A DNA stretch of 64,000 nucleotides from Zobellia uliginosa. GTDB lineage: Bacteria > Bacteroidota > Bacteroidia > Flavobacteriales > Flavobacteriaceae. Positions 1-64,000 of this stretch are shown here, in pieces; the stretch's first letter is position 1, and each line of letters opens with the position of its first letter. The stretch covers positions 806,001 to 870,000 of the forward strand of contig NZ_FTOB01000003.1 in the NCBI RefSeq assembly GCF_900156625.1. The letters run 5' to 3'. The notes beneath the pieces were generated by a model. That model had not been told where the DNA came from, made no database searches, and was given only the letters and a program-made list of their open reading frames with translations. Both the position numbers and the translations under genes were made by a program.

Positions 1-636
<636 letters not shown>

Positions 637-690
637 TTACCTCCAAAAATTAAGCGTTAAGTTTTTCCCTTAAACAGGAAATGAAAAAGT

Positions 691-1776
691 TTATTCTTTG
701 GGGAACAAATTTTTATCCAAGCCCGGTACCAGGGCGAGGGCATTCTTATAATACACCTTCTTCAACACCTCGTCGGGAAGATCGAGTCCGTACATAGCCC
801 AAAAGGCGTGGTATTTTTTATAATAGGGAAAATATTCGTCATTCGATTCCAAGACCCTAAAATAGGTAGGGAACTCCTCGGGTTTCCAGCTGTCTTTCCC
901 GAATAGGATACGGTCTTGATACTTGATGAAAAATTGCCGTGCGTTTTGCGGCTGTCGCCCCAGTTCGGCGATTACCGCGGCTATACCCACATACATATTG
1001 GGGATTTCATCGAGAAAGCGGCCCAATTGTTCTAAGTTATTGGCATACCAACCCATATGGGCATTGATAAACTTTGTATTCGGGTGTTTTTTGAACATGC
1101 GGTGCTGTTCGTCTATAATCTGCTGCCAAGGAGCCGGATCGGTATCGCTCCGTTTCCTACGGGGATGGGTCTTTAGTTCCAACCAGCGCTCGTTGTCGGC
1201 ATCCATAGCGTCCCAAAAGGATTTTGGGTCGGCGGAATGTATCAACACAGGCACCCCCAGTTCGCCGCATTTGGCCCAAATGGGATCAAGACGTTCATCG
1301 TCTACCGCCAGCCGCTTTCCTTCATGATCTACGTTTCGTAATCCCAGACTCTTAAAGACTTTTAGGCCCTTGGCCCCATTTTTAATATCGGCTTCCAACT
1401 GGGCCACGGCCTTTTCCGTCCAGCCCGGCTTTCCTGCCCCATCAAAGTCGACGTTGGCAAATACCACGAATCGATTCGGATAGTTTTGGGCTATGTTATC
1501 TACGCTTTCGGCCAAGCCACTGCCCGAACCTCCGCTTAGGTTGACCATAACGGCCTCGTTGAGGGCATCCATATCGGCTACCAAGCTTTTCAGGCGCGAA
1601 GCCCCCATGTTTCGCTGGTGGCTGTGAATGTCGACAAAGGGATATTTTGCCTTGCTTATTTTATGCCCGGGAACCACTAAGGTAGATTTGGGGTTGTAGT
1701 CTTCAAAACTCATTTCTTGAGCCCATAGACCCGTGCAGGCCAAGAGCAAAAATGCGATGCTAGTGTTCAGTTTCAT
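691..1776 (-). CDS. Secreted amidohydrolase (Amidohydro_2, TIM barrel)
   Basis: This is a metal-dependent amidohydrolase or decarboxylase-like enzyme of 361 residues. It begins with a signal peptide ending at LLLACTGLWAQ, so it is probably periplasmic. The barrel motifs are visible in order: VDIHSH (metal-binding HxH) near residue 48, KVFKSLG near 140, VLIHSADP near 178, INAHMGW near 240, and LFGKDSW near 292, which supplies the terminal Asp. The gene overlaps the end of the upstream nucleotidyltransferase by 17 bases, so it is translated from the same molybdo-hydroxylase message. This suggests that it acts on the product or substrate of the hydroxylase, for example by opening an oxidised ring or amide. 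The substrate cannot be read from the sequence. Confidence 0.85.
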   Translation of the reverse strand: MKLNTSIAFLLLACTGLWAQEMSFEDYNPKSTLVVPGHKISKAKYPFVDIHSHQRNMGASRLKSLVADMDALNEAVMVNLSGGSGSGLAESVDNIAQNYPNRFVVFANVDFDGAGKPGWTEKAVAQLEADIKNGAKGLKVFKSLGLRNVDHEGKRLAVDDERLDPIWAKCGELGVPVLIHSADPKSFWDAMDADNERWLELKTHPRRKRSDTDPAPWQQIIDEQHRMFKKHPNTKFINAHMGWYANNLEQLGRFLDEIPNMYVGIAAVIAELGRQPQNARQFFIKYQDRILFGKDSWKPEEFPTYFRVLESNDEYFPYYKKYHAFWAMYGLDLPDEVLKKVYYKNALALVPGLDKNLFPKE

Positions 1777-2374
1777 TTTTATGCTTTAGTCGTTCGTAAT
1801 CTTCGCTCGTATCGATATCAATAATGTTCTGTCCCGCAGAAAGCCTAATAACTTGGTTTTCTTCTTCTTGCAAGAGCTGCTTGGCTCCAAAATCCTTATT
1901 CAATTTTAAGAGGGCCTCAAAATACGGCTTGGGAAAAAGTGCGGGTACCCCTGCCCTATGCTTATACGTCGTGGCGATAATTTTGTCCTTATGCCGTATG
2001 GAATGATCGATCAAGAGATTGAGGTAGCTTTCTTTGATCAAAGGTTGGTCGGCCAGCATGATCAATATACCCTCGATGTCCTTGTCCGAAGCCATCAAGG
2101 ATGCCGCTCCGTGTGCTATGGAACTCCCCATTCCCGATTCCCAGGCCGTATTTTCCGTAAAGGCAAAGGCTTCTGTTGTCTCGGTGCGTATCTTTTTGGC
2201 ATTCGCCCCTAAAACCGTCAGTGCCCGTATGGCCTTCGACGCTTTTGCGGTGCGTATGGCGTGGCCCAAGAGCGTAGTGTCGTGCCAAGGAAGTAGCTGT
2301 TTCGGTTTTCCCATACGTGAAGATGATCCTGCGGCCAAAATCAATATTGCAATACGATGTGGAGCACTTTTCAT
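1760..2374 (-). CDS. MobA-like NTP transferase (molybdenum cofactor cytidylyltransferase type)
   Basis: This is a 204-residue nucleotidyltransferase of the MobA/MocA superfamily. It carries the nucleotide-binding signature LAAGSSSRMGKPKQLLPW at residues 14-31 and a metal-binding ADQPLI near residue 108. MocA-type enzymes attach CMP to molybdopterin to make the MCD cofactor used by many xanthine-oxidase-family enzymes. The start ATG overlaps the stop of the XdhC-like gene by one base (TAATG), so the two are translationally coupled. The position behind a molybdo-hydroxylase and XdhC supports a role in making or loading the cofactor for that enzyme. CTP rather than GTP specificity is inferred from context. 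Confidence 0.88.
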   Translation of the reverse strand: MKSAPHRIAILILAAGSSSRMGKPKQLLPWHDTTLLGHAIRTAKASKAIRALTVLGANAKKIRTETTEAFAFTENTAWESGMGSSIAHGAASLMASDKDIEGILIMLADQPLIKESYLNLLIDHSIRHKDKIIATTYKHRAGVPALFPKPYFEALLKLNKDFGAKQLLQEEENQVIRLSAGQNIIDIDTSEDYERLKHKNETEH

Positions 2375-3384
2375 TAGGTATGTATTCTTCCTAATTTGTT
2401 TTTGAGCATGATGGCTTCCTTACCCCGGGTTACAGATAGTATTTCCGATAGAATGGCCAGGGCGATTTCTTGTGCCGTTTCCGCTCCTATATCTAGACCG
2501 GCAGGACCATGTATCGTATCAAAAAAGGTATCCGATACTTCGGGGTAATGCTCTATAAACTCGTTCAATAGTTTCTCCCTTCGCTTGGCCGGACCGAGCA
2601 ATCCCAAGTATACGGGTTTCGATTCCCTTATCGCTAACAAATACTTTAGGTCGCGAACGTAACTATGTGTCATTAAAACGATTGCGGTTTGTTCGTCGAT
2701 AGTATCGAGGGATAGCATTTCGGGTTCCTCGCTAAGAAAAAGGTCGGCCCCGGGAAAATCGTTGATGTTCTTTTCCTCCGCTGCGGAAGCTACGATAGTC
2801 ACTTCCCAGCCCGTTAAGGAAGCAAGGGAACACAATTGTACCGCATCGTGTTCCGCACCGATAATAATCAGTTTAAAACAGGGATCCATTTGTTGCTCGA
2901 ATACAGGGAGGTCATCGGATGGGGCAACCTTGGGCCTTAGCCCAATTCTATTTTTTCCGAAAACAAAGAACGAAGCCAAGGCTGCATGGCTTCCTTCCTT
3001 TTTCTTGTAGAAAGAACGAATGGTAAACTGTTCCCTATGCCTTACGGACAGCTCAAAGGCCTCGATCAAAGATGTACTTGGGGCGAAAGGTTCTATTAAA
3101 ATATAGAGAATGCCTTCACAGCCCAATCGGTAACGACCATCATAGATCATCATTTTGGCTACCTCGTCATTAAAAACGCCATGGGCCTGTCTAAAGATTT
3201 CCTTTTCGACACAGCCACCACTGACCGCCCCGACCATTTTACCGTCTTCACGTATGAGCATACGTACTCCTGGTCGGCGATATGAAGAGCCTTCTAAAGC
3301 AACGACCGTCGCGAGGACGGTCTTTTGCTTCTTTTCTTTGGCGAGCTTATAGGCCCTGATAATGTTTTTTAGTTCATGCGTCAT
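2374..3384 (-). CDS. XdhC/CoxI family molybdenum-cofactor insertion chaperone
   Basis: XdhC proteins bind molybdopterin cofactor, promote its sulfuration and hand it to xanthine-dehydrogenase-family enzymes. The 336-residue protein has the N-terminal XdhC_CoxI domain (ALEGSSYRRPGVRMLI near residues 28-43, then GAVSGGCVEKEIF near 52-64). A C-terminal Rossmann domain begins near residue 172 with the nucleotide-binding loop IIIGAEHDA. It lies 59 bases downstream of the large hydroxylase subunit and is coupled to the MobA-like gene. The loop GAEHDA departs somewhat from the usual GxGxxA pattern. The family assignment is firm. Confidence 0.92.
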   Translation of the reverse strand: MTHELKNIIRAYKLAKEKKQKTVLATVVALEGSSYRRPGVRMLIREDGKMVGAVSGGCVEKEIFRQAHGVFNDEVAKMMIYDGRYRLGCEGILYILIEPFAPSTSLIEAFELSVRHREQFTIRSFYKKKEGSHAALASFFVFGKNRIGLRPKVAPSDDLPVFEQQMDPCFKLIIIGAEHDAVQLCSLASLTGWEVTIVASAAEEKNINDFPGADLFLSEEPEMLSLDTIDEQTAIVLMTHSYVRDLKYLLAIRESKPVYLGLLGPAKRREKLLNEFIEHYPEVSDTFFDTIHGPAGLDIGAETAQEIALAILSEILSVTRGKEAIMLKNKLGRIHT

Positions 3385-3443
3385 ACAAATCGGAATCGCT
3401 TAAGTACAATCGGTCTTACATAATAGGAACGCTCCTCTGAGGG

Positions 3444-5672
3444 CTATCCCAGTATTTCTTCTTGTTTGGCTTGCCACAACTCTTCCTGCTCTATAAAAGG
3501 TTGTTTGTAGACCCGCTTGCCGGTGGCCGCTTTTAGGGCGTTGGCTACCGCACCACCTGCCGGTGGCAAAGTGGGTTCGCCCAAACCGGTAGGCGATAGT
3601 TCGTTTTGTACCAGGTAGGTTTCTACGGCGGCCGCATCTTTCATTCGGCCCAAACGGTACTTGTCAAAATTCTTTGCGGTAGGCTGGCCGTTTTCGAAAC
3701 CGAAACTACCGTACATACTGTGTCCGATACCGTCTACGATACCTCCCTCTATTTGGTTCAGGGCACCCAAAGGATTGATGACAATGCCACAATCGACCAC
3801 ACAGGTTACCTTTTTGACCACGGGAAGGCCTTTTTCAATAACCACATCGGCTACTTCCGCCACATGGGTATTATGGCAATAATAGGCAACAAAGCCTTGA
3901 TATGTTCCTTGGGGCTGTTTTCCCCAGCCGGACTTATCGACGGCCATTTTTATCACATTTTGCATACGTTCCGGGGAATATTGTATCCGCTCGTCCGTAG
4001 TGCCTTTTACTTTTTCCAATAAATCTAAGCGTAGTTTGATCTTGTCCACTTCCATTGCTTCGGCAAGTTCATCAAAGAAGCTCTGTTCGGCATAGGCCAA
4101 GAAATTGGTATACGGCGCACGCCATGCTCCCGTAGTAATATTGCTTTTATAGTTGGCCACGTCGACCTGGTAGTTTTCAACCGCACCGGCCGGAAAGAAA
4201 TTCGGGATCAATCCGTACATGTTTCCGTTGATGGCGGCCTCCTTTAGCTGGTAGCCTGTTAATTGTCCATCCTTGATGGCCGCTTTGATCCTGTATTTTA
4301 TGGAAGGCCTATATACCCCGGTAGACATATCGTCTTCACGGGAAGATACCATTTTTACGGGCTTTCTGATAGCATCACTGATCTCTGCCGCTTCATAAAC
4401 GAAGTCCCCATACAGCCTTCTTCCAAAACCACCGCCCATACGGGTCATTTCCAAATGGATATCGGCCACATCGCGCCCTAAAAGTTCGGCGACGGTATTT
4501 GCTGCATCTTCAGGGGTTTGCACCGGTCCTACCAAATGAATTTTCTCATCGGTTACATGGGCGAAAAAATTCATGGGTTCCATACAGTTGTGCGGAAGGA
4601 AGGGAGATTCGTAGGTACGCTCCAATACTTTATCGGCCTGGGCGAATGCCTTGTTGACATCGCCATCCTTTCTCATGGTTACAAAATCTTTACCATCTAA
4701 AAGGGCATTGAGCTTTTCGTCATGAAACTCGGTACTTTCAAGAGGGCTTGCATCGGACCAAGTGGCCTTGATGGCTTTTTTACCCTTGAAGGCATCCCAA
4801 GTTGTCTTTGCCAAAACGACCACCTTTCCACTCCCGCTTAATTGGGCGGTCCAGTTTACTTTGTCCTTTTCCAACAAAGCCTTGGCCTTATCACCAATTT
4901 GAATGACGTCGATTACCCCAGGTATGGCTTTGGCCTCTGTGGCATCAAAGGAAACCAATTCCTGTCCGAATGCCGGTGGCCTGAGTACAGTGGCATAGAC
5001 CATGCCCTCTACCTTATAATCCATACCGTACAAAGGCTGTCCGGTAATAATTTTATCGATATCGACATTGCGTTGATCGGTGCCTATTATTTTATAGTCC
5101 TTGGGTTCTTTTAAGGTAACGTTTTCAGGAACCTCCAAAGCTGCTGCCTCTTCGACCACATCGCCATAACTTAGGGTTTCCCCGACCTTATTCGTAATGA
5201 CTCCTTCGCTAACGGACAATTCTGAAGCATCTACCCCCCAACGTGCCGCTGCGGCGTTCACCAACATCTGCTTGGCGGTAGCCCCTGTTTGGCGTAAGGC
5301 ATCCCACCCGAAGCGAATGGACTGGCTGCCCCCTGCGATTTGTCTGGTGTAATTTTTTGTATCGAGTACGCCTTGTTGAACATATACATTGTCCCAAGCC
5401 ACATCTAGTTCTTCGGCAATGATCATGGGCATAGCCGTTTTTACCCCTTGTCCGATTTCAGGATTGGGCGAAAAAATGGTCACTGCCCCATTTTTGGCAA
5501 TTTTTATAAAGGCATTGAAATCGTTGTAATTTAAATCCGCTAAATCGACCGGAGGTTTAACATCCGATTTGCAAGCGGTAAAAAGATTGAAGCCTATCAG
5601 GAGTCCCCCGCTCGCTAACGACGAGGTGCGTAAAAAGTTTCTTCGACTAAAAGGTATGGATGGTGTTGACAT
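3444..5672 (-). CDS. Molybdopterin-binding subunit of an aldehyde/isoquinoline-type hydroxylase
   Basis: This is the large catalytic subunit (742 residues) of a xanthine-oxidase-family molybdenum hydroxylase, closest in architecture to the IorB/periplasmic aldehyde oxidase group. The N-terminus SRRNFLRTSSLASGG is a twin-arginine signal, and the following FTAC resembles a lipobox at Cys34, so the folded enzyme is probably exported and perhaps membrane-anchored. The molybdopterin-binding segments RMGGGFGRR and TGAWRAPY are present. The catalytic Glu is in GLGEPTLPP (about residue 699). The 61-base gap to the Fe-S subunit and the same direction mark one operon. No FAD-domain subunit is encoded, as expected for two-subunit enzymes that pass electrons to a cytochrome. 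Substrate unknown: an aldehyde or N-heterocycle. Confidence 0.92.
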   Translation of the reverse strand: MSTPSIPFSRRNFLRTSSLASGGLLIGFNLFTACKSDVKPPVDLADLNYNDFNAFIKIAKNGAVTIFSPNPEIGQGVKTAMPMIIAEELDVAWDNVYVQQGVLDTKNYTRQIAGGSQSIRFGWDALRQTGATAKQMLVNAAAARWGVDASELSVSEGVITNKVGETLSYGDVVEEAAALEVPENVTLKEPKDYKIIGTDQRNVDIDKIITGQPLYGMDYKVEGMVYATVLRPPAFGQELVSFDATEAKAIPGVIDVIQIGDKAKALLEKDKVNWTAQLSGSGKVVVLAKTTWDAFKGKKAIKATWSDASPLESTEFHDEKLNALLDGKDFVTMRKDGDVNKAFAQADKVLERTYESPFLPHNCMEPMNFFAHVTDEKIHLVGPVQTPEDAANTVAELLGRDVADIHLEMTRMGGGFGRRLYGDFVYEAAEISDAIRKPVKMVSSREDDMSTGVYRPSIKYRIKAAIKDGQLTGYQLKEAAINGNMYGLIPNFFPAGAVENYQVDVANYKSNITTGAWRAPYTNFLAYAEQSFFDELAEAMEVDKIKLRLDLLEKVKGTTDERIQYSPERMQNVIKMAVDKSGWGKQPQGTYQGFVAYYCHNTHVAEVADVVIEKGLPVVKKVTCVVDCGIVINPLGALNQIEGGIVDGIGHSMYGSFGFENGQPTAKNFDKYRLGRMKDAAAVETYLVQNELSPTGLGEPTLPPAGGAVANALKAATGKRVYKQPFIEQEELWQAKQEEILG

Positions 5673-5733
5673 GAGCTGTAAATTATAGAATTAAAGCTTT
5701 TTTTGGTAATCAAAAGCCTAATGGTATGTTTTG

Positions 5734-6195
5734 TTAAGCCATTTTTTCGGCCGCTACGCCCACCGCTTTCTTTATACGGTTATATGCGGAACATCTACAA
5801 ATGTTACCGTTCATGGCATCGGAAATTTCTTCTTCCGTAGGGCTGGGGTTCTTTGCCAAAAAAGCCGAGGCGGTCATCATTTGACCTGCCTGACAGTATC
5901 CGCATTGGGGTACGTCAACTTCTTTCCAAGCCTGTTGTACGGGGTGCGAACCGTCTTCTGAAAGCCCTTCGATAGTAGTAATCGACATGCCTGCGGCCGA
6001 CGCCACGGGCAAAGAACAACTTCTGGTGGCATTGCCTTCCACATGTACCGTACAGGCGCCGCATTGGGCTATTCCGCAACCAAATTTAGTGCCGACCATG
6101 TTTAAATGGTCTCTCAAGACCCATAATAGCGGAGTGTCTTCACTTGCCTCTACCGTGTGTTCTTTTCCGTTAACCGTTAGTTGATACGTTGGCAT
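5734..6195 (-). CDS. [2Fe-2S] subunit of the molybdenum hydroxylase
   Basis: This is the small electron-transfer subunit, 153 residues, with two iron-sulfur domains. The plant-ferredoxin-like domain has Cys40, Cys45, Cys48 (CGIAQCGAC) and Cys60. The helical [-2] domain has Cys98/Cys101 (CGYC) and Cys133/Cys135 (CRC). This is the complete eight-cysteine set of the family. It has no export signal of its own, so it is expected to be carried through the Tat system with the large subunit encoded next. It is the first gene of the operon that continues through the large subunit, XdhC, the MobA-like gene and the amidohydrolase. Confidence 0.94.
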   Translation of the reverse strand: MPTYQLTVNGKEHTVEASEDTPLLWVLRDHLNMVGTKFGCGIAQCGACTVHVEGNATRSCSLPVASAAGMSITTIEGLSEDGSHPVQQAWKEVDVPQCGYCQAGQMMTASAFLAKNPSPTEEEISDAMNGNICRCSAYNRIKKAVGVAAEKMA

Positions 6196-6496
6196 AAATA
6201 TCGTTTTAGTTTAATGTTTTGTATAAGAGTTATACAAGGTATTAAAAAATTAAGATTTCTTTTTGGTTTTAACAATTTCTTTGGTGTTACAGCAGGCAAT
6301 GCGCTTCGATGTAAAATGAAGAAAACCGAGGCCATCCCCCGTAAAAATAATTCTTAAAAATTAGTGAACTAATTTCGAAATATCCATTTCAAGCCTTAAT
6401 TTTAGGGCCTTAACAATCTTTAACATATTTTTTCAACTTCACAATACTTTAAAACTAAAATCAACGTTGTGATGGTTGAACGTAAAATCCACGAAA
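6196..6496. other. Divergent intergenic region
   Basis: About 300 AT-rich bases separate the minus-strand hydroxylase operon from the plus-strand VWA lipoprotein, so both promoters should lie here. I found no exact TAnnTTTG box with a well-spaced TTTG on either strand and no convincing small gene. Confidence 0.5.
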
Positions 6497-7582
6497 ATGA
6501 ATTCCTCCTCAAAACTACTTTTGTTTTTTTTCTCCATTATTCTATTTGCTTCTTGCGGAAATGCCGATGACGATGTGAACTATGCCTTAAATACAGGTGA
6601 TGGACTAGGAAAAGGGCAACCCGTTGACAAATGTTTGGATCTAGGTGACAACGAACTCGTCCTTTCCATACAAGACCAATATACTACCGCCCCCGGTAAG
6701 GTTTCTATTTTCTTTAAAGTATCGAATAGTGAAGGGAGTCCTGTTTCAGGATTGACCGCTGACCAGTTTACGATTTACGAACAAGGAAGAAACGACGATT
6801 GTTTCAATACCATTTCCCCTTCGGAATCGCAAGCCCGTATTTCTCCCAATGAGCAAATATTTTCGAGCAACACCCTTTTAATACTCGATTTAAGTAATAG
6901 TGTATTGAGCGAGAGTGTCGATGAACTAAAAGCGGCGAGTATCAGTTTTATCGATGCCGTAATGCCGGCTACCTCACAAGAGTCATATAAAATGGCGATT
7001 TATTGGTTTGATGGGGAAGACATATTACATGAACTAACTCCTTTGACTTCCGACAAATCGGACTTGACCGCTGCAATCGAGACGATTAACAAGGATATCA
7101 GTAGCGATGTGTCAACCGACCTTTACGGTGCTGTCATTAAAGCTACCGATAAAGCGAGCGACCTTTTGAAGGATAGTACAAAAGGCGATAAGATCGGTGC
7201 TGCTTCCGTAGTAATCTTTACCGATGGTACCGACCAGGCTTCACGCTATGCTAAAGATGCCGCACAGAAAAAAGTAGATACGGCCGATCCGAACATTTCC
7301 TTCTTTACCATAGGTTTGGGAAGCGAGATCGATACACAGGTCTTGAGCGACCTCGGAAAGAACTCTAGTGAATTTGCTGCCAATAAAGACGAATTGGAAG
7401 ATACTTTCAATAGGATTTCTGAAATCGTTTCCGAGCGGGCCAACAGTTTTTACCTCTTCGAGTACTGCAGCCCTAAAAGGGGTGGTGACAACAATTTGGC
7501 CATTCAAGTAAAAAATGGCAGTTTACAAGGTGCCGTTCAGACCAAATTTAGCGCAGAAGGCTTTACAGGAGGCTGTGAATAA
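6497..7582 (+). CDS. VWA-domain lipoprotein
   Basis: This is an exported lipoprotein of 361 residues with a von Willebrand factor A domain, a metal-dependent protein-binding fold. The ATG at 6497 is chosen because it puts a clean lipoprotein signal at the N-terminus (MNSSSKLLLFFFSIILFASC, Cys at 20); a TTG seven codons upstream is less likely. The MIDAS motif is LDLSNS (DxSxS) near residue 127, and a second metal-site stretch, VIFTDGTDQ, lies near residue 238. A small Ig-like region (residues 45-100) precedes the VWA fold. A C-terminal Cys pair may form a disulfide. It is followed by an intrinsic terminator, so it is monocistronic. The ligand is unknown. Confidence 0.85.
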   Translation: MNSSSKLLLFFFSIILFASCGNADDDVNYALNTGDGLGKGQPVDKCLDLGDNELVLSIQDQYTTAPGKVSIFFKVSNSEGSPVSGLTADQFTIYEQGRNDDCFNTISPSESQARISPNEQIFSSNTLLILDLSNSVLSESVDELKAASISFIDAVMPATSQESYKMAIYWFDGEDILHELTPLTSDKSDLTAAIETINKDISSDVSTDLYGAVIKATDKASDLLKDSTKGDKIGAASVVIFTDGTDQASRYAKDAAQKKVDTADPNISFFTIGLGSEIDTQVLSDLGKNSSEFAANKDELEDTFNRISEIVSERANSFYLFEYCSPKRGGDNNLAIQVKNGSLQGAVQTKFSAEGFTGGCE

Positions 7583-7604
7583 TCGCCAATCTCGATAAAA
7601 CAGT

Positions 7605-7637
7605 AAAAAAGACGCCCATTTTAGGCGTCTTTTTTTT
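7605..7637 (+). terminator. Intrinsic terminator after the VWA lipoprotein
   Basis: A perfect stem AAGACGCC/GGCGTCTT with a short loop is followed by nine T residues, 22 bases after the stop codon. The upstream A-run pairs with the T-run, as is usual in this genome. Confidence 0.9.
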
Positions 7638-7806
7638 TGCTTTTTTACAAAAGCCTTAATCCTTCAATAACAAAGGGTTGCGCCGCCTTTTATCGGGTTT
7701 ATCCACCCCTTCGTCTAGAATGTTGCCCCCCGGTAAAGATCCAATTGCGGACCTATTCCGTATTATAGTAGTGAATCAATATACTTTTATATCAAAACGT
7801 TTTAAA

Positions 7807-8634
7807 ATGAAAAAATCGATTATCCTAAGTACGCTTGCCGTTACCCTAATGGCATCTTGTGTTTCTAAGAAAAAATACGTTGCTCTTGAAAACAACTTGT
7901 CAGAAACGCAAAGCGCATTGACAAAGACCCAAGTTGAAAAGGAAGAACTTGAAGGTAAAATGTCTAAGATAGAAGCTCGTGTAACCGAGTATAACGAAAA
8001 GATCAATTCTTTAAAGGAAATCAACGATAGTCAAATGACTTCTGTTGACGATGTTGCCGTAATGAGCAACAACACCAAAGCGAAGATGAGATCAACACTT
8101 GCCAAAGTGGATCCCGCTAAACTTGCCGAAGCAAAAACTTTGCAAGATTCAATGAACTTGGCCATTTCTTACAACCTTAAGAAATCTATCTCAGACGACG
8201 ACGACGATGTAGATGTGAACATCGACAAGACCGTTGTTATGATCAACATTTCCGATAAGCTTCTTTTTAACAGTGGTAGCTACCGCGTGAGCAGCAAAGC
8301 CAACAAGATTCTTGAAAAATTGGCACAGGTAATCAACTCTGAGCCAAGCATGGAAGTTATGGTCGAAGGTCACACCGATTCAAGAAGCATCAGCACTGAA
8401 ATGTTCCGTGATAACTGGGACTTGAGCGTTAAGCGTGCTACCAGTGTCGTTCAGATCCTTCAGAACAAGTACAATGTTGATCCTACTAAAATGATCGCTG
8501 CCGGTAGAAGTAGCTATTTACCTTTGGTAGATAACGACACTAAAGAAAACCGTGCGAAGAACAGACGTACTAAAATCGTTATCATTCCGAACTTGAACAA
8601 GTTTTTCGCCCTTTTGGATGCGGAAACCCTATAA
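7807..8634 (+). CDS. OmpA-family peptidoglycan-binding lipoprotein
   Basis: This is a 275-residue lipoprotein that probably links the outer membrane to peptidoglycan. The ATG at 7807 gives a lipobox signal ending MASC (Cys18); an in-frame upstream extension to 7678 lacks signal character and overlaps the likely promoter. Residues 25-75 are a heptad-rich coiled coil. The C-terminal OmpA domain starts near residue 145 and contains the diagnostic VEGHTDSRSI segment and the NRRTKIVI end, which contact diaminopimelate in this family. An acidic run of four Asp (SDDDDD) sits before the domain. It is followed by its own terminator and is probably a monocistronic, abundant envelope protein. Confidence 0.93.
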   Translation: MKKSIILSTLAVTLMASCVSKKKYVALENNLSETQSALTKTQVEKEELEGKMSKIEARVTEYNEKINSLKEINDSQMTSVDDVAVMSNNTKAKMRSTLAKVDPAKLAEAKTLQDSMNLAISYNLKKSISDDDDDVDVNIDKTVVMINISDKLLFNSGSYRVSSKANKILEKLAQVINSEPSMEVMVEGHTDSRSISTEMFRDNWDLSVKRATSVVQILQNKYNVDPTKMIAAGRSSYLPLVDNDTKENRAKNRRTKIVIIPNLNKFFALLDAETL

Positions 8635-8683
8635 AGCATAGTTGTATTTGCCGGCGTTTCGTCCCGGCCATTGCACAACAGTT

Positions 8684-8716
8684 AAAAAGGAAGAACTTAC
8701 CGTTCTTCCTTTTTTT
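8684..8716 (+). terminator. Intrinsic terminator after the OmpA-type gene
   Basis: A stem AAGGAAGAAC/GTTCTTCCTT of at least ten pairs with a small loop is followed by a run of T. It lies 50 bases after the stop codon. Confidence 0.9.
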
Positions 8717-8831
8717 GTGCGATTCAACGAATTAAAACAATATTAGGTGGGGTTTTCTTCTACTTCGCTGTTCAAAGAGAACACGAGTACCCCATATTAG
8801 AAAATGAAAACCTACATCCAGAACAAATGCT

Positions 8832-9035
8832 ATGCTAAATGGCAAAATTTTAGAACACATGGATGTATTAACAGTTATTATTCAGAACACCGCTTTAAAC
8901 GGAATGCCTAAATGGTACCAGGCCTTGACCCTTACATTGTTTGCTATCATTGCAACCTTGGCAATTTCAATGTATTTTAGAATAGCCCTTCAGGCTTCAG
9001 AGATGTCTGAAATGGCCATGAGGTTCGGTTACTAA
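8832..9035 (+). CDS. Small single-pass membrane protein
   Basis: This is a 67-codon frame with one clear transmembrane helix (about residues 29-51, WYQALTLTLFAIIATLAISM) flanked by Lys/Trp on one side and Arg on the other, and a short polar tail ending MRFGY. An internal ATG at codon 10 (8859) is an equally good start. I do not recognise a family. It is supported by the well-formed helix and the position between a terminator and the convergent carboxypeptidase gene, but its shortness and the lack of a clear promoter leave doubt. Confidence 0.45.
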   Translation: MLNGKILEHMDVLTVIIQNTALNGMPKWYQALTLTLFAIIATLAISMYFRIALQASEMSEMAMRFGY

Positions 9036-9048
9036 GCGCGAACACCAC

Positions 9049-10515
9049 TTATCGATAAATCATCGCATTCCTGAAATTCGTTTTCTTATCGGCCTCAAGG
9101 TCGATCAAGAAACCGTTGATTATGGCATGCGTGATTTTTCTATCTTTTTTTAAGAGGAAGGTAGGGTTGAGGCCGATTTCTATTGAAAACTCGGGCAACT
9201 TATACCGCTTTCCGATGATATGTATGGGGAAGGGAGAAGACAGTTTCGACGATGGAATGTTTTCTACCCGTACATAGGTGTATCCTGATTTTAACAAGGA
9301 AGTGATATCAAGGGCGGCCAGATCGTTCAATGTATTCACCAGCTTAGGATATACCTTGCCCGGAACAATGGTATGCCCCGAAGCATCAAGGGTTTCGTAT
9401 CCATAATAGGTAGAGAGGTCACCTTGGTCTAGGATGCGGCTGCTGTACCAAAAATCGTTATGGTCTTTTTTGTCTACCTCTAGGCGGTTGATACCGATAT
9501 CCAAGATATAGTTTTTACCCAAAAGCGGATAGGTGGCATTGGCTATTTTCAAATCAAAAAGCTTCCGGTCGTTTTCGGGTATTTCCTCGTATTCCTCCAA
9601 GGCGATATCCTTATAATTTTCCTTTGCAATGGTAGATATGGCGGAAAGGATCGAAACATAGTTCAGTTTTCTTATTTCCTGCTTCTCCACATCGTTATGA
9701 TATCCTCCTGACTCTATTAAAATGGCACTTGTGCCCCACTTTTGGATATTATCGCCGAAAGCCCTTGGTTCAAAATCGTCATTGTATCGCCCAACCTGGC
9801 CCGGAGCGTATTTTTGAATAATCTTGTTCATAAAGACAATGACCTTCATGGCGTTGCCCCGTACTTCATTGATATCTTTTTCGTAATTGTATGCCGGGGC
9901 CAAGTATGAGATGGTGGCCGGTTTTTCGGTTCTTTCGGCATTGTAATAGGTACTTTGGTCATGTAGGTTGAAGCCAAAATCGGCATCTAGACTATCACGT
10001 ACCCTTTTCAAGGTCTGGCCCTCGGGTGACTGTAAACGCAATGCATCACGGTTGACATCGATGCCCAAGCGGTTTCTTCGTTGAAAGACCTCTGCCCCAT
10101 CAGGGTTTAACATGGGTAAAAAATGCAAGGTGCAGTTGGCCAAGATTTGCTGTTTTTCTGCAGCGAAATCATCGCTCTTGAAAAAATTAAGTATATCGAA
10201 AATAGCTTGTGTAGCGGTAGGTTCGTCACCGTGCATTTGTGACCACAAAAATACATCGGTCGGTCCCTCCCCTAGGCTGATGAGCGACAATGAACGGCCC
10301 TCGATGGACTTGCCGACTTGGGTTACCTTAAATTTAGGGTGGTTTTTGTACTGTTCGATTAAGGGTTGTAGCTCATGGTGCTTTATACGTCTTTTTTGAA
10401 GTAAGGGCTCTTTGTACGTTTCATAGGTTTCGTAAAGTTGGGTAGTCAGATCCGTTTGCTGTGCATGGGTATATAGGCAGACAAAAAGAATAAGGGCGGA
10501 AATCGGTATTCTCAT
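9049..10515 (-). CDS. Secreted M14 zinc carboxypeptidase
   Basis: This is a 488-residue protein with a signal peptide ending CLYTHAQ and an M14 (carboxypeptidase A/E-like) catalytic domain. The zinc ligands are His95 and Glu98 in MHGDEP and His185 in FNLHDQ. GIDVNRD near 151-157 supplies the substrate-binding Asn-Arg pair, and the catalytic Glu is probably in ILIESGGYH near residue 265-273. The C-terminal 200 residues are a family-specific extension. The ATG overlaps the end of the upstream amidase gene by four bases, so it is coupled to a peptidoglycan amidase. This suggests that it trims peptides released from the cell wall, although a general peptidase role is possible. Confidence 0.9.
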   Translation of the reverse strand: MRIPISALILFVCLYTHAQQTDLTTQLYETYETYKEPLLQKRRIKHHELQPLIEQYKNHPKFKVTQVGKSIEGRSLSLISLGEGPTDVFLWSQMHGDEPTATQAIFDILNFFKSDDFAAEKQQILANCTLHFLPMLNPDGAEVFQRRNRLGIDVNRDALRLQSPEGQTLKRVRDSLDADFGFNLHDQSTYYNAERTEKPATISYLAPAYNYEKDINEVRGNAMKVIVFMNKIIQKYAPGQVGRYNDDFEPRAFGDNIQKWGTSAILIESGGYHNDVEKQEIRKLNYVSILSAISTIAKENYKDIALEEYEEIPENDRKLFDLKIANATYPLLGKNYILDIGINRLEVDKKDHNDFWYSSRILDQGDLSTYYGYETLDASGHTIVPGKVYPKLVNTLNDLAALDITSLLKSGYTYVRVENIPSSKLSSPFPIHIIGKRYKLPEFSIEIGLNPTFLLKKDRKITHAIINGFLIDLEADKKTNFRNAMIYR

Positions 10516-11210
10516 GGGGTCATCGGTTTTTTTGGTATGGGGGCAAAATTAAGATTTTTGGTGGCTCGTCGAACCTTGCCCATAAAATCTTCGCCCGGGT
10601 CGGTCTTTTGGGTACGGTAGCCTTTGTCCTTTTCCAACCATAGTGGGTGGTTCTCAAAATAGGTGTATTCATAATGGCCGATCAGATAATCGATGGCATA
10701 TTTGTCGGCTAGGTAATTTACCAGTTCGATATTCGATTTTAGTTGGGCCTCGGTCAAGGGCATGGCTTCGGTGCCCCCAACATTTTCTATGCCTATAGCG
10801 CAATGGTTGAGACCAATAACATGTCGGGCCATAGTAGTCTCTGGCAATAGGCGATAAATGCTACCATCGCGGTCTACCATAAACTGGGAAGAAACGTTTA
10901 ATCCGCTTACATCCTTAATATCGGGCCGCCAATTGGGCAAGGTCGGAGGATTAAAGGCTTCGAAGGCTTCTTCTAAGGTGGGTATGACGGTCCAATGTAA
11001 TACGATTATTCGCGGAATTATGGTCGGTGTCTCCTTTTCCATACCATAGCGGTCCCGAAGGTATTCTAGGCTTAGTTGTTTTCGGGTTTCGTCAAAGACA
11101 ATGGGTTTATCTATAATTTCAGGAAGCTGTACCGTTTCCTTTACCGGCTTGCACTGCAAAAAGAGCAGGCAGCTGAAAATAGCCAGATATAGGCTGTACT
11201 TTTTGGTCAT
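10512..11210 (-). CDS. N-acetylmuramoyl-L-alanine amidase lipoprotein (Amidase_2)
   Basis: This is a zinc amidase that cuts the bond between muramic acid and the stem peptide, similar in architecture to AmiD. The 232-residue protein has a lipoprotein signal (LFLQC, Cys20). The Amidase_2 motifs are VLHWT near residue 71 (zinc His), HCAIGIENVGG near 132-142, LIGHYEY near 177 (second zinc His) and KTDPGEDF near 200. It overlaps both neighbours by four bases (3D-domain gene upstream, M14 peptidase downstream). The three genes therefore form one coupled set for handling murein at the outer membrane. Confidence 0.92.
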   Translation of the reverse strand: MTKKYSLYLAIFSCLLFLQCKPVKETVQLPEIIDKPIVFDETRKQLSLEYLRDRYGMEKETPTIIPRIIVLHWTVIPTLEEAFEAFNPPTLPNWRPDIKDVSGLNVSSQFMVDRDGSIYRLLPETTMARHVIGLNHCAIGIENVGGTEAMPLTEAQLKSNIELVNYLADKYAIDYLIGHYEYTYFENHPLWLEKDKGYRTQKTDPGEDFMGKVRRATKNLNFAPIPKKPMTP

Positions 11211-11635
11211 TCGTTATCGATGTTGGTTTCCCGTTTGACACGGTATTTGATCTTTAATTTTTTTCGGCCCCATTTTCTAGCTTTTGCAATATCGGTACCC
11301 ATATAAATATCGATTTTGTTTCTCCAACGGCTGTGCATTTTGTCCATTACGGTATAAAACCCATCGAGGCCTTGTATTTTCACGTGGCTCCCTTGTTCCA
11401 ATCCCAAGTCTAGCAGGTCTCGAGAAACCGCTATTGCCTTCATTCCGGGGAGCAAGGTGTCGCCCCAAGCAGCCACGCTTGGCTCTTGGTCCGTTTGCCA
11501 ATGAACGGAATTGTAGGCCGAGACGTTCACAACCTTGGTTTTCCAAATGCAACCATCATCCTCATCCTTGTCTTTTTCAGCACAAGAATGGCACAAATAG
11601 CAGCACAATAAAAGTAGGGTGATCTTTTTGTCCAT
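11207..11635 (-). CDS. 3D-domain lipoprotein
   Basis: This is a 142-residue lipoprotein (lipobox near CHSCAEKD) with a 3D domain, a double-psi barrel named after three conserved Asp residues. These are seen in TDQEP (about 50-54), VMDKM (about 95-99) and KIDIYMGTD (about 107-115). Related folds include MltA and RlpA, which bind or cleave peptidoglycan glycan strands. It is the first gene of a three-gene coupled set with an amidase and an M14 peptidase, which supports a cell-wall role. With so short a domain, a lytic transglycosylase activity cannot be claimed. Confidence 0.85.
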   Translation of the reverse strand: MDKKITLLLLCCYLCHSCAEKDKDEDDGCIWKTKVVNVSAYNSVHWQTDQEPSVAAWGDTLLPGMKAIAVSRDLLDLGLEQGSHVKIQGLDGFYTVMDKMHSRWRNKIDIYMGTDIAKARKWGRKKLKIKYRVKRETNIDNE

Positions 11636-11668
11636 AGCCGTAAGCTTTCCCTTAAAGCTACATAATTT

Positions 11669-12628
11669 TCAAGATACAGGATACGGAATCGGTTCTCCTT
11701 TGTAAAAGGCAATAATGTTGCGGGCCGCAAAAACCGACATTTGACGCCGTGCCTCTAGGGTGGCCGAACCAATGTGCGGGGTTACGGCAACCTGTTCCAT
11801 TGAGAGCAGCGGGTTATCGGCTTTCATGGGTTCGGGGTCGGTAACATCAAGTCCCGCCCCCCATATCTCACCGTGCCGCAAAGCCGCTATCAAATCGGTT
11901 TCGTTATGTACCTGTCCCCTTGCAGTATTTACGAAAATGGCGGACGATTTCATTTTTTTAAAGGCGTTGGCATCAAACTTGTGTTTTGTATCAGGGGTAA
12001 GTGCACAGTGTACGGAAATGATATCGCTTTGCTCCAAAAGGTCGTTAAAAGAAACTTTTTTGGCCTGTAATTCTTCCTCAGCTTCCCTATTGGTCGAACG
12101 GTTGCAGTAGCGTACTTCCATGCCGTAGGCCCCCTTACAACGGCGGGCAAATTCGAGTCCTATCCGCCCCAACCCGAAAATTCCGACTGTTTTGTTTTTT
12201 AGTTCGATTCCCAAATGGGCCTGGGGCCTAAAATGCCGCCATTCATCTTTGGCTATGGTCTTGTGCATATAGAACATCTTTCTCGATACGGCCAAGACAA
12301 GGGCAAAGGCAATATCGGCCGTTGCATCGGTCATGGAGTTTGGTGCATTGGCAATGGGAATGCCCAGGCGTTTGGCCTCTACAATATCGATGTTGTCATA
12401 GCCTGCTGCATATTGGGAAATGATTTTAAGATGCTTGTTCGCCTTTAAGAATTCGGCATCTAGTTTATAATTGTTCGTGCTTAAAAGGGCATCGTGTTGC
12501 GCTGCGGCTTTATAAAGCTCTTCTTTGGTCATCGGTAGGTCTTTGGTCCATTTGGTCACCTTCAGTCCTTCCTTTTTCAATAAATCGATCCCGGTATCGG
12601 GTATATTTAGCGGTACAAGTATTTTCAT
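11669..12628 (-). CDS. NAD-dependent D-2-hydroxyacid dehydrogenase (glyoxylate/hydroxypyruvate reductase type)
   Basis: This is a two-domain oxidoreductase of 319 residues. The start at 12628 (MKILVPLNIP) is preferred to a GTG-like extension three codons upstream. The nucleotide-binding loop is GLGRIGLEFARR, near residue 150. The catalytic trio is Arg in NTARGQ (about 233), Glu in DPEPMKADNPL (about 262) and His in TPHIGSAT (about 282). It reduces glyoxylate, hydroxypyruvate or a related 2-keto acid; the exact substrate is not visible. It is divergent from the serine-hydrolase gene and 33 bases upstream of the 3D-domain gene, so it may share that message. Confidence 0.92.
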   Translation of the reverse strand: MKILVPLNIPDTGIDLLKKEGLKVTKWTKDLPMTKEELYKAAAQHDALLSTNNYKLDAEFLKANKHLKIISQYAAGYDNIDIVEAKRLGIPIANAPNSMTDATADIAFALVLAVSRKMFYMHKTIAKDEWRHFRPQAHLGIELKNKTVGIFGLGRIGLEFARRCKGAYGMEVRYCNRSTNREAEEELQAKKVSFNDLLEQSDIISVHCALTPDTKHKFDANAFKKMKSSAIFVNTARGQVHNETDLIAALRHGEIWGAGLDVTDPEPMKADNPLLSMEQVAVTPHIGSATLEARRQMSVFAARNIIAFYKGEPIPYPVS

Positions 12629-12726
12629 GGTAAGCAATTTATAAAATCTAATAGACGGTTGTACAAATTCATTTACTTTTACATTTTTTCTGGTGTACTT
12701 TTTATTTCAAAACTCCCGAGAACATT

Positions 12727-14055
12727 ATGAAAACTTTCAAACGTATCCTTCTAATTTTATTCGTTATTCTTTCCGTGGCCGTATACTTTAATTTTCCCAA
12801 ACTCAATTTTATTTCCGGCTACGCCGCTAAAAACATGGCTTCTACGGTCTTTTTGACCGAACGCGGGGCCCGATCGGTTGAATTGAACGATAACGACGTG
12901 CCTTTAATAAACCTGGCCGACGTGGAAACCGATGGTAAGAGTGCTTCCGCTTCGGTATTCGGACTCATGGAGCGTAAAGCCGTGTGTCATGAAGGACTGG
13001 GCTGTACTTTGATCAATGAAAATTATGACCCTAATATTCCAATTCCCGTTCCGGTGCGGGCCGAACCGAAGTCCGATTTGGTTTTTCCTTACGGTGACAA
13101 GGAAGCCAAAGACACGGTTTTTGACCATATAGATTATGACCGTTTGCAAAAAGCCATAGATTGGGCCTTTAGTGATAACGAGGAGAAAAAGACCAGGACG
13201 GTACTTGTAGCCTATAAAAACCATATTGTCGGTGAGAAGTATTTAGATGGTTTTACCAAGGATACGCCAATTTTGGGCTGGAGTATGACCAAGAGTGTAC
13301 TTGCCACCTTATATGGTATTCTTGAATACCAAGGGAAAATAGACCTGAACCAAGCCGTTCTTTTGGAAGGATGGGAAAAGGATGAAAGAAAACATATTAC
13401 CCTGAACCATCTCTTGCGTATGCAAAGCGGACTTGCTTGGGAAGAAGACTATACCTCCATTTCAGATGTAACCCGTATGCTTTTTATGGATGCCGATATG
13501 ACCAAGGCCCAAGGCGAAAAGGAGGCCATTGCGGCACCTACGGAAATATGGAACTATTCCTCGGGAACATCCAACCTTTTATCGGGCATTTTAAGAAAAC
13601 GGTTTAAAACCCATCAAGAGTATATCAATTTCCCATACGAAGCACTTATCGATAAGATAGGAATGAGCAGTATGTTGATTGAAACCGATATGAAAGGTAA
13701 TTTTGTAGGATCTTCATATGCCTGGGCCACCACCCGTGATTGGGCCAAATTCGGACTACTATATTTGAACAAGGGGAACTGGAACGGCGAACGGCTTTTT
13801 GATTCTTCTTGGGTCGATTATGTATCCAAACCCACTTTACATTCCGATGGCACCTACGGAGCGCATTTTTGGCTTAATGCCAACGGAAAATACCCAGATG
13901 TACCCAAGGATCTCTACTCTGCCAATGGCTACCAAGGACAGCGGGTATTTATTATTCCCTCAAAAGATTTGGTAGTGGTCCGCACCGGCCTTGCCGAAGA
14001 ACCCGATTTTGATATCAATCTCTTTTTAAAAAATATCTTGGCTTCCTTTCAATAA
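12727..14055 (+). CDS. Beta-lactamase-fold serine hydrolase
   Basis: This is a 442-residue class-C beta-lactamase-like serine hydrolase, similar to the 6-aminohexanoate-dimer hydrolase/esterase group. It has one N-terminal membrane segment (residues 7-22, uncleaved anchor or signal). The nucleophile motif is SMTK (Ser186, Lys189) and the second-motif Tyr is in WNYSSGTSN (Tyr277). A late HFWLN segment and GYQGQRVFI take the place of the third motif. It is probably periplasmic and acts on an amide or ester; it should not be read as an antibiotic-resistance gene without evidence. It is monocistronic, with a hairpin at 14237-14270 downstream. Confidence 0.88.
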   Translation: MKTFKRILLILFVILSVAVYFNFPKLNFISGYAAKNMASTVFLTERGARSVELNDNDVPLINLADVETDGKSASASVFGLMERKAVCHEGLGCTLINENYDPNIPIPVPVRAEPKSDLVFPYGDKEAKDTVFDHIDYDRLQKAIDWAFSDNEEKKTRTVLVAYKNHIVGEKYLDGFTKDTPILGWSMTKSVLATLYGILEYQGKIDLNQAVLLEGWEKDERKHITLNHLLRMQSGLAWEEDYTSISDVTRMLFMDADMTKAQGEKEAIAAPTEIWNYSSGTSNLLSGILRKRFKTHQEYINFPYEALIDKIGMSSMLIETDMKGNFVGSSYAWATTRDWAKFGLLYLNKGNWNGERLFDSSWVDYVSKPTLHSDGTYGAHFWLNANGKYPDVPKDLYSANGYQGQRVFIIPSKDLVVVRTGLAEEPDFDINLFLKNILASFQ

Positions 14056-14336
14056 TACGGCAGGTTCTACACGTACGAAAGCCGTACGAAAAAACTTAAA
14101 TATCTTTTTGTGCTAGTTACACAACAATTTTGCCTTGGCTCGCAACAATAGTTATGATGTGATAAGGCTTCAGTGTATGTTTACAGTGTAATAAAAACGA
14201 AAGTAAATTTTTTCATTTTCATATAGTGTTCTCGACGAAAGAGCCTTTTCCTTCTAGGATGGGCTCTTTCTGGTTTTATATTGTTCGAGAAAATGCTTTG
14301 CCCGAAAATAGTGACCGTTCTTTCTATTTTTTGCGA
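14056..14336. terminator. Intergenic region with a terminator-like hairpin
   Basis: The only structure I see between the two convergent genes is a perfect nine-base stem GAAAGAGCC/GGCTCTTTC at 14237-14245 and 14262-14270 with a 16-base loop. It lacks a strong T tract, so termination is possible but not certain. The rest is AT-rich with no gene. Confidence 0.4.
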
Positions 14337-15185
14337 TCAAGGAATATACTTGTTCTTTCCGAAATTGGGCTTGCGTTTTTCGAGAAAGGCGTTTCTACCT
14401 TCCTTGGCTTCTTCGGTTCCGTAGGCCAAGCGTGTAGCCTCACCGGCAAACACTTGCTGCCCAACCATACCGTCATCCGTAAGGTTCATGGCAAATTTTA
14501 GCATTTTTATGGAAGTGGGCGATTTTTCAAGAATCTCTTGGGCCCATTGATAAGCGGTATCCTCTAATTCATCATGAGGGATTACGGCATTGACCATTCC
14601 CATTTCGTAGGCTTCTTGGGCCGAGTAGTTCCGGCCCAAGAAAAAGATTTCACGGGCCTTTTTTTGTCCCACCATTTTGGCAAGGTAGGCCGAACCGTAG
14701 CCTCCGTCAAAACTGGTTACATCGGCATCGGTCTGTTTAAAAATGGCATGTTCCTTACTGGCCAAGGTCAAATCGCAAACGACATGGAGGCTGTGCCCCC
14801 CACCCACGGCCCAACCGGGTACAACGGCAATCACTGCTTTGGGCATAAAACGTATTTGGCGCTGTACTTCAAGGATATTTAAACGGTGCATACCGTCTTC
14901 CCCGACATAACCTTGCTCTCCCCTAGCCCTTTGGTCGCCTCCACTACAAAATGAATAGACCCCATCTTTGGTAGAAGGCCCTTCGGCCGATAATAAGACA
15001 ACTCCGATCGAGGTGTCTTCCTGGGCGTCATAAAAGGCTTTGTACAGTTCACTTGTCGTCTTTGGCCTGAACGCATTGCGCACATTCGGGCGGTTGAAGG
15101 CTATTCGGGCTACGCCGTTACACTTTTTATAGGTGATATCTTCGAATTCTATCGCTGTTTTCCAGTCCGGTTTTTGCATAATCAT
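14337..15185 (-). CDS. menB: 1,4-dihydroxy-2-naphthoyl-CoA synthase
   Basis: MenB closes the second ring of the menaquinone nucleus from o-succinylbenzoyl-CoA. The 282-residue crotonase-fold protein has the MenB-specific SGGDQRARGEQGY loop near 80-95, the oxyanion-hole segment GWAVGGGHSLH near 125-135 and DADVTSFDGGYGSAYLA near 152-168. The length and motifs fit the family closely. The second ATG at 15179 is an equally good start. No other men genes are adjacent. The use of menaquinone fits Flavobacteriaceae. Confidence 0.96.
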   Translation of the reverse strand: MIMQKPDWKTAIEFEDITYKKCNGVARIAFNRPNVRNAFRPKTTSELYKAFYDAQEDTSIGVVLLSAEGPSTKDGVYSFCSGGDQRARGEQGYVGEDGMHRLNILEVQRQIRFMPKAVIAVVPGWAVGGGHSLHVVCDLTLASKEHAIFKQTDADVTSFDGGYGSAYLAKMVGQKKAREIFFLGRNYSAQEAYEMGMVNAVIPHDELEDTAYQWAQEILEKSPTSIKMLKFAMNLTDDGMVGQQVFAGEATRLAYGTEEAKEGRNAFLEKRKPNFGKNKYIP

Positions 15186-15530
15186 AATTTAAACATTGCA
15201 AAGTAAAGCAATTTGAAAAAACAATGCGATATAACGGAGGTTTGTCGCTATTAAAATAATGAAAAAAGAAGCGGGTATTAAGGTGGTTCTAAAATATAGC
15301 CCCTCCATTCGTTCAATTCAAACATATAATGGCAAAGCAGAAGCGCCATTAGTCGTTTTTTTGTGTTTTGATAGAATAAATCCCCTAATTTACAGTGAAT
15401 TAGGCTAAATTGATTTATTTTCGTAGTAAAGCATAGCACATGAACCATTGATTTGTATTTCCCTATTCTTAAGATTTACTGTACTTGACAGCGATCTTAT
15501 TCTTGTTAAATAAGTGTAAAATTCTTTTTG
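15186..15530. other. Intergenic region with a short frame and hairpin
   Basis: The 345 bases upstream of the first PAS kinase hold a 49-codon plus-strand frame (15259-15408) that I do not trust as a gene. Inside it is an inverted repeat AATGGC/GCCATT near 15331-15354, followed shortly by seven T residues, which looks like a weak terminator or attenuator. No clear promoter box is seen. Confidence 0.35.
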
Positions 15531-18152
15531 ATGTGTATTAAAGATCGTCCCATAGAAAATATAGACAATAGAATTGCTGATTTAAATGTGATTGCCAGGA
15601 TAGGTTACTGGGAGTTCGATGTCGATTCAGCAAGGTATCGCCTAGACAAAGTATCGTATGATATTCTACAGCTGCCCTACGGTGCGGCCCTAGAAGATCG
15701 AGAAACGGAAACTTATTGTCAAAATAAAGAGGAATGGGCGCTTGTAAATGATCTCATTGCCAACACGGCAAAACAGAAAAAACCGTTTCATCACGAGGTG
15801 GAATTGGAGCTTCCCGATGGCCATCATATATGGCTTTTATTAATAGGAAAAATAAACCATGATGCCGATGGAAACATAAAGGTATCGGGTATGATGCAAG
15901 ACATTACGCACAGAAAAGAGTTCGAGACAGAATTGACCCAGAAGAACGAGCTTTTGAACTTTACGGAGAACAAAGCCGCTCTAGGGCATTGGAAATGGGA
16001 CTTAAAAACCGATTTAGTCAATTGTTCAAAAAATATTGCTCGCATAATCGGCGTTGAATACGGCACTGTTATTACTATCGAAGAATTGATCAATGGGGTG
16101 CACCCAGAAGATTTTGAACTGGTACGAGATCACATGGCGAATGCCGTAAAGACCAAATCTTTTGACCCCTTGTTTCACCGGTTTCTTTTAGACGATGGCT
16201 CTGAACGTATTATCGAAGTTTTGGGCGAAGCCGTTCTCGATGATTCGGGCGAATTAGTGAGTTTTATATGTAGTTCTCAAGATATTACGACCCGAAAGCA
16301 ATTTGAAAATGAACTCATTAAAAAGAATCAATTATTCGTGGTGGCCCAACAAAGGGCCAAGTTTGGGTACTGGCAGTGGGACCCTAAGACTGATTCCGTA
16401 AGCTGTTCGGAAAATATGTCGCGCCTCTTACGAATTGAGGAAAATACCATTTTTCCGATAAAGGACCTTATAAAGGATGTGCACCCCAAAGATATGGACT
16501 ACGTGCGCTCTTGTCTGGACAACATTGTAAAGACCAAGATTTTTAATGGTTTTAGCCATCGTATAGTTCTAAACGATGAGATTCGATACGTTAAGGTGTA
16601 TGGGAAGGTCAATACGGACCTAAACGATGAAATTCTAAATATTCTGGGGGTTTCCCAAGATGTTACGGAACAAAAAAAGTCTGAAAATGAACTTCTTAGC
16701 AGGAATCAACTCTTAGGCTTTGCCGAGCAAATTTCAAAAATCGGCAATTGGCAATGGAATATGACCACCAATATTATAAAATGGTCGACCAATCTTTATC
16801 GCATTTTTGAAATTGAAGAAAACAGTGAAATTCATTTCGACACCTATTTTGGCTATGTTCACCCAGATGATAAGGAAATGGTTAGGGCTAGGATCAATTC
16901 CCTTGCAGAGAACAAGAACTTTGAAAGTGTAATACATCGGATTGTATTGGATAACGGAACCATTAAGGTCGTAGAGCTATTGGCGACCGTAAATCTTGAT
17001 GATTCCAATAATATAATCGAAATGTTGGGCACGCTACAAGATGTAAGCGAACAACGTTCAGAAGAGATAAAATTCAAGGGGTTGCTGGAGTCTGCGCCTA
17101 ATGCCACCCTTATCGTAGCCGAGGGCGATACAATACAAATGATCAATAAGCAGGCGGAACACTTGTTCGGTTATTCCCCAGAAGAGCTCCTAGGGAAAAA
17201 ACTTGGAATTCTTGTCCCCTCTAGGTTTGAAGAACAACGGATTCCGCAACAAAAAAAGTTTTTGGAGAATCCGGTAGTGCAAGAGATGGATTTGGGAGAG
17301 GACTTCTTTATGAAGCATAAATCGGGAAAGGAAATTCCAGTGAAGGTTACCCTGGGCCTTTTGGAAATCGACAAAGGAATGTTGATATCTATGGCCGTTC
17401 GGGATATCACTACCGAGAAACTGGCGGAACGTAAAATATTAAAGGCCAAGGAAGATTTGGAAACCTTGACGCGTGAGCTTACCGCGCAAAACCTTCAATT
17501 GGCCGATTTTACCCAAATTACCTCGCATAACCTACGTGCTCCGGTCAGCAATTTGAATTCGCTTTTAGACATCTATAAGATGATGGACGATGAAGAAGAA
17601 CGCAAAGAGCTTTTTAAAAAATTTGAAACGGTTATTGCCCATCTGACTTTGACATTGAATACATTGATAAATGCACTTTCCACTAAAAGTAGTACCTCGG
17701 TAGAGTGCCATGAAGTTTCTTTTAGCGAAACCTTTAAGAAAACCAAGGAAATTCTTACGGCCGAAATCACCAGGACCAAGGCTATTGTTAAAAGTGATTT
17801 TTCAAAAGTGGATGTCATTCAATACCACAATATATATTTAGAAAGTATTTTTCAAAACTTAATAGGGAATGCCTTAAAGTACAAGTCGCCAAAGCGTATT
17901 CCCCAGATAGAGGTCAGTTCCGAAATCCATAAAGGGAAAGTTCTGTTAAAATTTAAGGATAACGGGTTGGGAATTGACCTAGCTAGACACGGGAACAAAA
18001 TATTCGGATTGAACAAAGTGTTTCACAACCATCCGGATGCTAAGGGCATCGGACTCTTTATGACCAAGACCCAGGTCGAATCTATGGGAGGTAAAATATC
18101 AGTATTAAGCAAGGTCGACGAAGGCTCTACTTTTATAATATCCTTTAAATAA
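15531..18152 (+). CDS. Soluble multi-PAS sensor histidine kinase (five PAS modules)
   Basis: This is a cytoplasmic histidine kinase of 873 residues without membrane segments. Four PAS_3-like modules start with similar W-x-W blocks (IGYWEFD about 24, LGHWKWD about 151, FGYWQWD about 278, IGNWQWN about 403). A fifth, typical PAS begins FKGLLESAPNAT near 519. The phospho-acceptor box is SHNLRAPVSNL near 665, and the ATPase domain has NALKYKSP, DNGLGID and GIGLFMTK. The start at 15531 is chosen over a TTG one codon before. A truncated receiver gene follows after six bases, and a close paralogue of the whole cassette follows at 18513. The sensed signal is unknown; PAS modules often bind small ligands, haem or flavin. 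Confidence 0.93.
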   Translation: MCIKDRPIENIDNRIADLNVIARIGYWEFDVDSARYRLDKVSYDILQLPYGAALEDRETETYCQNKEEWALVNDLIANTAKQKKPFHHEVELELPDGHHIWLLLIGKINHDADGNIKVSGMMQDITHRKEFETELTQKNELLNFTENKAALGHWKWDLKTDLVNCSKNIARIIGVEYGTVITIEELINGVHPEDFELVRDHMANAVKTKSFDPLFHRFLLDDGSERIIEVLGEAVLDDSGELVSFICSSQDITTRKQFENELIKKNQLFVVAQQRAKFGYWQWDPKTDSVSCSENMSRLLRIEENTIFPIKDLIKDVHPKDMDYVRSCLDNIVKTKIFNGFSHRIVLNDEIRYVKVYGKVNTDLNDEILNILGVSQDVTEQKKSENELLSRNQLLGFAEQISKIGNWQWNMTTNIIKWSTNLYRIFEIEENSEIHFDTYFGYVHPDDKEMVRARINSLAENKNFESVIHRIVLDNGTIKVVELLATVNLDDSNNIIEMLGTLQDVSEQRSEEIKFKGLLESAPNATLIVAEGDTIQMINKQAEHLFGYSPEELLGKKLGILVPSRFEEQRIPQQKKFLENPVVQEMDLGEDFFMKHKSGKEIPVKVTLGLLEIDKGMLISMAVRDITTEKLAERKILKAKEDLETLTRELTAQNLQLADFTQITSHNLRAPVSNLNSLLDIYKMMDDEEERKELFKKFETVIAHLTLTLNTLINALSTKSSTSVECHEVSFSETFKKTKEILTAEITRTKAIVKSDFSKVDVIQYHNIYLESIFQNLIGNALKYKSPKRIPQIEVSSEIHKGKVLLKFKDNGLGIDLARHGNKIFGLNKVFHNHPDAKGIGLFMTKTQVESMGGKISVLSKVDEGSTFIISFK

Positions 18153-18158
18153 TATCAT

Positions 18159-18410
18159 ATGGAACCATCTTTTCATCTGGGTATTATCGATGACGACGAG
18201 ATTTATGGTTATGCTACTATTCAATACGTAAATTTTTTGGGGCTCATGGTACATAAGGGCTCGGTTTATTCAAATGGAGACGCTTTGTCCTTTATTTCAG
18301 AAAACCTAGATAAGCCTATCCTACGCTTGTTAACTATATTTTCAAGCCATTATATAGTGATGTACCCAAAGGCATCGTTAAGGAGCCTTGTTAAACCAGA
18401 AATTAAATGA
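18159..18410 (+). pseudogene. Truncated response-regulator receiver (decayed)
   Basis: The first 53 codons match the intact receiver at 20768: FHLGIIDDDEIY here against FHLCIIDDDDIY there, then NGDALSFISEN against NGEDALNFILEN. After LDKP the similarity stops, and the frame ends in unrelated sequence at codon 83. The phospho-acceptor Asp (LLDIDMP in the paralogue), the switch Ser/Thr and the conserved Lys are all missing, so it cannot work as a normal receiver. It follows the five-PAS kinase by six bases. It is probably the remnant of that kinase's partner after a deletion, although a retained acid-pocket fragment with a new function cannot be excluded. Confidence 0.8.
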
Positions 18411-18512
18411 CGGCCAGCGTTAGTAATCCATTAAGTTTTTTCGCTAATTACAAAGAAGTTTATAATATTCATATGGTTTTTCTGTTAAATAATAGTTTCA
18501 AGTTTGTTCTAA

Positions 18513-20753
18513 ATGGGGATGAAAAATCATAAAAATATTATCGATTCCGACACCATGAATGTCATTCATGAAAGGCTAAGGATGGGCACGTGGAAATTGA
18601 ATGTGGCTACCGGGGAATATACCCTCGACGACGTCACTTGCGATATACTGCAGATTCCCCATGACACTGTCCTGAAAAGAGGGGTAAAACCCCCAATGCA
18701 TCGACCTGACTCTACAGGGCTCCAAATAGAAGAAGGATTGAAGGGGCTCATAAATTCAGGTACGCCTTTTGATCATGAACTAGAATTTACGACCCCAAAA
18801 GGAAACCCGAGATGGCTACATGTTATTGCCACCCGTAAAATGGAAAATGGTAAATGCATTGTGGTTACAGGAATCATTCAAGACATTACCACAAGAAAAC
18901 AAACTGAAAACAATCTTTTTCAGCATAATAAGTTATTAAATCTCGCCCAAAAAAAAGCACGATTGGGCCATTGGAACTGGGATATCAGAACGAATACCTT
19001 CAGCTGTTCCGAAAATATGAGCCGTATCATCGGTTTTGAAGTAGATGCTTGCGTGTCAATGAGCAATATTATGGATAAGGTACATCCCGACGACCGGACT
19101 TATGTAAGCGCCTTATTGACCAATTGTATCAAAAACAAGGAATTTCAAAATTTTACACACAGAATCCTGCGTGATGATGGTGGCACACAAACCATTCAGG
19201 TTTCTGGAGATGTTCATGTAGACGACAAGGGAGAAATAGTCAATGTTTTGGGGATTTCACAAGACATTACCGATTATAAGAAAATTGAAGAGGAATTGGT
19301 TAAAAAGAACGAGCTCTTAATCTTTGCGGAACAAAAGGCATTATTGGGGCACTGGGAGTGGAACATTATTACGGATGAAGTTTTTTGGTCTTCCAACCTC
19401 TATTATCTTTTTAAGCAAGAAGAAAACACAAAACTGGAGTTCAACACCTACTACAGCTATGTACATGTAGAGGACCAAGCAATAGTTTCGGCCCACTTTG
19501 GGAAAGCCATTGAAGAGAAACACTTTGAAAAAATCATACACCGGATTGTTTTAAATGACGGTACCTTAAAATGGATTTTGTTATTGGGTGAGGTCATTGT
19601 AAACGAACAGAATGAAATAATTAAGCTGATTGGAACTTGCCAAGATGTGACCGAGCAACAGATGCAAGAGATCAAGTTTAAAGGATTGGTCGAATCTGCC
19701 CCAAGTGCTACGCTTATTATAAATAAAGAAGGCATTATACAAATGGTCAATAAACAGGCCGAAAGCTTATTCGGCTACACTCCCGAAGAGTTAGTCGAAA
19801 AATCTGTCGAGATGCTTATACCTTCTAGGTTTGAAGAAAAGAGGGCCCCACATCGTGAAAAGTTTCTGGCCAACCCTAAAATTCAGAAAATCGATATAGG
19901 GGAAGACTTTTATATGATCCATAAATCGGGAAGGGAAATTCCGGTAAAAGTAACACTTGGACCTTTACATATAGAAGAGGGATTGCTTATATCTATGGCC
20001 ATACGTGACACGACCGCCCAAAAAATGGCCGAAAGGAAAATTTTAAAGGCCAAGGAAGATTTGGAAATCCTTACCAAGGAGTTGACCGCACAAAACCATC
20101 AACTAGCGGATTTTACGCAGATTACCTCTCACAACTTGCGGGCACCGGTAAGTAATTTGAACTCACTTTTGGAAATTTATAAACTGATGGACGATGAGGA
20201 AGAGCGAAAAGAGTTGTTCGAAAAATTTGAAATTGTAATCGGGCACCTTACCTTAACGCTTAATACCTTGGTGGAGGCCTTGTCGGTAAAAAACCACACT
20301 TCAATTGAGAGAAGTGAGATTTTCCTTAGTGAAACCTTACACAAAACGAGGGAGATATTCACGGCTGAAATCAGCAGGACCAAGGCAGTTGTTAAAGGTG
20401 ATTTTTCAGAGGTCGATTCTGTTCACTACAATAAAATTTATTTAGAGAGCATTTTTCAAAACTTAATAGGAAACGCTTTAAAATATAGGTCGTCAGAACG
20501 TGCGCCCCTGATAGAAATAAGTTCTGAAATCCATAATGGAAACGTATTGTTGAAGTTTAAGGATAATGGTTTAGGAATCGATTTGAACAGGCACGGCCAT
20601 AAAATGTTCGGATTGAACAAAGTTTTCCACAACCACCCCGAAGCAAAAGGCATCGGTTTATTTATGACCAAGACCCAGGTGGAAGCCATGGGCGGAAAAA
20701 TAGCAGTATCAAGTAAAGTCAATGAAGGCTCAACTTTTAGCATAACCTTATAA
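18513..20753 (+). CDS. Soluble multi-PAS sensor histidine kinase (four PAS modules), paralogue
   Basis: This is a 746-residue cytoplasmic kinase, closely similar to the one at 15531 over its whole length. PAS-like modules begin near MGTWKLN (about 25), LGHWNWD (about 152) and LGHWEWN (about 279), followed by a typical PAS (FKGLVESAPSAT, about 391). The kinase core has SHNLRAPVSNL near 538, NALKYRSS, DNGLGID and GIGLFMTK. It is about 127 residues shorter than its neighbour, which is one PAS module. An intact single-domain receiver follows after 14 bases and is the likely partner. The second ATG at 18519 is also possible as a start. Confidence 0.93.
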   Translation: MGMKNHKNIIDSDTMNVIHERLRMGTWKLNVATGEYTLDDVTCDILQIPHDTVLKRGVKPPMHRPDSTGLQIEEGLKGLINSGTPFDHELEFTTPKGNPRWLHVIATRKMENGKCIVVTGIIQDITTRKQTENNLFQHNKLLNLAQKKARLGHWNWDIRTNTFSCSENMSRIIGFEVDACVSMSNIMDKVHPDDRTYVSALLTNCIKNKEFQNFTHRILRDDGGTQTIQVSGDVHVDDKGEIVNVLGISQDITDYKKIEEELVKKNELLIFAEQKALLGHWEWNIITDEVFWSSNLYYLFKQEENTKLEFNTYYSYVHVEDQAIVSAHFGKAIEEKHFEKIIHRIVLNDGTLKWILLLGEVIVNEQNEIIKLIGTCQDVTEQQMQEIKFKGLVESAPSATLIINKEGIIQMVNKQAESLFGYTPEELVEKSVEMLIPSRFEEKRAPHREKFLANPKIQKIDIGEDFYMIHKSGREIPVKVTLGPLHIEEGLLISMAIRDTTAQKMAERKILKAKEDLEILTKELTAQNHQLADFTQITSHNLRAPVSNLNSLLEIYKLMDDEEERKELFEKFEIVIGHLTLTLNTLVEALSVKNHTSIERSEIFLSETLHKTREIFTAEISRTKAVVKGDFSEVDSVHYNKIYLESIFQNLIGNALKYRSSERAPLIEISSEIHNGNVLLKFKDNGLGIDLNRHGHKMFGLNKVFHNHPEAKGIGLFMTKTQVEAMGGKIAVSSKVNEGSTFSITL

Positions 20754-20767
20754 TTAATCAATTTCGC

Positions 20768-21166
20768 ATGCAATCACCTTTTCACCTGTGCATTATCGAT
20801 GATGACGATATTTATCGTTTCACGATCATTCAATCCGCAAAATTCTTAGAAATAGAACACAAAACTTCGGTCTTTGTCAATGGTGAGGACGCTTTGAACT
20901 TTATTTTGGAAAACCAAAACAATCCGGCCGCCCTCCCCGACATTATACTTTTAGATATTGATATGCCCGTTATGGACGGGTTTCAATTTTTAGAGGAATA
21001 CAAGGCCATAGACCCGAAAATAAATAGAGATATAAAGATTTATATGGTCTCTTCCTCGGTCGACCCCGAAGATATTGCCAAGGCGAAATCCTATTCTATG
21101 GTAGTGGACTATATTTCCAAACCTTTGACCCCGGAGAATCTTAAGCAGTTGGTTGCCGATATTTGA
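20768..21166 (+). CDS. Single-domain response regulator (receiver only)
   Basis: This is a 132-residue CheY-like receiver without an output domain. The acidic pocket is IIDDDDIY (residues 9-16), the phospho-acceptor is Asp63 in LLDIDMP, the switch Ser is in MVSSS (93-97) and the conserved Lys118 is in YISKP. It probably receives phosphate from the adjacent PAS kinase and passes it on, or binds a partner protein, because it cannot bind DNA by itself. It is the last gene of the duplicated kinase/receiver region. Confidence 0.93.
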   Translation: MQSPFHLCIIDDDDIYRFTIIQSAKFLEIEHKTSVFVNGEDALNFILENQNNPAALPDIILLDIDMPVMDGFQFLEEYKAIDPKINRDIKIYMVSSSVDPEDIAKAKSYSMVVDYISKPLTPENLKQLVADI

Positions 21167-21198
21167 AAAAGTTAGGGCTCAAAAAAACGTAAGGACTT

Positions 21199-22458
21199 TT
21201 AGTTTTTGGTATTCTTCTCCTCAATCCATTTAGAAAGGTACTTTGTGGCCTGCATGGTTTGGTGAAGCAATAGTGCGCCTATAAAATTTTTGCGTCTATG
21301 CGCTTTTAAATTACGGACCAATCCATCAATTTTCTCCTTCAATCGCTTTTCTAGCACATGACGATCATAGCTTGTATCGACAATGGCGAGGCCATTGTTC
21401 TGTGCTTTCGTCCATTCTTCTTTATTGTGGTACAATCGTAAGGCCGCTCTGGCAAAGTCTTCGGCCGTATTGGCAATGGCCCCGCTCCAGGGCATTTCGG
21501 CGTGCATACCTTCGACTCCGATATTGGTAGTGACGCTCGGGGTTCCATTTTGCATGGCCGAGGTCAGTTTTCCCTTTATACCCGCGCCAAAACGCAAAGG
21601 CGCCAGATTAAGGCGGGCCTTACCTAAGACCTTGTTCGCATCTTCGGCCCAGCCTTTTATGTGGAACCCTTGGTCAGGTCGGTGTAGCTCTTGTATATGT
21701 TGTGGTAGATAGGCGCCATAAACCGATAATTGGGCATCGGGAAGCCCTTTTCGTATTAGTGGCCAAATCTCTTGGGAGAGGTAAAGCAGGGCGTCTACAT
21801 TTGGGGCATGCCTACCATTACCAATACAGACAAAACCCGACCTTTGGTCAAAGGCGGGCCAATGGCCTTGTTTCTCATTATCGATAGGGTCTAGCAAAAA
21901 TGGGAGGTGCACTAAGAGATCCTCGTCTATGGCTAATTGTTTCGTCAAGAGTTCCATCTCGAAAGTCGAAACCATTAATGAAAGATCGGAGCGGTAAATA
22001 CTTGCCACTTCACGCTTGGTCACATCGCTTTGCTGCCAGTCTTCCAGTGAAAATGACATATGTTTCTTGTGGGCCGTTTCCCGAGCTTTCCGAAGCGAAT
22101 GCAAATCTTCGGTATCAAGTATCCTAATAGCGTTCGGTAAGCTTTCGGCTATTCGCCACCCGAACTGTTCTTCGGTCAAAAAACGGTCGAAAATAACAAT
22201 GTCGGGGTTTAGTTCTTTTATGGAGAGGTCGAAACCGGAATCGTTCAAGGTGATGGGCATCGATTCAATGGCCAATGCCTTTAAATCTAGGGATAGCCCT
22301 GTTTGGCTCGCCGTACTGGCAAAAACAATGCGATAGCCCCCTTCCTTAAAAAAACGCAGTAATTCCAGCATACGGTTTCCTGCTGCCGTAGAAGCGGGTT
22401 CGGGCCAGGTAAAACCAATAATCAAAAGTATGTCTTGCTTCACCTTGTAGTAATACAT
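21199..22458 (-). CDS. Glycosyltransferase (GT4-like)
   Basis: This is a 419-residue GT-B-fold glycosyltransferase. The N-terminal half has a WPEPASTAAGNRMLELL opening typical of acceptor-binding loops. The C-terminal donor domain has FVCIGNGRHAPNVDAL near 218 and the GAGIKGKLTSAMQNGTPSVTT block near 305, where the sugar-nucleotide phosphates bind. There is no signal or membrane segment, so it acts in the cytoplasm. It stands alone rather than in a polysaccharide cluster, so the acceptor is unknown. It lies 29 bases after the helicase gene and may be cotranscribed with it. Confidence 0.82.
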   Translation of the reverse strand: MYYYKVKQDILLIIGFTWPEPASTAAGNRMLELLRFFKEGGYRIVFASTASQTGLSLDLKALAIESMPITLNDSGFDLSIKELNPDIVIFDRFLTEEQFGWRIAESLPNAIRILDTEDLHSLRKARETAHKKHMSFSLEDWQQSDVTKREVASIYRSDLSLMVSTFEMELLTKQLAIDEDLLVHLPFLLDPIDNEKQGHWPAFDQRSGFVCIGNGRHAPNVDALLYLSQEIWPLIRKGLPDAQLSVYGAYLPQHIQELHRPDQGFHIKGWAEDANKVLGKARLNLAPLRFGAGIKGKLTSAMQNGTPSVTTNIGVEGMHAEMPWSGAIANTAEDFARAALRLYHNKEEWTKAQNNGLAIVDTSYDRHVLEKRLKEKIDGLVRNLKAHRRKNFIGALLLHQTMQATKYLSKWIEEKNTKN

Positions 22459-22487
22459 TTATCGGCTCGGTCGAATTTCCAATACCC

Positions 22488-23999
22488 TTACATCTTGGCT
22501 GCGAACATACGGGAAATACTCGAACGTAATTTACGTTCGTAGTCTTCTTCAAGCCATTCCTTATAGTTCTTGGTATTGTTCATGATACAGTAGGAATATT
22601 GTCGTACGCGATAGGCAATCTCCTCCTTGAGCTCTTTGGCCAAGATACGGGCGTCGAAAACATCCTCCGAATTCTCTACACAAATCTGGGCGTGTTGCTC
22701 TATACTGCGCTCCAATACAATTTTAGACTTCAGGCCTTGGGCAAAAACCTTTTTATATTCTTCCTTGATGTTAAACTCGATATTGGAAGATTTCTTGAAT
22801 TTTTCACGAAGGGCCGGGGGCATTTCATAAACAAATTCTTTTTCGATTTCCTCGTCATTCTTGATGTTCTCAAGGTAGAAATCAGGAAAATGAAAGATTT
22901 CCTGCCAATCTATAGGGGCGTCCCACAATCCGAAACGTGCTACATTGTTTCCGAGGTCCACTACGGTAAATTCACTCTTGTTCGGAAGTATTCGAGAACC
23001 ACGACCGATCATTTGAAAGTATAACGTTAGGGAACGGGTGGCCCTGTTGAGAATAATGGTCTCTACCGAAGGTTCGTCAAAACCGGTGGTAAGGATACTG
23101 ACCGAGGTCAGAATGGCGTCAGGGGTGTTGGAAAACCACTCTAGTATTTCCTTTCGTTCCGAGGCCGTATTTTTATTATCTAAGTGACGGATATTGTAGC
23201 CGGCTTTTTTAAAGGTTTCGTATACGTAACGGGAGGTGTTGATACCGTTGTTGAAAATCAGTGTCTTTGTACCATCGGCAATCTCCTTATAGGCCGATAA
23301 GAGCTTGCCCAACATGCTTTGGTTGCTGTAGAGCTCATCGGAAGACTTAACGGTGTAGTCACCACTGATACCCAGTTTTAGGCTTTGTAGGCTTACATCG
23401 TAATTGTACATATTGGCCTTGGCCAAAAACTTTTTTTTAATCAGCGACCCTATAGATTCGCCCACGATCAACTTTTGATAGTTGTCTTTCATGGGCAATT
23501 TGATGTTGGAGCTTAAGGGTGTTGCAGTAACCCCGAGAATGGTCGAGTTTTTGAAGAACTTAAACAATTTTCGGAAGGAGTTGTAATGCGCCTCATCGAT
23601 GATGACCAGACCAATATCCTTGATTTCGACCTTTTCTTCCTGCAGCCTATTGTTCAAGGTTTCCACCATGGCCACAAAACACATATAGGTATCTTGGTCG
23701 GTAAGCTCCTTCACCTCACTATTGATGATTTTGTTCTTTACACCGAAGCTATTGAGCATACGGGAAGTTTGGGTGCTCAATTCTATACGGTGCGTAAGTA
23801 CGACCACTTTTTTACCCGTTTTTTCAATATAACGACGGGCTATTTCAGAAAAAACAACGGTTTTACCACCACCTGTTGGCAGTTGGTATAGTAGATTGCC
23901 CTTTTCTTCTGGATCCTCAAGATGCTTGAAAATGGTCTTCAGATCTTCGATCTGATAATCGTATAGTTGCTTTTCGGTAGTATCTTTTTTTAACTCCAA
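22488..23999 (-). CDS. SF2 DEAD/DEAH-box helicase (type III restriction-like)
   Basis: This is a 503-residue superfamily-2 nucleic-acid helicase. The motifs in order are Q-like YDYQIEDL (about 14), Walker A PTGGGKTVVF (about 41), DEAH box VIIDEAHYNSF (about 132), TATPL (about 157), then the second RecA domain with STGFDEPSVETIILNR-like motif V (LTTGFDEP about 306) and motif VI QMIGRGSR (about 331). It resembles the UvrB/Res subunit core often annotated as a restriction helicase, but no nuclease or methylase is nearby. A stand-alone DNA-repair or RNA-handling helicase is more likely. Confidence 0.9.
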   Translation of the reverse strand: MELKKDTTEKQLYDYQIEDLKTIFKHLEDPEEKGNLLYQLPTGGGKTVVFSEIARRYIEKTGKKVVVLTHRIELSTQTSRMLNSFGVKNKIINSEVKELTDQDTYMCFVAMVETLNNRLQEEKVEIKDIGLVIIDEAHYNSFRKLFKFFKNSTILGVTATPLSSNIKLPMKDNYQKLIVGESIGSLIKKKFLAKANMYNYDVSLQSLKLGISGDYTVKSSDELYSNQSMLGKLLSAYKEIADGTKTLIFNNGINTSRYVYETFKKAGYNIRHLDNKNTASERKEILEWFSNTPDAILTSVSILTTGFDEPSVETIILNRATRSLTLYFQMIGRGSRILPNKSEFTVVDLGNNVARFGLWDAPIDWQEIFHFPDFYLENIKNDEEIEKEFVYEMPPALREKFKKSSNIEFNIKEEYKKVFAQGLKSKIVLERSIEQHAQICVENSEDVFDARILAKELKEEIAYRVRQYSYCIMNNTKNYKEWLEEDYERKLRSSISRMFAAKM

Positions 24000-24197
24000 G
24001 TAGGGTCTAAAATTTAGTGTTCATGTATTGTAAGAAGGTGGGGCTTCCCGATTTTCTCAATTTTACAAAATTAAAGGAAATTTGTCCTCTTCTGAAATTA
24101 AATCTGGGGAAATCGACAAAAGCATTGCTCAGGCCCCGTTATACTTGGGCCAAAAGCATGTCTTTCTATTTTTGGCCAAAGAGAAAAATGTTCAAGG

Positions 24198-25127
24198 TCA
24201 ATATCCTTTTTCCATGACCACTTCGTTCAATAAATCCCTTTTCGTCAGTAGCCTATCATAATTTTCGAGGATTTGGGGCACTACGGAACCGGTGTCGGAA
24301 ACACTGGCATAATGTGGGGTCATCTGTATTTTTTCATGTTTCCAAAAAGGATGTTCTTTTGGTAAAGGCTCTTCGTGGTAAACATCCAAACCGGCACCGG
24401 AAAGGTGTCCCGTGTCCAACATTTCGATCAAGTCTTCGTCAACCAAGTGGCCACCACGTGCCACGTTTATGACAAAAGCGCCCTTAGGAAGTTTTAAAAA
24501 CAGTTCTTTGTTCAAAATTCCGGTGGTTTCTTGGGTCAGGGGCAATAGACAAACGGCGATCTGTGTGGTTTTTAAAAAATCGATCAGGCCATTGTCACCT
24601 ACAAAGCAATCGACACCCGCTATATCTTTTTTAGAGCTGGCCCAGCCCTGAACCTTAAAGCCGTATTTGACCAAATCCGTGGCCAATTCCCGCCCTAGGG
24701 CACCAAGCCCCAGAATACCGACCCTAAAATCGGAAATCCTTCGATATTGTATAGGTTGCCATATTCCTTTTATTTGGTTGATTTTATACTGGTCTAGGTT
24801 TTTCAAATGACTTAGGATGACCGCAAGAACGTGTTCTGACATATCCTTGGCCAACATATCGTCTACCACACGGGTTATGGGCAAGTTCTTGGGCGCCGCC
24901 CCATCTTCGAAAATAAAGTCCACCCCTGCCCCACTGGAAGCGATGAGCTCTAGGTTGGGATAATGGGCCAATGCCCCTTTGGGGTGCTTCCAGACCAAGG
25001 CCATTTTTATTTTTTCCTTAGGGTGGTCTTCCAAATAACTATATACCTCGAGTTCGGGTCGTTGCGCCAAGAGGGCCTTTTTCCAAAGTTCAATCTTGTC
25101 GTCTTGTCTGATGATTACTATTGCCAT
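24198..25127 (-). CDS. GhrA-like glyoxylate/hydroxypyruvate reductase
   Basis: This is a 309-residue NAD(P)-dependent hydroxyacid dehydrogenase, close in length to GhrA. The start MAIVIIRQDD at 25127 begins two bases after the stop of the upstream gene; a 17-codon upstream extension lies inside that gene and is unlikely. The nucleotide loop is GLGALGRELA (about 138). The catalytic residues are Arg in NVARGG (about 222), Glu in HEEPLPKEHPF (about 250) and His in TPHYAS (about 270). It is a paralogue of the enzyme at 11669 but belongs to a different subgroup. Confidence 0.92.
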   Translation of the reverse strand: MAIVIIRQDDKIELWKKALLAQRPELEVYSYLEDHPKEKIKMALVWKHPKGALAHYPNLELIASSGAGVDFIFEDGAAPKNLPITRVVDDMLAKDMSEHVLAVILSHLKNLDQYKINQIKGIWQPIQYRRISDFRVGILGLGALGRELATDLVKYGFKVQGWASSKKDIAGVDCFVGDNGLIDFLKTTQIAVCLLPLTQETTGILNKELFLKLPKGAFVINVARGGHLVDEDLIEMLDTGHLSGAGLDVYHEEPLPKEHPFWKHEKIQMTPHYASVSDTGSVVPQILENYDRLLTKRDLLNEVVMEKGY

Positions 25128-25129
25128 AT

Positions 25130-25639
25130 TTAATCTATGATATCTAGGGCTCGGGAAAAGCCCTCGCCGAATTGCCAATTTTGGTCTTGTGTTGTGGTGT
25201 AAACTTTTATAATTCTTTCCTTGTATTCGGCCAACAGCCCATTGATCGATATAAACCTGAGCGCCTCGGTAAACGAGTTCATCATGCTTTTGTAAAAAGC
25301 ATCGGGCAGGTTATGGTCTTTTTCGAATACTTGGGCTATCTCCAAATTGTAAAGCATGACGTCTGCAACAAGATGTGGGGCCACACCGAGTTTTATAAAG
25401 TGCTTTATAAATTTCTGGGCGACTGAGCGTCTTGCCCTAGGGCGTCTTCGCTTTACGGGAAAATACTCATTACTGATTTTGGTCTTTGCTTCTTGAACGA
25501 GCTTGTCTTCCTTTGGGTTGAAGATAAAGTTGTAGTACTCCTTAACCTCGGGAAAGCGCTCGTATAGGTCGAGCAATTGCTCTTCAATGGCCCCTTTATC
25601 TATTTCCGAAAGGTATTTCTTTAGCTTTCGCTTGCTCAT
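25130..25639 (-). CDS. DUF6155-like conserved protein
   Basis: This is a basic, all-helical cytoplasmic protein of 169 residues, starting MSKRKLKKYLSEIDK from the ATG at 25639; an in-frame ATG seven codons upstream is less likely. A strongly basic segment, PVKRRRPRARRSVAQK, lies near 61-76. The sequence resembles a flavobacterial family that I recall as DUF6155, with the LYERFPEVKEYYNFIFNP block near the N-terminus. No function is known. It lies directly upstream of the GhrA-like gene in the same direction and is probably cotranscribed. Confidence 0.75.
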   Translation of the reverse strand: MSKRKLKKYLSEIDKGAIEEQLLDLYERFPEVKEYYNFIFNPKEDKLVQEAKTKISNEYFPVKRRRPRARRSVAQKFIKHFIKLGVAPHLVADVMLYNLEIAQVFEKDHNLPDAFYKSMMNSFTEALRFISINGLLAEYKERIIKVYTTTQDQNWQFGEGFSRALDIID

Positions 25640-25810
25640 TTTTCTACTATTTGTCCTCAAAAATAGCGGAATGCGTCAAATCCTCCTAGATTCGTACCTG
25701 AAATCTTAAACTTCTCATAAATTATGTATAAGAATACTCACAAGTCTTTGGATAATAGATAATAAAAATGTATACTGTATGCTTGTAGCAATCCTAAACA
25801 TACTAGATAC

Positions 25811-26674
25811 ATGAGGCAACTAAAGATTATCAAGCAAGTAACCAATCGGGAATCAAAATCATTGGATAAGTACTTGCAAGATATCAGTAAAATTGATCTG
25901 ATCAACGCGTCTGAGGAAGTAGAACTCGCACAAAGAATCCGTGCCGGGGACCAAGTGGCCCTAGAAAAATTAACTACCGCCAACTTACGCTTTGTAGTCT
26001 CCGTGGCCAAACAATATCAGAACCAAGGCCTGAAACTACCCGATTTGATCAATGAAGGAAACCTTGGCCTGGTAAAAGCGGCTAAGCGTTTCGACGAAAC
26101 CCGCGGTTTCAAATTTATATCATATGCCGTTTGGTGGATTCGCCAATCTATTCTTCAAGCCCTTGCCGAACAATCACGTGTGGTACGACTGCCTTTGAAC
26201 AAAATTGGATCTATCAATAAAATCAAAAAAACCTTTTCTTACTTGGAGCAGGCCCATGAGCGCCCACCCTCTGCCGAAGAAATAGCCAAAGAGCTAGAGA
26301 TGACGGTCAGTGAGGTCAAGCAATCGATGAAAAATTCAGGGAGACACGTTTCTATGGATGCACCCCTTAGGGAAGGTGAAGACTCAAACCTCTATGATGT
26401 ACTTCGTAGTGGAGAGTCTCCTAGACCGGATAAGATATTAATGCAGCAGTCTTTGAATACAGAGATCAACCGTGCTTTAGAGACCTTGTCTCCAAGAGAA
26501 GCGGATGTGGTTAAATTGTATTACGGTATCGGGGATCAACAATCTATGACTTTAGCCGAAATAGGACAGACTTTTGACCTTACCAGGGAAAGAGTTCGTC
26601 AAATTCGTGAGAAGGCCATTAGAAAATTGCGCCATAACTCAAGAAGTAAACTTTTAAAGACCTATTTGGGATAG
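25811..26674 (+). CDS. rpoD: Primary RNA polymerase sigma factor (Bacteroidota type)
   Basis: This is the housekeeping sigma factor of 287 residues, without the N-terminal acidic region 1.1 and the large insert of proteobacterial sigma-70. It begins [15 protein letters not shown], the conserved start of this family in Bacteroidota. Region 2 has [15 protein letters not shown] and [13 protein letters not shown] (-7 box recognition and melting). Region 3 has [12 protein letters not shown]. Region 4 has the helix-turn-helix [27 protein letters not shown] (-33 recognition). It recognises the TTTG/TAnnTTTG promoters seen elsewhere in this window. It is monocistronic and ends at a strong terminator. 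Confidence 0.97.
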
Positions 26675-26692
26675 CCCTAAACGGATATAAAT

Positions 26693-26728
26693 AAAAAAGC
26701 CCTGACGTTAATACGCCAGGGCTTTTTT
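26693..26728 (+). terminator. Strong bidirectional terminator between rpoD and the small-peptide genes
   Basis: The stem GCCCTGaCG/CGcCAGGGC has A residues on the left and T residues on the right, so it can terminate transcription arriving from both sides. It serves rpoD on the plus strand and the peptide genes on the minus strand. Confidence 0.92.
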
Positions 26729-26753
26729 GTACAACTAATAATTCACTTATAGA

Positions 26754-26855
26754 CTAAGAATAATTTAGTTTGTTGATTTGTTCGCTATTTAAGATTTCAT
26801 TTAAGTTTTCAATGAAACTCATGTAAGCTGCGTTGTCTGGGTTTTGATTTGCCAT
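26754..26855 (-). CDS. Small peptide gene, second of a tandem pair (33 aa)
   Basis: This short gene encodes a 33-residue acidic peptide beginning MANQNPDNAAYMSFIENL. Its C-terminal half, SFIENLNEILNSEQINKLNY, aligns without gaps to the peptide encoded 38 bases upstream (SFLQDLNEILSLNELVELDY): the LNEIL core is identical and hydrophobic positions are kept in helical spacing. The pair shares a promoter at 27045-27080 and ends just before the bidirectional terminator at 26693-26728. I recognise no family. No modification enzyme, protease transporter or toxin partner is adjacent. The similarity between neighbouring frames makes translation likely; the function is open. Confidence 0.68.
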   Translation of the reverse strand: MANQNPDNAAYMSFIENLNEILNSEQINKLNYS

Positions 26856-26893
26856 AGTTGTAGGTTTTAAAGGTTGCAATGATTGGGGGTAGA

Positions 26894-26992
26894 TTACATA
26901 TAATCTAATTCTACCAATTCGTTTAAGCTCAAAATTTCGTTAAGGTCTTGAAGGAATGATAGGTATTCTTCTCCGTAGGTATCGTAAAGCAT
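26894..26992 (-). CDS. Small peptide gene, first of a tandem pair (32 aa)
   Basis: This short gene encodes a 32-residue, strongly acidic peptide (eight Asp/Glu, no Lys or Arg) beginning MLYDTYGEEYLSFLQDL and ending LDYM. Residues 10-30 should form an amphipathic helix with Leu/Ile/Phe on one face. It is homologous to the peptide encoded directly downstream. The ATG lies about 45 bases downstream of a predicted start site from a well-matched promoter. The A/T-rich leader has no strong Shine-Dalgarno, which is normal in Bacteroidota. The family is unknown; a signalling, membrane-active or regulatory peptide are all possible. Confidence 0.68.
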   Translation of the reverse strand: MLYDTYGEEYLSFLQDLNEILSLNELVELDYM

Positions 26993-27044
26993 TTTTCTAT
27001 AGGTTAAGTTACTATTTTGATTTGGTGTCTTAATTACTACGATG

Positions 27045-27080
27045 TAAACATATTCATAAACTCATGTGATTACAACAAAA
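27045..27080 (-). promoter_or_regulatory. Promoter of the small-peptide pair
   Basis: On the minus strand, TTTTGTTG (27080-27073) is followed after 20 bases by TATGTTTA (27052-27045). This matches seven of eight positions of the Bacteroidota -7 box TAnnTTTG with a TTG at the expected -33 distance. Transcription would start near 27038. Confidence 0.6.
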
Positions 27081-27465
27081 TGTGGTGTAAGGAAAGAAAA
27101 ATGTTGTAAAAGTTGTTAATCATGTAAAGATCGGCCTTTTTTGATACCAAAAATACCGCGATATGTACCGATAAAACATCGCACTTTATCTATTACTGCT
27201 TAAAAATCAATGCCTTGCAAATGAAGAACCCCTTTGTTTACGGCTACTCCAAGCATTTCTGGGCTATTATGTGCTATTGTTGTGATTTGTTCCGCCTATT
27301 TCAAAAACCATTTTGGGCAAAGCTATTCAAATACCAATGTCTATAGGCGAGAGTAATGTAATGAACGGGGTTTCTATTGGGTAGTTAACTTAGGAAGTTG
27401 TACAATTTGTTGCTAATGAGGAAATCTATAAGGTATGCAATGGGATAAGTGTAAATCATAATCCT
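27081..27465. other. Intergenic region without a recognised gene
   Basis: These 385 bases separate the exopolysaccharide operon from the peptide genes. There is a 41-codon plus-strand frame at 27221-27346 rich in Trp/Cys/Phe that has no support. No terminator hairpin for the operon is obvious here. Confidence 0.4.
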
Positions 27466-28743
27466 TTAAAACTTCACTTCGTAGGTAAGGCCTGCGGAAA
27501 TGCCATAGAAGAACTTACCGGAGTCAAATATCAATTCTTGCCGGGTTGCCCCAATGTTCGCGGTGTAGATGTTGGGACTCTTCTTTCCCGTAAATTGATA
27601 TTCCAAACTTAAACGTTGCGACTCTACGTACAAAAGGGTTTCTGCCAAAAGTTCCCCTCCATAGGTCAATTGCTGAAGTTCGGGCGAATAGCCCATACCG
27701 ACGGTCAGGCCGATATAGTTCACGGCATCCTTAAGATACTTTCGCACCAGTAGATTTCCCGAGTAGCTGGTCAGATTGTCCGATCCGGGCGTGATATAAG
27801 ACCGTAAGGAAAAATAATAGTTGCCCGTGTAGTAACCTAATGAATTGGTGATTATGGAAACCTTGGTGGTTTCAAAATCGATATACCTTCCGCCGGCCGA
27901 GAATTCGAAAGCTGCGGGCAGGTTTGCATATAGGTCACCCCCTACCCTGTGTTTTGGATAGATCGAGGCATTGGAGTACCCGTAGTTCAAATAGGCATAG
28001 AATCGCTTTGAAATTTTAGGATAAAAGTCCACTTCGTACTGGACCCCATATGTTCCCAGGCGATTGCTGTAATTTATTCTAGGGATGATACTGCCCAAAG
28101 GGGTCTGTCTTTTATAGGAAAGACTTGAATAGTACATGGGGTCGTATCGTTGATCGTAAACGACGGCAAGATTTCGCAGTGAAATACTATTGTTCAAGGC
28201 AGGTTCTCCTTCGGGGGATTTGGTAGCAAGCATATCAAGGACTTCCTTTTGGGGTACAGTGGTGCTATCATTTTTGTAAGACTCCATTTCCCCGTATTCG
28301 GTACGGGCCAGTCCTTCTTCGGCAATGGTCTTTAGACGCTTTACTTCGGGGTCGTCTTTTAAAAAAATCAAGGCTTTGTTCGCCAAGCCTACTGCCGTGG
28401 CGTGGTTTTTTGCATAAAGTTCATTTTTTACGGCGGCGATCCAAACATCCCTATCCTTTCTTTCCGAAGAGGTAATGATATTGAACTCTTCCCTTGCCCT
28501 ATCGTATTCACCACTCCAACTATAGGTACTGGCCAATAAGGAGCGCGCACTGTGGTCTTTGCTATCCGGTTTGACCAATTCGGTCAATATGGCATTGGCC
28601 GATTTATAATCACCTTCAAAAGCCAAATTACGCGCCTCTGCCAAACGCACCTCATCCATTTCCGCAGCGCCCCTTTCCTGGCATTGTACGGAGAGGGCCG
28701 TGAAAATGCACAGCACAAATAGATATGTGATTTTAAGCTTCAT
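27466..28743 (-). CDS. TPR plus YaiO-type outer-membrane beta-barrel protein
   Basis: This is a 425-residue outer-membrane protein. The signal peptide ends near LSVQCQE; the Cys could be a lipobox. Residues 30-150 form TPR-like helical repeats (RNLAFEGDYKSANAILTELV, ARSLLASTYSWSGEYDRARE). Residues 185-425 are a YaiO-family beta barrel with alternating aromatic strands, ending in AGLTYEVKF, whose final Phe is typical of outer-membrane barrels. TPR plus barrel is the layout of polysaccharide export porins such as PgaA and BcsC, although YaiO barrels are smaller. It is the last gene of the operon with a processive glycosyltransferase, so polymer export or modification at the outer membrane is likely. 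Confidence 0.88.
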   Translation of the reverse strand: MKLKITYLFVLCIFTALSVQCQERGAAEMDEVRLAEARNLAFEGDYKSANAILTELVKPDSKDHSARSLLASTYSWSGEYDRAREEFNIITSSERKDRDVWIAAVKNELYAKNHATAVGLANKALIFLKDDPEVKRLKTIAEEGLARTEYGEMESYKNDSTTVPQKEVLDMLATKSPEGEPALNNSISLRNLAVVYDQRYDPMYYSSLSYKRQTPLGSIIPRINYSNRLGTYGVQYEVDFYPKISKRFYAYLNYGYSNASIYPKHRVGGDLYANLPAAFEFSAGGRYIDFETTKVSIITNSLGYYTGNYYFSLRSYITPGSDNLTSYSGNLLVRKYLKDAVNYIGLTVGMGYSPELQQLTYGGELLAETLLYVESQRLSLEYQFTGKKSPNIYTANIGATRQELIFDSGKFFYGISAGLTYEVKF

Positions 28744-28769
28744 TCTAGTTCAAACGTATTTACAAGGGT

Positions 28770-31127
28770 CTAGGTATCAGACCTGTTCTTTTTTTTCATG
28801 GCTGCTGCCATTCCCTTCTTCTGGGCCTGCCGGCGTGCCCGTTCTATTTTATCCTCTATTTCATGGGCGCTAGAGCTGTTCCGTTCTACTTGGTCAATAA
28901 GTTCCATGGCTTCTTTTGAGCGTTCTGACCAGAAATACACATCGAAAAGGGCCGAATACGAATCAATGTAATTCGGGTTCATTTTTATACAGTCCTTCAA
29001 TATTTCAATAGACGTATCGTAGTTTCCCATCCAAACATTGACCCTGCCCGTTAAAATCTTGGTATCAATATGGCTCGGGGCTTCAGAAAGGATGTAGCGA
29101 CTGAGTAAAAGCGATTTTTTATATTCCCGCTCAAAGGCCAATTCACGTGCTATCATATAGACCTTGTCAAAATTTTGCCCGTTATACACGCTGTTGATCC
29201 ATATGATTTCCGAATCGGTGAATTTTTCCTTTTTCACCGAAAAAATGGCAAGGCTATCGGGAATGATCTTGTCCTTATTGGTCACATAGGCATTCATTGA
29301 TTTAAAGGCCTTTAACTTGGCCTCACTCTTAGATCCGCCAAAAGCCGAACTTAAATCCATGTTTTCGTCCAGTTCATAAATCGATCCATCGGAGTATAGT
29401 TTTTCCCCATCAACAAACTCTTTTAACTCGTTTTTGTTACGCATTAAGGGAATCTGTTTTTTTGATCTGAATTTCTCCGACATATCCAAGGCATCCCCCA
29501 TCCACGCTACTTTTTTTGGCATTTTAAGCTCGTAATTCGCTTCAAGAAGGGCCAATAAGGTCGGGGTAACGTCAAAATGTGAATTGAGGGCGCTTATTTT
29601 TTTGGTTTGCTTCAAAAGCGGACTGAACATGATCAAGGGTACGTGAAAACGGCTCAGGTTATTGCGCTGGGGTATCGGAATCAGTCTATGGTCTCCCGTA
29701 ATAATAAAAATGGTGTTGTCGTAGTTCGGTTGTTGCTTATACGCTTCAAAGACATATTTTAAGGCATCATCGGTGTAAAGTAAGGTAGCGAAGACATTGT
29801 CGTTCTTTTCGATCACCTTTTTGGTCTTTCGGTCATAATCCTTTTCAGAGAGGATTTGGCCCACTTTGGCCTCGTAGAAGTCCTGTCGGGGAGGAATAAA
29901 GGGTTCGTGGGTGCTAATGGTCATATACACCTCCATACGAGGCTGTTGGGCTTCACGCGGTAGACTCATGCTCTTTTTAAAAAGTTCTTTGTCAGGATAG
30001 CCCCAAGAGGCCCCTGCCGCATCTTCGGCCTGCATTTGATAATTCTTCCCGAACCCTGACTTATCGAGTATAAAATCTAGGTTTTCACTGCTTAAAAATC
30101 GGTCAACATTATCAAAAGAGCTGTTGGTTCCTTGGTAAAAGGAAGTATGGTACCCATTGTTTTTTAAAATACTGAACAAGGTGAGTTTGTTCGGGTATTT
30201 TTCAAGTTCCATAAATCCGCTTTTTCCAAAGGGAAGCGACCCTAAAAGTGAGGGTAAAACCCCAAAGGTACGGCCGGTATTGCTCAAGCAATTTTCCCAA
30301 TACAGGGATTTGTGGGTCAGTGAATCTAAAAAAGGGGTAAAACCTCCATACTCGGCGCCTTCCCCAACAAAATCCCTACCAAGACCTTCGACCATAATAA
30401 ATACAATGTTGGGTTTGTTTTCCTTGAGTTGAAAATACTCGCCCAAAACATTGGGAACGGGCTTCGATTTGATCAAGGGGTACTCAACGTCGGAGTTATA
30501 GGAAGTGTCTTCCGTAGAAGAGTCATAAAGGTTGAGTGCCAGATATTGGGTTTTGTTATGGTCTATAGGTTTTCCCTCAATAAACAGGGTAGCAATGAAC
30601 ATGCTGATCAAAATAATGGTAAAGGGGTACATTTTACTAATGTGGTGGTAATGCTTGGAGCTCACCTTGTACAAGCCGAAGAACATCCCTACAATGCCTA
30701 TAAAGCCCAAGGGCAGCACCCATGATATACCGCCCGAATTGGCTATGGTCATTTGAATATCCTCAAAACTATAGCCCAAGAGGTCGGAACCCAAGGGCAC
30801 CAAGGCTGTACAAAAATAACTGATCAGCATGGCTTCGATCATCAATAGTAAGAGTAGCACAACAAAGACCAGGTTGAAGCCATAACGCGGACGCAAGTTT
30901 TCCCAAAAATTAAACGGAAAGGCCAATAGTACCCCTACCAAGGAGGAGTAGCCTATTTGGTGAACAAGGGCAATAAAGAAACTGGTGCCGAAAATCACAT
31001 CTACAACCCCCTTGAAATACAAGGTGGCATATTGGTAAACCGTAAGCACCAACAGACTACCGAAGAAAGAAATAATCAATCTCGTGTAATGTTTTAAGGT
31101 ATATCTGTCTATCGTACTCGTATTCAT
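28770..31127 (-). CDS. LtaS-like membrane phosphotransferase/sulfatase with C-terminal TPR
   Basis: This is a 785-residue membrane enzyme of the LTA synthase/alkaline-phosphatase superfamily. Five hydrophobic segments occupy residues 15-190. The extracytoplasmic domain begins near 238 with metal-ligand Glu247 in IMVEGLG and the probable nucleophile Thr287 in NTGRTFG; a late GDHR supplies Asp-His metal ligands. Members move phosphoglycerol or phosphoethanolamine from a lipid to a glycan. Unusually, residues 640-785 are TPR-like repeats (LAFEREYKKSLLLSRYIL, GRVNVWMGNYDTSIEIL) resembling those of the YaiO protein encoded next. It probably decorates the polymer made by the upstream glycosyltransferase. 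Confidence 0.88.
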   Translation of the reverse strand: MNTSTIDRYTLKHYTRLIISFFGSLLVLTVYQYATLYFKGVVDVIFGTSFFIALVHQIGYSSLVGVLLAFPFNFWENLRPRYGFNLVFVVLLLLLMIEAMLISYFCTALVPLGSDLLGYSFEDIQMTIANSGGISWVLPLGFIGIVGMFFGLYKVSSKHYHHISKMYPFTIILISMFIATLFIEGKPIDHNKTQYLALNLYDSSTEDTSYNSDVEYPLIKSKPVPNVLGEYFQLKENKPNIVFIMVEGLGRDFVGEGAEYGGFTPFLDSLTHKSLYWENCLSNTGRTFGVLPSLLGSLPFGKSGFMELEKYPNKLTLFSILKNNGYHTSFYQGTNSSFDNVDRFLSSENLDFILDKSGFGKNYQMQAEDAAGASWGYPDKELFKKSMSLPREAQQPRMEVYMTISTHEPFIPPRQDFYEAKVGQILSEKDYDRKTKKVIEKNDNVFATLLYTDDALKYVFEAYKQQPNYDNTIFIITGDHRLIPIPQRNNLSRFHVPLIMFSPLLKQTKKISALNSHFDVTPTLLALLEANYELKMPKKVAWMGDALDMSEKFRSKKQIPLMRNKNELKEFVDGEKLYSDGSIYELDENMDLSSAFGGSKSEAKLKAFKSMNAYVTNKDKIIPDSLAIFSVKKEKFTDSEIIWINSVYNGQNFDKVYMIARELAFEREYKKSLLLSRYILSEAPSHIDTKILTGRVNVWMGNYDTSIEILKDCIKMNPNYIDSYSALFDVYFWSERSKEAMELIDQVERNSSSAHEIEDKIERARRQAQKKGMAAAMKKKNRSDT

Positions 31128-31135
31128 CTTTTAGA

Positions 31136-32566
31136 TCAAGCGGCTTTGGCAAAGCCTTTTCGAACCTGGGAACCCCAGCCCGATTTAATTTTAAACAGTT
31201 TTTTATAATTGCCCCGCACGGCCGACCATACTACGATCGGGTGGAACAGTATCGGTTCGATAAGGGCACAAAACATAAGTGTTAGAATGTCCTTCGTTTT
31301 TTTGTACTCATTGTAGCTATAGACATCCCAAAGAATGGCATAGAACGAAAACATGACGGAGAAGAGATAAACCATTGCCGTTATAGCGATAAAAAACTCC
31401 CAGTTTAAAATGCCTAGATACATGAAGGTTACAATGGTAAAAAAGCCAAAAAATTCCATAAGGGGAGCTAGCCATTCATAGAAAAACCAGTAGGGATAAC
31501 TTAAGAGTCCCAATCGCCCGTATTTCGAATTAAAGAACATATCCTTATGCTTGAACAAGGTCTCGAGGTTACCCCTGGCCCATCGGTCTCTTTGGTTGAC
31601 GAGTATCTTTAGGTCTTCCGGAACTTCCGTCCAACACAAGGGATCGGGAATGTATTCTATGGTGTAAGGTTCTTTACGGTCGTGCATATACCTACGCATC
31701 TTAAAGACGATTTCCATATCCTCCCCGACCGTTCCCGTATCATATCCGCCAACGGCCAAGGCTATTTCCCGGTCAAAAAAACCAAAGGCCCCTGAAATGA
31801 TCAATAGGCTATCGATGCTTCCCCAGGCCATTCGTCCTAAAATAAAGGAGCGGGTATATTCCAATAGTTGAAAGCGGGCCAACCAATTTGTCGGTAGGCG
31901 TATTTCTTCAAGTTGCCCTCCTTCTATCACACAGGAATTGGCGACACGTATTACACCTCCGACAGCAATGACCCGTTTTTCGGAACGTTGGTAAAATGAT
32001 TTTACAACATGTAGCAAGGCATCGGGCAGCAAAAGGCAATCGACGTCAATGCAACCGACATAACGATTGGTTGAAAGTGCCATACCCGTATTCAGGGCAT
32101 CGGACTTTCCTCCGTTTTCCTTGTCTATGACCGTGAGTTTTGAAAATGCCCTGTGGGGAGATTTGTAGATACCTCGAATCGGCTTGTGTTTCCAGTTGGG
32201 GTCGATTTTTTGGTCGACCTTGACCAGGTCGTAGGCATCGATCATCTTTTGAAGGGTATCGTCTTTGCTACCATCGTTAACGACCATGACCTCGTAATTG
32301 ACATAGCGAAGCGACATGAGCGAACGAATGTTTTCCACAATGGTAAGTCCTTCGTTATAAGCCGGTGCAATAATGGTTATACTCGGGGCTAAAGGCGAGG
32401 CCATAACTTTTGATAGGCTGCCAAAACTGTTTTTCTTTCGGTAGTGGATGGAGTTTCTGGTGGACAGATACCCCATGATCGAGAATAAGGTGAATAGGGT
32501 GACCGTAAACATCAAGAAAACGATGTTTATATAGTCTAGGACCATATGGAAGAAGGCACTATCCAT
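31136..32566 (-). CDS. Processive family-2 glycosyltransferase (polysaccharide synthase)
   Basis: This is a membrane synthase of 476 residues, similar in layout to PgaC/hyaluronan/cellulose synthases. The N-terminal membrane segment spans about residues 12-34. The catalytic motifs are Asp98 in VVNDGSKDD, DVD at 174-176, GED near 281-283 (catalytic base) and QRDRW at 325-329, the hallmark of processive enzymes. Three or four membrane segments follow (about 345-435). There is no PilZ domain. It overlaps the upstream HEAT-repeat gene by eight bases and lies eight bases before the LtaS-like gene. It probably polymerises and translocates an exopolysaccharide; the sugar is unknown. E. coli yaiP-yaiO also pairs a GT2 with YaiO. 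Confidence 0.92.
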   Translation of the reverse strand: MDSAFFHMVLDYINIVFLMFTVTLFTLFSIMGYLSTRNSIHYRKKNSFGSLSKVMASPLAPSITIIAPAYNEGLTIVENIRSLMSLRYVNYEVMVVNDGSKDDTLQKMIDAYDLVKVDQKIDPNWKHKPIRGIYKSPHRAFSKLTVIDKENGGKSDALNTGMALSTNRYVGCIDVDCLLLPDALLHVVKSFYQRSEKRVIAVGGVIRVANSCVIEGGQLEEIRLPTNWLARFQLLEYTRSFILGRMAWGSIDSLLIISGAFGFFDREIALAVGGYDTGTVGEDMEIVFKMRRYMHDRKEPYTIEYIPDPLCWTEVPEDLKILVNQRDRWARGNLETLFKHKDMFFNSKYGRLGLLSYPYWFFYEWLAPLMEFFGFFTIVTFMYLGILNWEFFIAITAMVYLFSVMFSFYAILWDVYSYNEYKKTKDILTLMFCALIEPILFHPIVVWSAVRGNYKKLFKIKSGWGSQVRKGFAKAA

Positions 32567-35354
32567 GCAATTTCCCTATAATCTTTTTAGGAAACTCTAT
32601 GATGGAATCGAAGAAAGATCCCTCGTCCGAAACGACTTCGCTCCCGTTTACTTCTATGTTCAGTGTTTTCTCGTCGTATTTTTTGTCAAGCACCTCGGTA
32701 TCGGCAAGTTCAAATTCAAAATCGAGAAGCTCGGGGTTTTCGGTCGTTGTAGGTACCGTATGCGGCTTAGGCTTCGATTTTGCAGTTGCCGTCGGGGCAA
32801 TCGGTTCCAATGAAGAAAGGTCAATTGGCAGCTCCGCTACCGGTTTTGGTGCTGCCGGTTTTTCGAACTCACTTTTTTTTGAAACTTTTTCGATGAGAAG
32901 TTTTAAGGCGTGTTGGGCCTTTTTACGGATTTTAGGGTCGGGGTCCTCCAATAAGCCATCGAGAAAATCGATTTCCTTTTCATCACCGACCGAAACTATT
33001 TCCCCTAAAAGCACGAGTTTCGATTCTTGGTCTATATTTTTGAACAGGTCGGCAAATATGCTGAAACTAGGAAGTTGAACCGCCCGATCTTCTTCCTTTG
33101 CTTTCGTCGGGTTTAAATTCTTGGTATACGAAAATTGGTCGATCAAGCCGCGAATGCGATGCTTGATGAACGATTCGCTTTCCTCTGCCAAGAGTTCGCG
33201 CAATAGGGGAATTTCCCTGTGGTCGCCCATTTCTTCCAAATCATCAAGGAGTCCCATCATATACGCCTCATGGGCATCATAATATACAGGTTCAGGAATT
33301 AAATCGGCAAAAGGTTTTTCTTCTTTTGCGGGGGAAATGACCTCGTAGTCTACTTCTATTTCCCGAAGCTCGTTAAGGGCCAATAGCCAGGTCATGACAT
33401 CTTCGTTTTCGGTTGCTATGGGGTCGGGCTCTGCTTCCGGGAAAGTCTGCTTCGCAGTTTCGTTCAGAAAGGGCGTTAGGTTTTCGACATGTTCAAAATT
33501 GACTTCAAAATCGGAAAGCGTATAACCTTCCAAACTTTCAATTTTTTGAGCACCTTCATTGGCCTGAGCGGCAATGTCGTCGGCAGTTTCCGATTCGTTA
33601 TCGGTAACTATGGGCAAAAATCCAAATTCGTTTATTTCCTTTTTCAAGGCATTGTTTTCCATCTGGGGCGTAATTGCTGTAGCATCCTCCTCTACCACCA
33701 AAGGAAGGAAGTCGATTTGGGAAATATCGAATCGGGGCGTTTCTGTTTCCGACGGTTCTTCTTGTGGTTTGGTAAAGGCTACTTCTTCAAATTGTACTTC
33801 CATACGGTGAAGTTTTTCCTTGTTTTTTTTTGAGTCGGACATGCTTGTATTTTTAATAGGTGGGTTAATGTCGGTTGTAGGCGCTACGACTATGGGAAGG
33901 AAATCATAATCGAGCGACTTTCCTTCGGGGTCGATTTCGGTAGATGCCTCTTTTTTCTTGGGATATGGAAGGGTTAGCGCATCGATTACCTCAATACTTA
34001 AAATAGCCTGGTCTTCATCTGCCCCGTTCAATGGAACCTTGGGGGTAGTCGGTATCGCCTCCTCCATTGGGATGTTTTCCGGTGTATTAGCACCCGCTTC
34101 TAGGATGTCACTTGCTCGTAGTGGCATCGTTTCCAAAATCGGCTCCACATGGTTTTCCATGGGTAGTTCCTCAACTTTTATATGGTCTGAAAAAGGTGTC
34201 GCCTCTACTTCCTCAGTTTGGGGAATTTCTTTAGTGGTTCGAGTCGACGTTACTTCCGTGACAGGCTCTTTATAACTTTCTGTTTTTTCTATATCCTTCG
34301 TAGGCATTACCGATTCGGGCGAAATGGTATTAATGGCGGTCAGGGCCTTGCTTGAAACGGAGAAATTGGACTCGTTTTCTTCCACCATCCTTAAAAATTC
34401 GATGTCGTCGGTACTTCCCAACTCGGCAATGGTGCCTAAAATCGCAATCTTGGTATCGGTGGCACATTTATTAAAAACCGATTTTAGGACAGGAATGGCC
34501 TCTACTACATAAAATTCTTTGATGCAGGCAATGGCCTCTTCCTTTATTTGTTGGTTTTTGTGCTTGACCAGTTCTATGAGCGAGGCATTGGCATCGTTCT
34601 GATTGTAATACTTAATAAGCCTAAGGGCAAAGAGTACTACGTGTTTGTTCTTAGAGGTCAACCACACCCTGAACTTAGGAGGAACAAAACCTTTTTGGTT
34701 TCGTATGACATCTAAGAGTTTGAGTTGTTGCCATTCCGATATTTTATAGCGGGTGGTATCAAGAAAATAGTTGATGCCTTCAGGTTTTAGGGTTACTGTG
34801 GCAATTTCCGCTTGCTTTCTTATGGTGCTGTTCTTATGGTTGATAAACTTGGTAATAAAACCATAGGCCGATTCTACCTGCATTTGGGTGAGTTCAAGAA
34901 TGCCTTTCGAGATAACTTCCCAACGCCAGCTCTGAAGTTTTTCAAAGGCGTCTTTTTCGAGTCCGAGGTTTTGGTAGAGTTCAAAAAGTCGGGTTTGGGT
35001 ATCGCCGGAAACATCTTTTCTTAAGTCAAGCAAGATTTCCACCAGAACCTTTCGGTTGAAAGGTGTTTTGAGCAATTCCCGAATTTCTAGTTTTGAGGAG
35101 ATATAGCTCGATTTCTCGGTAACATCGTCACTATCGTCGTAGAACAAGAATTCGCTGATCATGGCCGAGAGTTCCCTTTTTCGCTGTTTGGTGATGGAAG
35201 CGGTGGCCGATATTTTATTCCTTACGACAAATACCGAGATAAAATATACTATAGCTAGGCCCACGAACACAATAGATAGGTTCCACAACAACTCCGTATC
35301 GATTTTTGGGGCTGTTATGTTGGCAAGGTGATAATATGTAATTTTTTTTAACAA
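32559..35354 (-). CDS. Membrane-anchored HEAT-repeat protein with long acidic linker
   Basis: This is a 931-residue protein with one membrane helix near residues 22-46 (LLWNLSIVFVGLAIVYFISV region) and a large cytoplasmic part. Residues about 90-345 are HEAT-like helical pairs (RKQAEIATVTLKPEG, IKEEAIACIKEFYVVEAIPV, TKIAILGTIAELGSTDDIEF). A low-complexity, Glu/Pro/Thr-rich linker covers about 350-690, and a second HEAT block lies at about 690-840. HEAT arrays bind proteins, so this may be a scaffold joining the receiver and the synthase. It is one base from the receiver gene and overlaps the glycosyltransferase gene by eight bases. I know of no characterised homologue. Confidence 0.82.
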   Translation of the reverse strand: MLKKITYYHLANITAPKIDTELLWNLSIVFVGLAIVYFISVFVVRNKISATASITKQRKRELSAMISEFLFYDDSDDVTEKSSYISSKLEIRELLKTPFNRKVLVEILLDLRKDVSGDTQTRLFELYQNLGLEKDAFEKLQSWRWEVISKGILELTQMQVESAYGFITKFINHKNSTIRKQAEIATVTLKPEGINYFLDTTRYKISEWQQLKLLDVIRNQKGFVPPKFRVWLTSKNKHVVLFALRLIKYYNQNDANASLIELVKHKNQQIKEEAIACIKEFYVVEAIPVLKSVFNKCATDTKIAILGTIAELGSTDDIEFLRMVEENESNFSVSSKALTAINTISPESVMPTKDIEKTESYKEPVTEVTSTRTTKEIPQTEEVEATPFSDHIKVEELPMENHVEPILETMPLRASDILEAGANTPENIPMEEAIPTTPKVPLNGADEDQAILSIEVIDALTLPYPKKKEASTEIDPEGKSLDYDFLPIVVAPTTDINPPIKNTSMSDSKKNKEKLHRMEVQFEEVAFTKPQEEPSETETPRFDISQIDFLPLVVEEDATAITPQMENNALKKEINEFGFLPIVTDNESETADDIAAQANEGAQKIESLEGYTLSDFEVNFEHVENLTPFLNETAKQTFPEAEPDPIATENEDVMTWLLALNELREIEVDYEVISPAKEEKPFADLIPEPVYYDAHEAYMMGLLDDLEEMGDHREIPLLRELLAEESESFIKHRIRGLIDQFSYTKNLNPTKAKEEDRAVQLPSFSIFADLFKNIDQESKLVLLGEIVSVGDEKEIDFLDGLLEDPDPKIRKKAQHALKLLIEKVSKKSEFEKPAAPKPVAELPIDLSSLEPIAPTATAKSKPKPHTVPTTTENPELLDFEFELADTEVLDKKYDEKTLNIEVNGSEVVSDEGSFFDSIIEFPKKIIGKLHG

Positions 35355-35355
35355 A

Positions 35356-35727
35356 TTAGATTTTGTTCAGTTCGCGGGCTACTCGAACCAAGAGTTCTGA
35401 AGGACTCACCGGTTTTGATATAAAATCGTTGGCCCCCAACTCGAATGCGTTCAGAACATTTTCTTCGTTACCCGCAGAAGAGATTATGATAATCGGTACT
35501 TGTGATTTTAATTCATGGCGCACAAAACTGATCAGTTCAATACCTGAGAAATATGGCATCATAATGTCACTTACGATGATGTCTGGCGTATTTTCCAACA
35601 AATACTCCTTGACCATTTTTCCATTGGTCCTATGGTTAACTTCATAACCGCCTTTCTTTAGGCGAAAATTCAATAGCGAGGCCAATAGTTCGTCGTCTTC
35701 GGCCAGCAATAATGTTTTCTTGTTCAT
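35356..35727 (-). CDS. Single-domain response regulator in the polysaccharide operon
   Basis: This is a 123-residue receiver with AEDDELL (acid pocket, residues 9-15), phospho-acceptor Asp54 in IVSDIMMP, switch Ser in IIISSAG and Lys105 in FISKP. It has no output domain, so it should act by binding a partner, most simply the HEAT-repeat protein encoded one base downstream. The Hpt protein upstream can supply phosphate. It is complete, with all key residues. Confidence 0.93.
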   Translation of the reverse strand: MNKKTLLLAEDDELLASLLNFRLKKGGYEVNHRTNGKMVKEYLLENTPDIIVSDIMMPYFSGIELISFVRHELKSQVPIIIISSAGNEENVLNAFELGANDFISKPVSPSELLVRVARELNKI

Positions 35728-35735
35728 GGCGGGCC

Positions 35736-36467
35736 TTAATGGTTCGTTAGTTCCGAATAGGCTCTATCTAAGGCATTTTTGACCTTTGGGAATTCGTCGT
35801 TAAAACAGTTGCACAAAAATTCGAGATGTTTGGGGTCTTTGTCCAGTTTACATCCCTTCTGTATTTGAACGACGATGTCGTGCAGGCTTTGGGTACGCAT
35901 CATGGCCAGGCCAGCCTTGACCTTATGTGCGGCCAAATCTAGTTTTTCAAAATCATTGCTTTTCAAATGGATTTTGGCGGCTCCCATGAATTCAAGGGCG
36001 TTTGACGTAAACAGGGTAATCAATTCTTGTAGTAAATCCATTTCTCCCATACACTCTTTGAGAATGAGCGATAGGTCGATCTCAGGCTCGGTCTTGATTG
36101 CTTCCGAGGTTCCATTTAGGATCAATACATCTTTTTTGTCCATAGTTGTTTCAATTTTCAGCTCTTTTAAGACATCACCGTAAGATTTGTAATGCTCGAT
36201 AATGGCATCATAGATGTCTATATCTATTTCTGCATAGGCATCTTCAAAGCTTTTGGTTCGCTGGTCCAACATATCCTCTTGACAGTTTGGGTCGGCATCG
36301 ATAAAGTTCTCCTTAGACTTAAAGATAATCTCCAAAAGGTTCTTTTTAAAGTTCTGGAAAGATGATTTTAGAAGGAAAGCCTCATCGGAAGTCAATTTTT
36401 CAACAGAAAAGTCATTGAGAAGCGACTCTAAATCCGTCAATTGGAAAAGTAGGTTTTTCGTTTTCAA
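35736..36467 (-). CDS. Histidine phosphotransfer (Hpt) domain protein
   Basis: This is a 243-residue soluble protein. The C-terminal 110 residues form an Hpt four-helix bundle with the phosphorylated His181 in AAHKVKAGLAMM, the usual HxxKG/A arrangement. The first 125 residues are helical and acidic and match nothing I recognise. No histidine kinase is encoded in this operon, so phosphate must come from a hybrid kinase elsewhere. It is the first gene of the six-gene operon and lies eight bases before the receiver gene, so the two form a His-to-Asp relay that controls the downstream polysaccharide machinery. Confidence 0.87.
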   Translation of the reverse strand: MKTKNLLFQLTDLESLLNDFSVEKLTSDEAFLLKSSFQNFKKNLLEIIFKSKENFIDADPNCQEDMLDQRTKSFEDAYAEIDIDIYDAIIEHYKSYGDVLKELKIETTMDKKDVLILNGTSEAIKTEPEIDLSLILKECMGEMDLLQELITLFTSNALEFMGAAKIHLKSNDFEKLDLAAHKVKAGLAMMRTQSLHDIVVQIQKGCKLDKDPKHLEFLCNCFNDEFPKVKNALDRAYSELTNH

Positions 36468-36621
36468 TTTTGGTTATTTAGGTTAGTAAGTGTGGGACTG
36501 ATTTATATTATTCTTTACATCAATTCTTTAGGGCTACAATTTTTGTTTTATACTATCTATAGTAAAATTCCTTATTTGACACAGTGCGCACAACAAAATG
36601 TTCCCTATAGCCCGATAAATG

Positions 36622-36649
36622 TTGTCAAAGTGCTTAAATTGTAGGTTTA
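36622..36649 (+). promoter_or_regulatory. Possible promoter of the dipeptidase gene
   Basis: TTG at 36622-36624 is followed after 17 bases by TAGGTTTA, seven of eight matches to TAnnTTTG. The start site would be only about five bases before the ATG at 36661, which would make a nearly leaderless message and supports that start over an upstream ATG at 36619. Confidence 0.35.
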
Positions 36650-36660
36650 AAACATATTTC

Positions 36661-37950
36661 ATGAAGTATTTCGTCTATTTATTTAGCATTCTAACGTTTA
36701 CAGCCTGTAAAGAAAACAAACCGAAAGTGGAAGAAAGCACAGATCAAAAAGCCAAAAGGATACATAAAAAAATAATTGCGATAGATACGCATAACGATAT
36801 CAATATCAACAACTTCAGTGATAGTATAAACTACACCCAACGATTAGACACGCAGATAAACCTGCCCAAGATGGACGAAGGAGGCTTAGATGTCACTTGG
36901 CTTATTGTTTACACAGGGCAAGATACGCTGAGCGATGAAGGTTTTGCTAAGGCCAAAGAGAATGCCATGTCAAAATTTAAGGCCATTCATCGGCTTTGTG
37001 AGGATATCGCCCCCGATCAAATAGAATTGGCCTTGAATTCGGATGACGTAAGACGAATTCACCAAGCCAAAAAGAAGGTCGCCATGATAGGTGTTGAAAA
37101 CGCCTACCCAATGGGAGAAGACCTTTCCAACTTTAAAAAGTACTACGACCTTGGGGCACGCTATATTTCATTATCGCATAATGGACACAGTCAATTTAGT
37201 GATTCCAATACTGGGGAAAAGGACAATGTATGGCTACATAATGGTTTAAGTGATTTAGGTCAAGAAGCTGTAAAAGAAATGAATAGGCTTGGAATAATGA
37301 TTGATGTATCCCATCCTTCCAAGGAAGCCATGAAGCAGATGATCGCCCTTTCCAAAGCGCCGATCATAGCTTCGCATTCTTCGGCAAGGGCCTTGTGCGA
37401 CCATAGTAGAAACCTTGATGACGAGCAGCTCAAGTTGATGAAAGAAAACGGAGGGGTGGTACAAGCCGTTGCCTTCAGTTCTTATTTGAACACTAAAAAA
37501 GATAAAGCCTACAATGCCTATATCAAAACAATTTTAGAGAAGGTAGCCGATTCTATGGGACTGGAATGGTATTCGCGAGATCAATTCCCCTCTTTGACCG
37601 ATGCACAGAAAGAAACCTTTATGAAAAACTATCCCAAAGTCAAAAAAATCGGGATTTCCATGGTGGAGAAAATTCCGGGTGCGCCCAAAATGGTAGATGT
37701 TTCCGATTTTGTAGACCACATAGACTACATGGTCGATCTCATAGGAATCGACCATGTAGGCATTAGTTCCGACTTTGACGGCGGAGGTGGTATCAAAGGA
37801 TGGTCCGATGCTTCGGAAACCTTCAATGTTACGCTTGAACTCGTAAAACGCGGCTATACCGAGGAAGAGATTGCAAAACTATGGGGAGAGAACCTCTTAC
37901 GTGTACTTGATGAAGTTCAGGCGGTAGCGGCCGAACTACAGAAGTCTTAG
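36661..37950 (+). CDS. Membrane dipeptidase (M19) lipoprotein
   Basis: This is a renal-dipeptidase-family zinc enzyme of 429 residues that cleaves dipeptides, often D-amino-acid-containing ones. The start at 36661 gives a lipoprotein signal (MKYFVYLFSILTFTAC, Cys16). The metal ligands are visible in IDTHNDIN (HxD, about 47-54), IGVENAYP (bridging Glu, about 143), DVSHPS (about 216) and IIASHSSAR (about 238), with HVGISSDFDGG near 365 for the substrate-site Asp. The last four bases overlap the convergent thioesterase gene. It is probably periplasmic or outer-membrane attached. Confidence 0.93.
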   Translation: MKYFVYLFSILTFTACKENKPKVEESTDQKAKRIHKKIIAIDTHNDININNFSDSINYTQRLDTQINLPKMDEGGLDVTWLIVYTGQDTLSDEGFAKAKENAMSKFKAIHRLCEDIAPDQIELALNSDDVRRIHQAKKKVAMIGVENAYPMGEDLSNFKKYYDLGARYISLSHNGHSQFSDSNTGEKDNVWLHNGLSDLGQEAVKEMNRLGIMIDVSHPSKEAMKQMIALSKAPIIASHSSARALCDHSRNLDDEQLKLMKENGGVVQAVAFSSYLNTKKDKAYNAYIKTILEKVADSMGLEWYSRDQFPSLTDAQKETFMKNYPKVKKIGISMVEKIPGAPKMVDVSDFVDHIDYMVDLIGIDHVGISSDFDGGGGIKGWSDASETFNVTLELVKRGYTEEEIAKLWGENLLRVLDEVQAVAAELQKS

Positions 37951-38342
37951 TCTTCCGATGCCAAACGGTCCCTGACGTATTCCACCTTTGTCTTCCCGTG
38001 TGGGGTAGGTTTTCCGTCGGGGCCAAGGTTGACCATGATGATGTTATCAACGGTTACAATGGTTTCGCGTGTCATTTTATTGCGCACCTCACAATTTAAT
38101 GTCAATGAAGTTTTTCCGAATTTTACGACTTCGATGCCTATTTCAATAATATCGCCCTTAACGGCGGTGCTCATAAAGTTGATTTCCGACATATATTTGG
38201 TAACCACTTTCTTGTTCTCTAACTGAATAATGCTGTAGAGGGCGGCCTCTTCATCGATCCAAGCCAATACACGACCCCCGAAAAGCGTTTCGTTAGCGTT
38301 TAAATCCCCAGGTTTTACCCACTTTCTAGTATGAAATCTCAT
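37947..38342 (-). CDS. Acyl-CoA thioesterase (hotdog fold, YciA-like)
   Basis: This is a 131-residue hotdog-fold thioesterase. The motif NANETLFGGRVLAWIDEEAA near residues 16-35 carries the catalytic Asp of the YciA/BACH group, and the second strand block VTKYMSEINFMSTAVKGDIIE follows. The enzyme hydrolyses acyl-CoA in the cytoplasm; chain preference is not readable. It is convergent with the dipeptidase gene, overlapping by four bases. Confidence 0.9.
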   Translation of the reverse strand: MRFHTRKWVKPGDLNANETLFGGRVLAWIDEEAALYSIIQLENKKVVTKYMSEINFMSTAVKGDIIEIGIEVVKFGKTSLTLNCEVRNKMTRETIVTVDNIIMVNLGPDGKPTPHGKTKVEYVRDRLASED

Positions 38343-38399
38343 GACATTAATTGTTTAAATATGTTGAATTTTTGTGTAAAATTAGAAAAGTCTAAACTG

Positions 38400-39296
38400 T
38401 TAAAATAGTTTGCCGGACGAATCTTCGAGCGATTTGGGGATATGGAGGTCTGTACCCCATTTTTTGTTCAATTTGTCAATAAACGAGGCTGATAATAATG
38501 GGGATTCCACTTCCATATTTTGGTGTACGAAAAAATGGATGTTTTGCAGTCCTTGGTTTTTCCATTGGTCCAATCGTGCGATCCAATCGTTTAGCCGTTC
38601 GTAATCCGTAGGATGGTTGGCCCCCACATAACGCACAAAGGCCTCGCTATTGGTCAAACGCATATGTAACATATCACGTCTGCCCGCAGTATCTACCAGA
38701 ATATTGGATATGTTGTTCTCTTCTAAGAGGTGGTAGAGTTCTTGGCTCACCTTTTCGTCATTGAACCAGTCGGTATGCCTAAACTCTATGGCCAAAGGAA
38801 ACTCCTTGGGCCAGTATTCAACAAAGCGCACTACCCTATCCCAATTCTTAGGCCCAAAATTATCGTGCATCTGTAAAAATATGGTCCCTAATTTTTCCTT
38901 AAGGTTGGCCGTAACCTCTAAGTAGCGGTCCACTATAGGAAAAGCGGCATCGTTCAATCTTCGCAAGTGACTGATGTCCCTTGAAATTTTAGGAAAAAAC
39001 CTAAAGCCTTCCGGAGTCTTGTCATACCATTTTTGATATTGTTCCGCGGGAAATATCCTGTAGAAGGTAGCATTGAGTTCTATGCTGTTGAACTGGGAAC
39101 TATAGTAAACCAACTCGTCTTTCGTCCCCCTAGGATAGAAGTTTTTTAGGTCTTGTCGGTTCCATTTGGCGCATCCTATCGAAATGTTCAAGCGGGTCGA
39201 CCCCTTGGTTCCGTTCAAGACAACGGCTGTGTCAGGGTGGTCTTTAGGTAGAGTGAAATCGATGATTTCAGGATGGTCTACTTTTCCAAATTTCAT
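38400..39296 (-). CDS. DUF72 family protein (YecE-like)
   Basis: This is a 298-residue TIM-barrel protein of the DUF72/YecE family. The characteristic blocks are INISIGCAKWNRQDLKNFYP near 33-52, YYSSQFNSIELNATFYR near 64-80, FRFFPKISRDISH near 97, FLQMHDNFGPKN near 140 and LAIEFRHTDWF near 167. The biochemical role of the family is unknown. It is transcribed alone; the thioesterase gene 57 bases downstream could be part of the same message. Confidence 0.9.
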   Translation of the reverse strand: MKFGKVDHPEIIDFTLPKDHPDTAVVLNGTKGSTRLNISIGCAKWNRQDLKNFYPRGTKDELVYYSSQFNSIELNATFYRIFPAEQYQKWYDKTPEGFRFFPKISRDISHLRRLNDAAFPIVDRYLEVTANLKEKLGTIFLQMHDNFGPKNWDRVVRFVEYWPKEFPLAIEFRHTDWFNDEKVSQELYHLLEENNISNILVDTAGRRDMLHMRLTNSEAFVRYVGANHPTDYERLNDWIARLDQWKNQGLQNIHFFVHQNMEVESPLLSASFIDKLNKKWGTDLHIPKSLEDSSGKLF

Positions 39297-39395
39297 TTGA
39301 AAATGATTTAAAAAGCAATGTTATACTACAGGAAAAATCAAAATTAAGCTTGGTCGAATCGGTCAAACCAAGGTCGACACGGTTCAGGACCAAAC

Positions 39396-39426
39396 AAAAA
39401 AGCGGCTATCGAAGTAGCCGCTTTTG
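39396..39426 (-). terminator. Intrinsic terminator after the 39442 gene
   Basis: The stem AGCGGCTA/TAGCCGCT with loop TCGAAG is flanked by A and T runs. On the minus strand six T residues follow the stem (AGCCGCTTTTTT), 16 bases after the stop codon of the gene that ends at 39442. Confidence 0.88.
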
Positions 39427-39441
39427 TACATATATAAAAAA

Positions 39442-40041
39442 TTACTTCAAGGCCTTCTTTTTGATATAACCGGCAAGGTTCTTGGCCAGCTTGGCGTAGC
39501 ATTCCGAAATTCGGTAGCCACTGTTGTAATCGTTGCCCATGGCGCCGTATCCTTGAACGTCCTTATAGGTTCCTTCCAATAAAATATTGCTGGGGTTTGC
39601 GGTTTCATATATTGTTATGGTCGCATCGATTTCGGCATTTTTCCGAACTACACCTACGTTATAACCTGCATAGATTTTAGTGGAATGGATTTTCATAGTG
39701 TAATCGGCGGGGTCTTTGGATACAACGACCTCCCCATCTTCAAAACGCTTGTTGAAAGACTCAATGAACTTCGGCTCATAGCGCTCTTCGCGATCGGCAA
39801 ACCAAGATTTTTTAAATTCCTCGCCCTTGCCGGCCTCTTTTTCTTCCCGCTTGGCCATCTTATCGGCTAAAAAATCCTCTTCCGAATCATATTTGGGAAT
39901 TTGGACGTCACTGTAGTCAAATTCCAAGGTATAGGTCGAAATGTCCTTTAGGTTCTTGATGTCCCCCTTGTTTATTTTCATCTTTTGGGCATAGGTAGTG
40001 GCGGTAACTACCAATAATGCCAATACTAAATGTCTGCGCAT
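39442..40041 (-). CDS. Secreted protein of unknown function
   Basis: This is a 199-residue exported protein with a cleavable signal (MRRHLVLALLVVTATTYAQ). The mature part has a charged, Glu/Lys-rich helical stretch (about 55-95) and a C-terminal alpha/beta region with YTMKIHSTKIYAGYNVGVV near 117-135, ending in helices. The strand pattern and the IDATITIYE block recall small periplasmic proteins that bind envelope partners, but I do not recognise a named family. It is monocistronic, with its own terminator. Confidence 0.75.
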   Translation of the reverse strand: MRRHLVLALLVVTATTYAQKMKINKGDIKNLKDISTYTLEFDYSDVQIPKYDSEEDFLADKMAKREEKEAGKGEEFKKSWFADREERYEPKFIESFNKRFEDGEVVVSKDPADYTMKIHSTKIYAGYNVGVVRKNAEIDATITIYETANPSNILLEGTYKDVQGYGAMGNDYNSGYRISECYAKLAKNLAGYIKKKALK

Positions 40042-40282
40042 CTCAATACTCGTTATTATGGTTAATGTTAATATTTCTTACAAGATACAAAGGTTTCGAT
40101 GATGTGCAAATTTTGTAGTCGCTTAGCAAACCATAATAAAGATTTTCCGCCTTTAAAATTCAACCACTGCCCTTTTAAAACGCCGCTTCGTCTAGCAGGT
40201 TATTTTTAAATATGGAGTCTTTAATGATAGATAATAACTGTTTATTTTTTAATAGGTTAAAAGCTTTATATAAAGTGATAGA

Positions 40283-41638
40283 TTAATTTTTTATATAGAC
40301 AGTTTTCTTGTTCAAGAACTCTTTGATACCGTGGGAAGACAGTTCTCTTCCGTATCCGGAAATCTTCACCCCGCCAAAGGGCAGCCTTGGGTCGCTTTTA
40401 ACCAATTCGTTTACAAACACGGCCCCTTCATTGAACTTGCCGATCAGTTCTTTTACGCGATTTTTATCCTCGGTAAAAATACTTACCCCGAGTCCGAATT
40501 CGGATCGGTTGGAAAGTTCAACAGCTTCTTCATCAGATTGAAATGTGGTAATCCCTATAACAGGTCCAAAGGTTTCTTCTTTAAAAACGGGCATATCGGC
40601 CGTGACCTCGGATAAAATGGTCGGCTCAAAATAGGTTCCTTTTCTATGGCCTCCTAGAATAAGCTTAGCTCCCATTTCAATAGAAGCCTTCACTTGTTGT
40701 TCAAGTTCTTGGGCCAAATCTTCACGGGCCATTACCCCAATATAGGTTTGTTCGTCCAGTGGATTCCCCGATTTGAGTCCTTTTACCTTATCCATAAACT
40801 TTTGGGTAAAGCTATCCGCTACGGATTCGTGCACAAGAAGACGTTTACCGGCAATACAACTTTGGCCCGTATTCTGAAATCTGGCATTTACGCATGTCGT
40901 TACACTTTGATCTAGATCGGCATCGTCAAAAATGATCAAACCATTGCTTCCTCCCAGTTCCAAGACCGTCTTTTTTATATTGGCCCCTGCTATGGAGGCT
41001 ACAGAAGCCCCGGCAGGCTTGCTTCCCGTTAAGGTAACCGCTTGTACGATATCGTTCTCTATCACCGATTTGATCTGCTCACTGTCCAATATCAAATTTT
41101 GAAAGCATCCTTTGGGAAAACCAGCCTTCTCAAAGACTTCTTGGATCATTTCGGCCGACTGCATAACGTTAGAGGCATGTTTGAGCACGCCTACATTACC
41201 GGCCATAAGGTTGGGTGCGGCAAAGCGAAATACTTGCCAAAAAGGGTAGTTCCATGGCATTATGGCCAATATCACGCCCAAAGGTTGGTATTTTACATAG
41301 CTGCTGGCCGCATCGGTTTCTATGATTTCATCCCTTAGTTGGTGTTCCGCATGTTCGGCATAGTATTCACATACCCAAGCGCATTTTTCTACCTCGGCAA
41401 GGGATTGCGAAATCGGTTTTCCCATTTCGAGGGTGATTATCTCAGCGTATCGCTTTTTGTTCTGCCGCAATTGTTCCGCCGCTTTGTGCATTAGGCGCGA
41501 CCGCTCTTCAAATGAGGTCTCTTTCCATTCGAGGTAACGTTGATGTGATACTTTAAGCCTTGATTCTAAATCATTTTCGGTCAAGGTGTTAAATTCGAAC
41601 AACTTCTTCCCGTTGTAAGGGTTTATTGACTGTTTCAT
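40283..41638 (-). CDS. Succinate-semialdehyde/aldehyde dehydrogenase
   Basis: This is an NAD(P)-dependent aldehyde dehydrogenase of 451 residues, the length of the short Sad/YneI-like SSADH group. The start at 41638 (MKQSINPYNGKKLFEF) is the family start; the 20-codon upstream extension is not protein-like. The catalytic Glu is in VLELGGSNG (about 222), the nucleophile Cys in NTGQSCIAGKR (about 257), and KEETFGPVIGI near 350 is the conserved C-terminal motif. The probable reaction is succinate semialdehyde to succinate; other aldehydes are possible. It is monocistronic. Confidence 0.92.
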   Translation of the reverse strand: MKQSINPYNGKKLFEFNTLTENDLESRLKVSHQRYLEWKETSFEERSRLMHKAAEQLRQNKKRYAEIITLEMGKPISQSLAEVEKCAWVCEYYAEHAEHQLRDEIIETDAASSYVKYQPLGVILAIMPWNYPFWQVFRFAAPNLMAGNVGVLKHASNVMQSAEMIQEVFEKAGFPKGCFQNLILDSEQIKSVIENDIVQAVTLTGSKPAGASVASIAGANIKKTVLELGGSNGLIIFDDADLDQSVTTCVNARFQNTGQSCIAGKRLLVHESVADSFTQKFMDKVKGLKSGNPLDEQTYIGVMAREDLAQELEQQVKASIEMGAKLILGGHRKGTYFEPTILSEVTADMPVFKEETFGPVIGITTFQSDEEAVELSNRSEFGLGVSIFTEDKNRVKELIGKFNEGAVFVNELVKSDPRLPFGGVKISGYGRELSSHGIKEFLNKKTVYIKN

Positions 41639-41789
41639 TTTCGTTGTTTTTCTCCGGTAAGCATTATCCATATCATTATTCAGGATACAAAATAACACAT
41701 AAACGGGCTGTTCATAACCTCGTTAAAAACTAATTTTGTCTTAAAATAACCAAGGAGCCTTAATGTCTATCTTTATAAAAAGCTACATC

Positions 41790-42200
41790 ATGAGCGACCG
41801 ATCCGATAGTCTATCCAGCATCCGTACTGAAATTCAATCTGCCAAGGTTACCGATGGCATGAGTGAAAACGAGCGATTTCAAAACCTGACCCTAAGGCCC
41901 ATTATCAAGTTTCAGAATGACCTTTTAGTTGCGGTCTTTAAAAACTACATCAAAAAACACAAAAACGCATTTTACGAGCTTTCCCTCGAAAAACGTTTTG
42001 ATTACATTGAGAACGCGATCCAAAAAGACATTAAATTTCGGAATTCGTTGAAGGGTATGGTCATAGGCCATTTTACCCTTAGCGAGTACGAGATTTATAC
42101 ACAAAACTCATCCGCATTGAACAAACGTATGATGAACATGGTCATAACACGGCTAAAAGACCATATACAGCTGTTCGAAGCCCCTGTTTTAGTCCAATAG
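41790..42200 (+). CDS. Conserved flavobacterial protein of unknown function
   Basis: This is a 136-residue cytoplasmic, mostly helical protein beginning MSDRSDSLSSIRTEIQSAK; the ATG at 41790 is chosen over a frame-extended ATG at 41763 in front of a non-conserved stretch. The central region, ENERFQNLTLRPIIKFQNDL and RFDYIENAIQKDIKFRN, looks like a compact helix bundle. Similar proteins in Flavobacteriaceae are sometimes labelled glyoxalase, but I see none of the metal ligands of that fold. Its 3' end overlaps the convergent DUF2461 gene by 12 bases. Confidence 0.8.
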   Translation: MSDRSDSLSSIRTEIQSAKVTDGMSENERFQNLTLRPIIKFQNDLLVAVFKNYIKKHKNAFYELSLEKRFDYIENAIQKDIKFRNSLKGMVIGHFTLSEYEIYTQNSSALNKRMMNMVITRLKDHIQLFEAPVLVQ

Positions 42201-42869
42201 GGACTCACCGTTCAAGTTGGTCGTAAGTACATCGCTCATATAGTCGAAAAAAGGACGTATGGCTCTGTAAGCCTCATCTATCTCATGGACGAAGTTGGGC
42301 GATAACACTTGCTCGTCGGTAAATTTTCTAACAAAAACGTATTGTTTTTTCTTAATGAGGTCAATATCGGTATGTGTCTTATCGAAGCCTTTGGGAGCCG
42401 TTTTTACTTCATCGCCCCCTAGCGCTCCCCATATCTTTTTAAAACCGGACTCCGCCATAATCTCGCGTATTTCCGAAGCATCTTGTTCAAATTCCTTTCT
42501 AATGCGTAGTAGGTCTTCTTTATTAGGGGCCCAAAAGCCTGCAGCCACAAAAGACTCCCCTGGTTTTATATGTAAGTAATAGCCCCCACGTCGTTGTGCC
42601 CCTAAACGGGAAAAAGAACCGGCAAAATGGGCTTTATAGGGAGTTTTGTTCTTAGAAAATCGAACGTCCCTGTAGATTCTGAACATCTTGACCTTTTCTA
42701 TTTCATCATGCAGCCTGAGCCGGTTGCCTACCTCTTCGTAGAAAACTTTGACTTGGGCTTCATGGGTTTTAAACTCTTTTTTATTTTCGCCAAACCATTC
42801 GCGATTATTGTTCTTTTCGAGCCGACTTAAAAAAATGAGCGTCTCTTTCGTAATTATGGGATCTAACAT
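42189..42869 (-). CDS. DUF2461 family protein
   Basis: This is a 226-residue cytoplasmic protein of the DUF2461 (TIGR02453) family. The diagnostic blocks are LEKNNNREWFGENKKEF near 17-33, FRIYRDVRFSKNKTPYKAHF near 63-82 and GGYYLHIKPGESFVAAGFW near 94-112. The function is unknown. Its end overlaps the convergent small gene by 12 bases. Confidence 0.92.
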   Translation of the reverse strand: MLDPIITKETLIFLSRLEKNNNREWFGENKKEFKTHEAQVKVFYEEVGNRLRLHDEIEKVKMFRIYRDVRFSKNKTPYKAHFAGSFSRLGAQRRGGYYLHIKPGESFVAAGFWAPNKEDLLRIRKEFEQDASEIREIMAESGFKKIWGALGGDEVKTAPKGFDKTHTDIDLIKKKQYVFVRKFTDEQVLSPNFVHEIDEAYRAIRPFFDYMSDVLTTNLNGESLLD

Positions 42870-42962
42870 ACGACCTAAATGTTGTTATTTTAGATAAAGT
42901 TAACCATTTAACGAAATCGGCTTTTAGATTTATGAGTAATTTAGCCCTTTCAGCAATTGTAT

Positions 42963-43757
42963 ATGAAACATACTTCGATCATTGACAAAATCAATAGGCA
43001 TAAAAAACAGCCTAACCTGCGTTACAAACTCAAAGAGAAGGTTGAAGAGTTTACCAACCTTCTTTTCTATACCCTTTTTGATATCGATACTCCGGTAGAG
43101 AAGAACCTTGACAAGCTCGAGCTTCTTTTTGACGAAGTAGTCGACCTTGCGTGCTGGGACTCCAATAGACCTTGTAAAAAGATTTGGGAAAATTACGTTG
43201 AAAAACTCCCAAGTATACTGCAGCACCTTAACCTCGATGCTGAAGCTACGGTAAATTGCGACCCAGCCTCATTATCGGTTGAAGAGGTCTATATGGCCTA
43301 CCCGGGCTTTTATGCCATTGCCATTTATCGCTTGGCCCATGAACTCTATAATGAAGGTTTTCCTTTGGTGCCACGGCTTATGACGGAATATGCACATCGG
43401 CAGACCGGGGTGGACATTAATCCGGGAGCCCAAATCGGAAATTCCTTTCATATTGACCATGGTACGGGCGTAGTCATCGGGGAAACCGCCATTATCAAAG
43501 ACCACGTAAAAATATATCAAGGGGTGACTTTGGGAGGTTTGTACGTTGCCAAACATTTACAGAGTACCAAACGGCATCCTACCATTGAAAATAACGTTAC
43601 CATATATGCCAACGCCACGATTTTAGGTGGTGAAACCGTAATCGGGGAAAATTCCATTATTGGCGGTAATGCTTGGTTGACCGCATCGGTACCACCTAAT
43701 TCAACTGTTTTTCATACCCCGGAAATTAAAATAAAAACACTTCCCCATGTCTCATAA
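42963..43757 (+). CDS. cysE: Serine O-acetyltransferase
   Basis: CysE acetylates serine with acetyl-CoA, the first step of cysteine synthesis. The 264-residue protein, from the ATG at 42963, has an N-terminal helical domain and a C-terminal left-handed beta helix of hexapeptide repeats. The catalytic pair is in HIDHGTGVVIGE near 165-176, and KIYQGVTLGG is near 183. The longer N-terminal domain is like the EpsC/plant-type SAT group. It overlaps cysM by 11 bases, so the two enzymes are translationally coupled and supply O-acetylserine directly to the synthase. Confidence 0.95.
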   Translation: MKHTSIIDKINRHKKQPNLRYKLKEKVEEFTNLLFYTLFDIDTPVEKNLDKLELLFDEVVDLACWDSNRPCKKIWENYVEKLPSILQHLNLDAEATVNCDPASLSVEEVYMAYPGFYAIAIYRLAHELYNEGFPLVPRLMTEYAHRQTGVDINPGAQIGNSFHIDHGTGVVIGETAIIKDHVKIYQGVTLGGLYVAKHLQSTKRHPTIENNVTIYANATILGGETVIGENSIIGGNAWLTASVPPNSTVFHTPEIKIKTLPHVS

Positions 43758-44631
43758 TATTTTAGACCTTATCGGCAATACGCCAATGGTTGAATCTAAG
43801 GTTTTGAACAAAAACCCGAACGTTAAGCTGTTCTTTAAACTGGAAGGAAATAACCCTGGAGGAAGCGTAAAAGACCGCGCCGCCTTGAATATGATCAAAA
43901 ACGGACTCGAGCGGGGCGATTTTGACAAAAACTCGAAGCTTATTGAAGCAACTAGTGGCAATACTGGTATTGCCCTAGCTATGATTGCCGGTATTTTTGG
44001 GTTGGACATTGAGCTTGTCATGTCGGAGAAAAGCACTATAGAACGGGTAAAGACCATGCGGGCCTATGGCGCCAAAGTAACCTTGACCCCGGCCGAAGTC
44101 GGTATAGAAGGGGCCCGTGATTATGCCGAGGCAAAAGTGAAGAACGAAGGCTATGTGATGATCGACCAGTTTGCCAATAATGACAATTGGAAAGCGCATT
44201 ACCAGAGTACAGGTCCTGAAATTTGGAAGGATACCCAAGGCGAAATAACACATTTTGTATCGGCCATGGGAACGACGGGTACCATTATGGGGACTTCTAC
44301 TTACTTAAAGGAACAGAGTCAATCGGTTACCATCGTAGGGGTGCAACCTACCGATAACTCGAGTATACCCGGTATTCGTAAATGGCCTCAAGAATATTTG
44401 CCAAAAATTTTCAATTCAAAAAAAATAGATCAGACCTTAGAGGTAAGTGAAGACGATGCGCGGGAAATGGCCCGCAGGTTGGCCAAGGAGGAAGGGATAT
44501 TGGCCGGTATGAGCAGCGGTGGAGCGGCAGCGGCGGCTTTGCGCTTGGCCGAAACCCTAGAAAGCGGGGTCATTGTTTCCATTGTCTGTGACCGGGGCGA
44601 CCGCTACCTTTCGTCGGACCTGTTCGCATAG
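43747..44631 (+). CDS. cysM: Cysteine synthase B
   Basis: This is a PLP-dependent O-acetylserine sulfhydrylase of 294 residues, making cysteine from O-acetylserine and sulfide or thiosulfate. The PLP Lys is in GGSVKDRAA (about residue 41), the substrate loop is EATSGNTGIALA (about 67-78), the phosphate-binding loop GTTGTIMG is near 177, and SSGGAAAAAL is near 258. Its size and the RKWPQEYLPKIF block (about 205-216) fit the CysM branch. It is coupled to cysE. Confidence 0.95.
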   Translation: MSHNILDLIGNTPMVESKVLNKNPNVKLFFKLEGNNPGGSVKDRAALNMIKNGLERGDFDKNSKLIEATSGNTGIALAMIAGIFGLDIELVMSEKSTIERVKTMRAYGAKVTLTPAEVGIEGARDYAEAKVKNEGYVMIDQFANNDNWKAHYQSTGPEIWKDTQGEITHFVSAMGTTGTIMGTSTYLKEQSQSVTIVGVQPTDNSSIPGIRKWPQEYLPKIFNSKKIDQTLEVSEDDAREMARRLAKEEGILAGMSSGGAAAAALRLAETLESGVIVSIVCDRGDRYLSSDLFA

Positions 44632-44635
44632 GGTT

Positions 44636-45433
44636 TTAGTTCAGTATTTTGTCCATTCCCTCCTTAAAGGTCTTGAAGTCCTGAAGATAATTGTGGCCTC
44701 CTTCCACAATGGTCAGGAGTTCTTTATTCTCTCCGGGAATGGCTTCGTATAGTTTTTGGGCCGATTCATAAGGGATGACCGAATCTTCTTTACCGTGGAA
44801 AATATAAATGGGACAGTCGATTTTTTTGACATACTCATTTGAAGGAAACCGGAAATTCGAAAGCCAATCGATAGGTAAAAAAGGAAATCGGTGTTTTCCC
44901 AAGGCCACGGCACTATAGAACGGGGATTCCAATATTAATTTTTTGGGTTCGTTCTTCGAGGCGAGCCAGGTAGCTATACCGGTGCCAAATGAGCGTCCGT
45001 ATACCAGAATATCCTCTTCGTCGTACTTCTCGCGGATATAGTCGTAAAACATCTGAGCATCGTCATAGAGGGCTTGTTCACTGACTTCTCCCGTACTTTT
45101 TCCATAAGTCCTATAGTCGACCAAAACCGATTCGTATCCTTTCCTAGAGAAGAGGTTGGCCACATGGCCAAGGTGTGAAATATTGCCCGAATTGCCGTGA
45201 AAATAAAGTACTACACCCTTAGCCTCAGGTTGTTTGATGTGCACGGCGTTAAGCTTGGCCCCATCATTGGCCGTAAGATAGAACTCCTCGAAATCTTGAC
45301 AAAAATCGTAAGTGTGTGAAAGTGGCATTTTAGAGGGAAAGAACACGAGTCGCTCTTGGTAGGTATAAGCTAGAACGGCGATCAAGACATATAGAAATAC
45401 AAGTATCAATCCCCATTTTTTCAATCTTCGCAT
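44636..45433 (-). CDS. Membrane-anchored alpha/beta hydrolase
   Basis: This is a 265-residue alpha/beta hydrolase with one N-terminal membrane helix (residues 6-26) and the catalytic domain behind it. The oxyanion segment is VVLYFHGNSGN (about 75-85) and the nucleophile elbow is VYGRSFGTG (Ser about 149). The acid is probably in FHGKEDSVIPYE (about 215-226) and the catalytic His in EGGHNYL (about 245). It resembles the BEM46/ABHD13 group, which act on lipids or thioesters; the substrate is unknown. It is convergent with cysM, four bases away. Confidence 0.92.
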   Translation of the reverse strand: MRRLKKWGLILVFLYVLIAVLAYTYQERLVFFPSKMPLSHTYDFCQDFEEFYLTANDGAKLNAVHIKQPEAKGVVLYFHGNSGNISHLGHVANLFSRKGYESVLVDYRTYGKSTGEVSEQALYDDAQMFYDYIREKYDEEDILVYGRSFGTGIATWLASKNEPKKLILESPFYSAVALGKHRFPFLPIDWLSNFRFPSNEYVKKIDCPIYIFHGKEDSVIPYESAQKLYEAIPGENKELLTIVEGGHNYLQDFKTFKEGMDKILN

Positions 45434-45505
45434 GAAGTACTAGGTTTGGTGAGTGTTATTTTTTTTGGAAAAATACAAATAAGAAGGCAAAACCGCTAAA
45501 CCCTA

Positions 45506-46597
45506 TCACAACCAATTCTTCCTCTTAAAATAAATTATCATACCTATAAAAAGAGCGATCATGACGCCCCATACGTAATAGTATCCATTTTTGTAATGCA
45601 GTTCGGGCATATGGTCAAAGTTCATACCATAGATACCGGCAATAAAGGTCAAGGGGATAAAAATGGAAGCCATAATGGTCAGTACCTTCATCACCTCGTT
45701 CATTTTATTGCTCATATTGCTCATGTACATTTCCATAAGGCTCATCGACATTTCCCTATATATTTGAATACTTTCGTTTATTTCCAACGAATGGTCAAGG
45801 GCATCGCGAAGAAAAACCTTGGTGTCTTTGGTGATAAGTGGATTTTCGGTATCGATCAAGCGACTGACCAACTCTTTAACGGGAAAGATCCAACGTCGTA
45901 TCCGCAACACCTCCTTTTTAATCATTTGGATTTCATGGGCGATTTCGGGAGTGGGGTTGTCATAGACCACTTCTTCCAACTCCTCTAGTTTATGGTTCAA
46001 ATGTTCGAGCACCACAAAATAATGGTCTACAATAGCGTCGATTAGGGCAAAAAACAGATAATCGGCCCCTCGTGTTCTTATACGGCCCGACTTATTCATG
46101 ATACGTTGCCTTACCCCTTTAAACACATCGTCATCCAATTCTTGAAAAACGAGCACACAGCTTTCCAATAAGACCATAGCTACATGTTCGTATACGATTT
46201 CTTGCTCTTTGTTGATGTACAACATTTTGAAAACCCCGAAAATATAATCCTCGTATTCATCAATTTTGGGCCGTTGATGGGTATCTACGACATCTTCCAA
46301 TACCAGGGGATTGAGTCCAAAACGTTTTCCTATTTTATCGATAAAACCTTCATCGCTGATTCCGACGATGTCGATCCATGATATTTCCGGCAGTTCTTTA
46401 TGGGCGACAATGGCATCGATATCTCCTGGAAGCTGTTCGCTTATGGTATTCTCATTGTATTTCAAAATGTTCACTACGCTGACTCCTCCTTCCCTACGCC
46501 CCATATAGGTAATGGTGCCCGGGGCTTTGCCCATTTTTTTCTGAAATTTAGATGCTTTTTTAGGAAGTATTTTTTCTAATCTTTTTCGTCTGGCCAT
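45506..46597 (-). CDS. corA: CorA-type magnesium/cobalt transporter
   Basis: This is a pentameric divalent-cation channel of 363 residues. The start at 46597 (MARRKRLEKILPKKASK) is preferred; the 34-codon extension is not family-like. The long cytoplasmic N-terminal domain has the LNPLVLEDVVDTHQRPKIDEY block (about 87-107) and a long helix. Two C-terminal membrane helices follow, with the pore signature GMN in AGIYGMNFDHMPEL between them (about 318-331) and a basic tail. It is monocistronic. Confidence 0.95.
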   Translation of the reverse strand: MARRKRLEKILPKKASKFQKKMGKAPGTITYMGRREGGVSVVNILKYNENTISEQLPGDIDAIVAHKELPEISWIDIVGISDEGFIDKIGKRFGLNPLVLEDVVDTHQRPKIDEYEDYIFGVFKMLYINKEQEIVYEHVAMVLLESCVLVFQELDDDVFKGVRQRIMNKSGRIRTRGADYLFFALIDAIVDHYFVVLEHLNHKLEELEEVVYDNPTPEIAHEIQMIKKEVLRIRRWIFPVKELVSRLIDTENPLITKDTKVFLRDALDHSLEINESIQIYREMSMSLMEMYMSNMSNKMNEVMKVLTIMASIFIPLTFIAGIYGMNFDHMPELHYKNGYYYVWGVMIALFIGMIIYFKRKNWL

Positions 46598-46637
46598 AAA
46601 CAGCGTAATTTTTATAAATATAGTAAGAAGAGGCCAA

Positions 46638-47435
46638 CTAGTTTTTTTGATCGGAAAAATGTAGCTCATGAAGCAGCAAACCTGAGCCAGGGGCCACATA
46701 AGTAAGCTTCATGGTAGTTTCCGCCCGTAGGGAATCTTGGAGGTCGGCCATAGACAGCTCCCCTTTTCCCAACTGGATCAAAGCGCCCATGATCATGCGT
46801 ATCTGATAGCGCATAAAGCCCTCTCCTTTTACGTGCAGGGCATAGCTTTCCTTAGGAAAAAAATTGGCCTTCAATACCTCGTTCGGTTTGAGTTCGCATG
46901 AATTAATGGTACGGAATGTGGTAGTGCCCTCTTGAAGGCGGGCGGTATAGGTCTTAAAATCATGGCTTCCTTCAAAAAGCTTGGCCGCCTTGATCATCAC
47001 ATCAATGTCCAAGGGCTGCAATATATTGGCCAAAAAGGGCGCACAGAAAGGATGGTTTTTTTCGCCATGGGAAAAGAGGTAAATGTATTCTTTTTGTTTT
47101 GCGTCTTGTATGATGTTAAAGACCTTATCCACCTCCTTAATGCTCAAGGCCCGGATGTCAGGCGGAAGGTTCTCGTTAAAAAAGTTAAGGAAGTCATTGA
47201 GGTTCTCAAGGGCCTGATCATCTACAAACAGTTCAAAAGCCATATTCAAGGCAGATACCTTTGCGTCGGTACGACCGGCACCCAATATCTTAAAAGAGCG
47301 GTCGGCCAAAACAAACTTTAGGGTTTTGCCCAGCATTCCCTCTATGGTTTTCTGTCTTGGTTGTTTTTGCCATCCACTATAGCGAAAACCGAGATACTGA
47401 ATACGTAGCAAATAGCAATAACGTTGTTTTTGCAT
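46638..47435 (-). CDS. TruA-family tRNA pseudouridine synthase, divergent
   Basis: This is a 265-residue TruA-superfamily protein that should isomerise uridine in RNA. The catalytic Asp57 is in GAGRTDAKVSAL. Canonical TruA has GRTDxGVHA at this point; here the Gly is Lys and the His is Ser. The N-terminal RIQYLGFRYSGWQKQ and the C-terminal GEGFMRYQIRMIMGALI (RNA-binding helix) are conserved. Other Flavobacteriaceae carry both a canonical TruA and such a paralogue, so the target may not be positions 38-40 of tRNA. The start at 47435 is used; a longer in-frame start at 47456 overlaps the divergent region. Confidence 0.85.
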   Translation of the reverse strand: MQKQRYCYLLRIQYLGFRYSGWQKQPRQKTIEGMLGKTLKFVLADRSFKILGAGRTDAKVSALNMAFELFVDDQALENLNDFLNFFNENLPPDIRALSIKEVDKVFNIIQDAKQKEYIYLFSHGEKNHPFCAPFLANILQPLDIDVMIKAAKLFEGSHDFKTYTARLQEGTTTFRTINSCELKPNEVLKANFFPKESYALHVKGEGFMRYQIRMIMGALIQLGKGELSMADLQDSLRAETTMKLTYVAPGSGLLLHELHFSDQKN

Positions 47436-47508
47436 GAATTTTCTCTTTAGGGCCAAGCTACTATTTTTTTTGTATTTTGTAGAGAATAACCTTCTAAACC
47501 CAATCGAT

Positions 47509-47946
47509 ATGACTTCTCAAAGTAGAACAAAGCCACCTGTGTGGTTTTGGATTGTAGGTGTTGTCGCTTTATTGTGGAATCTAATCGGTGTAGCGGCATA
47601 CTTGGCCGATGCCCTTATGAGCGTTGACCAACTAAACCAATTTACCCAAGAACAAAGATTGTTGTACGAATCGAGACCGATTTGGGTAACGGCTGCCTAT
47701 GCCTTTGCCGTCTGGGCCGGTACCCTCGGCTGTATAGCATTGCTTTTTAGAAAGAAATGGGCTTATACCGCCTTTTTAGTTTCTTTAATAGGGGTGCTTG
47801 TGCAAAACATATATCAATTTTTCTTGAGCGATACCCTTCAAGTAATGGGCGAAGGAGCCTTGACTTTAGCCCTTATGGTGATTATCATAAGTATTGCTCT
47901 GCTATTTTTTGCGAAATTCAGTTCTACTAAAGCTTGGATCTCCTAA
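47509..47946 (+). CDS. Four-helix integral membrane protein, unknown
   Basis: This is a 145-residue inner-membrane protein from the ATG at 47509 (MTSQSRTKPPVWFW); the longer in-frame extension covers the promoter region. Four hydrophobic segments lie at about 13-36, 60-80, 87-106 and 113-133. The opening SRTKPPVWFWIVGVVALLWN is seen in many bacterial sugar-transporter-like small membrane proteins, but I cannot name a function. It is monocistronic and divergent from the TruA-like gene. Confidence 0.8.
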   Translation: MTSQSRTKPPVWFWIVGVVALLWNLIGVAAYLADALMSVDQLNQFTQEQRLLYESRPIWVTAAYAFAVWAGTLGCIALLFRKKWAYTAFLVSLIGVLVQNIYQFFLSDTLQVMGEGALTLALMVIIISIALLFFAKFSSTKAWIS

Positions 47947-48142
47947 TATTGTCTTACTGAATCGCTTGAGTGGAATACAATGCATTTCAGTTCGGGTTTG
48001 ATGCCCTAGAGCAGGTAAATTAGGCTTTCACAAATAGCTCAACAAGGTATACTGTAGTTCAACGATTATTTTAAATAAACTGACAAAAAGGACGTTTTTT
48101 AGTCAGCTAAATCAATCCCTCACTCCTGGAAAACAACATTTT

Positions 48143-48625
48143 ATGAAGTTTATTTTAAAAATATTGCCTTGGAAAAAGACAATAAACGTGTCGATCGCGG
48201 TGATAGCACTACTCATTATTTTTAGTTTTTACGGGCTTTATACCAATTCCTTTTATCTGTTAAAACCTAACAACTACATTTTCCCCCTATTGAGCCTGAC
48301 CCATTTGACATTTCTATATGTGCTTTGGTTCAAAATCAAGGAAGATGAGTTGACGGACCCACAAATGCGCAATATTGAATACATTCTTTACGTAGTTTTT
48401 GCCGTATACGTCTTTAAGACTTTTGAATCCTTATTTATCTTAATAAGCTATTCCGAATTTCAGAACCATATTATCCCTGCCAGTTTCTTTCCTTTGGGTA
48501 TCCTTATTTTCTTGCTACACGTGGCTCTTTTGGGGCTTACCTTGCTAGCCATAAAATATAGAAAAGACCTGGTCGGCGATTATAAATTTGATGATATGAA
48601 CCAACATATCGATTCTTGGGAATGA
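48143..48625 (+). CDS. Four-helix integral membrane protein, unknown
   Basis: This is a 160-residue membrane protein with a basic N-terminus (MKFILKILPWKKTIN) and hydrophobic segments at about 15-34, 45-63, 78-102 and 111-140. The tail after 140 is acidic (KFDDMNQHIDSWE) and probably cytoplasmic. I recognise no family. It is followed after 18 bases by a terminator shared with the convergent lipoprotein gene. The preceding 196 bases (47947-48142) hold no other gene. Confidence 0.78.
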   Translation: MKFILKILPWKKTINVSIAVIALLIIFSFYGLYTNSFYLLKPNNYIFPLLSLTHLTFLYVLWFKIKEDELTDPQMRNIEYILYVVFAVYVFKTFESLFILISYSEFQNHIIPASFFPLGILIFLLHVALLGLTLLAIKYRKDLVGDYKFDDMNQHIDSWE

Positions 48626-48643
48626 CCTCCTTCCCTTTCAAAC

Positions 48644-48679
48644 AATAAAACCCCGTTGAAAAACGGGGTTTATTTTTTT
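48644..48679 (+). terminator. Bidirectional intrinsic terminator
   Basis: The stem AAACCCCGTT/AACGGGGTTT has a minimal GAA(A) loop and A/T runs on both sides. It ends the membrane-protein gene on the plus strand and the lipoprotein gene (stop at 48692) on the minus strand. Confidence 0.92.
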
Positions 48680-48691
48680 ATAAGGCTTTCC

Positions 48692-49582
48692 CTATCTGGT
48701 AACGCTTCCCGAAGGAAAGCTACCATCTACATTAGGGGCAATTTCCTGAACTCCCATGGCATCAGCGGCCACCATGCCTACCAAAGGCTTCAAGGTAAAT
48801 GGGGCGGCACTATTGTCTGGAAAAGGTTCGATGCTGATTACCGCAACCTTACCCCTTACATCCGTTGGAAAAACCAAGGGTGACGGCGCATTGACCAAAA
48901 GGTCTTCACCGGGAAAGCTTGGGCCAGGGTTGCTTCCACTGAACGGGGCTTGCTCATCGGCCGCATCCGTTGCGGTAAAGGTTCCCGTAGTGACCGGAAC
49001 ACCGTCGATGACTACCCATCCTTCGTACTTCCAGCCTGCTTCAAGTTCTGGTAATTTTAGTCCGGCTACTGCGCTTCCCGAGCTGTTGTCCAAAAACCAG
49101 ATGCCACTGTATTTTTCCTCATCGGCCCCTGTACCCGTTGGTGCGGCTATGATAAACTTCCCTTCGATATCATCAAAGGACGGAGCTACGGTACCCGTAC
49201 CCAAATTGGCGGTATCACCGTTAAAATCCCCTACGAAGATCTTGGTGTCGGCAGGTGCGGTCGATGGATCCGGATTCGGTTCTATGGACAATACAAAACT
49301 TGTAGCGCTGTTCAATATTTCAGCTTCCATTTCAAATTCGGTAGCGGAAAGCTTTCCCGAGTCATCTACCGAAAATGTACCTGTTGAAACAGGGGCTCCG
49401 TTTACAATGACCCAACCTTCATATAGATAGTCATCTCCCAAATTTTCCAACCCTGTCAAATTCAGGTTTAAGGAAGACGCCTCGGGTAGCATCACCGTAT
49501 CATCATCGTCATCACTACACGAAACAACCAATAGCCCGAAGAGCGCAATGAAGAGTCCTGCTTTAATTTTACAATTTTTCAT
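48692..49582 (-). CDS. Lipoprotein with two anti-sigma-K-like repeats
   Basis: This is a 296-residue lipoprotein (LLVVSC, Cys22, then five Asp). It consists of two homologous halves. The first has YEGWVIVNGAPVSTGTFSV near 53-71 and FVLSIEPNPDPSTAPADTKI near 96-115. The second has YEGWVVIDGVPVTTGTFTA near 188-206 and AVISIEPFPDNSAAP near 246-260. Each half resembles the C-terminal domain of RskA (anti-sigma-K factor), which is normally on the outer face of the membrane. No sigma factor or transmembrane anti-sigma part is present, so it is more likely a stand-alone surface or periplasmic binding domain. Confidence 0.8.
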   Translation of the reverse strand: MKNCKIKAGLFIALFGLLVVSCSDDDDDTVMLPEASSLNLNLTGLENLGDDYLYEGWVIVNGAPVSTGTFSVDDSGKLSATEFEMEAEILNSATSFVLSIEPNPDPSTAPADTKIFVGDFNGDTANLGTGTVAPSFDDIEGKFIIAAPTGTGADEEKYSGIWFLDNSSGSAVAGLKLPELEAGWKYEGWVVIDGVPVTTGTFTATDAADEQAPFSGSNPGPSFPGEDLLVNAPSPLVFPTDVRGKVAVISIEPFPDNSAAPFTLKPLVGMVAADAMGVQEIAPNVDGSFPSGSVTR

Positions 49583-49971
49583 TTTTTTAAGTTTTTAGAT
49601 TATGGGTCAAAATAAAGGGAGGAGTATAACAAGAGTATCACAGAAACATAAACTTTCAATAACCGCGGTATCACGCCAGTGTTAATTGCCTAGCAATTAG
49701 GCTTCCTCAACCTATATAAAGGGACTCATTCTAAAAAAAATGTAAAGAAATGGTATAGTATTACGACCAAACTCCAATATAGAATGAAATACCCCCTGTA
49801 CTTTCTCCCCAAAAGGTATGGCCCGTTAAGCAATCATTGTTTGGCAACCTGTTGATTATCAGTTTAAAATGCAATACGTGCAGCTAGTAGCCCTAGCCTT
49901 GCCGTTTATCTGTTTTAAATGGGGTTGTGATGATTATGTGATACTTTTTGATTTCATTCGTAAGCTGTATG
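49583..49971. other. Divergent intergenic region
   Basis: The 389 bases between the lipoprotein gene and the two-component pair should hold both promoters. I see a small inverted repeat AATTGC/GCAATT near 49684-49698 and no gene. No exact -7 box with a well-placed -33 element was found by eye. Confidence 0.4.
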
Positions 49972-50670
49972 ATGAAAGAAATATTGATTATTGAAGATGA
50001 TCCAGAAATCATCAAACTCTTGGAAATCCACCTTACGGATCTTATTTATAAGACCTCGAAAGCCATGGATGGTGCGGAAGGACTGAAAATGGCCTTGGAA
50101 AATAACTATGATCTTATATTGTTGGATTTAACCCTTCCCAGTATGGATGGAGTTGAAATATGCAAGAGTTTACGGGCCGAAAAGAACACGCCGATTATAA
50201 TGCTTACGGCGAAGTCGGAAGAAATTGACCGTGTTTTAGGCTTAGAGATCGGGGCCGACGACTACATTACCAAACCCTTTAGCATACGGGAACTATTGGC
50301 GCGTATCAAGGCGGTATTGCGCCGCACGGATGCCCAGGAAGCCCAAGCCGACAATACGGCGACCATTTCTTGTGAAGGACTTTTTATAGACATAGACAAA
50401 AGAAAGGTGATTCTGAACGATACCAAGGTGGAACTTTCCCCAAAAGAATTTGAGCTTTTGGTCTTAATGGCCTCTAATCCGGGGCGTAACTATACCCGAA
50501 CCCAATTATTGAATATGATATGGGGCTATAATTTTGAAGGATACGAACATACGGTAAACTCACATATCAACCGATTACGGGCCAAGATAGAATCGGATAT
50601 GGCCAATCCCGTGTATATATTAACGACTTGGGGCGTAGGCTATAAGTTTAATGAAGATATCACTTTATGA
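49972..50670 (+). CDS. OmpR/PhoB-family response regulator
   Basis: This is a 232-residue DNA-binding response regulator. The receiver has IIEDDPE (residues 6-12), phospho-acceptor Asp52 in LLDLTLP and Lys in YITKPFS (about 102). The winged-helix domain (about 132-230) has ELSPKEFELLVLMASNPGR and the recognition helix region YEHTVNSHINRLRAKIE. The start MKEILIIEDD at 49972 is preferred; an ATG immediately before it is equally possible. The stop overlaps the histidine-kinase ATG by four bases, so the two are coupled. Confidence 0.95.
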   Translation: MKEILIIEDDPEIIKLLEIHLTDLIYKTSKAMDGAEGLKMALENNYDLILLDLTLPSMDGVEICKSLRAEKNTPIIMLTAKSEEIDRVLGLEIGADDYITKPFSIRELLARIKAVLRRTDAQEAQADNTATISCEGLFIDIDKRKVILNDTKVELSPKEFELLVLMASNPGRNYTRTQLLNMIWGYNFEGYEHTVNSHINRLRAKIESDMANPVYILTTWGVGYKFNEDITL

Positions 50671-52160
50671 GTCAAAATGAAAAGACCTTGACGCCCAAGC
50701 TGATCAAAAAACTTTGGTTGGCCTTTGTACTCCTTGTTTTGTTGATGGGGTCCTCCTATATATTTATCACGGGCTATTTTGCCAATAAATATAGCCAAGA
50801 AACCACACAACGCCTTAATGCCGACGTGGCCCATCATGTAATTGCCGAAAAATTTAAGGATGCCTCCCCCTTTCTTGAAGACGGCAGCGTAAATAAGCCC
50901 TTATTCGGTGACCTGATGCACGATATGATGGCCGTTAACCAAAGTATCGAGGTCTATTTATTGAATGAAGCCGGCGATGTTCTGTATTCGGTCGTTTTAG
51001 ACCATGGGGATAAAAGTTCCATAAAAACGGTTTCCTTGGCCCCTATTCAATCGTTCATTAAAAATAAAGGGGAACGTTTTGTTTTAGGCGATGACCCTAG
51101 AAACCCCGGGGAACAAAAGATTTTTTCGGCGGCCCCCTACTCCGTCGATGGTCGTAACGGATATATCTATATCGTGCTGGCCGGAAAGAAATTTCAAGAA
51201 ATTAGCGATAACCTTATGGGTCAGTATTTTGCCAAACTCGGTATCGGGGCTACCTTTCTTACCATGCTCTTTTCATTGGTCATCGGCCTTATGGCCATTT
51301 GGTTTTTGACCAAAAACCTAAGGTTGATTACACAGACCGTACGCAAATTTCACGATGGTGACCTCGAAGCCCGAATTGCCAATCCGCAAGATTCTGATAT
51401 TGAGGTGTTCGCCAAATCGTTCAATGAAATGGCCGATAGTATTGTGGGCAATATGGATAAAATGAAATCGGTAGACCACTTGCGCAGGGAACTCATTGCC
51501 AATGTGTCCCATGACCTTAGAACGCCCTTGGCCATTCTAAAAGGATATATAGAGACCTTACAGATAAAAAACGACACCCTTTCCGAAGAACAAAAAGAAG
51601 AGTACTTGCAGATTACACATGACAATGTGGACAAGCTTTCGAATTTGGTAAACCAACTCTTTGAATATTCAAAACTAGAGGCGGAACAGGTTACCCCTGT
51701 AAAAGAACCCTTTTCCATTACAGAGCTCTCACACGACCTGATCGCTAAATTCAGGGTGCTTGCCGAACAAAAGCAAATAGAACTTCAATTGGACAACCCC
51801 AAAGAGAACTGTATGGTCTTTGCCGATGTAAGCCTTGTGGAAAGGGCCTTGCAGAACCTAATAGAGAATGCCCTAAAATATACCGAAGCCAATGGTAAGG
51901 TGACCCTATCCTTACAGAAAAAAGGAAAAAACGTAGAGATAAATATTACCGATACCGGAACAGGCATACCCGTGAACGAGCAACCCTTTATATTCGACCG
52001 CTATAAGCAAGTGGATAAAAGTGCCAAAAAACATGGCGTCGGACTAGGTTTGGCCATAGTCAAAAAGATAATGGACCTACATGATACTACCATTACGGTT
52101 TTGAGCAAACCCAAGGAAGGGAGTTCATTTATCTTCAACCTACCGGCCTACCAAATATAG
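50667..52160 (+). CDS. Membrane sensor histidine kinase
   Basis: This is a 497-residue two-pass sensor kinase, the partner of the OmpR-type regulator. The first membrane helix is at about 14-34, followed by a periplasmic sensing domain of about 155 residues and a second helix at about 192-214. A HAMP linker follows (TKNLRLITQTVRKFHDGDLEARI). The phospho-acceptor is in LIANVSHDLRTPLA (about 277), and the ATPase domain has LIENALKYTEA, DTGTGI and GVGLGLAIVKKI. The periplasmic domain has no recognisable ligand site. A terminator follows directly. Confidence 0.95.
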   Translation: MSQNEKTLTPKLIKKLWLAFVLLVLLMGSSYIFITGYFANKYSQETTQRLNADVAHHVIAEKFKDASPFLEDGSVNKPLFGDLMHDMMAVNQSIEVYLLNEAGDVLYSVVLDHGDKSSIKTVSLAPIQSFIKNKGERFVLGDDPRNPGEQKIFSAAPYSVDGRNGYIYIVLAGKKFQEISDNLMGQYFAKLGIGATFLTMLFSLVIGLMAIWFLTKNLRLITQTVRKFHDGDLEARIANPQDSDIEVFAKSFNEMADSIVGNMDKMKSVDHLRRELIANVSHDLRTPLAILKGYIETLQIKNDTLSEEQKEEYLQITHDNVDKLSNLVNQLFEYSKLEAEQVTPVKEPFSITELSHDLIAKFRVLAEQKQIELQLDNPKENCMVFADVSLVERALQNLIENALKYTEANGKVTLSLQKKGKNVEINITDTGTGIPVNEQPFIFDRYKQVDKSAKKHGVGLGLAIVKKIMDLHDTTITVLSKPKEGSSFIFNLPAYQI

Positions 52161-52196
52161 AAAAGGCCTAGAGCGTATAAAGCTTAGGCCTTTTTT
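52161..52196 (+). terminator. Intrinsic terminator after the two-component operon
   Basis: The stem AAAAGGCCTA/TAGGCCTTTT with a 13-15-base loop is followed by T residues and begins at the base after the histidine-kinase stop codon. It is weaker on the minus strand but may also serve the alginate-lyase gene ending at 52223. Confidence 0.85.
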
Positions 52197-52222
52197 AGTA
52201 TAATCTTGTCTCGGTTCAATCC

Positions 52223-54556
52223 TTATTGGAAAATGACGCCCAAATCGCCCCCATCGGTAGCTTTTCCCTTTAGGGGGGAATCTGCACTTAAGGTATATGA
52301 CGATTCATCGGAGAACCTAGGGTCTAGGTCCCATTGGTTTTCCACCAAGTATTTCTGGTCTCCCGTTACCACGAGTTTCTCGGAATTGCTCAAGGCGTTA
52401 TTCCGGACTTTTACGATAGGTTCCCCAACTACCAAGTGCATTTGAATCGCCTTACTGTCCCTAAAAATATTGTTTTTGATATCGATTTCCTGTACGCCGT
52501 AGAGTGAGATGGCCGACTTGTATTTATTTTTCTTGCCGAACCCGACCTTATCGAATACATTGTGGTCGACTTCTAGAAAAGGTCCGAAGGTACTTTCGTC
52601 CTTACCGCCTCTATACAATCGCAATGCCGCTCCTTGTAGTTCACTGATGATATTGTTCTTCATGATGACGTACTCTACATTATAGGCCCCGATATCATCG
52701 GTTTCGGTGTCTAGTGCGGCAATGCTTCCCGTAATTTTTCTGAAGGTCGAATTTTTGATGCTAATGGTATCGGCAAAAGTGCCCTTTGAAACCCTTAACA
52801 CATCAAAAGAATGGTTGACGACCATATCTTTGAACTCACATTTATCGATAAACAACTTATAGTTTTCTATCATTGAGTTTTTACTCGTGCTTATGACGGA
52901 ATTACCCGCGTAATCAGGGGATTTTGCGCCGTCAAAGCTTATGTTCTCCAAAGACAGGCTTCCTCCATCTTGGATCTCGAAGGCCATCATTCTTTCAAAG
53001 AGGATATTGGCCTTTTCTTTTCCTTCCGTTTTAACGGAAAGGGGGTGGTCTATTTTTACGGCCTTGGTCAACAAATAGGTGCCGCCTTCTTCCAAAACCA
53101 TGATATCTCCTGCCTCGGACTTCTTTACTTCATCATATAAGGTGTTGATTCCCGCTTTTACCTTGATCGTTTTACCAGAGTTCAGGGCAACGGTTTTGTC
53201 TTCCTTGGAATACCAAGTTACGCCTGTATTTTCCTTAGTGGCGATATTCGGACTTATGCTTATCTTATGCTTTATTTTTTTTGAGGTAGGAATCAAGAAG
53301 CCTTGCTCGTTTTTTACCAATTGAATATCGGCCTTTACAAAGCCTTTTTCAATAGTGGTTTCAGAATTCTTTCCGAGGATATTGTTTTTAAAGCTAATTC
53401 CACTAATGTCATCGTTAATGGTGAAGATATCCTTCTTGGTATCGTTATAAATGATATTCCTTGAAAATTCGGAAGTTCTCGGAGCTTGACTCCTTTCTTC
53501 GTCGCTACCGGCGCCAAAAAGGATATTTTCACAATTCACAAAAGTGTTGTTGTTTACTTTTGAATCGATTACCGGAACATAACGGTTTGGCGGGGAATCG
53601 GGTACGCCGTTCATCATAACGAAGGCGCCTCTAAAACGATATCCCGTTAGCCCTATGTGGTAATTGTTAATGACCGTCTGACTTTCATTAATTACCCGAA
53701 CCCCGCCTGTACTGGGCTTACCGTTGCCGATAAAAACATTGCCGTCGACCAGGGTTTCATTACCATGACGCATGGTTAAGGTTCCCGTGCACTCAAAGAA
53801 GGTGTTATACTTAAAAGTGTTCTGGCAAGACTTGTTCGAGATGATCTCGTGTTCGCCATTGCAGCGGTCGAAGTAATTGGACGCTACCAAAGTGTTGGAA
53901 TTTTCCATGGCATGATGGCTGGTTCCAATTCGTAAGGTTTCGCCGCCATTATTTCCATAGGTGGGGCGTGGACCAAAATAATTATGGTCTATTTTATGGT
54001 TGTTCTCCCTGCTATCTTCTGTGTCGAGGCCGACGATCATGGTGACGCCCAGGTTCTTTTTTCCCACAATATGGTTGTGGTCAATACGGTTGTTTTTACC
54101 ATAAATGGTTATCCAGTAATCCTGTACCTGACGCTCGGGGTTGTTGAAATTGTCAATAACACATTCCGTCAAGCGGCTATGGTTGGCCATTTTATCGCGG
54201 TCCTTCCTAAAGGAAATCACCGCATTGGTCGGTGTATGTCCGTTTTTAAAGACCAGACCTTTTACGATCAAATAGTTACCGGCAATCCTAAGGTTCGATT
54301 CGCCTTCCAAGGTCACCTTCCCTTTTTCTTCTACCGTAAGGGTAATAGGCTTTTCCGCCGTACCTTCCGCTTCAAATAGAAGTTCGGAGTCTTTCCATAT
54401 ACCCTTGGCAAGAACAATACTATCGCCCGGTTGTACGGTTCTGAGCGCTTTATTAAATTCCGCTACGTTCTTGACCGTACTTTTTTGTTGTGCCGTTACA
54501 AAAGAGAACGTACCGATAAGAAAAATAAAAGAAAGAAAATGGTGTAAGTGTCTCAT
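52223..54556 (-). CDS. PL6 alginate lyase (second PL6 of the cluster)
   Basis: This is a secreted polysaccharide lyase of family 6 (chondroitinase-B fold), 777 residues, with signal peptide ending FVTAQ. The N-terminal parallel beta-helix (about 25-430) carries the catalytic Lys242 in IISNKS and Arg263 in TMRHGN, 21 residues apart as in PL6 enzymes, and the calcium-site Glu in NGEHE. The C-terminal half (about 460-770) is a second beta-helix domain. It depolymerises alginate by beta-elimination, with G- or MG-block preference typical for the family. It has its own promoter and operator pair just upstream. The order PL6-PL7-PL6 recalls alyA4-alyA5-alyA6 of Zobellia galactanivorans. Confidence 0.93.
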   Translation of the reverse strand: MRHLHHFLSFIFLIGTFSFVTAQQKSTVKNVAEFNKALRTVQPGDSIVLAKGIWKDSELLFEAEGTAEKPITLTVEEKGKVTLEGESNLRIAGNYLIVKGLVFKNGHTPTNAVISFRKDRDKMANHSRLTECVIDNFNNPERQVQDYWITIYGKNNRIDHNHIVGKKNLGVTMIVGLDTEDSRENNHKIDHNYFGPRPTYGNNGGETLRIGTSHHAMENSNTLVASNYFDRCNGEHEIISNKSCQNTFKYNTFFECTGTLTMRHGNETLVDGNVFIGNGKPSTGGVRVINESQTVINNYHIGLTGYRFRGAFVMMNGVPDSPPNRYVPVIDSKVNNNTFVNCENILFGAGSDEERSQAPRTSEFSRNIIYNDTKKDIFTINDDISGISFKNNILGKNSETTIEKGFVKADIQLVKNEQGFLIPTSKKIKHKISISPNIATKENTGVTWYSKEDKTVALNSGKTIKVKAGINTLYDEVKKSEAGDIMVLEEGGTYLLTKAVKIDHPLSVKTEGKEKANILFERMMAFEIQDGGSLSLENISFDGAKSPDYAGNSVISTSKNSMIENYKLFIDKCEFKDMVVNHSFDVLRVSKGTFADTISIKNSTFRKITGSIAALDTETDDIGAYNVEYVIMKNNIISELQGAALRLYRGGKDESTFGPFLEVDHNVFDKVGFGKKNKYKSAISLYGVQEIDIKNNIFRDSKAIQMHLVVGEPIVKVRNNALSNSEKLVVTGDQKYLVENQWDLDPRFSDESSYTLSADSPLKGKATDGGDLGVIFQ

Positions 54557-54565
54557 ATATTTAAA

Positions 54566-54590
54566 TTGGTTAACCAGTTTGGTTTACCAA
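54566..54590 (-). promoter_or_regulatory. Tandem operator pair upstream of the second PL6 gene
   Basis: Two palindromes sit side by side: TTGGTTAACCAG (54566-54577) and TTGGTTTACCAA (54579-54590), centres 13 bases apart. The second overlaps the -7 box of the promoter at 54588-54618. TTGGTnnACCAA is the kind of site bound by GntR/FadR-type regulators of uronate genes (UxuR/ExuR). The same pair with the same spacing occurs at 58277-58301. Confidence 0.85.
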
Positions 54591-54618
54591 AAATACATAT
54601 TATTACAGAACAGGCAAA
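54588..54618 (-). promoter_or_regulatory. Promoter of the second PL6 gene
   Basis: On the minus strand, TTTG (54618-54615) is followed after exactly 19 bases by TATTTTTG (54595-54588), a perfect match to TTTG-N19-TAnnTTTG. Transcription would start near 54581, inside the operator pair, giving a leader of about 25 bases. Confidence 0.8.
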
Positions 54619-54705
54619 TATTTAACACAAAATCGGGGTTTAATCTATAGAACACGCCGCTTAAATCGTATCAATCCAATACGAAGGCATTTGCTTTACG
54701 CGGGA

Positions 54706-55764
54706 TCATTGGGCTTCTGGAGCGCTTCCACCGCCAAGCGTCGCTTCTTTGAACCATACCTCGGCATAGCTTCCATTGGCGTATTGCTTGGCAATGTCCC
54801 CATCATAAACGTCGGCCCCCGTACTCCAAACCAGATTATCCTCTGGGGATTTTCCGTTGGTTTGATTGTAGGCTCCTAGCTTAAAGTATTGTATTTCCCC
54901 GGCATAGGCATTTTCACGCTCGATACCGTCACGACCTATTGAAGCATACAGCGTCTTTATCTGTTGGGGTATATCGGACTTCTTGGTAAAATCGGATTTT
55001 AATAAGTTTTTGGTGAATGTAACGGTCTCGTGGCCTTCACTTGAAAAAGTGAGGTACATGATACCTTCATATACGTTGATTTCATAACTGAACTCCTCCC
55101 CCAAGGCTATACCGTCTTCCGGTTCTTCGGGGAATGAGGTAGCCGTTGGGCCAACAACCGACATATCGTATCCCCAAACTGCCGTGGAGTAATCCCATCT
55201 TTTTGAATTATCTCCCTTGGTGTTAATTTCGTAATTCCAAAAAACGGACCCTTTTGTATGACCTGGAAATTTTTTGTAAAAGATTTTTATCGGTTCGTTT
55301 TCGTGTCCTTCATCACTGTGAATTTGGCCGACCACGACAGCGTATGACGCGGCAACCCTAGCATCGCCCGAAGTGGAGACGTGTTGAACCTTTAAGCTTG
55401 CATTCAACTTCCCTCCTGTTTCGGGTATCCAGTGTTTTTTCTGCCCTAATTCCGTTCTGGTATTACTTGAGGTCCTTGAGGTTATGCCCGAATTCGGTGT
55501 TTTGAATACTACCCAATCCGTGTCATTTTCGCGTTCGACATAAAAAAAGTCTTCCTTCGCGTAATTCACGAGGTCTTCTTTATGGGTACCATCGCCTAAG
55601 AGGATTTTCCACTCATCCATTTGAGGGATAACCTCACTTGGGTATTTGATGGTGTTTTCCATTGCAACGGCCGATTCCGATGCGCTGTCCGTTGTGGCCT
55701 TAGGTTTGTCTTTACAGGCGAAAAGGAGTAATACGGTAACTGTAGCTAATACTGTTTTTTTCAT
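54706..55764 (-). CDS. PL7 alginate lyase lipoprotein
   Basis: This is a family-7 polysaccharide lyase (beta-jelly-roll alginate lyase) of 352 residues, anchored as a lipoprotein (LLLFAC, Cys17). The three family signatures are all present: R-T-E-L in NTRTELG (101-107), Q-I-H in VVGQIHS (147-149) and YFKLGAYNQ (293-301); together they form the active cleft with catalytic His149 and the late Tyr. A small linker insertion near 205-225 (SFPEEPEDG) could close the cleft for exo-action, as in AlyA5 of Zobellia; this is inference. The gene lies 16 bases after the first PL6 gene and shares its promoter. Confidence 0.94.
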   Translation of the reverse strand: MKKTVLATVTVLLLFACKDKPKATTDSASESAVAMENTIKYPSEVIPQMDEWKILLGDGTHKEDLVNYAKEDFFYVERENDTDWVVFKTPNSGITSRTSSNTRTELGQKKHWIPETGGKLNASLKVQHVSTSGDARVAASYAVVVGQIHSDEGHENEPIKIFYKKFPGHTKGSVFWNYEINTKGDNSKRWDYSTAVWGYDMSVVGPTATSFPEEPEDGIALGEEFSYEINVYEGIMYLTFSSEGHETVTFTKNLLKSDFTKKSDIPQQIKTLYASIGRDGIERENAYAGEIQYFKLGAYNQTNGKSPEDNLVWSTGADVYDGDIAKQYANGSYAEVWFKEATLGGGSAPEAQ

Positions 55765-55780
55765 TTTTGGCTTGTATGGT

Positions 55781-58102
55781 TTAATACATCAATTTGAGTG
55801 GGAGGTTTTCTTCAACGATCAGCTCCCCTGAATTTGTTATTTCATTGTCGGAATGTATGTTGTTCTTTGCTCCCCACAGGCGGGCCACATACTTGACTTG
55901 GTTGTCAAGGAATTTGTTTCCGGAAAGGTTTACGTTTATAATACCATAGGTATTAAGCAAAATTTCGCTTTCTTCCTTCGCCCCGCACCGAGTGAAGCTG
56001 CTGTTGGTCACGACCAGATTTCCTCCCACGGTCGATTCATCATAGCCACCTCTGTAATAATCGATTACGTTTTTATTGACGCCTTCAAAGTGGCAGTTGT
56101 CGATATATATGTTTTCGGCATTATATTCGCCTTTGTCATCGGTCTCTTCAGAAAGCTCCAAACCATTGGCACAATCGGTAATTGTGGTAGATTTCAGTTG
56201 AATGTATTCAGAGAAGGAATATTTGTAAGCCTTGAGCACATAGTCAAAACCCGATATTTCAGAATCTACGACCGTTAGGTTATATAGACTGGACATATGG
56301 TTTTTCAAACTGGCAAATGCATATTGGGCTTTTTCCCCTTTAAGGATAAGCCCTTTTAAGGTCAGTTGTCCTTTGGGGTTCATTTCAAATGCCGGGGTCT
56401 TTGGGGCACCGTTGTAAAAAATGGAAGCCTTCTTATGGATATCGGCCGACTGTATGGTCAAGCGCTTATCGATTTTCAACGGGGTTTTAAGCTTGTATTT
56501 ACTAGCGGTCAAACGAATGGTATCCCCATTTTTTGCTTTTTGCACCGCACTGATCAATTGGGAGGTTGAACGTACGGAATAGGTTTTGGAAACCTCCTTT
56601 TTATCGGCATTTAAAGGAAACCAATCCGGACCGTATTGGGAGATGTCCATAAGGTTCGGCTTTTGGACCGGGACTTTGACAATAGCGCCGACCGCGTTTT
56701 GGTCCGTCCTGGAATTCCCAAAAAGGTCAGTGGTAATCTGATCAAATTCAAAACCGTGGTATAGCGCAGAACCTGACAGGTCACTCGTAGGAATTAGCAC
56801 ATTTTCTTCCAATTCTGAAAGGGAAAAATCCTTGGTTTCGATCCCTGGGAGTGTTTGAAATGAAAGCCCTTGATTATTTATAAGGTTGTTTCTAAAGCGT
56901 ATTCCATCTAGGGAATCGTGGGCAACGACAGGTTGTTTATCTCCCTTGTCACTATAGATAAGGTTATTGGCCACTATGGTTCGAATCGGGCGTTCAGACC
57001 TGATTTCCGAGGCAGGAAGAATATCTCTTTGATCCACATTGGAACCGACCCCGAACTGCAAAGGCGAGATGCAATTGACCCATGTGTTATGGGCCACTAC
57101 TACATCGGTAACCTGTATATACCTGTTAAGGGGTGATTTTGGAATACCGTTCATAACGGCAAGTGGACTCCTAAAGGTTTTTCCTTTTAGGTTATAGAAA
57201 TAATTATTGGTGACCCAATGACCTGTTCCGATCAACCTAACCCCGCCGATCTGTTCAGAGTTTGTATCTCCTATAAAATAATTACCGTCTATGATACAGT
57301 AATTGCCATGTCTTGTTACCAATGAGCCCTCGCTTTTATAAAAGACATTGTTCCTGAACTCATTGAAATTTGATTTGCTTGAAATGATTTCTACCTCTCC
57401 ATTGCACCTATCGAAGAAATTATGGGCAACCAAGGTGTAGCTGGGGGTCATGGAAGTATAACTGTTCCCTAGTTGTATGGTTTCGGCACTAGGCCCGCCC
57501 TTTGGGGGTCTTGGCCCAAAATAGTTGTTATTGATTTTATGGTAATTCTTTATGTTCTTGTTTCCGGCCAAATCAATCCTGACCGTAGGACCTCTATTGG
57601 ACTTCCCGGCGATGTAGCAATGATCCAGCTGGTTATGCCTTCCCTTGAACAATACCCAAAGGTCGGTCTCGTTTCTTTGGGCCTTATTGAAATCTAAGAT
57701 GACGGAGTTGGTCACCCGGGAGTGGTTGGCCACTGTATCTTCGCTAATGGCAAATTCAATGACCGCATTAGAGGGCGATGCGCCATTAATGAAGTACAAA
57801 CCGTTGACCACTAGGTATTCTCCTCCCAATTTTAGGTCCGATTTTCCTCCAATAAGGACTTTACCGGGTGTTTCCGCCTTGAGCGTTATAGGCTGCCCCT
57901 CTTTTCCATATCCTAAAAATCGGATTTGAACATCCTTCCAATCTCCATTGGCCATGATGATTTCGTCTCCAGGATTTGCCTGATCTATGGCCTTATTCAA
58001 TTCTGTGATATTCTTTACGTAAATCTCTTTATCGTTCGGGTTATCGATAAAGGAAAACAAGGAAAGTACCACACTTAATACTAATAAACTGGCTTTTGTC
58101 AT
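55781..58102 (-). CDS. PL6 alginate lyase (first PL6 of the cluster)
   Basis: This is a secreted PL6 lyase of 773 residues from the ATG at 58102 (MTKASLLVLSVVLSLFSF, a clean signal peptide); an in-frame extension to 58168 puts 22 charged residues before the signal and is unlikely. The catalytic Lys243 in IISSKS and Arg264 in VTRHGN are 21 residues apart, with NGEVE at the calcium site. A second beta-helix domain fills the C-terminal half, as in the paralogue at 52223. It is the first gene of the alginate operon, followed by the PL7 gene. The two PL6 enzymes are clearly diverged and may attack different block structures. Confidence 0.93.
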   Translation of the reverse strand: MTKASLLVLSVVLSLFSFIDNPNDKEIYVKNITELNKAIDQANPGDEIIMANGDWKDVQIRFLGYGKEGQPITLKAETPGKVLIGGKSDLKLGGEYLVVNGLYFINGASPSNAVIEFAISEDTVANHSRVTNSVILDFNKAQRNETDLWVLFKGRHNQLDHCYIAGKSNRGPTVRIDLAGNKNIKNYHKINNNYFGPRPPKGGPSAETIQLGNSYTSMTPSYTLVAHNFFDRCNGEVEIISSKSNFNEFRNNVFYKSEGSLVTRHGNYCIIDGNYFIGDTNSEQIGGVRLIGTGHWVTNNYFYNLKGKTFRSPLAVMNGIPKSPLNRYIQVTDVVVAHNTWVNCISPLQFGVGSNVDQRDILPASEIRSERPIRTIVANNLIYSDKGDKQPVVAHDSLDGIRFRNNLINNQGLSFQTLPGIETKDFSLSELEENVLIPTSDLSGSALYHGFEFDQITTDLFGNSRTDQNAVGAIVKVPVQKPNLMDISQYGPDWFPLNADKKEVSKTYSVRSTSQLISAVQKAKNGDTIRLTASKYKLKTPLKIDKRLTIQSADIHKKASIFYNGAPKTPAFEMNPKGQLTLKGLILKGEKAQYAFASLKNHMSSLYNLTVVDSEISGFDYVLKAYKYSFSEYIQLKSTTITDCANGLELSEETDDKGEYNAENIYIDNCHFEGVNKNVIDYYRGGYDESTVGGNLVVTNSSFTRCGAKEESEILLNTYGIINVNLSGNKFLDNQVKYVARLWGAKNNIHSDNEITNSGELIVEENLPLKLMY

Positions 58103-58276
58103 GTTACTTACTGATAGGATTTGTTTCGTTTTTGTGTGCCCTTGCCCCCGAACCAAGGTCGAGTACAAATGAACGGCACGAATAGCATTTACATAGTGGC
58201 GTAAATCGGACTTTTGACTTCTCTTATGATAAAAGCATAAAGTGCATGACTAGGACACTAGCGTTGATCGCTTTAA

Positions 58277-58301
58277 TTGGTTTACCAAACTGGTTTACCA
58301 A
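58277..58301 (-). promoter_or_regulatory. Tandem operator pair upstream of the PL6-PL7 operon
   Basis: TTGGTTTACCAA (58277-58288) and CTGGTTTACCAA (58290-58301) are palindromes with centres 13 bases apart. They match the pair at 54566-54590 in sequence, spacing and position relative to the -7 box. A dimeric repressor bound here would block polymerase. Confidence 0.87.
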
Positions 58302-58329
58302 ATATAGTTGTTTTATTATTTAAAACAAA
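58299..58329 (-). promoter_or_regulatory. Promoter of the PL6-PL7 alginate operon
   Basis: On the minus strand, TTTG (58329-58326) is followed after 19 bases by TATATTTG (58306-58299), an exact match to the Bacteroidota consensus. Transcription would start near 58292, giving a leader of about 190 bases before the ATG at 58102. Confidence 0.82.
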
Positions 58330-58515
58330 TTGTTTCACCCTTAACAGTCTTATTGGGGTCTATTTTTTCTCTTGATTGCTCTATGACCGAAGGCAACAAT
58401 CGTAGCTTCTATAAAGGTAATAGTACATTCATCTAAGAGAGATAACACTTGGTCTAAACTTCAAAATATTTTGTCAAACCGATAGTTTTTTAAGTCTAAC
58501 TAAAAATTCCCCGCT

Positions 58516-59880
58516 ATGAAGTTTAAATATTTCTTTTTAATCTGCCTTTCCCTAGTAATTTTTAACGCCTGTTCCGATGACGATGTACAAATTGATCCAC
58601 CAGAACAGGACACAGGGCAGCCTCAGGAGGAAGTGCCGAATGAAGAGGAAGAAGGGTCAGGAAATACTGCTCCCGCCGAATTCAGTCTTGCAGGCTTGGA
58701 AGACGGTGCATCGGACATAGACTTACATCCGGTTTTAAGCTGGACCGCCACTACCGATACGGACGGCGATGAGATTACCTATACCCTACTTTTGGACACC
58801 AATGAATCTCCCGAAACCCTATTGGCCGAAAACCTTTCGGTTACCGAGTTTACCATAGCCGAAGGTCTAGATCGAAATAAAGTATACTATTGGAAAGTAA
58901 TCGCTAGCGACGGCAAGGGGGGCGAAACGGAGAGTAGCGAGACTTTTAGCTTTACCACCAAAGGATTTTCATTTGCCGATTCGGCCTTAACTACTAATGT
59001 AGGCTTCGGGGCAAGAAGAAACCATAGTATTACCGAGTTCAACGGGAAACTATGGATGATAGGCGGTAGGGACGACAACGATTCATATGATGACATCTGG
59101 TCATCGACAGATGGTGAAACATGGCAATTGGAAGCAGAAGATCCCTTTGGCTTTTTCAACAAAAGCAATCATACGGCGGTTGTCTTTAAAAACAAGTTGT
59201 GGGTGATTGCCGGAGGGTTCAGTGACGTTTGGTCATCTACTAACGGAAAGAACTGGACCAAGGAAACAACCAATCCCGGATTTGGGTCTCGCGAAGGTCA
59301 TTCTACAGTAGTCTACGATGGTAAACTTTGGGTCATAGGCGGTACCAAGGTTTCAGACCAAATGAACGATGTTTGGTATTCCGAAAATGGAATTCACTGG
59401 GTGCAAGCTACGGAAAATGCACAGTTCTCCCCACGTACCGACCATACCACCGTAGTTTTTGACGGAAAAATGTACTTAATGGGCGGAACCGCCGTTCAAG
59501 ATTCATCCCCTATATTTTATAATGATATCTATACTTCCACGGACGGTGTTCATTGGACGGAAGTCGATACGGATTCTGTATTTGAATTACGGGCCAATCA
59601 TACCTCTCTTGTTTATGGTAATAGGATGTGGGTCATTGGAGGCTGGCAAGCGATTGTAAACCAAAGTACTTTTCAACAAGACATTACAACCTTTGCCGAT
59701 GTATGGTATTCCGATAATGGAACCCAATGGAACAAACTAACGACCAGTGCCTCCTATGGGGCCAGAATGGGGCATGCTTCGGTAATATTTGAGGATAAAA
59801 TACTGATTTCAGGAGGCCTTAAAATCAATCAGGGAGACCATACCAGAGCGCACAACAGTGATGTTTGGATGATTGAATAA
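58516..59880 (+). CDS. Kelch-type beta-propeller lipoprotein with an Fn3-like domain
   Basis: This is a 454-residue lipoprotein (VIFNAC, Cys19, then Ser-Asp-Asp-Asp and an acidic Pro/Glu linker). An Fn3-like domain covers about 50-150. The rest is a propeller with six kelch-like repeats, each with an xLWVIGG core: LWMIGGRDD, LWVIAGGF, LWVIGGTK, MYLMGGTA, MWVIGGWQ and ILISGGLK. Such proteins bind glycans or proteins at the cell surface. It is divergent from the alginate operon, 215 bases from its operator, so a link with alginate use is possible but unproven. A terminator follows. Confidence 0.88.
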   Translation: MKFKYFFLICLSLVIFNACSDDDVQIDPPEQDTGQPQEEVPNEEEEGSGNTAPAEFSLAGLEDGASDIDLHPVLSWTATTDTDGDEITYTLLLDTNESPETLLAENLSVTEFTIAEGLDRNKVYYWKVIASDGKGGETESSETFSFTTKGFSFADSALTTNVGFGARRNHSITEFNGKLWMIGGRDDNDSYDDIWSSTDGETWQLEAEDPFGFFNKSNHTAVVFKNKLWVIAGGFSDVWSSTNGKNWTKETTNPGFGSREGHSTVVYDGKLWVIGGTKVSDQMNDVWYSENGIHWVQATENAQFSPRTDHTTVVFDGKMYLMGGTAVQDSSPIFYNDIYTSTDGVHWTEVDTDSVFELRANHTSLVYGNRMWVIGGWQAIVNQSTFQQDITTFADVWYSDNGTQWNKLTTSASYGARMGHASVIFEDKILISGGLKINQGDHTRAHNSDVWMIE

Positions 59881-59897
59881 ACCTGTCATATACCCGT

Positions 59898-59936
59898 AAA
59901 AAAAGCCCTTTCGTTAAGAGAGGGCTTTTGTTTTTT
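59898..59936 (+). terminator. Intrinsic terminator after the kelch lipoprotein gene
   Basis: The stem AAAAGCCCT/AGGGCTTTT is followed by a T-rich tract, 17 bases after the stop codon. The reverse strand also ends in T residues, so it can serve the MoxR gene that ends at 59951. Confidence 0.87.
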
Positions 59937-59950
59937 AGGACTGTAAATTG

Positions 59951-61420
59951 CTACAACTTATCGATATAGCTTCCGTAAAGGTCTTTAAACTGGTAGCCTT
60001 CCGAAAATCGGTTTTTACTCAATTTATTATGTGATACGAGTCCCCATAAGATCAGTTCCTTTAAAAAATATACATCCGCCTTGGGAAAATCGGGTTGATG
60101 TTCCTTTATCAATTGGTTCAATTCGGGAATGGCATCTAAACTTCGTTTGTATTCCTCGTCGGTGAACTCATCCAAAAGCTCAAAACCTTCCCCTTGAAAG
60201 AACCAGCTTAGAAGTCCATCGTACGGGGTTTGGGCATCCTTTCTTTCCAGCTTGTTAATGGCAGGGAAATATTTTGGGAACAAACGTTTTACGGCATCGT
60301 CGACCAGTATTTCGGCAACACCATCGGCTCCTTCTTGCTCTCCTTCATAAACCAGTTCGATCTTTCCGGTAATAGCGGGAATGATTCCCATAAAATCGCT
60401 CAAGCGCACCATGGTACTTTCCGCATCGGTCAATAGGGCCCTTCTTTCGGCAGTGCTCAAAAGGTTTTCAAAAGCGGTAATGCTCGTACGGGCACTTACC
60501 CCGCTCTTGGCATCTACGTATTCACTCTCCCTTGCCTCAAAAATCACTTGCTCTAACAAGTCCTTGGCAATATCGGGAACGTAGACGGAATTTGTTTGAC
60601 GTTCATCAAGACGGGCTTCTTGTTCCGTAATTTTTCGCGCCGTTTCAATATCGTCGGGATAATGGGTCAAGATTTGTGAACCGATCCTATCTTTCAATGG
60701 GGTTACAATGCTTCCCCTGTTGGTATAATCCTCGGGGTTTGCCGTGAACACAAATTGAATATCTAGGGGCAATCGCAGTTTAAAGCCGCGAATCTGAATG
60801 TCACCTTCCTCCAAAATATTAAACAAAGACACTTGGATCCTAGCCTGAAGGTCGGGTAATTCGTTAATCACGAAGATACAACGGTTGGCCCGGGGGATCA
60901 TTCCAAAATGGATCACCCTATCATCGGCATAGGATAATTTAAGGTTAGCCGCCTTTATGGGGTCGACGTCACCTATCAAATCGGCCACGGTAACATCGGG
61001 AGTCGCCAATTTTTCAGCAAAACGCTCATCCCTGTGCAACCAAGAGACGGGCGTGTCATCGCCTTTTTCCTTGATAAGCTCCATGGCATATCGCGACATA
61101 GGCTTAGTAGGGTCGTCGTTGATTTCCGAACCTTCCACTACGGGAATGTATTCATCCAATAAATTCACCATCAGGTGGGCCAAACGGGTTTTTGCCTGTC
61201 CGCGCAACCCGAGTAAATTGATGTTGTGACGAGACAGAATGGCTCTTTCCAATTCTGGGATCACCGAATCTTCATACCCCCAAACTCCCGTAAAGGTCTC
61301 TTCTCCTTTTTTTATTTTTTCGATAAGGTTGTCTCGCAACTCATCTTTGATACTCTTGGTCTGGTACCCCGCAGCTTTTAGTTGGCCTAGGGTATTTATG
61401 TTTTTATAATCTAATTTCAT
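59951..61420 (-). CDS. MoxR-type AAA+ ATPase (magnesium-chelatase-like)
   Basis: This is a 489-residue AAA+ ATPase, start MKLDYKNINTL at 61420. The Walker A is in LLGLRGQAKTRLAHL (about 70-84), Walker B and sensor 1 in RCIFVINELPDLQARIQ and FVFTANPEDY (about 180 and 225), and the arginine finger region follows in PLKDRIGSQ. Such ATPases work with VWA proteins to remodel or load cofactors into partner enzymes. The VWA gene lies 70 bases upstream in the same direction, so the two form a chaperone pair. The client is unknown; a metal- or molybdenum-enzyme is one possibility. Confidence 0.92.
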   Translation of the reverse strand: MKLDYKNINTLGQLKAAGYQTKSIKDELRDNLIEKIKKGEETFTGVWGYEDSVIPELERAILSRHNINLLGLRGQAKTRLAHLMVNLLDEYIPVVEGSEINDDPTKPMSRYAMELIKEKGDDTPVSWLHRDERFAEKLATPDVTVADLIGDVDPIKAANLKLSYADDRVIHFGMIPRANRCIFVINELPDLQARIQVSLFNILEEGDIQIRGFKLRLPLDIQFVFTANPEDYTNRGSIVTPLKDRIGSQILTHYPDDIETARKITEQEARLDERQTNSVYVPDIAKDLLEQVIFEARESEYVDAKSGVSARTSITAFENLLSTAERRALLTDAESTMVRLSDFMGIIPAITGKIELVYEGEQEGADGVAEILVDDAVKRLFPKYFPAINKLERKDAQTPYDGLLSWFFQGEGFELLDEFTDEEYKRSLDAIPELNQLIKEHQPDFPKADVYFLKELILWGLVSHNKLSKNRFSEGYQFKDLYGSYIDKL

Positions 61421-61490
61421 ATATCGCAATCGCTTTTCTAATCAATATCGTTTTGAAATGAAGCTTCAGCTTTCACTAAAACCCTTATTT

Positions 61491-62648
61491 TTATTTTAGC
61501 CGTTTTCTTCTGTTGTTTTCGTAATCCTCAAAAATCATTTCCCCCAATCCTTTTAATCCCGTAAAGAAGGCCTTGCCTTTGTTCGCTTCGGTAAAATGCC
61601 GGATAAATTGCATTAAATAGGCATCTTGGGCAATCATAAATGTGGTAATGGGAATATGCAGTTTCCTGGCCTGCCGTGCCATATTGTAGCATTTCTCGAC
61701 AATGTAATCATCTAAACCGACACTATTTTTATAGTAAGTGCCATCAGGAAGCCTTAGACAACTGGGTTTTCCATCGGTGATCATAAAAATCTGCTTATTG
61801 GTATTCCGTTTACGCCGTAAGATATCCATGGCCAATTGGAGTCCCGCTACCGTATTGGTGTGATAGGGTCCGACTTTTAGGTAGGGAAGATCTTTAATGG
61901 GTATGGGCCAGGCATCGTTGCCGAAAACCAGAATGTCCAAGGTATCCTTGGGATAGCGGGTCGTGATCAATTCCGCTAGTGCCATCGCCACTTTTTTAGC
62001 GGGCGTAATACGGTCTTCCCCATAGAGAATCATACTATGGCTAATATCTATCATCAGTACCGTACTCATCTGGGCCTTATGTTGGGTGTCTTCTACGACC
62101 AGATCTTCTTCGTTGAGTTGAAAACTGCCAATACCATGATTGATTTGTGCATTTTTCAAACTTTCGGTCATGGAAATATGCTCTAAGCCATCGCCATAGC
62201 GGTACTCCCGAAAATCTCCGGTATGCTCATCGCCTTGCCCCGATTTTCCCGTTTTGTGGTTTCCCGAGCCGCTGCGCTTAATTTTTCCAAAAATTTGGTC
62301 CAACGCCCTTTGTCGGATCAGGCGTTCCATTTTGGCGGTAATGGAAATATTTCCCTTCCCACCGTTTTCATCGCCCTCATCCCCTTCTCCACCGGCAGCA
62401 TCATCGTCAAATTCCTCTTGAATATATCCTTTTGCCTTTAACTCCTCTATGAAATCATCGATCGTATATTCATCATCGGTCAGTTCATACTCCTTGTCCA
62501 GTTCACGCAGCCAATCTATAGCCTCGTCAAAATCGCCCGAAGTATGGGTAATGAGCTCTTGAAAAATATCAAAAAGTTTTTCAAAGGGAGTTTGTTCCGG
62601 TGCTTCATAGGTTGAAAACCGGAACCCTTTTCTCGTGTTCATAGCCAT
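61491..62648 (-). CDS. VWA-domain protein, partner of the MoxR ATPase
   Basis: This is a 385-residue cytoplasmic protein with a C-terminal VWA domain. The MIDAS motif is LMIDISHSM (DxSxS, about 198-206), with a second metal-site Thr near the AVAGLQLAMD stretch and ITDGKPS near 292. The N-terminal 150 residues are acidic and include a Gly/Asp/Glu-rich linker (about 83-100). The gene is immediately upstream of a MoxR-type ATPase, the usual pairing. A start at the second ATG (62642) is equally possible. It is probably a substrate-recruiting partner of the ATPase. Confidence 0.92.
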   Translation of the reverse strand: MAMNTRKGFRFSTYEAPEQTPFEKLFDIFQELITHTSGDFDEAIDWLRELDKEYELTDDEYTIDDFIEELKAKGYIQEEFDDDAAGGEGDEGDENGGKGNISITAKMERLIRQRALDQIFGKIKRSGSGNHKTGKSGQGDEHTGDFREYRYGDGLEHISMTESLKNAQINHGIGSFQLNEEDLVVEDTQHKAQMSTVLMIDISHSMILYGEDRITPAKKVAMALAELITTRYPKDTLDILVFGNDAWPIPIKDLPYLKVGPYHTNTVAGLQLAMDILRRKRNTNKQIFMITDGKPSCLRLPDGTYYKNSVGLDDYIVEKCYNMARQARKLHIPITTFMIAQDAYLMQFIRHFTEANKGKAFFTGLKGLGEMIFEDYENNRRKRLK

Positions 62649-62766
62649 AACATAAAATTACTTAATAAAACCGTCAACACCTCCCTTTTTAGGAAATGTT
62701 AACGGTTACGGACTATTAGCGCGTACGAAGCCCCCTTACTTTGCTGTTTTATGAGGAAGGGTATGC

Positions 62767-64000
62767 TTAGTTTATGATTCCTAAGGGAGCAGTCGTTTTC
62801 CAGGCGCCCCGAGTAAAGTCGGGAAATTCTTGTGGTGCCCCATTGGCTGCCACGGAAGCTTCACTTAAGGGTGAAACCGCACTCCACAGGCAACCTTCGT
62901 AAACATTTTGGTCTAAAGGCTCCCCGTTTCTTAAACATTCAACGATACGGAATAACATCATAAAGTCCATTCCGCCATGACCGCCCATCTTTGTGGCCAA
63001 CTCGCCCACACGTTTGTACAAAGGGTGTTCGTATTTCTCGTAAATTTTGGCCAAGTCCTCGCCTTCTGCCCAGTGATGGTGGTCTTCCGTAGCGCCTTCT
63101 ACACCACCTTCAATGGCCATTCGGGTCGGGAAGCCCGCCAAAGTGCCCTTGGTTCCCTGGATCATATTGTGACGGGTATAGGGGCGTGGACTCGTTTCGT
63201 CCCATTGTACCATAATGGTGCGGCCCAAAGTACTTTTAATGATAGAGGTATTGATATCCCCTCCCTTGTAATCTAATTTATTCCATTTATGATCTGCAGG
63301 GAAGTTTTTTTCCGCATACAGTTTACGGCCCCTTGCGGGAGATGAGAAGGAATTGATAAACTTGAAGTTATCTTCTGTACGGGCAATGTTCATATACTGT
63401 GCCACGGGACCCAAACCATGGGTCGGGTAAAGATTTCCATTTCTATGGGCGTAATGCGGTGTTCTCCAAGAACCCGTGCCACGGTCAACTTCGTTCATTT
63501 GAAAACGTAACTCGTGAATATAGGCGGCCTCGCCATGGAGTAATTCCCCTATAACCCCTTTTCTACACATGTTCAAGTACAATAGCTCGTCTCTACCATA
63601 GTTGACGTTTTCCATCATCATACAGTGTTTCTTCGTTTTTTCCGAAGTGTCCACTATGTCCCACATTTCTTGCAAGGTCAAGGCCAATGGGACTTCAACA
63701 AAAGCATGGCCGCCGGCGTTCATGGTCGCTATGGCCATTGGGGCATGTAAGCTCCAAGGGGTTGCAATAATTACGGCATCGGGTTTTTGCTCCTTCAGCA
63801 TTTTTTTCCAATCGTTCTCACCATCGGTATACAATTTCACTTTTTTATGTCGTTCCCCTTTACCAACTTCTTTACAGACATTTGCGGATTTTTTGGCCAG
63901 GTCTTCATAGAGGTCGGAAATGGCAACGACCTCTGTACCTTCTATCGCCGCGATTTGAGACACATGTCCAGACCCCCTAGCCCCTACTCCGATAAAGGCA
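62767..64000 (-). CDS. Gfo/Idh/MocA oxidoreductase, GH109-like (5' end missing)
   Basis: This is a partial gene cut by the right window edge; 411 codons are visible. The first visible residues, AFIGVGARGSGHVSQIAA, are the nucleotide-binding loop of a Rossmann domain. The catalytic region RNGNLYPTHGLGPVAQY (about 200 residues in) is the signature of GH109 enzymes, which cleave N-acetylgalactosaminides through a bound NAD. FVEVPLALTLQE is the conserved EKP-like segment with Lys replaced by Val, which also fits GH109. The start should be upstream of 64000, probably with a Tat signal. Substrate specificity is inferred from the family only. Confidence 0.87.
   Translation of the reverse strand, partial: AFIGVGARGSGHVSQIAAIEGTEVVAISDLYEDLAKKSANVCKEVGKGERHKKVKLYTDGENDWKKMLKEQKPDAVIIATPWSLHAPMAIATMNAGGHAFVEVPLALTLQEMWDIVDTSEKTKKHCMMMENVNYGRDELLYLNMCRKGVIGELLHGEAAYIHELRFQMNEVDRGTGSWRTPHYAHRNGNLYPTHGLGPVAQYMNIARTEDNFKFINSFSSPARGRKLYAEKNFPADHKWNKLDYKGGDINTSIIKSTLGRTIMVQWDETSPRPYTRHNMIQGTKGTLAGFPTRMAIEGGVEGATEDHHHWAEGEDLAKIYEKYEHPLYKRVGELATKMGGHGGMDFMMLFRIVECLRNGEPLDQNVYEGCLWSAVSPLSEASVAANGAPQEFPDFTRGAWKTTAPLGIIN

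Follow-up and report, generated by a model that had tools for sequence, protein, structure and literature searches.

A conserved pair of micropeptides in marine Flavobacteriaceae as a candidate output of a LytTR two-component system

Introduction

LytTR-controlled promoters carry two direct repeats of ~9 bp that lie 12 bp apart (i.e. with a period of 21-22 bp). In the regulons of AgrA, VirR, PlnC and YehT a regulator comprising receiver and LytTR domains is encoded beside a kinase, and 9-bp direct repeats ~21 bp apart are placed upstream of the target promoters. The system that we describe here resembles these in both respects. It differs from them in the sequence of the repeat (TTCACAACA), in having a HisKA_2 kinase with TPR domains, and in its predicted outputs, which are mostly small RNAs and micropeptides; genes for peptide export were not seen.

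The control of multicopy small RNAs by a two-component system is a known kind of circuit, exemplified by CiaR and its csRNAs, LisRK-LhrC, GacA-RsmY/Z and LuxO-Qrr. In these, as is predicted here, a single regulator is linked to several paralogous small RNAs that contain repeated boxes. By contrast, both the regulator family and the RNA sequences are different in our case, and micropeptide mRNAs also bear the RNA boxes and the operator. A further comparison is with Sda, MgrB and SafA, tiny proteins linked to two-component signalling that adjust the activity of another protein. Unlike these, the peptides described below (P1 and P2) come as a tandem pair of helices that are both acidic and soluble, and we know of no sequence relation between the two groups.

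LhrC is also the subject of a published abstract (PMC4132741). A search for four peptide strings gave no match in the literature text accessible to the search, and the titles and opening lines of abstracts on LytTR regulators with small RNAs in the Bacteroidetes, or in the genera concerned, describe no such system. Among the matches listed for the operator half-sites searched as text, none concerns this bacterial group. The peptides and the small RNAs appear to be new, as does their combination under this regulator.

Two conserved micropeptides

The locus lies within a 64,000-nucleotide stretch of the genome of Zobellia uliginosa (the window). A reading of the window from its sequence alone had proposed a tandem pair of paralogous micropeptide genes, to be checked by looking for homologous frames in related genomes and by Ka/Ks; both analyses favour the proposal. 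Within the genus P1 is 100% identical in nine of nine genomes, and P2 is 82-100% identical in the same number. No further strong copy of either was found in the source genome. Among 347 genomes of the family, P1 was present in 72 (at E <= 4.4e-9), and P1 and P2 occur together in 69, counting one (G332) where P2 is weak alone (E 0.019) and was included on position. From the genome labels, sorted by hand, this corresponds to 42 genera with P1 and 40 with both. In a profile search of 344 genomes across the order, strong P1 (E <= 4.4e-17) was confined to the family, with a best outside match of E 0.0115. At a weak P1 match in G034 no family-like frame was found. In a named collection 242 stretches encode a relative of P1. 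Eighty loci were kept from these, among them loci of Arenibacter, Maribacter, Zobellia, Pricia, Muricauda and Cellulophaga; in all 80 the stop of P1 falls at codon 33, and 79 contain P2, the remaining locus being cut by the end of its contig.

The P1 frame is intact in 74 of 74 loci (i.e. the genomes with strong P1 in the genus and family searches, excluding three loci with P1 alone and two with a distant P1-like gene). Substitutions in both genes fall mostly at third codon positions. The pooled pN/pS ratio is 0.098 for P1 (74 loci) and 0.28 for P2 (the 69 of the 74 loci at which its length is equal), both well below 1, and within the genus dN/dS was estimated as 0.008 and 0.061 respectively. 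Judged by this pattern P1 and P2 are under purifying selection. Two features would fit chance reading frames in a conserved non-coding region, namely the very small size of the frames and the conservation of the promoter around them. Against this, the frames remain intact, they vary at third positions, their pN/pS is low and they are paralogous; we regard such an origin as vanishingly improbable, the substitution pattern ruling it out. A reading of the peptides as toxins was dismissed on composition alone.

Comparison of the P1 and P2 profiles using hhalign gave E 3.8e-9 over 24 columns. The best ungapped BLOSUM62 score between the peptides is 60, which was equalled by none of 20,000 shuffles of P2; these shuffles, like those used below for box and terminator counts, leader match and hydrophobic moment, preserved composition alone. 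From these comparisons P1 and P2 are real, homologous micropeptides. Those of the window have SF[IL]x[DN]LNEIL in common. The gap-free alignment proposed earlier holds, and the serine of that core is not conserved in the family, where the core of both peptides is Y-x-x-F-[IL]-x-x-L-N-x-I-L. No described family had been recognized from the sequence, in agreement with a search of Pfam and NCBIfam models that returned zero families for either peptide up to E 10. Comparison with PDB chains also gave no match (best E 0.48).

AlphaFold2 predicts a single helix for each peptide, spanning residues 2-31 of P1 (pLDDT 81) and 6-24 of P2 (pLDDT 75). Both peptides are acidic, as had been proposed. Their description as amphipathic helices applies to a 14-residue core, the hydrophobic moment of which was reached by 2.6% (P1) and 5.0% (P2) of shuffles. 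Longer stretches are not amphipathic; shuffles reached the observed value in 22.6% and 97.2% of cases in one test, and in 62.7% and 85.0% in another.

P1 occurs alone in three genomes (G058, G075 and G252), with 68-75% identity to the P1 of the window. G026 and G221 have a more distant P1-like gene, for which the identity is 42%. All of these lie in gene contexts different from that of the P1-P2 pair. The simplest history is that of a lone P1 that was later duplicated.

Organization of the P1-P2 transcription unit

The features of the locus are collected in Table 1. P1 and P2 are separated by 38 nt, and P2 is followed by a strong terminator and then by a convergent gene for a sigma-70 factor.

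Table 1. Positions of the elements of the P1-P2 locus, in window coordinates unless stated otherwise.
Feature	Position	Strand	Evidence
P1 micropeptide, 32 aa, MLYDTYGEEYLSFLQDLNEILSLNELVELDYM	26992-26894	-	conserved ORF
P2 micropeptide, 33 aa, MANQNPDNAAYMSFIENLNEILNSEQINKLNYS	26855-26754	-	conserved ORF, P1 paralogue
Operator, direct repeat TTTACAACA-N12-TACACCACA, 21-bp period	27081..27110	-	exact match to TTNACMACA-N12-TWCACMACA
P1-P2 operator, genome coordinates	G000:C12:833081-833110		exact pattern match
Promoter	27045..27080	-	sequence; conserved in alignment of promoter stretches
Promoter TTG	27075-27073	-	readable in sequence
-7 box TATGTTTA	27052-27045	-	28 nt downstream of operator
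Leader, predicted transcribed	26993..27044	-	boxes common to sRNA-A
Leader box CCAAATC	27025-27019	-	common to sRNA-A
Leader box AACTTAACC	27010-27002	-	common to sRNA-A
P1-P2 spacer with boxes CCCCCAATC and AACCTACA	26856..26893	-	box enrichment
Terminator, inverted repeat, 16-pair stem	26693..26728	.	between P2 and convergent sigma-factor gene

The -33/-7 promoter proposed from the sequence can be read directly, and by its consensus we take it to be of the Bacteroidota type. It is absent from the list returned by a generic sigma-70 scan, as expected of a promoter of that type. Under the terminator rule applied, P2 is followed within 70 nt by a terminator in 66 of 74 loci, against 12.1 expected from base shuffles, whereas no locus of the 74 has one between P1 and P2. 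The proposed downstream terminator and the complete unit encoding small peptides are thereby both borne out. A role as leader peptide of an attenuator was rejected on the position of the terminator after P2, which is then followed by a convergent gene. No tRNA or other known RNA was found in the 64-kb window, with no Rfam family reaching its gathering score. In 51 of 74 loci the pair is preceded by a YaiO gene on its own strand, as it is in 35 of the 39 having flanks of 3 kb.

In 69 of 74 loci the sigma-factor gene converges on the unit from no more than 400 nt away. A possible target of P1 and P2 is RNA polymerase or a sigma factor (either this primary factor, or an ECF factor under a related operator), the binding of which would retune transcription. 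A partner as conserved as P1 would be needed, and the sigma protein is 89-100% identical across the loci compared. However, convergent neighbours need not be functionally related, and the location of lone P1-like genes in other contexts argues against either the sigma factor or YaiO as the partner. We consider this target unlikely.

The operator and its spacing from the promoter

The strongest conserved element upstream of P1 is TTNACAACA-N12-TWCACCACA, followed by AWTTWRTTG and further on by TATGTTTAC. The alignment comprised 113 distinct stretches from the 137 (of 159) that contain CACCACA or CACAACA as an anchor. As the stretches were chosen by these bases, their conservation follows from the selection itself. 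Mismatches counted locus by locus are independent of that anchor, and the operator is present with two or fewer in 73 of 74 P1-P2 units (49 exact, 14 with one and 10 with two), the remaining unit having three. The five lone or distant P1-like genes are without it, having six or seven mismatches, and this counts against our preferred reading. The element has the layout of a LytTR site, i.e. two direct repeats of ~9 bp with a 21-bp period, upstream of a promoter.

The source genome contains eight exact operator sites and three with a single mismatch. On allowing two mismatches the total rises to 28, compared with 18 for the reversed control, so that the pattern is unspecific at this level. With at most one mismatch there are 9-15 sites per genome in 10 genomes that have P1 and P2 (reversed control 0-2), and 0-1 in eight genomes without the pair (control 0-2), one of which, G026, has the distant P1-like gene. 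The sequence TA..TT[TA] occurs exactly 28 nt past the operator in 46 of 112 distinct sites (from 119 counted in the 10 genomes), where other positions have a mean of 1.2. A spacing of 28 nt is also the commonest at sites other than those of P1-P2. With its end 28 nt ahead of the -7 box, the operator is positioned in a manner suited to activation. The promoter noted earlier is not simply the pair's own, since the operator is common to other small transcripts and to the LytTR system described below.

A LytTR two-component system associated with the operator

A search for LytTR genes covered seven genomes, three of them with P1 and P2; in each of these three, one LytTR gene closely precedes an operator. 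It encodes a regulator of 250 aa with Response_reg and LytTR domains (G000:C13:917958-918707 in the source genome), and is followed by the operator and then by a gene for a kinase of ~650-660 aa with TPR, HisKA_2 and HATPase domains. We take the flanking genes to be menA and menC. In 12 of 13 genomes the regulator gene is followed, at a distance of 54-494 nt, by an operator with at most one mismatch; in G323 none was found near the regulator at that level, which counts against our preferred reading. The kinase gene is intact in eight of nine genomes inspected. In the source genome (C13, L442:2804-4799, + strand) it is split into two frames, due either to an assembly error or to a real frameshift.

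Scoring the best seven candidates per genome, the regulator is present at 83% identity or above in exactly the 69 genomes of the 347 that have both P1 and P2 (the match in G294 being partial, residues 60-250). The three genomes with P1 alone have it at 75-76% identity. Two observations run against a strict association. In ten genomes of the family the regulator is present at 57-74% identity and P1 was undetected. Of the two genomes with the distant P1-like gene, G026 gave no regulator match at E <= 1e-40, and G221 is not among the matches listed. Moreover, the peptides and the regulator largely mark one lineage, so that part of the agreement follows from shared ancestry alone. The link between the LytTR regulator and the operator sites suggested by co-location and co-occurrence is a correlation, from which we infer binding.

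Predicted transcripts behind the operator

A number of genes lie behind operator sites. The most frequent encodes a third micropeptide, P3, of 33-35 aa with the C-terminal sequence KKLFML, found in 8 of 10 genomes and additionally in Zobellia; it matches nothing in Pfam or NCBIfam. In six genomes P3 is followed by a frame that we take to be a GNAT-like acetyltransferase. In the source genome P3 is located at L264:1306-1407 (- strand), on C16 near 226271. Others are a leucine-rich-repeat protein (7 of 10 genomes), the kinase gene (6 of 10), membrane peptides of 50-67 aa (6 of 10) and 58-59 aa (4 of 10), a protein of 123-126 aa (5 of 10), the Zobellia relative of which matches no Pfam family, PAS kinases (3 of 10) and a DUF6747 protein (2 of 10). 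A factor of the ECF sigma type has an operator in both the source genome and G001, and its membership of the regulon is less sure because that site has two mismatches.

The main family of predicted RNAs, which we term sRNA-A, is ~130-180 nt long with a terminator at its end, and contains the boxes TGTAATTAAG, CCCAAATC, AACTTAACC and ACCTACTT. Ninety-five distinct units with a -7 box were kept, of which 48 have a terminator, and 31 were classed as copies of sRNA-A; removal of near-identical copies left 16, from Zobellia and other genera, with the operator and terminators in common. No ORF is conserved among the copies, and alifold gave no pairs in a consensus structure. Three units lie ~300 bp apart in G001. 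Unannotated copies in the source genome are at C16:196756-197399 (L261, L262 and L279), C16:216677 (L263) and C16:564362 (L265). A second predicted RNA, sRNA-B, is shorter, being 85 and 94 nt at the two loci where an end was found. Its candidates have a near-identical TTTTTCATTTTCATATAGTGTTCTCGTAAA before the terminator across genera, at L268 and L284 in the source genome, L292 and L299 in G001, L347 in G190 and L383 in G306. A search of 13 operator loci against Rfam gave nothing at the gathering score, and 15 weaker matches look like chance.

The leader of the P1-P2 transcript resembles sRNA-A. Its best local match to that RNA was equalled by one of 300 shuffled leaders. A CCCAAAT-like box is present in 43 of 78 leaders (78 of 79 being counted), compared with 3.5 expected from base shuffles, and boxes of the CCCCCAATC or AACCTACA type occur in 60 of 74 P1-P2 spacers, with 22.5 expected. 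With the operator and promoter also spaced as they are in sRNA-A, the P1-P2 transcript could be mainly a regulatory RNA, the boxes of which either pair with targets or are bound by a common protein; the peptides would then be the second product of a dual-function RNA. This seems improbable to us. The pN/pS of P1 indicates constraint at the protein level beyond the need of an accessory peptide, and the boxes may serve translation initiation alone.

Proposed function of P1 and P2

We think it probable from these comparisons that P1 and P2 are helical micropeptides that remain inside the cell as an output of the HisKA_2/LytTR system, and that their most likely role there is that of a connector or adaptor. 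A signal would act through the HisKA_2 kinase to phosphorylate the LytTR regulator, which would then bind the 9+12+9 direct repeat immediately ahead of the P1-P2 promoter and activate that promoter. The same regulator would activate the multicopy small RNAs, P3 and the small membrane proteins, as well as the stretch ahead of its own kinase gene. P1 and P2 would be translated from one short mRNA and retained in the cell, and the short acidic helices, either singly or as a P1-P2 pair, would dock on a well-conserved cytoplasmic protein. The peptides suit such a target because no export signal is in sight and they vary little.

The connector role is reached by exclusion. The sequence-only reading had offered three roles, namely a regulator of a larger protein, a secreted signal, or a precursor peptide, and the first is now the most plausible. 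LytTR regulators of Gram-positive bacteria read peptide signals, and P1 and P2 are encoded by tandem small genes within the predicted regulon, so they could conceivably be a secreted signal or modified precursor for quorum sensing, read by the LytTR regulator in the manner of Agr. We consider this very unlikely. No signal sequence is apparent by eye in either peptide; no gene for an exporter, a modification enzyme or other processing was seen among the neighbouring frames read, beside either the pair or the two-component genes; and P1 is nearly invariant over 40 genera, which is the opposite of a strain-specific pheromone. The secreted signal and the precursor are both disfavoured on these grounds.

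More broadly, and tentatively, the LytTR system of marine Flavobacteriaceae might govern a post-transcriptional hub with largely small products. Its members would be the multicopy small RNAs that contain CCCAAATC and CCTACTT boxes, together with P1, P2, P3 and the membrane micropeptides, and some of the micropeptide mRNAs would carry the boxes of the small RNAs. P1 and P2 would in that case partner an RNA-binding protein, or a factor of the ribosome or RNA polymerase. Such a hub would be a counterpart of Gac/Rsm; we know of none in this lineage. If the small RNAs act as suspected, the system would be an RNA-and-micropeptide control circuit in bacteria that are important in the breakdown of algal polysaccharides. 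What were two anonymous frames, of 32-33 aa, have become a conserved protein family in ~40 genera of marine flavobacteria with a candidate regulator named, and the operator together with the 28-nt rule leads to further small genes and RNAs that are often missed by annotation.

Further sites

A membrane protein of 160 aa without a Pfam match is encoded in the window at 48143-48625 (+ strand). No operator is evident upstream of it; look-alikes in G036 (L378) and G306 (L382) have one with a single mismatch. Elsewhere in the window an operator-like sequence with two mismatches at 54583-54612 (+ strand; G000:C12:860583), near an alginate-lyase region, is probably a chance match. A further operator with one mismatch is found in the source genome at C16:353326-353355 (L266), between genes that we take to be ribonuclease R-like and rpiB-like, and this site is also present in G004.
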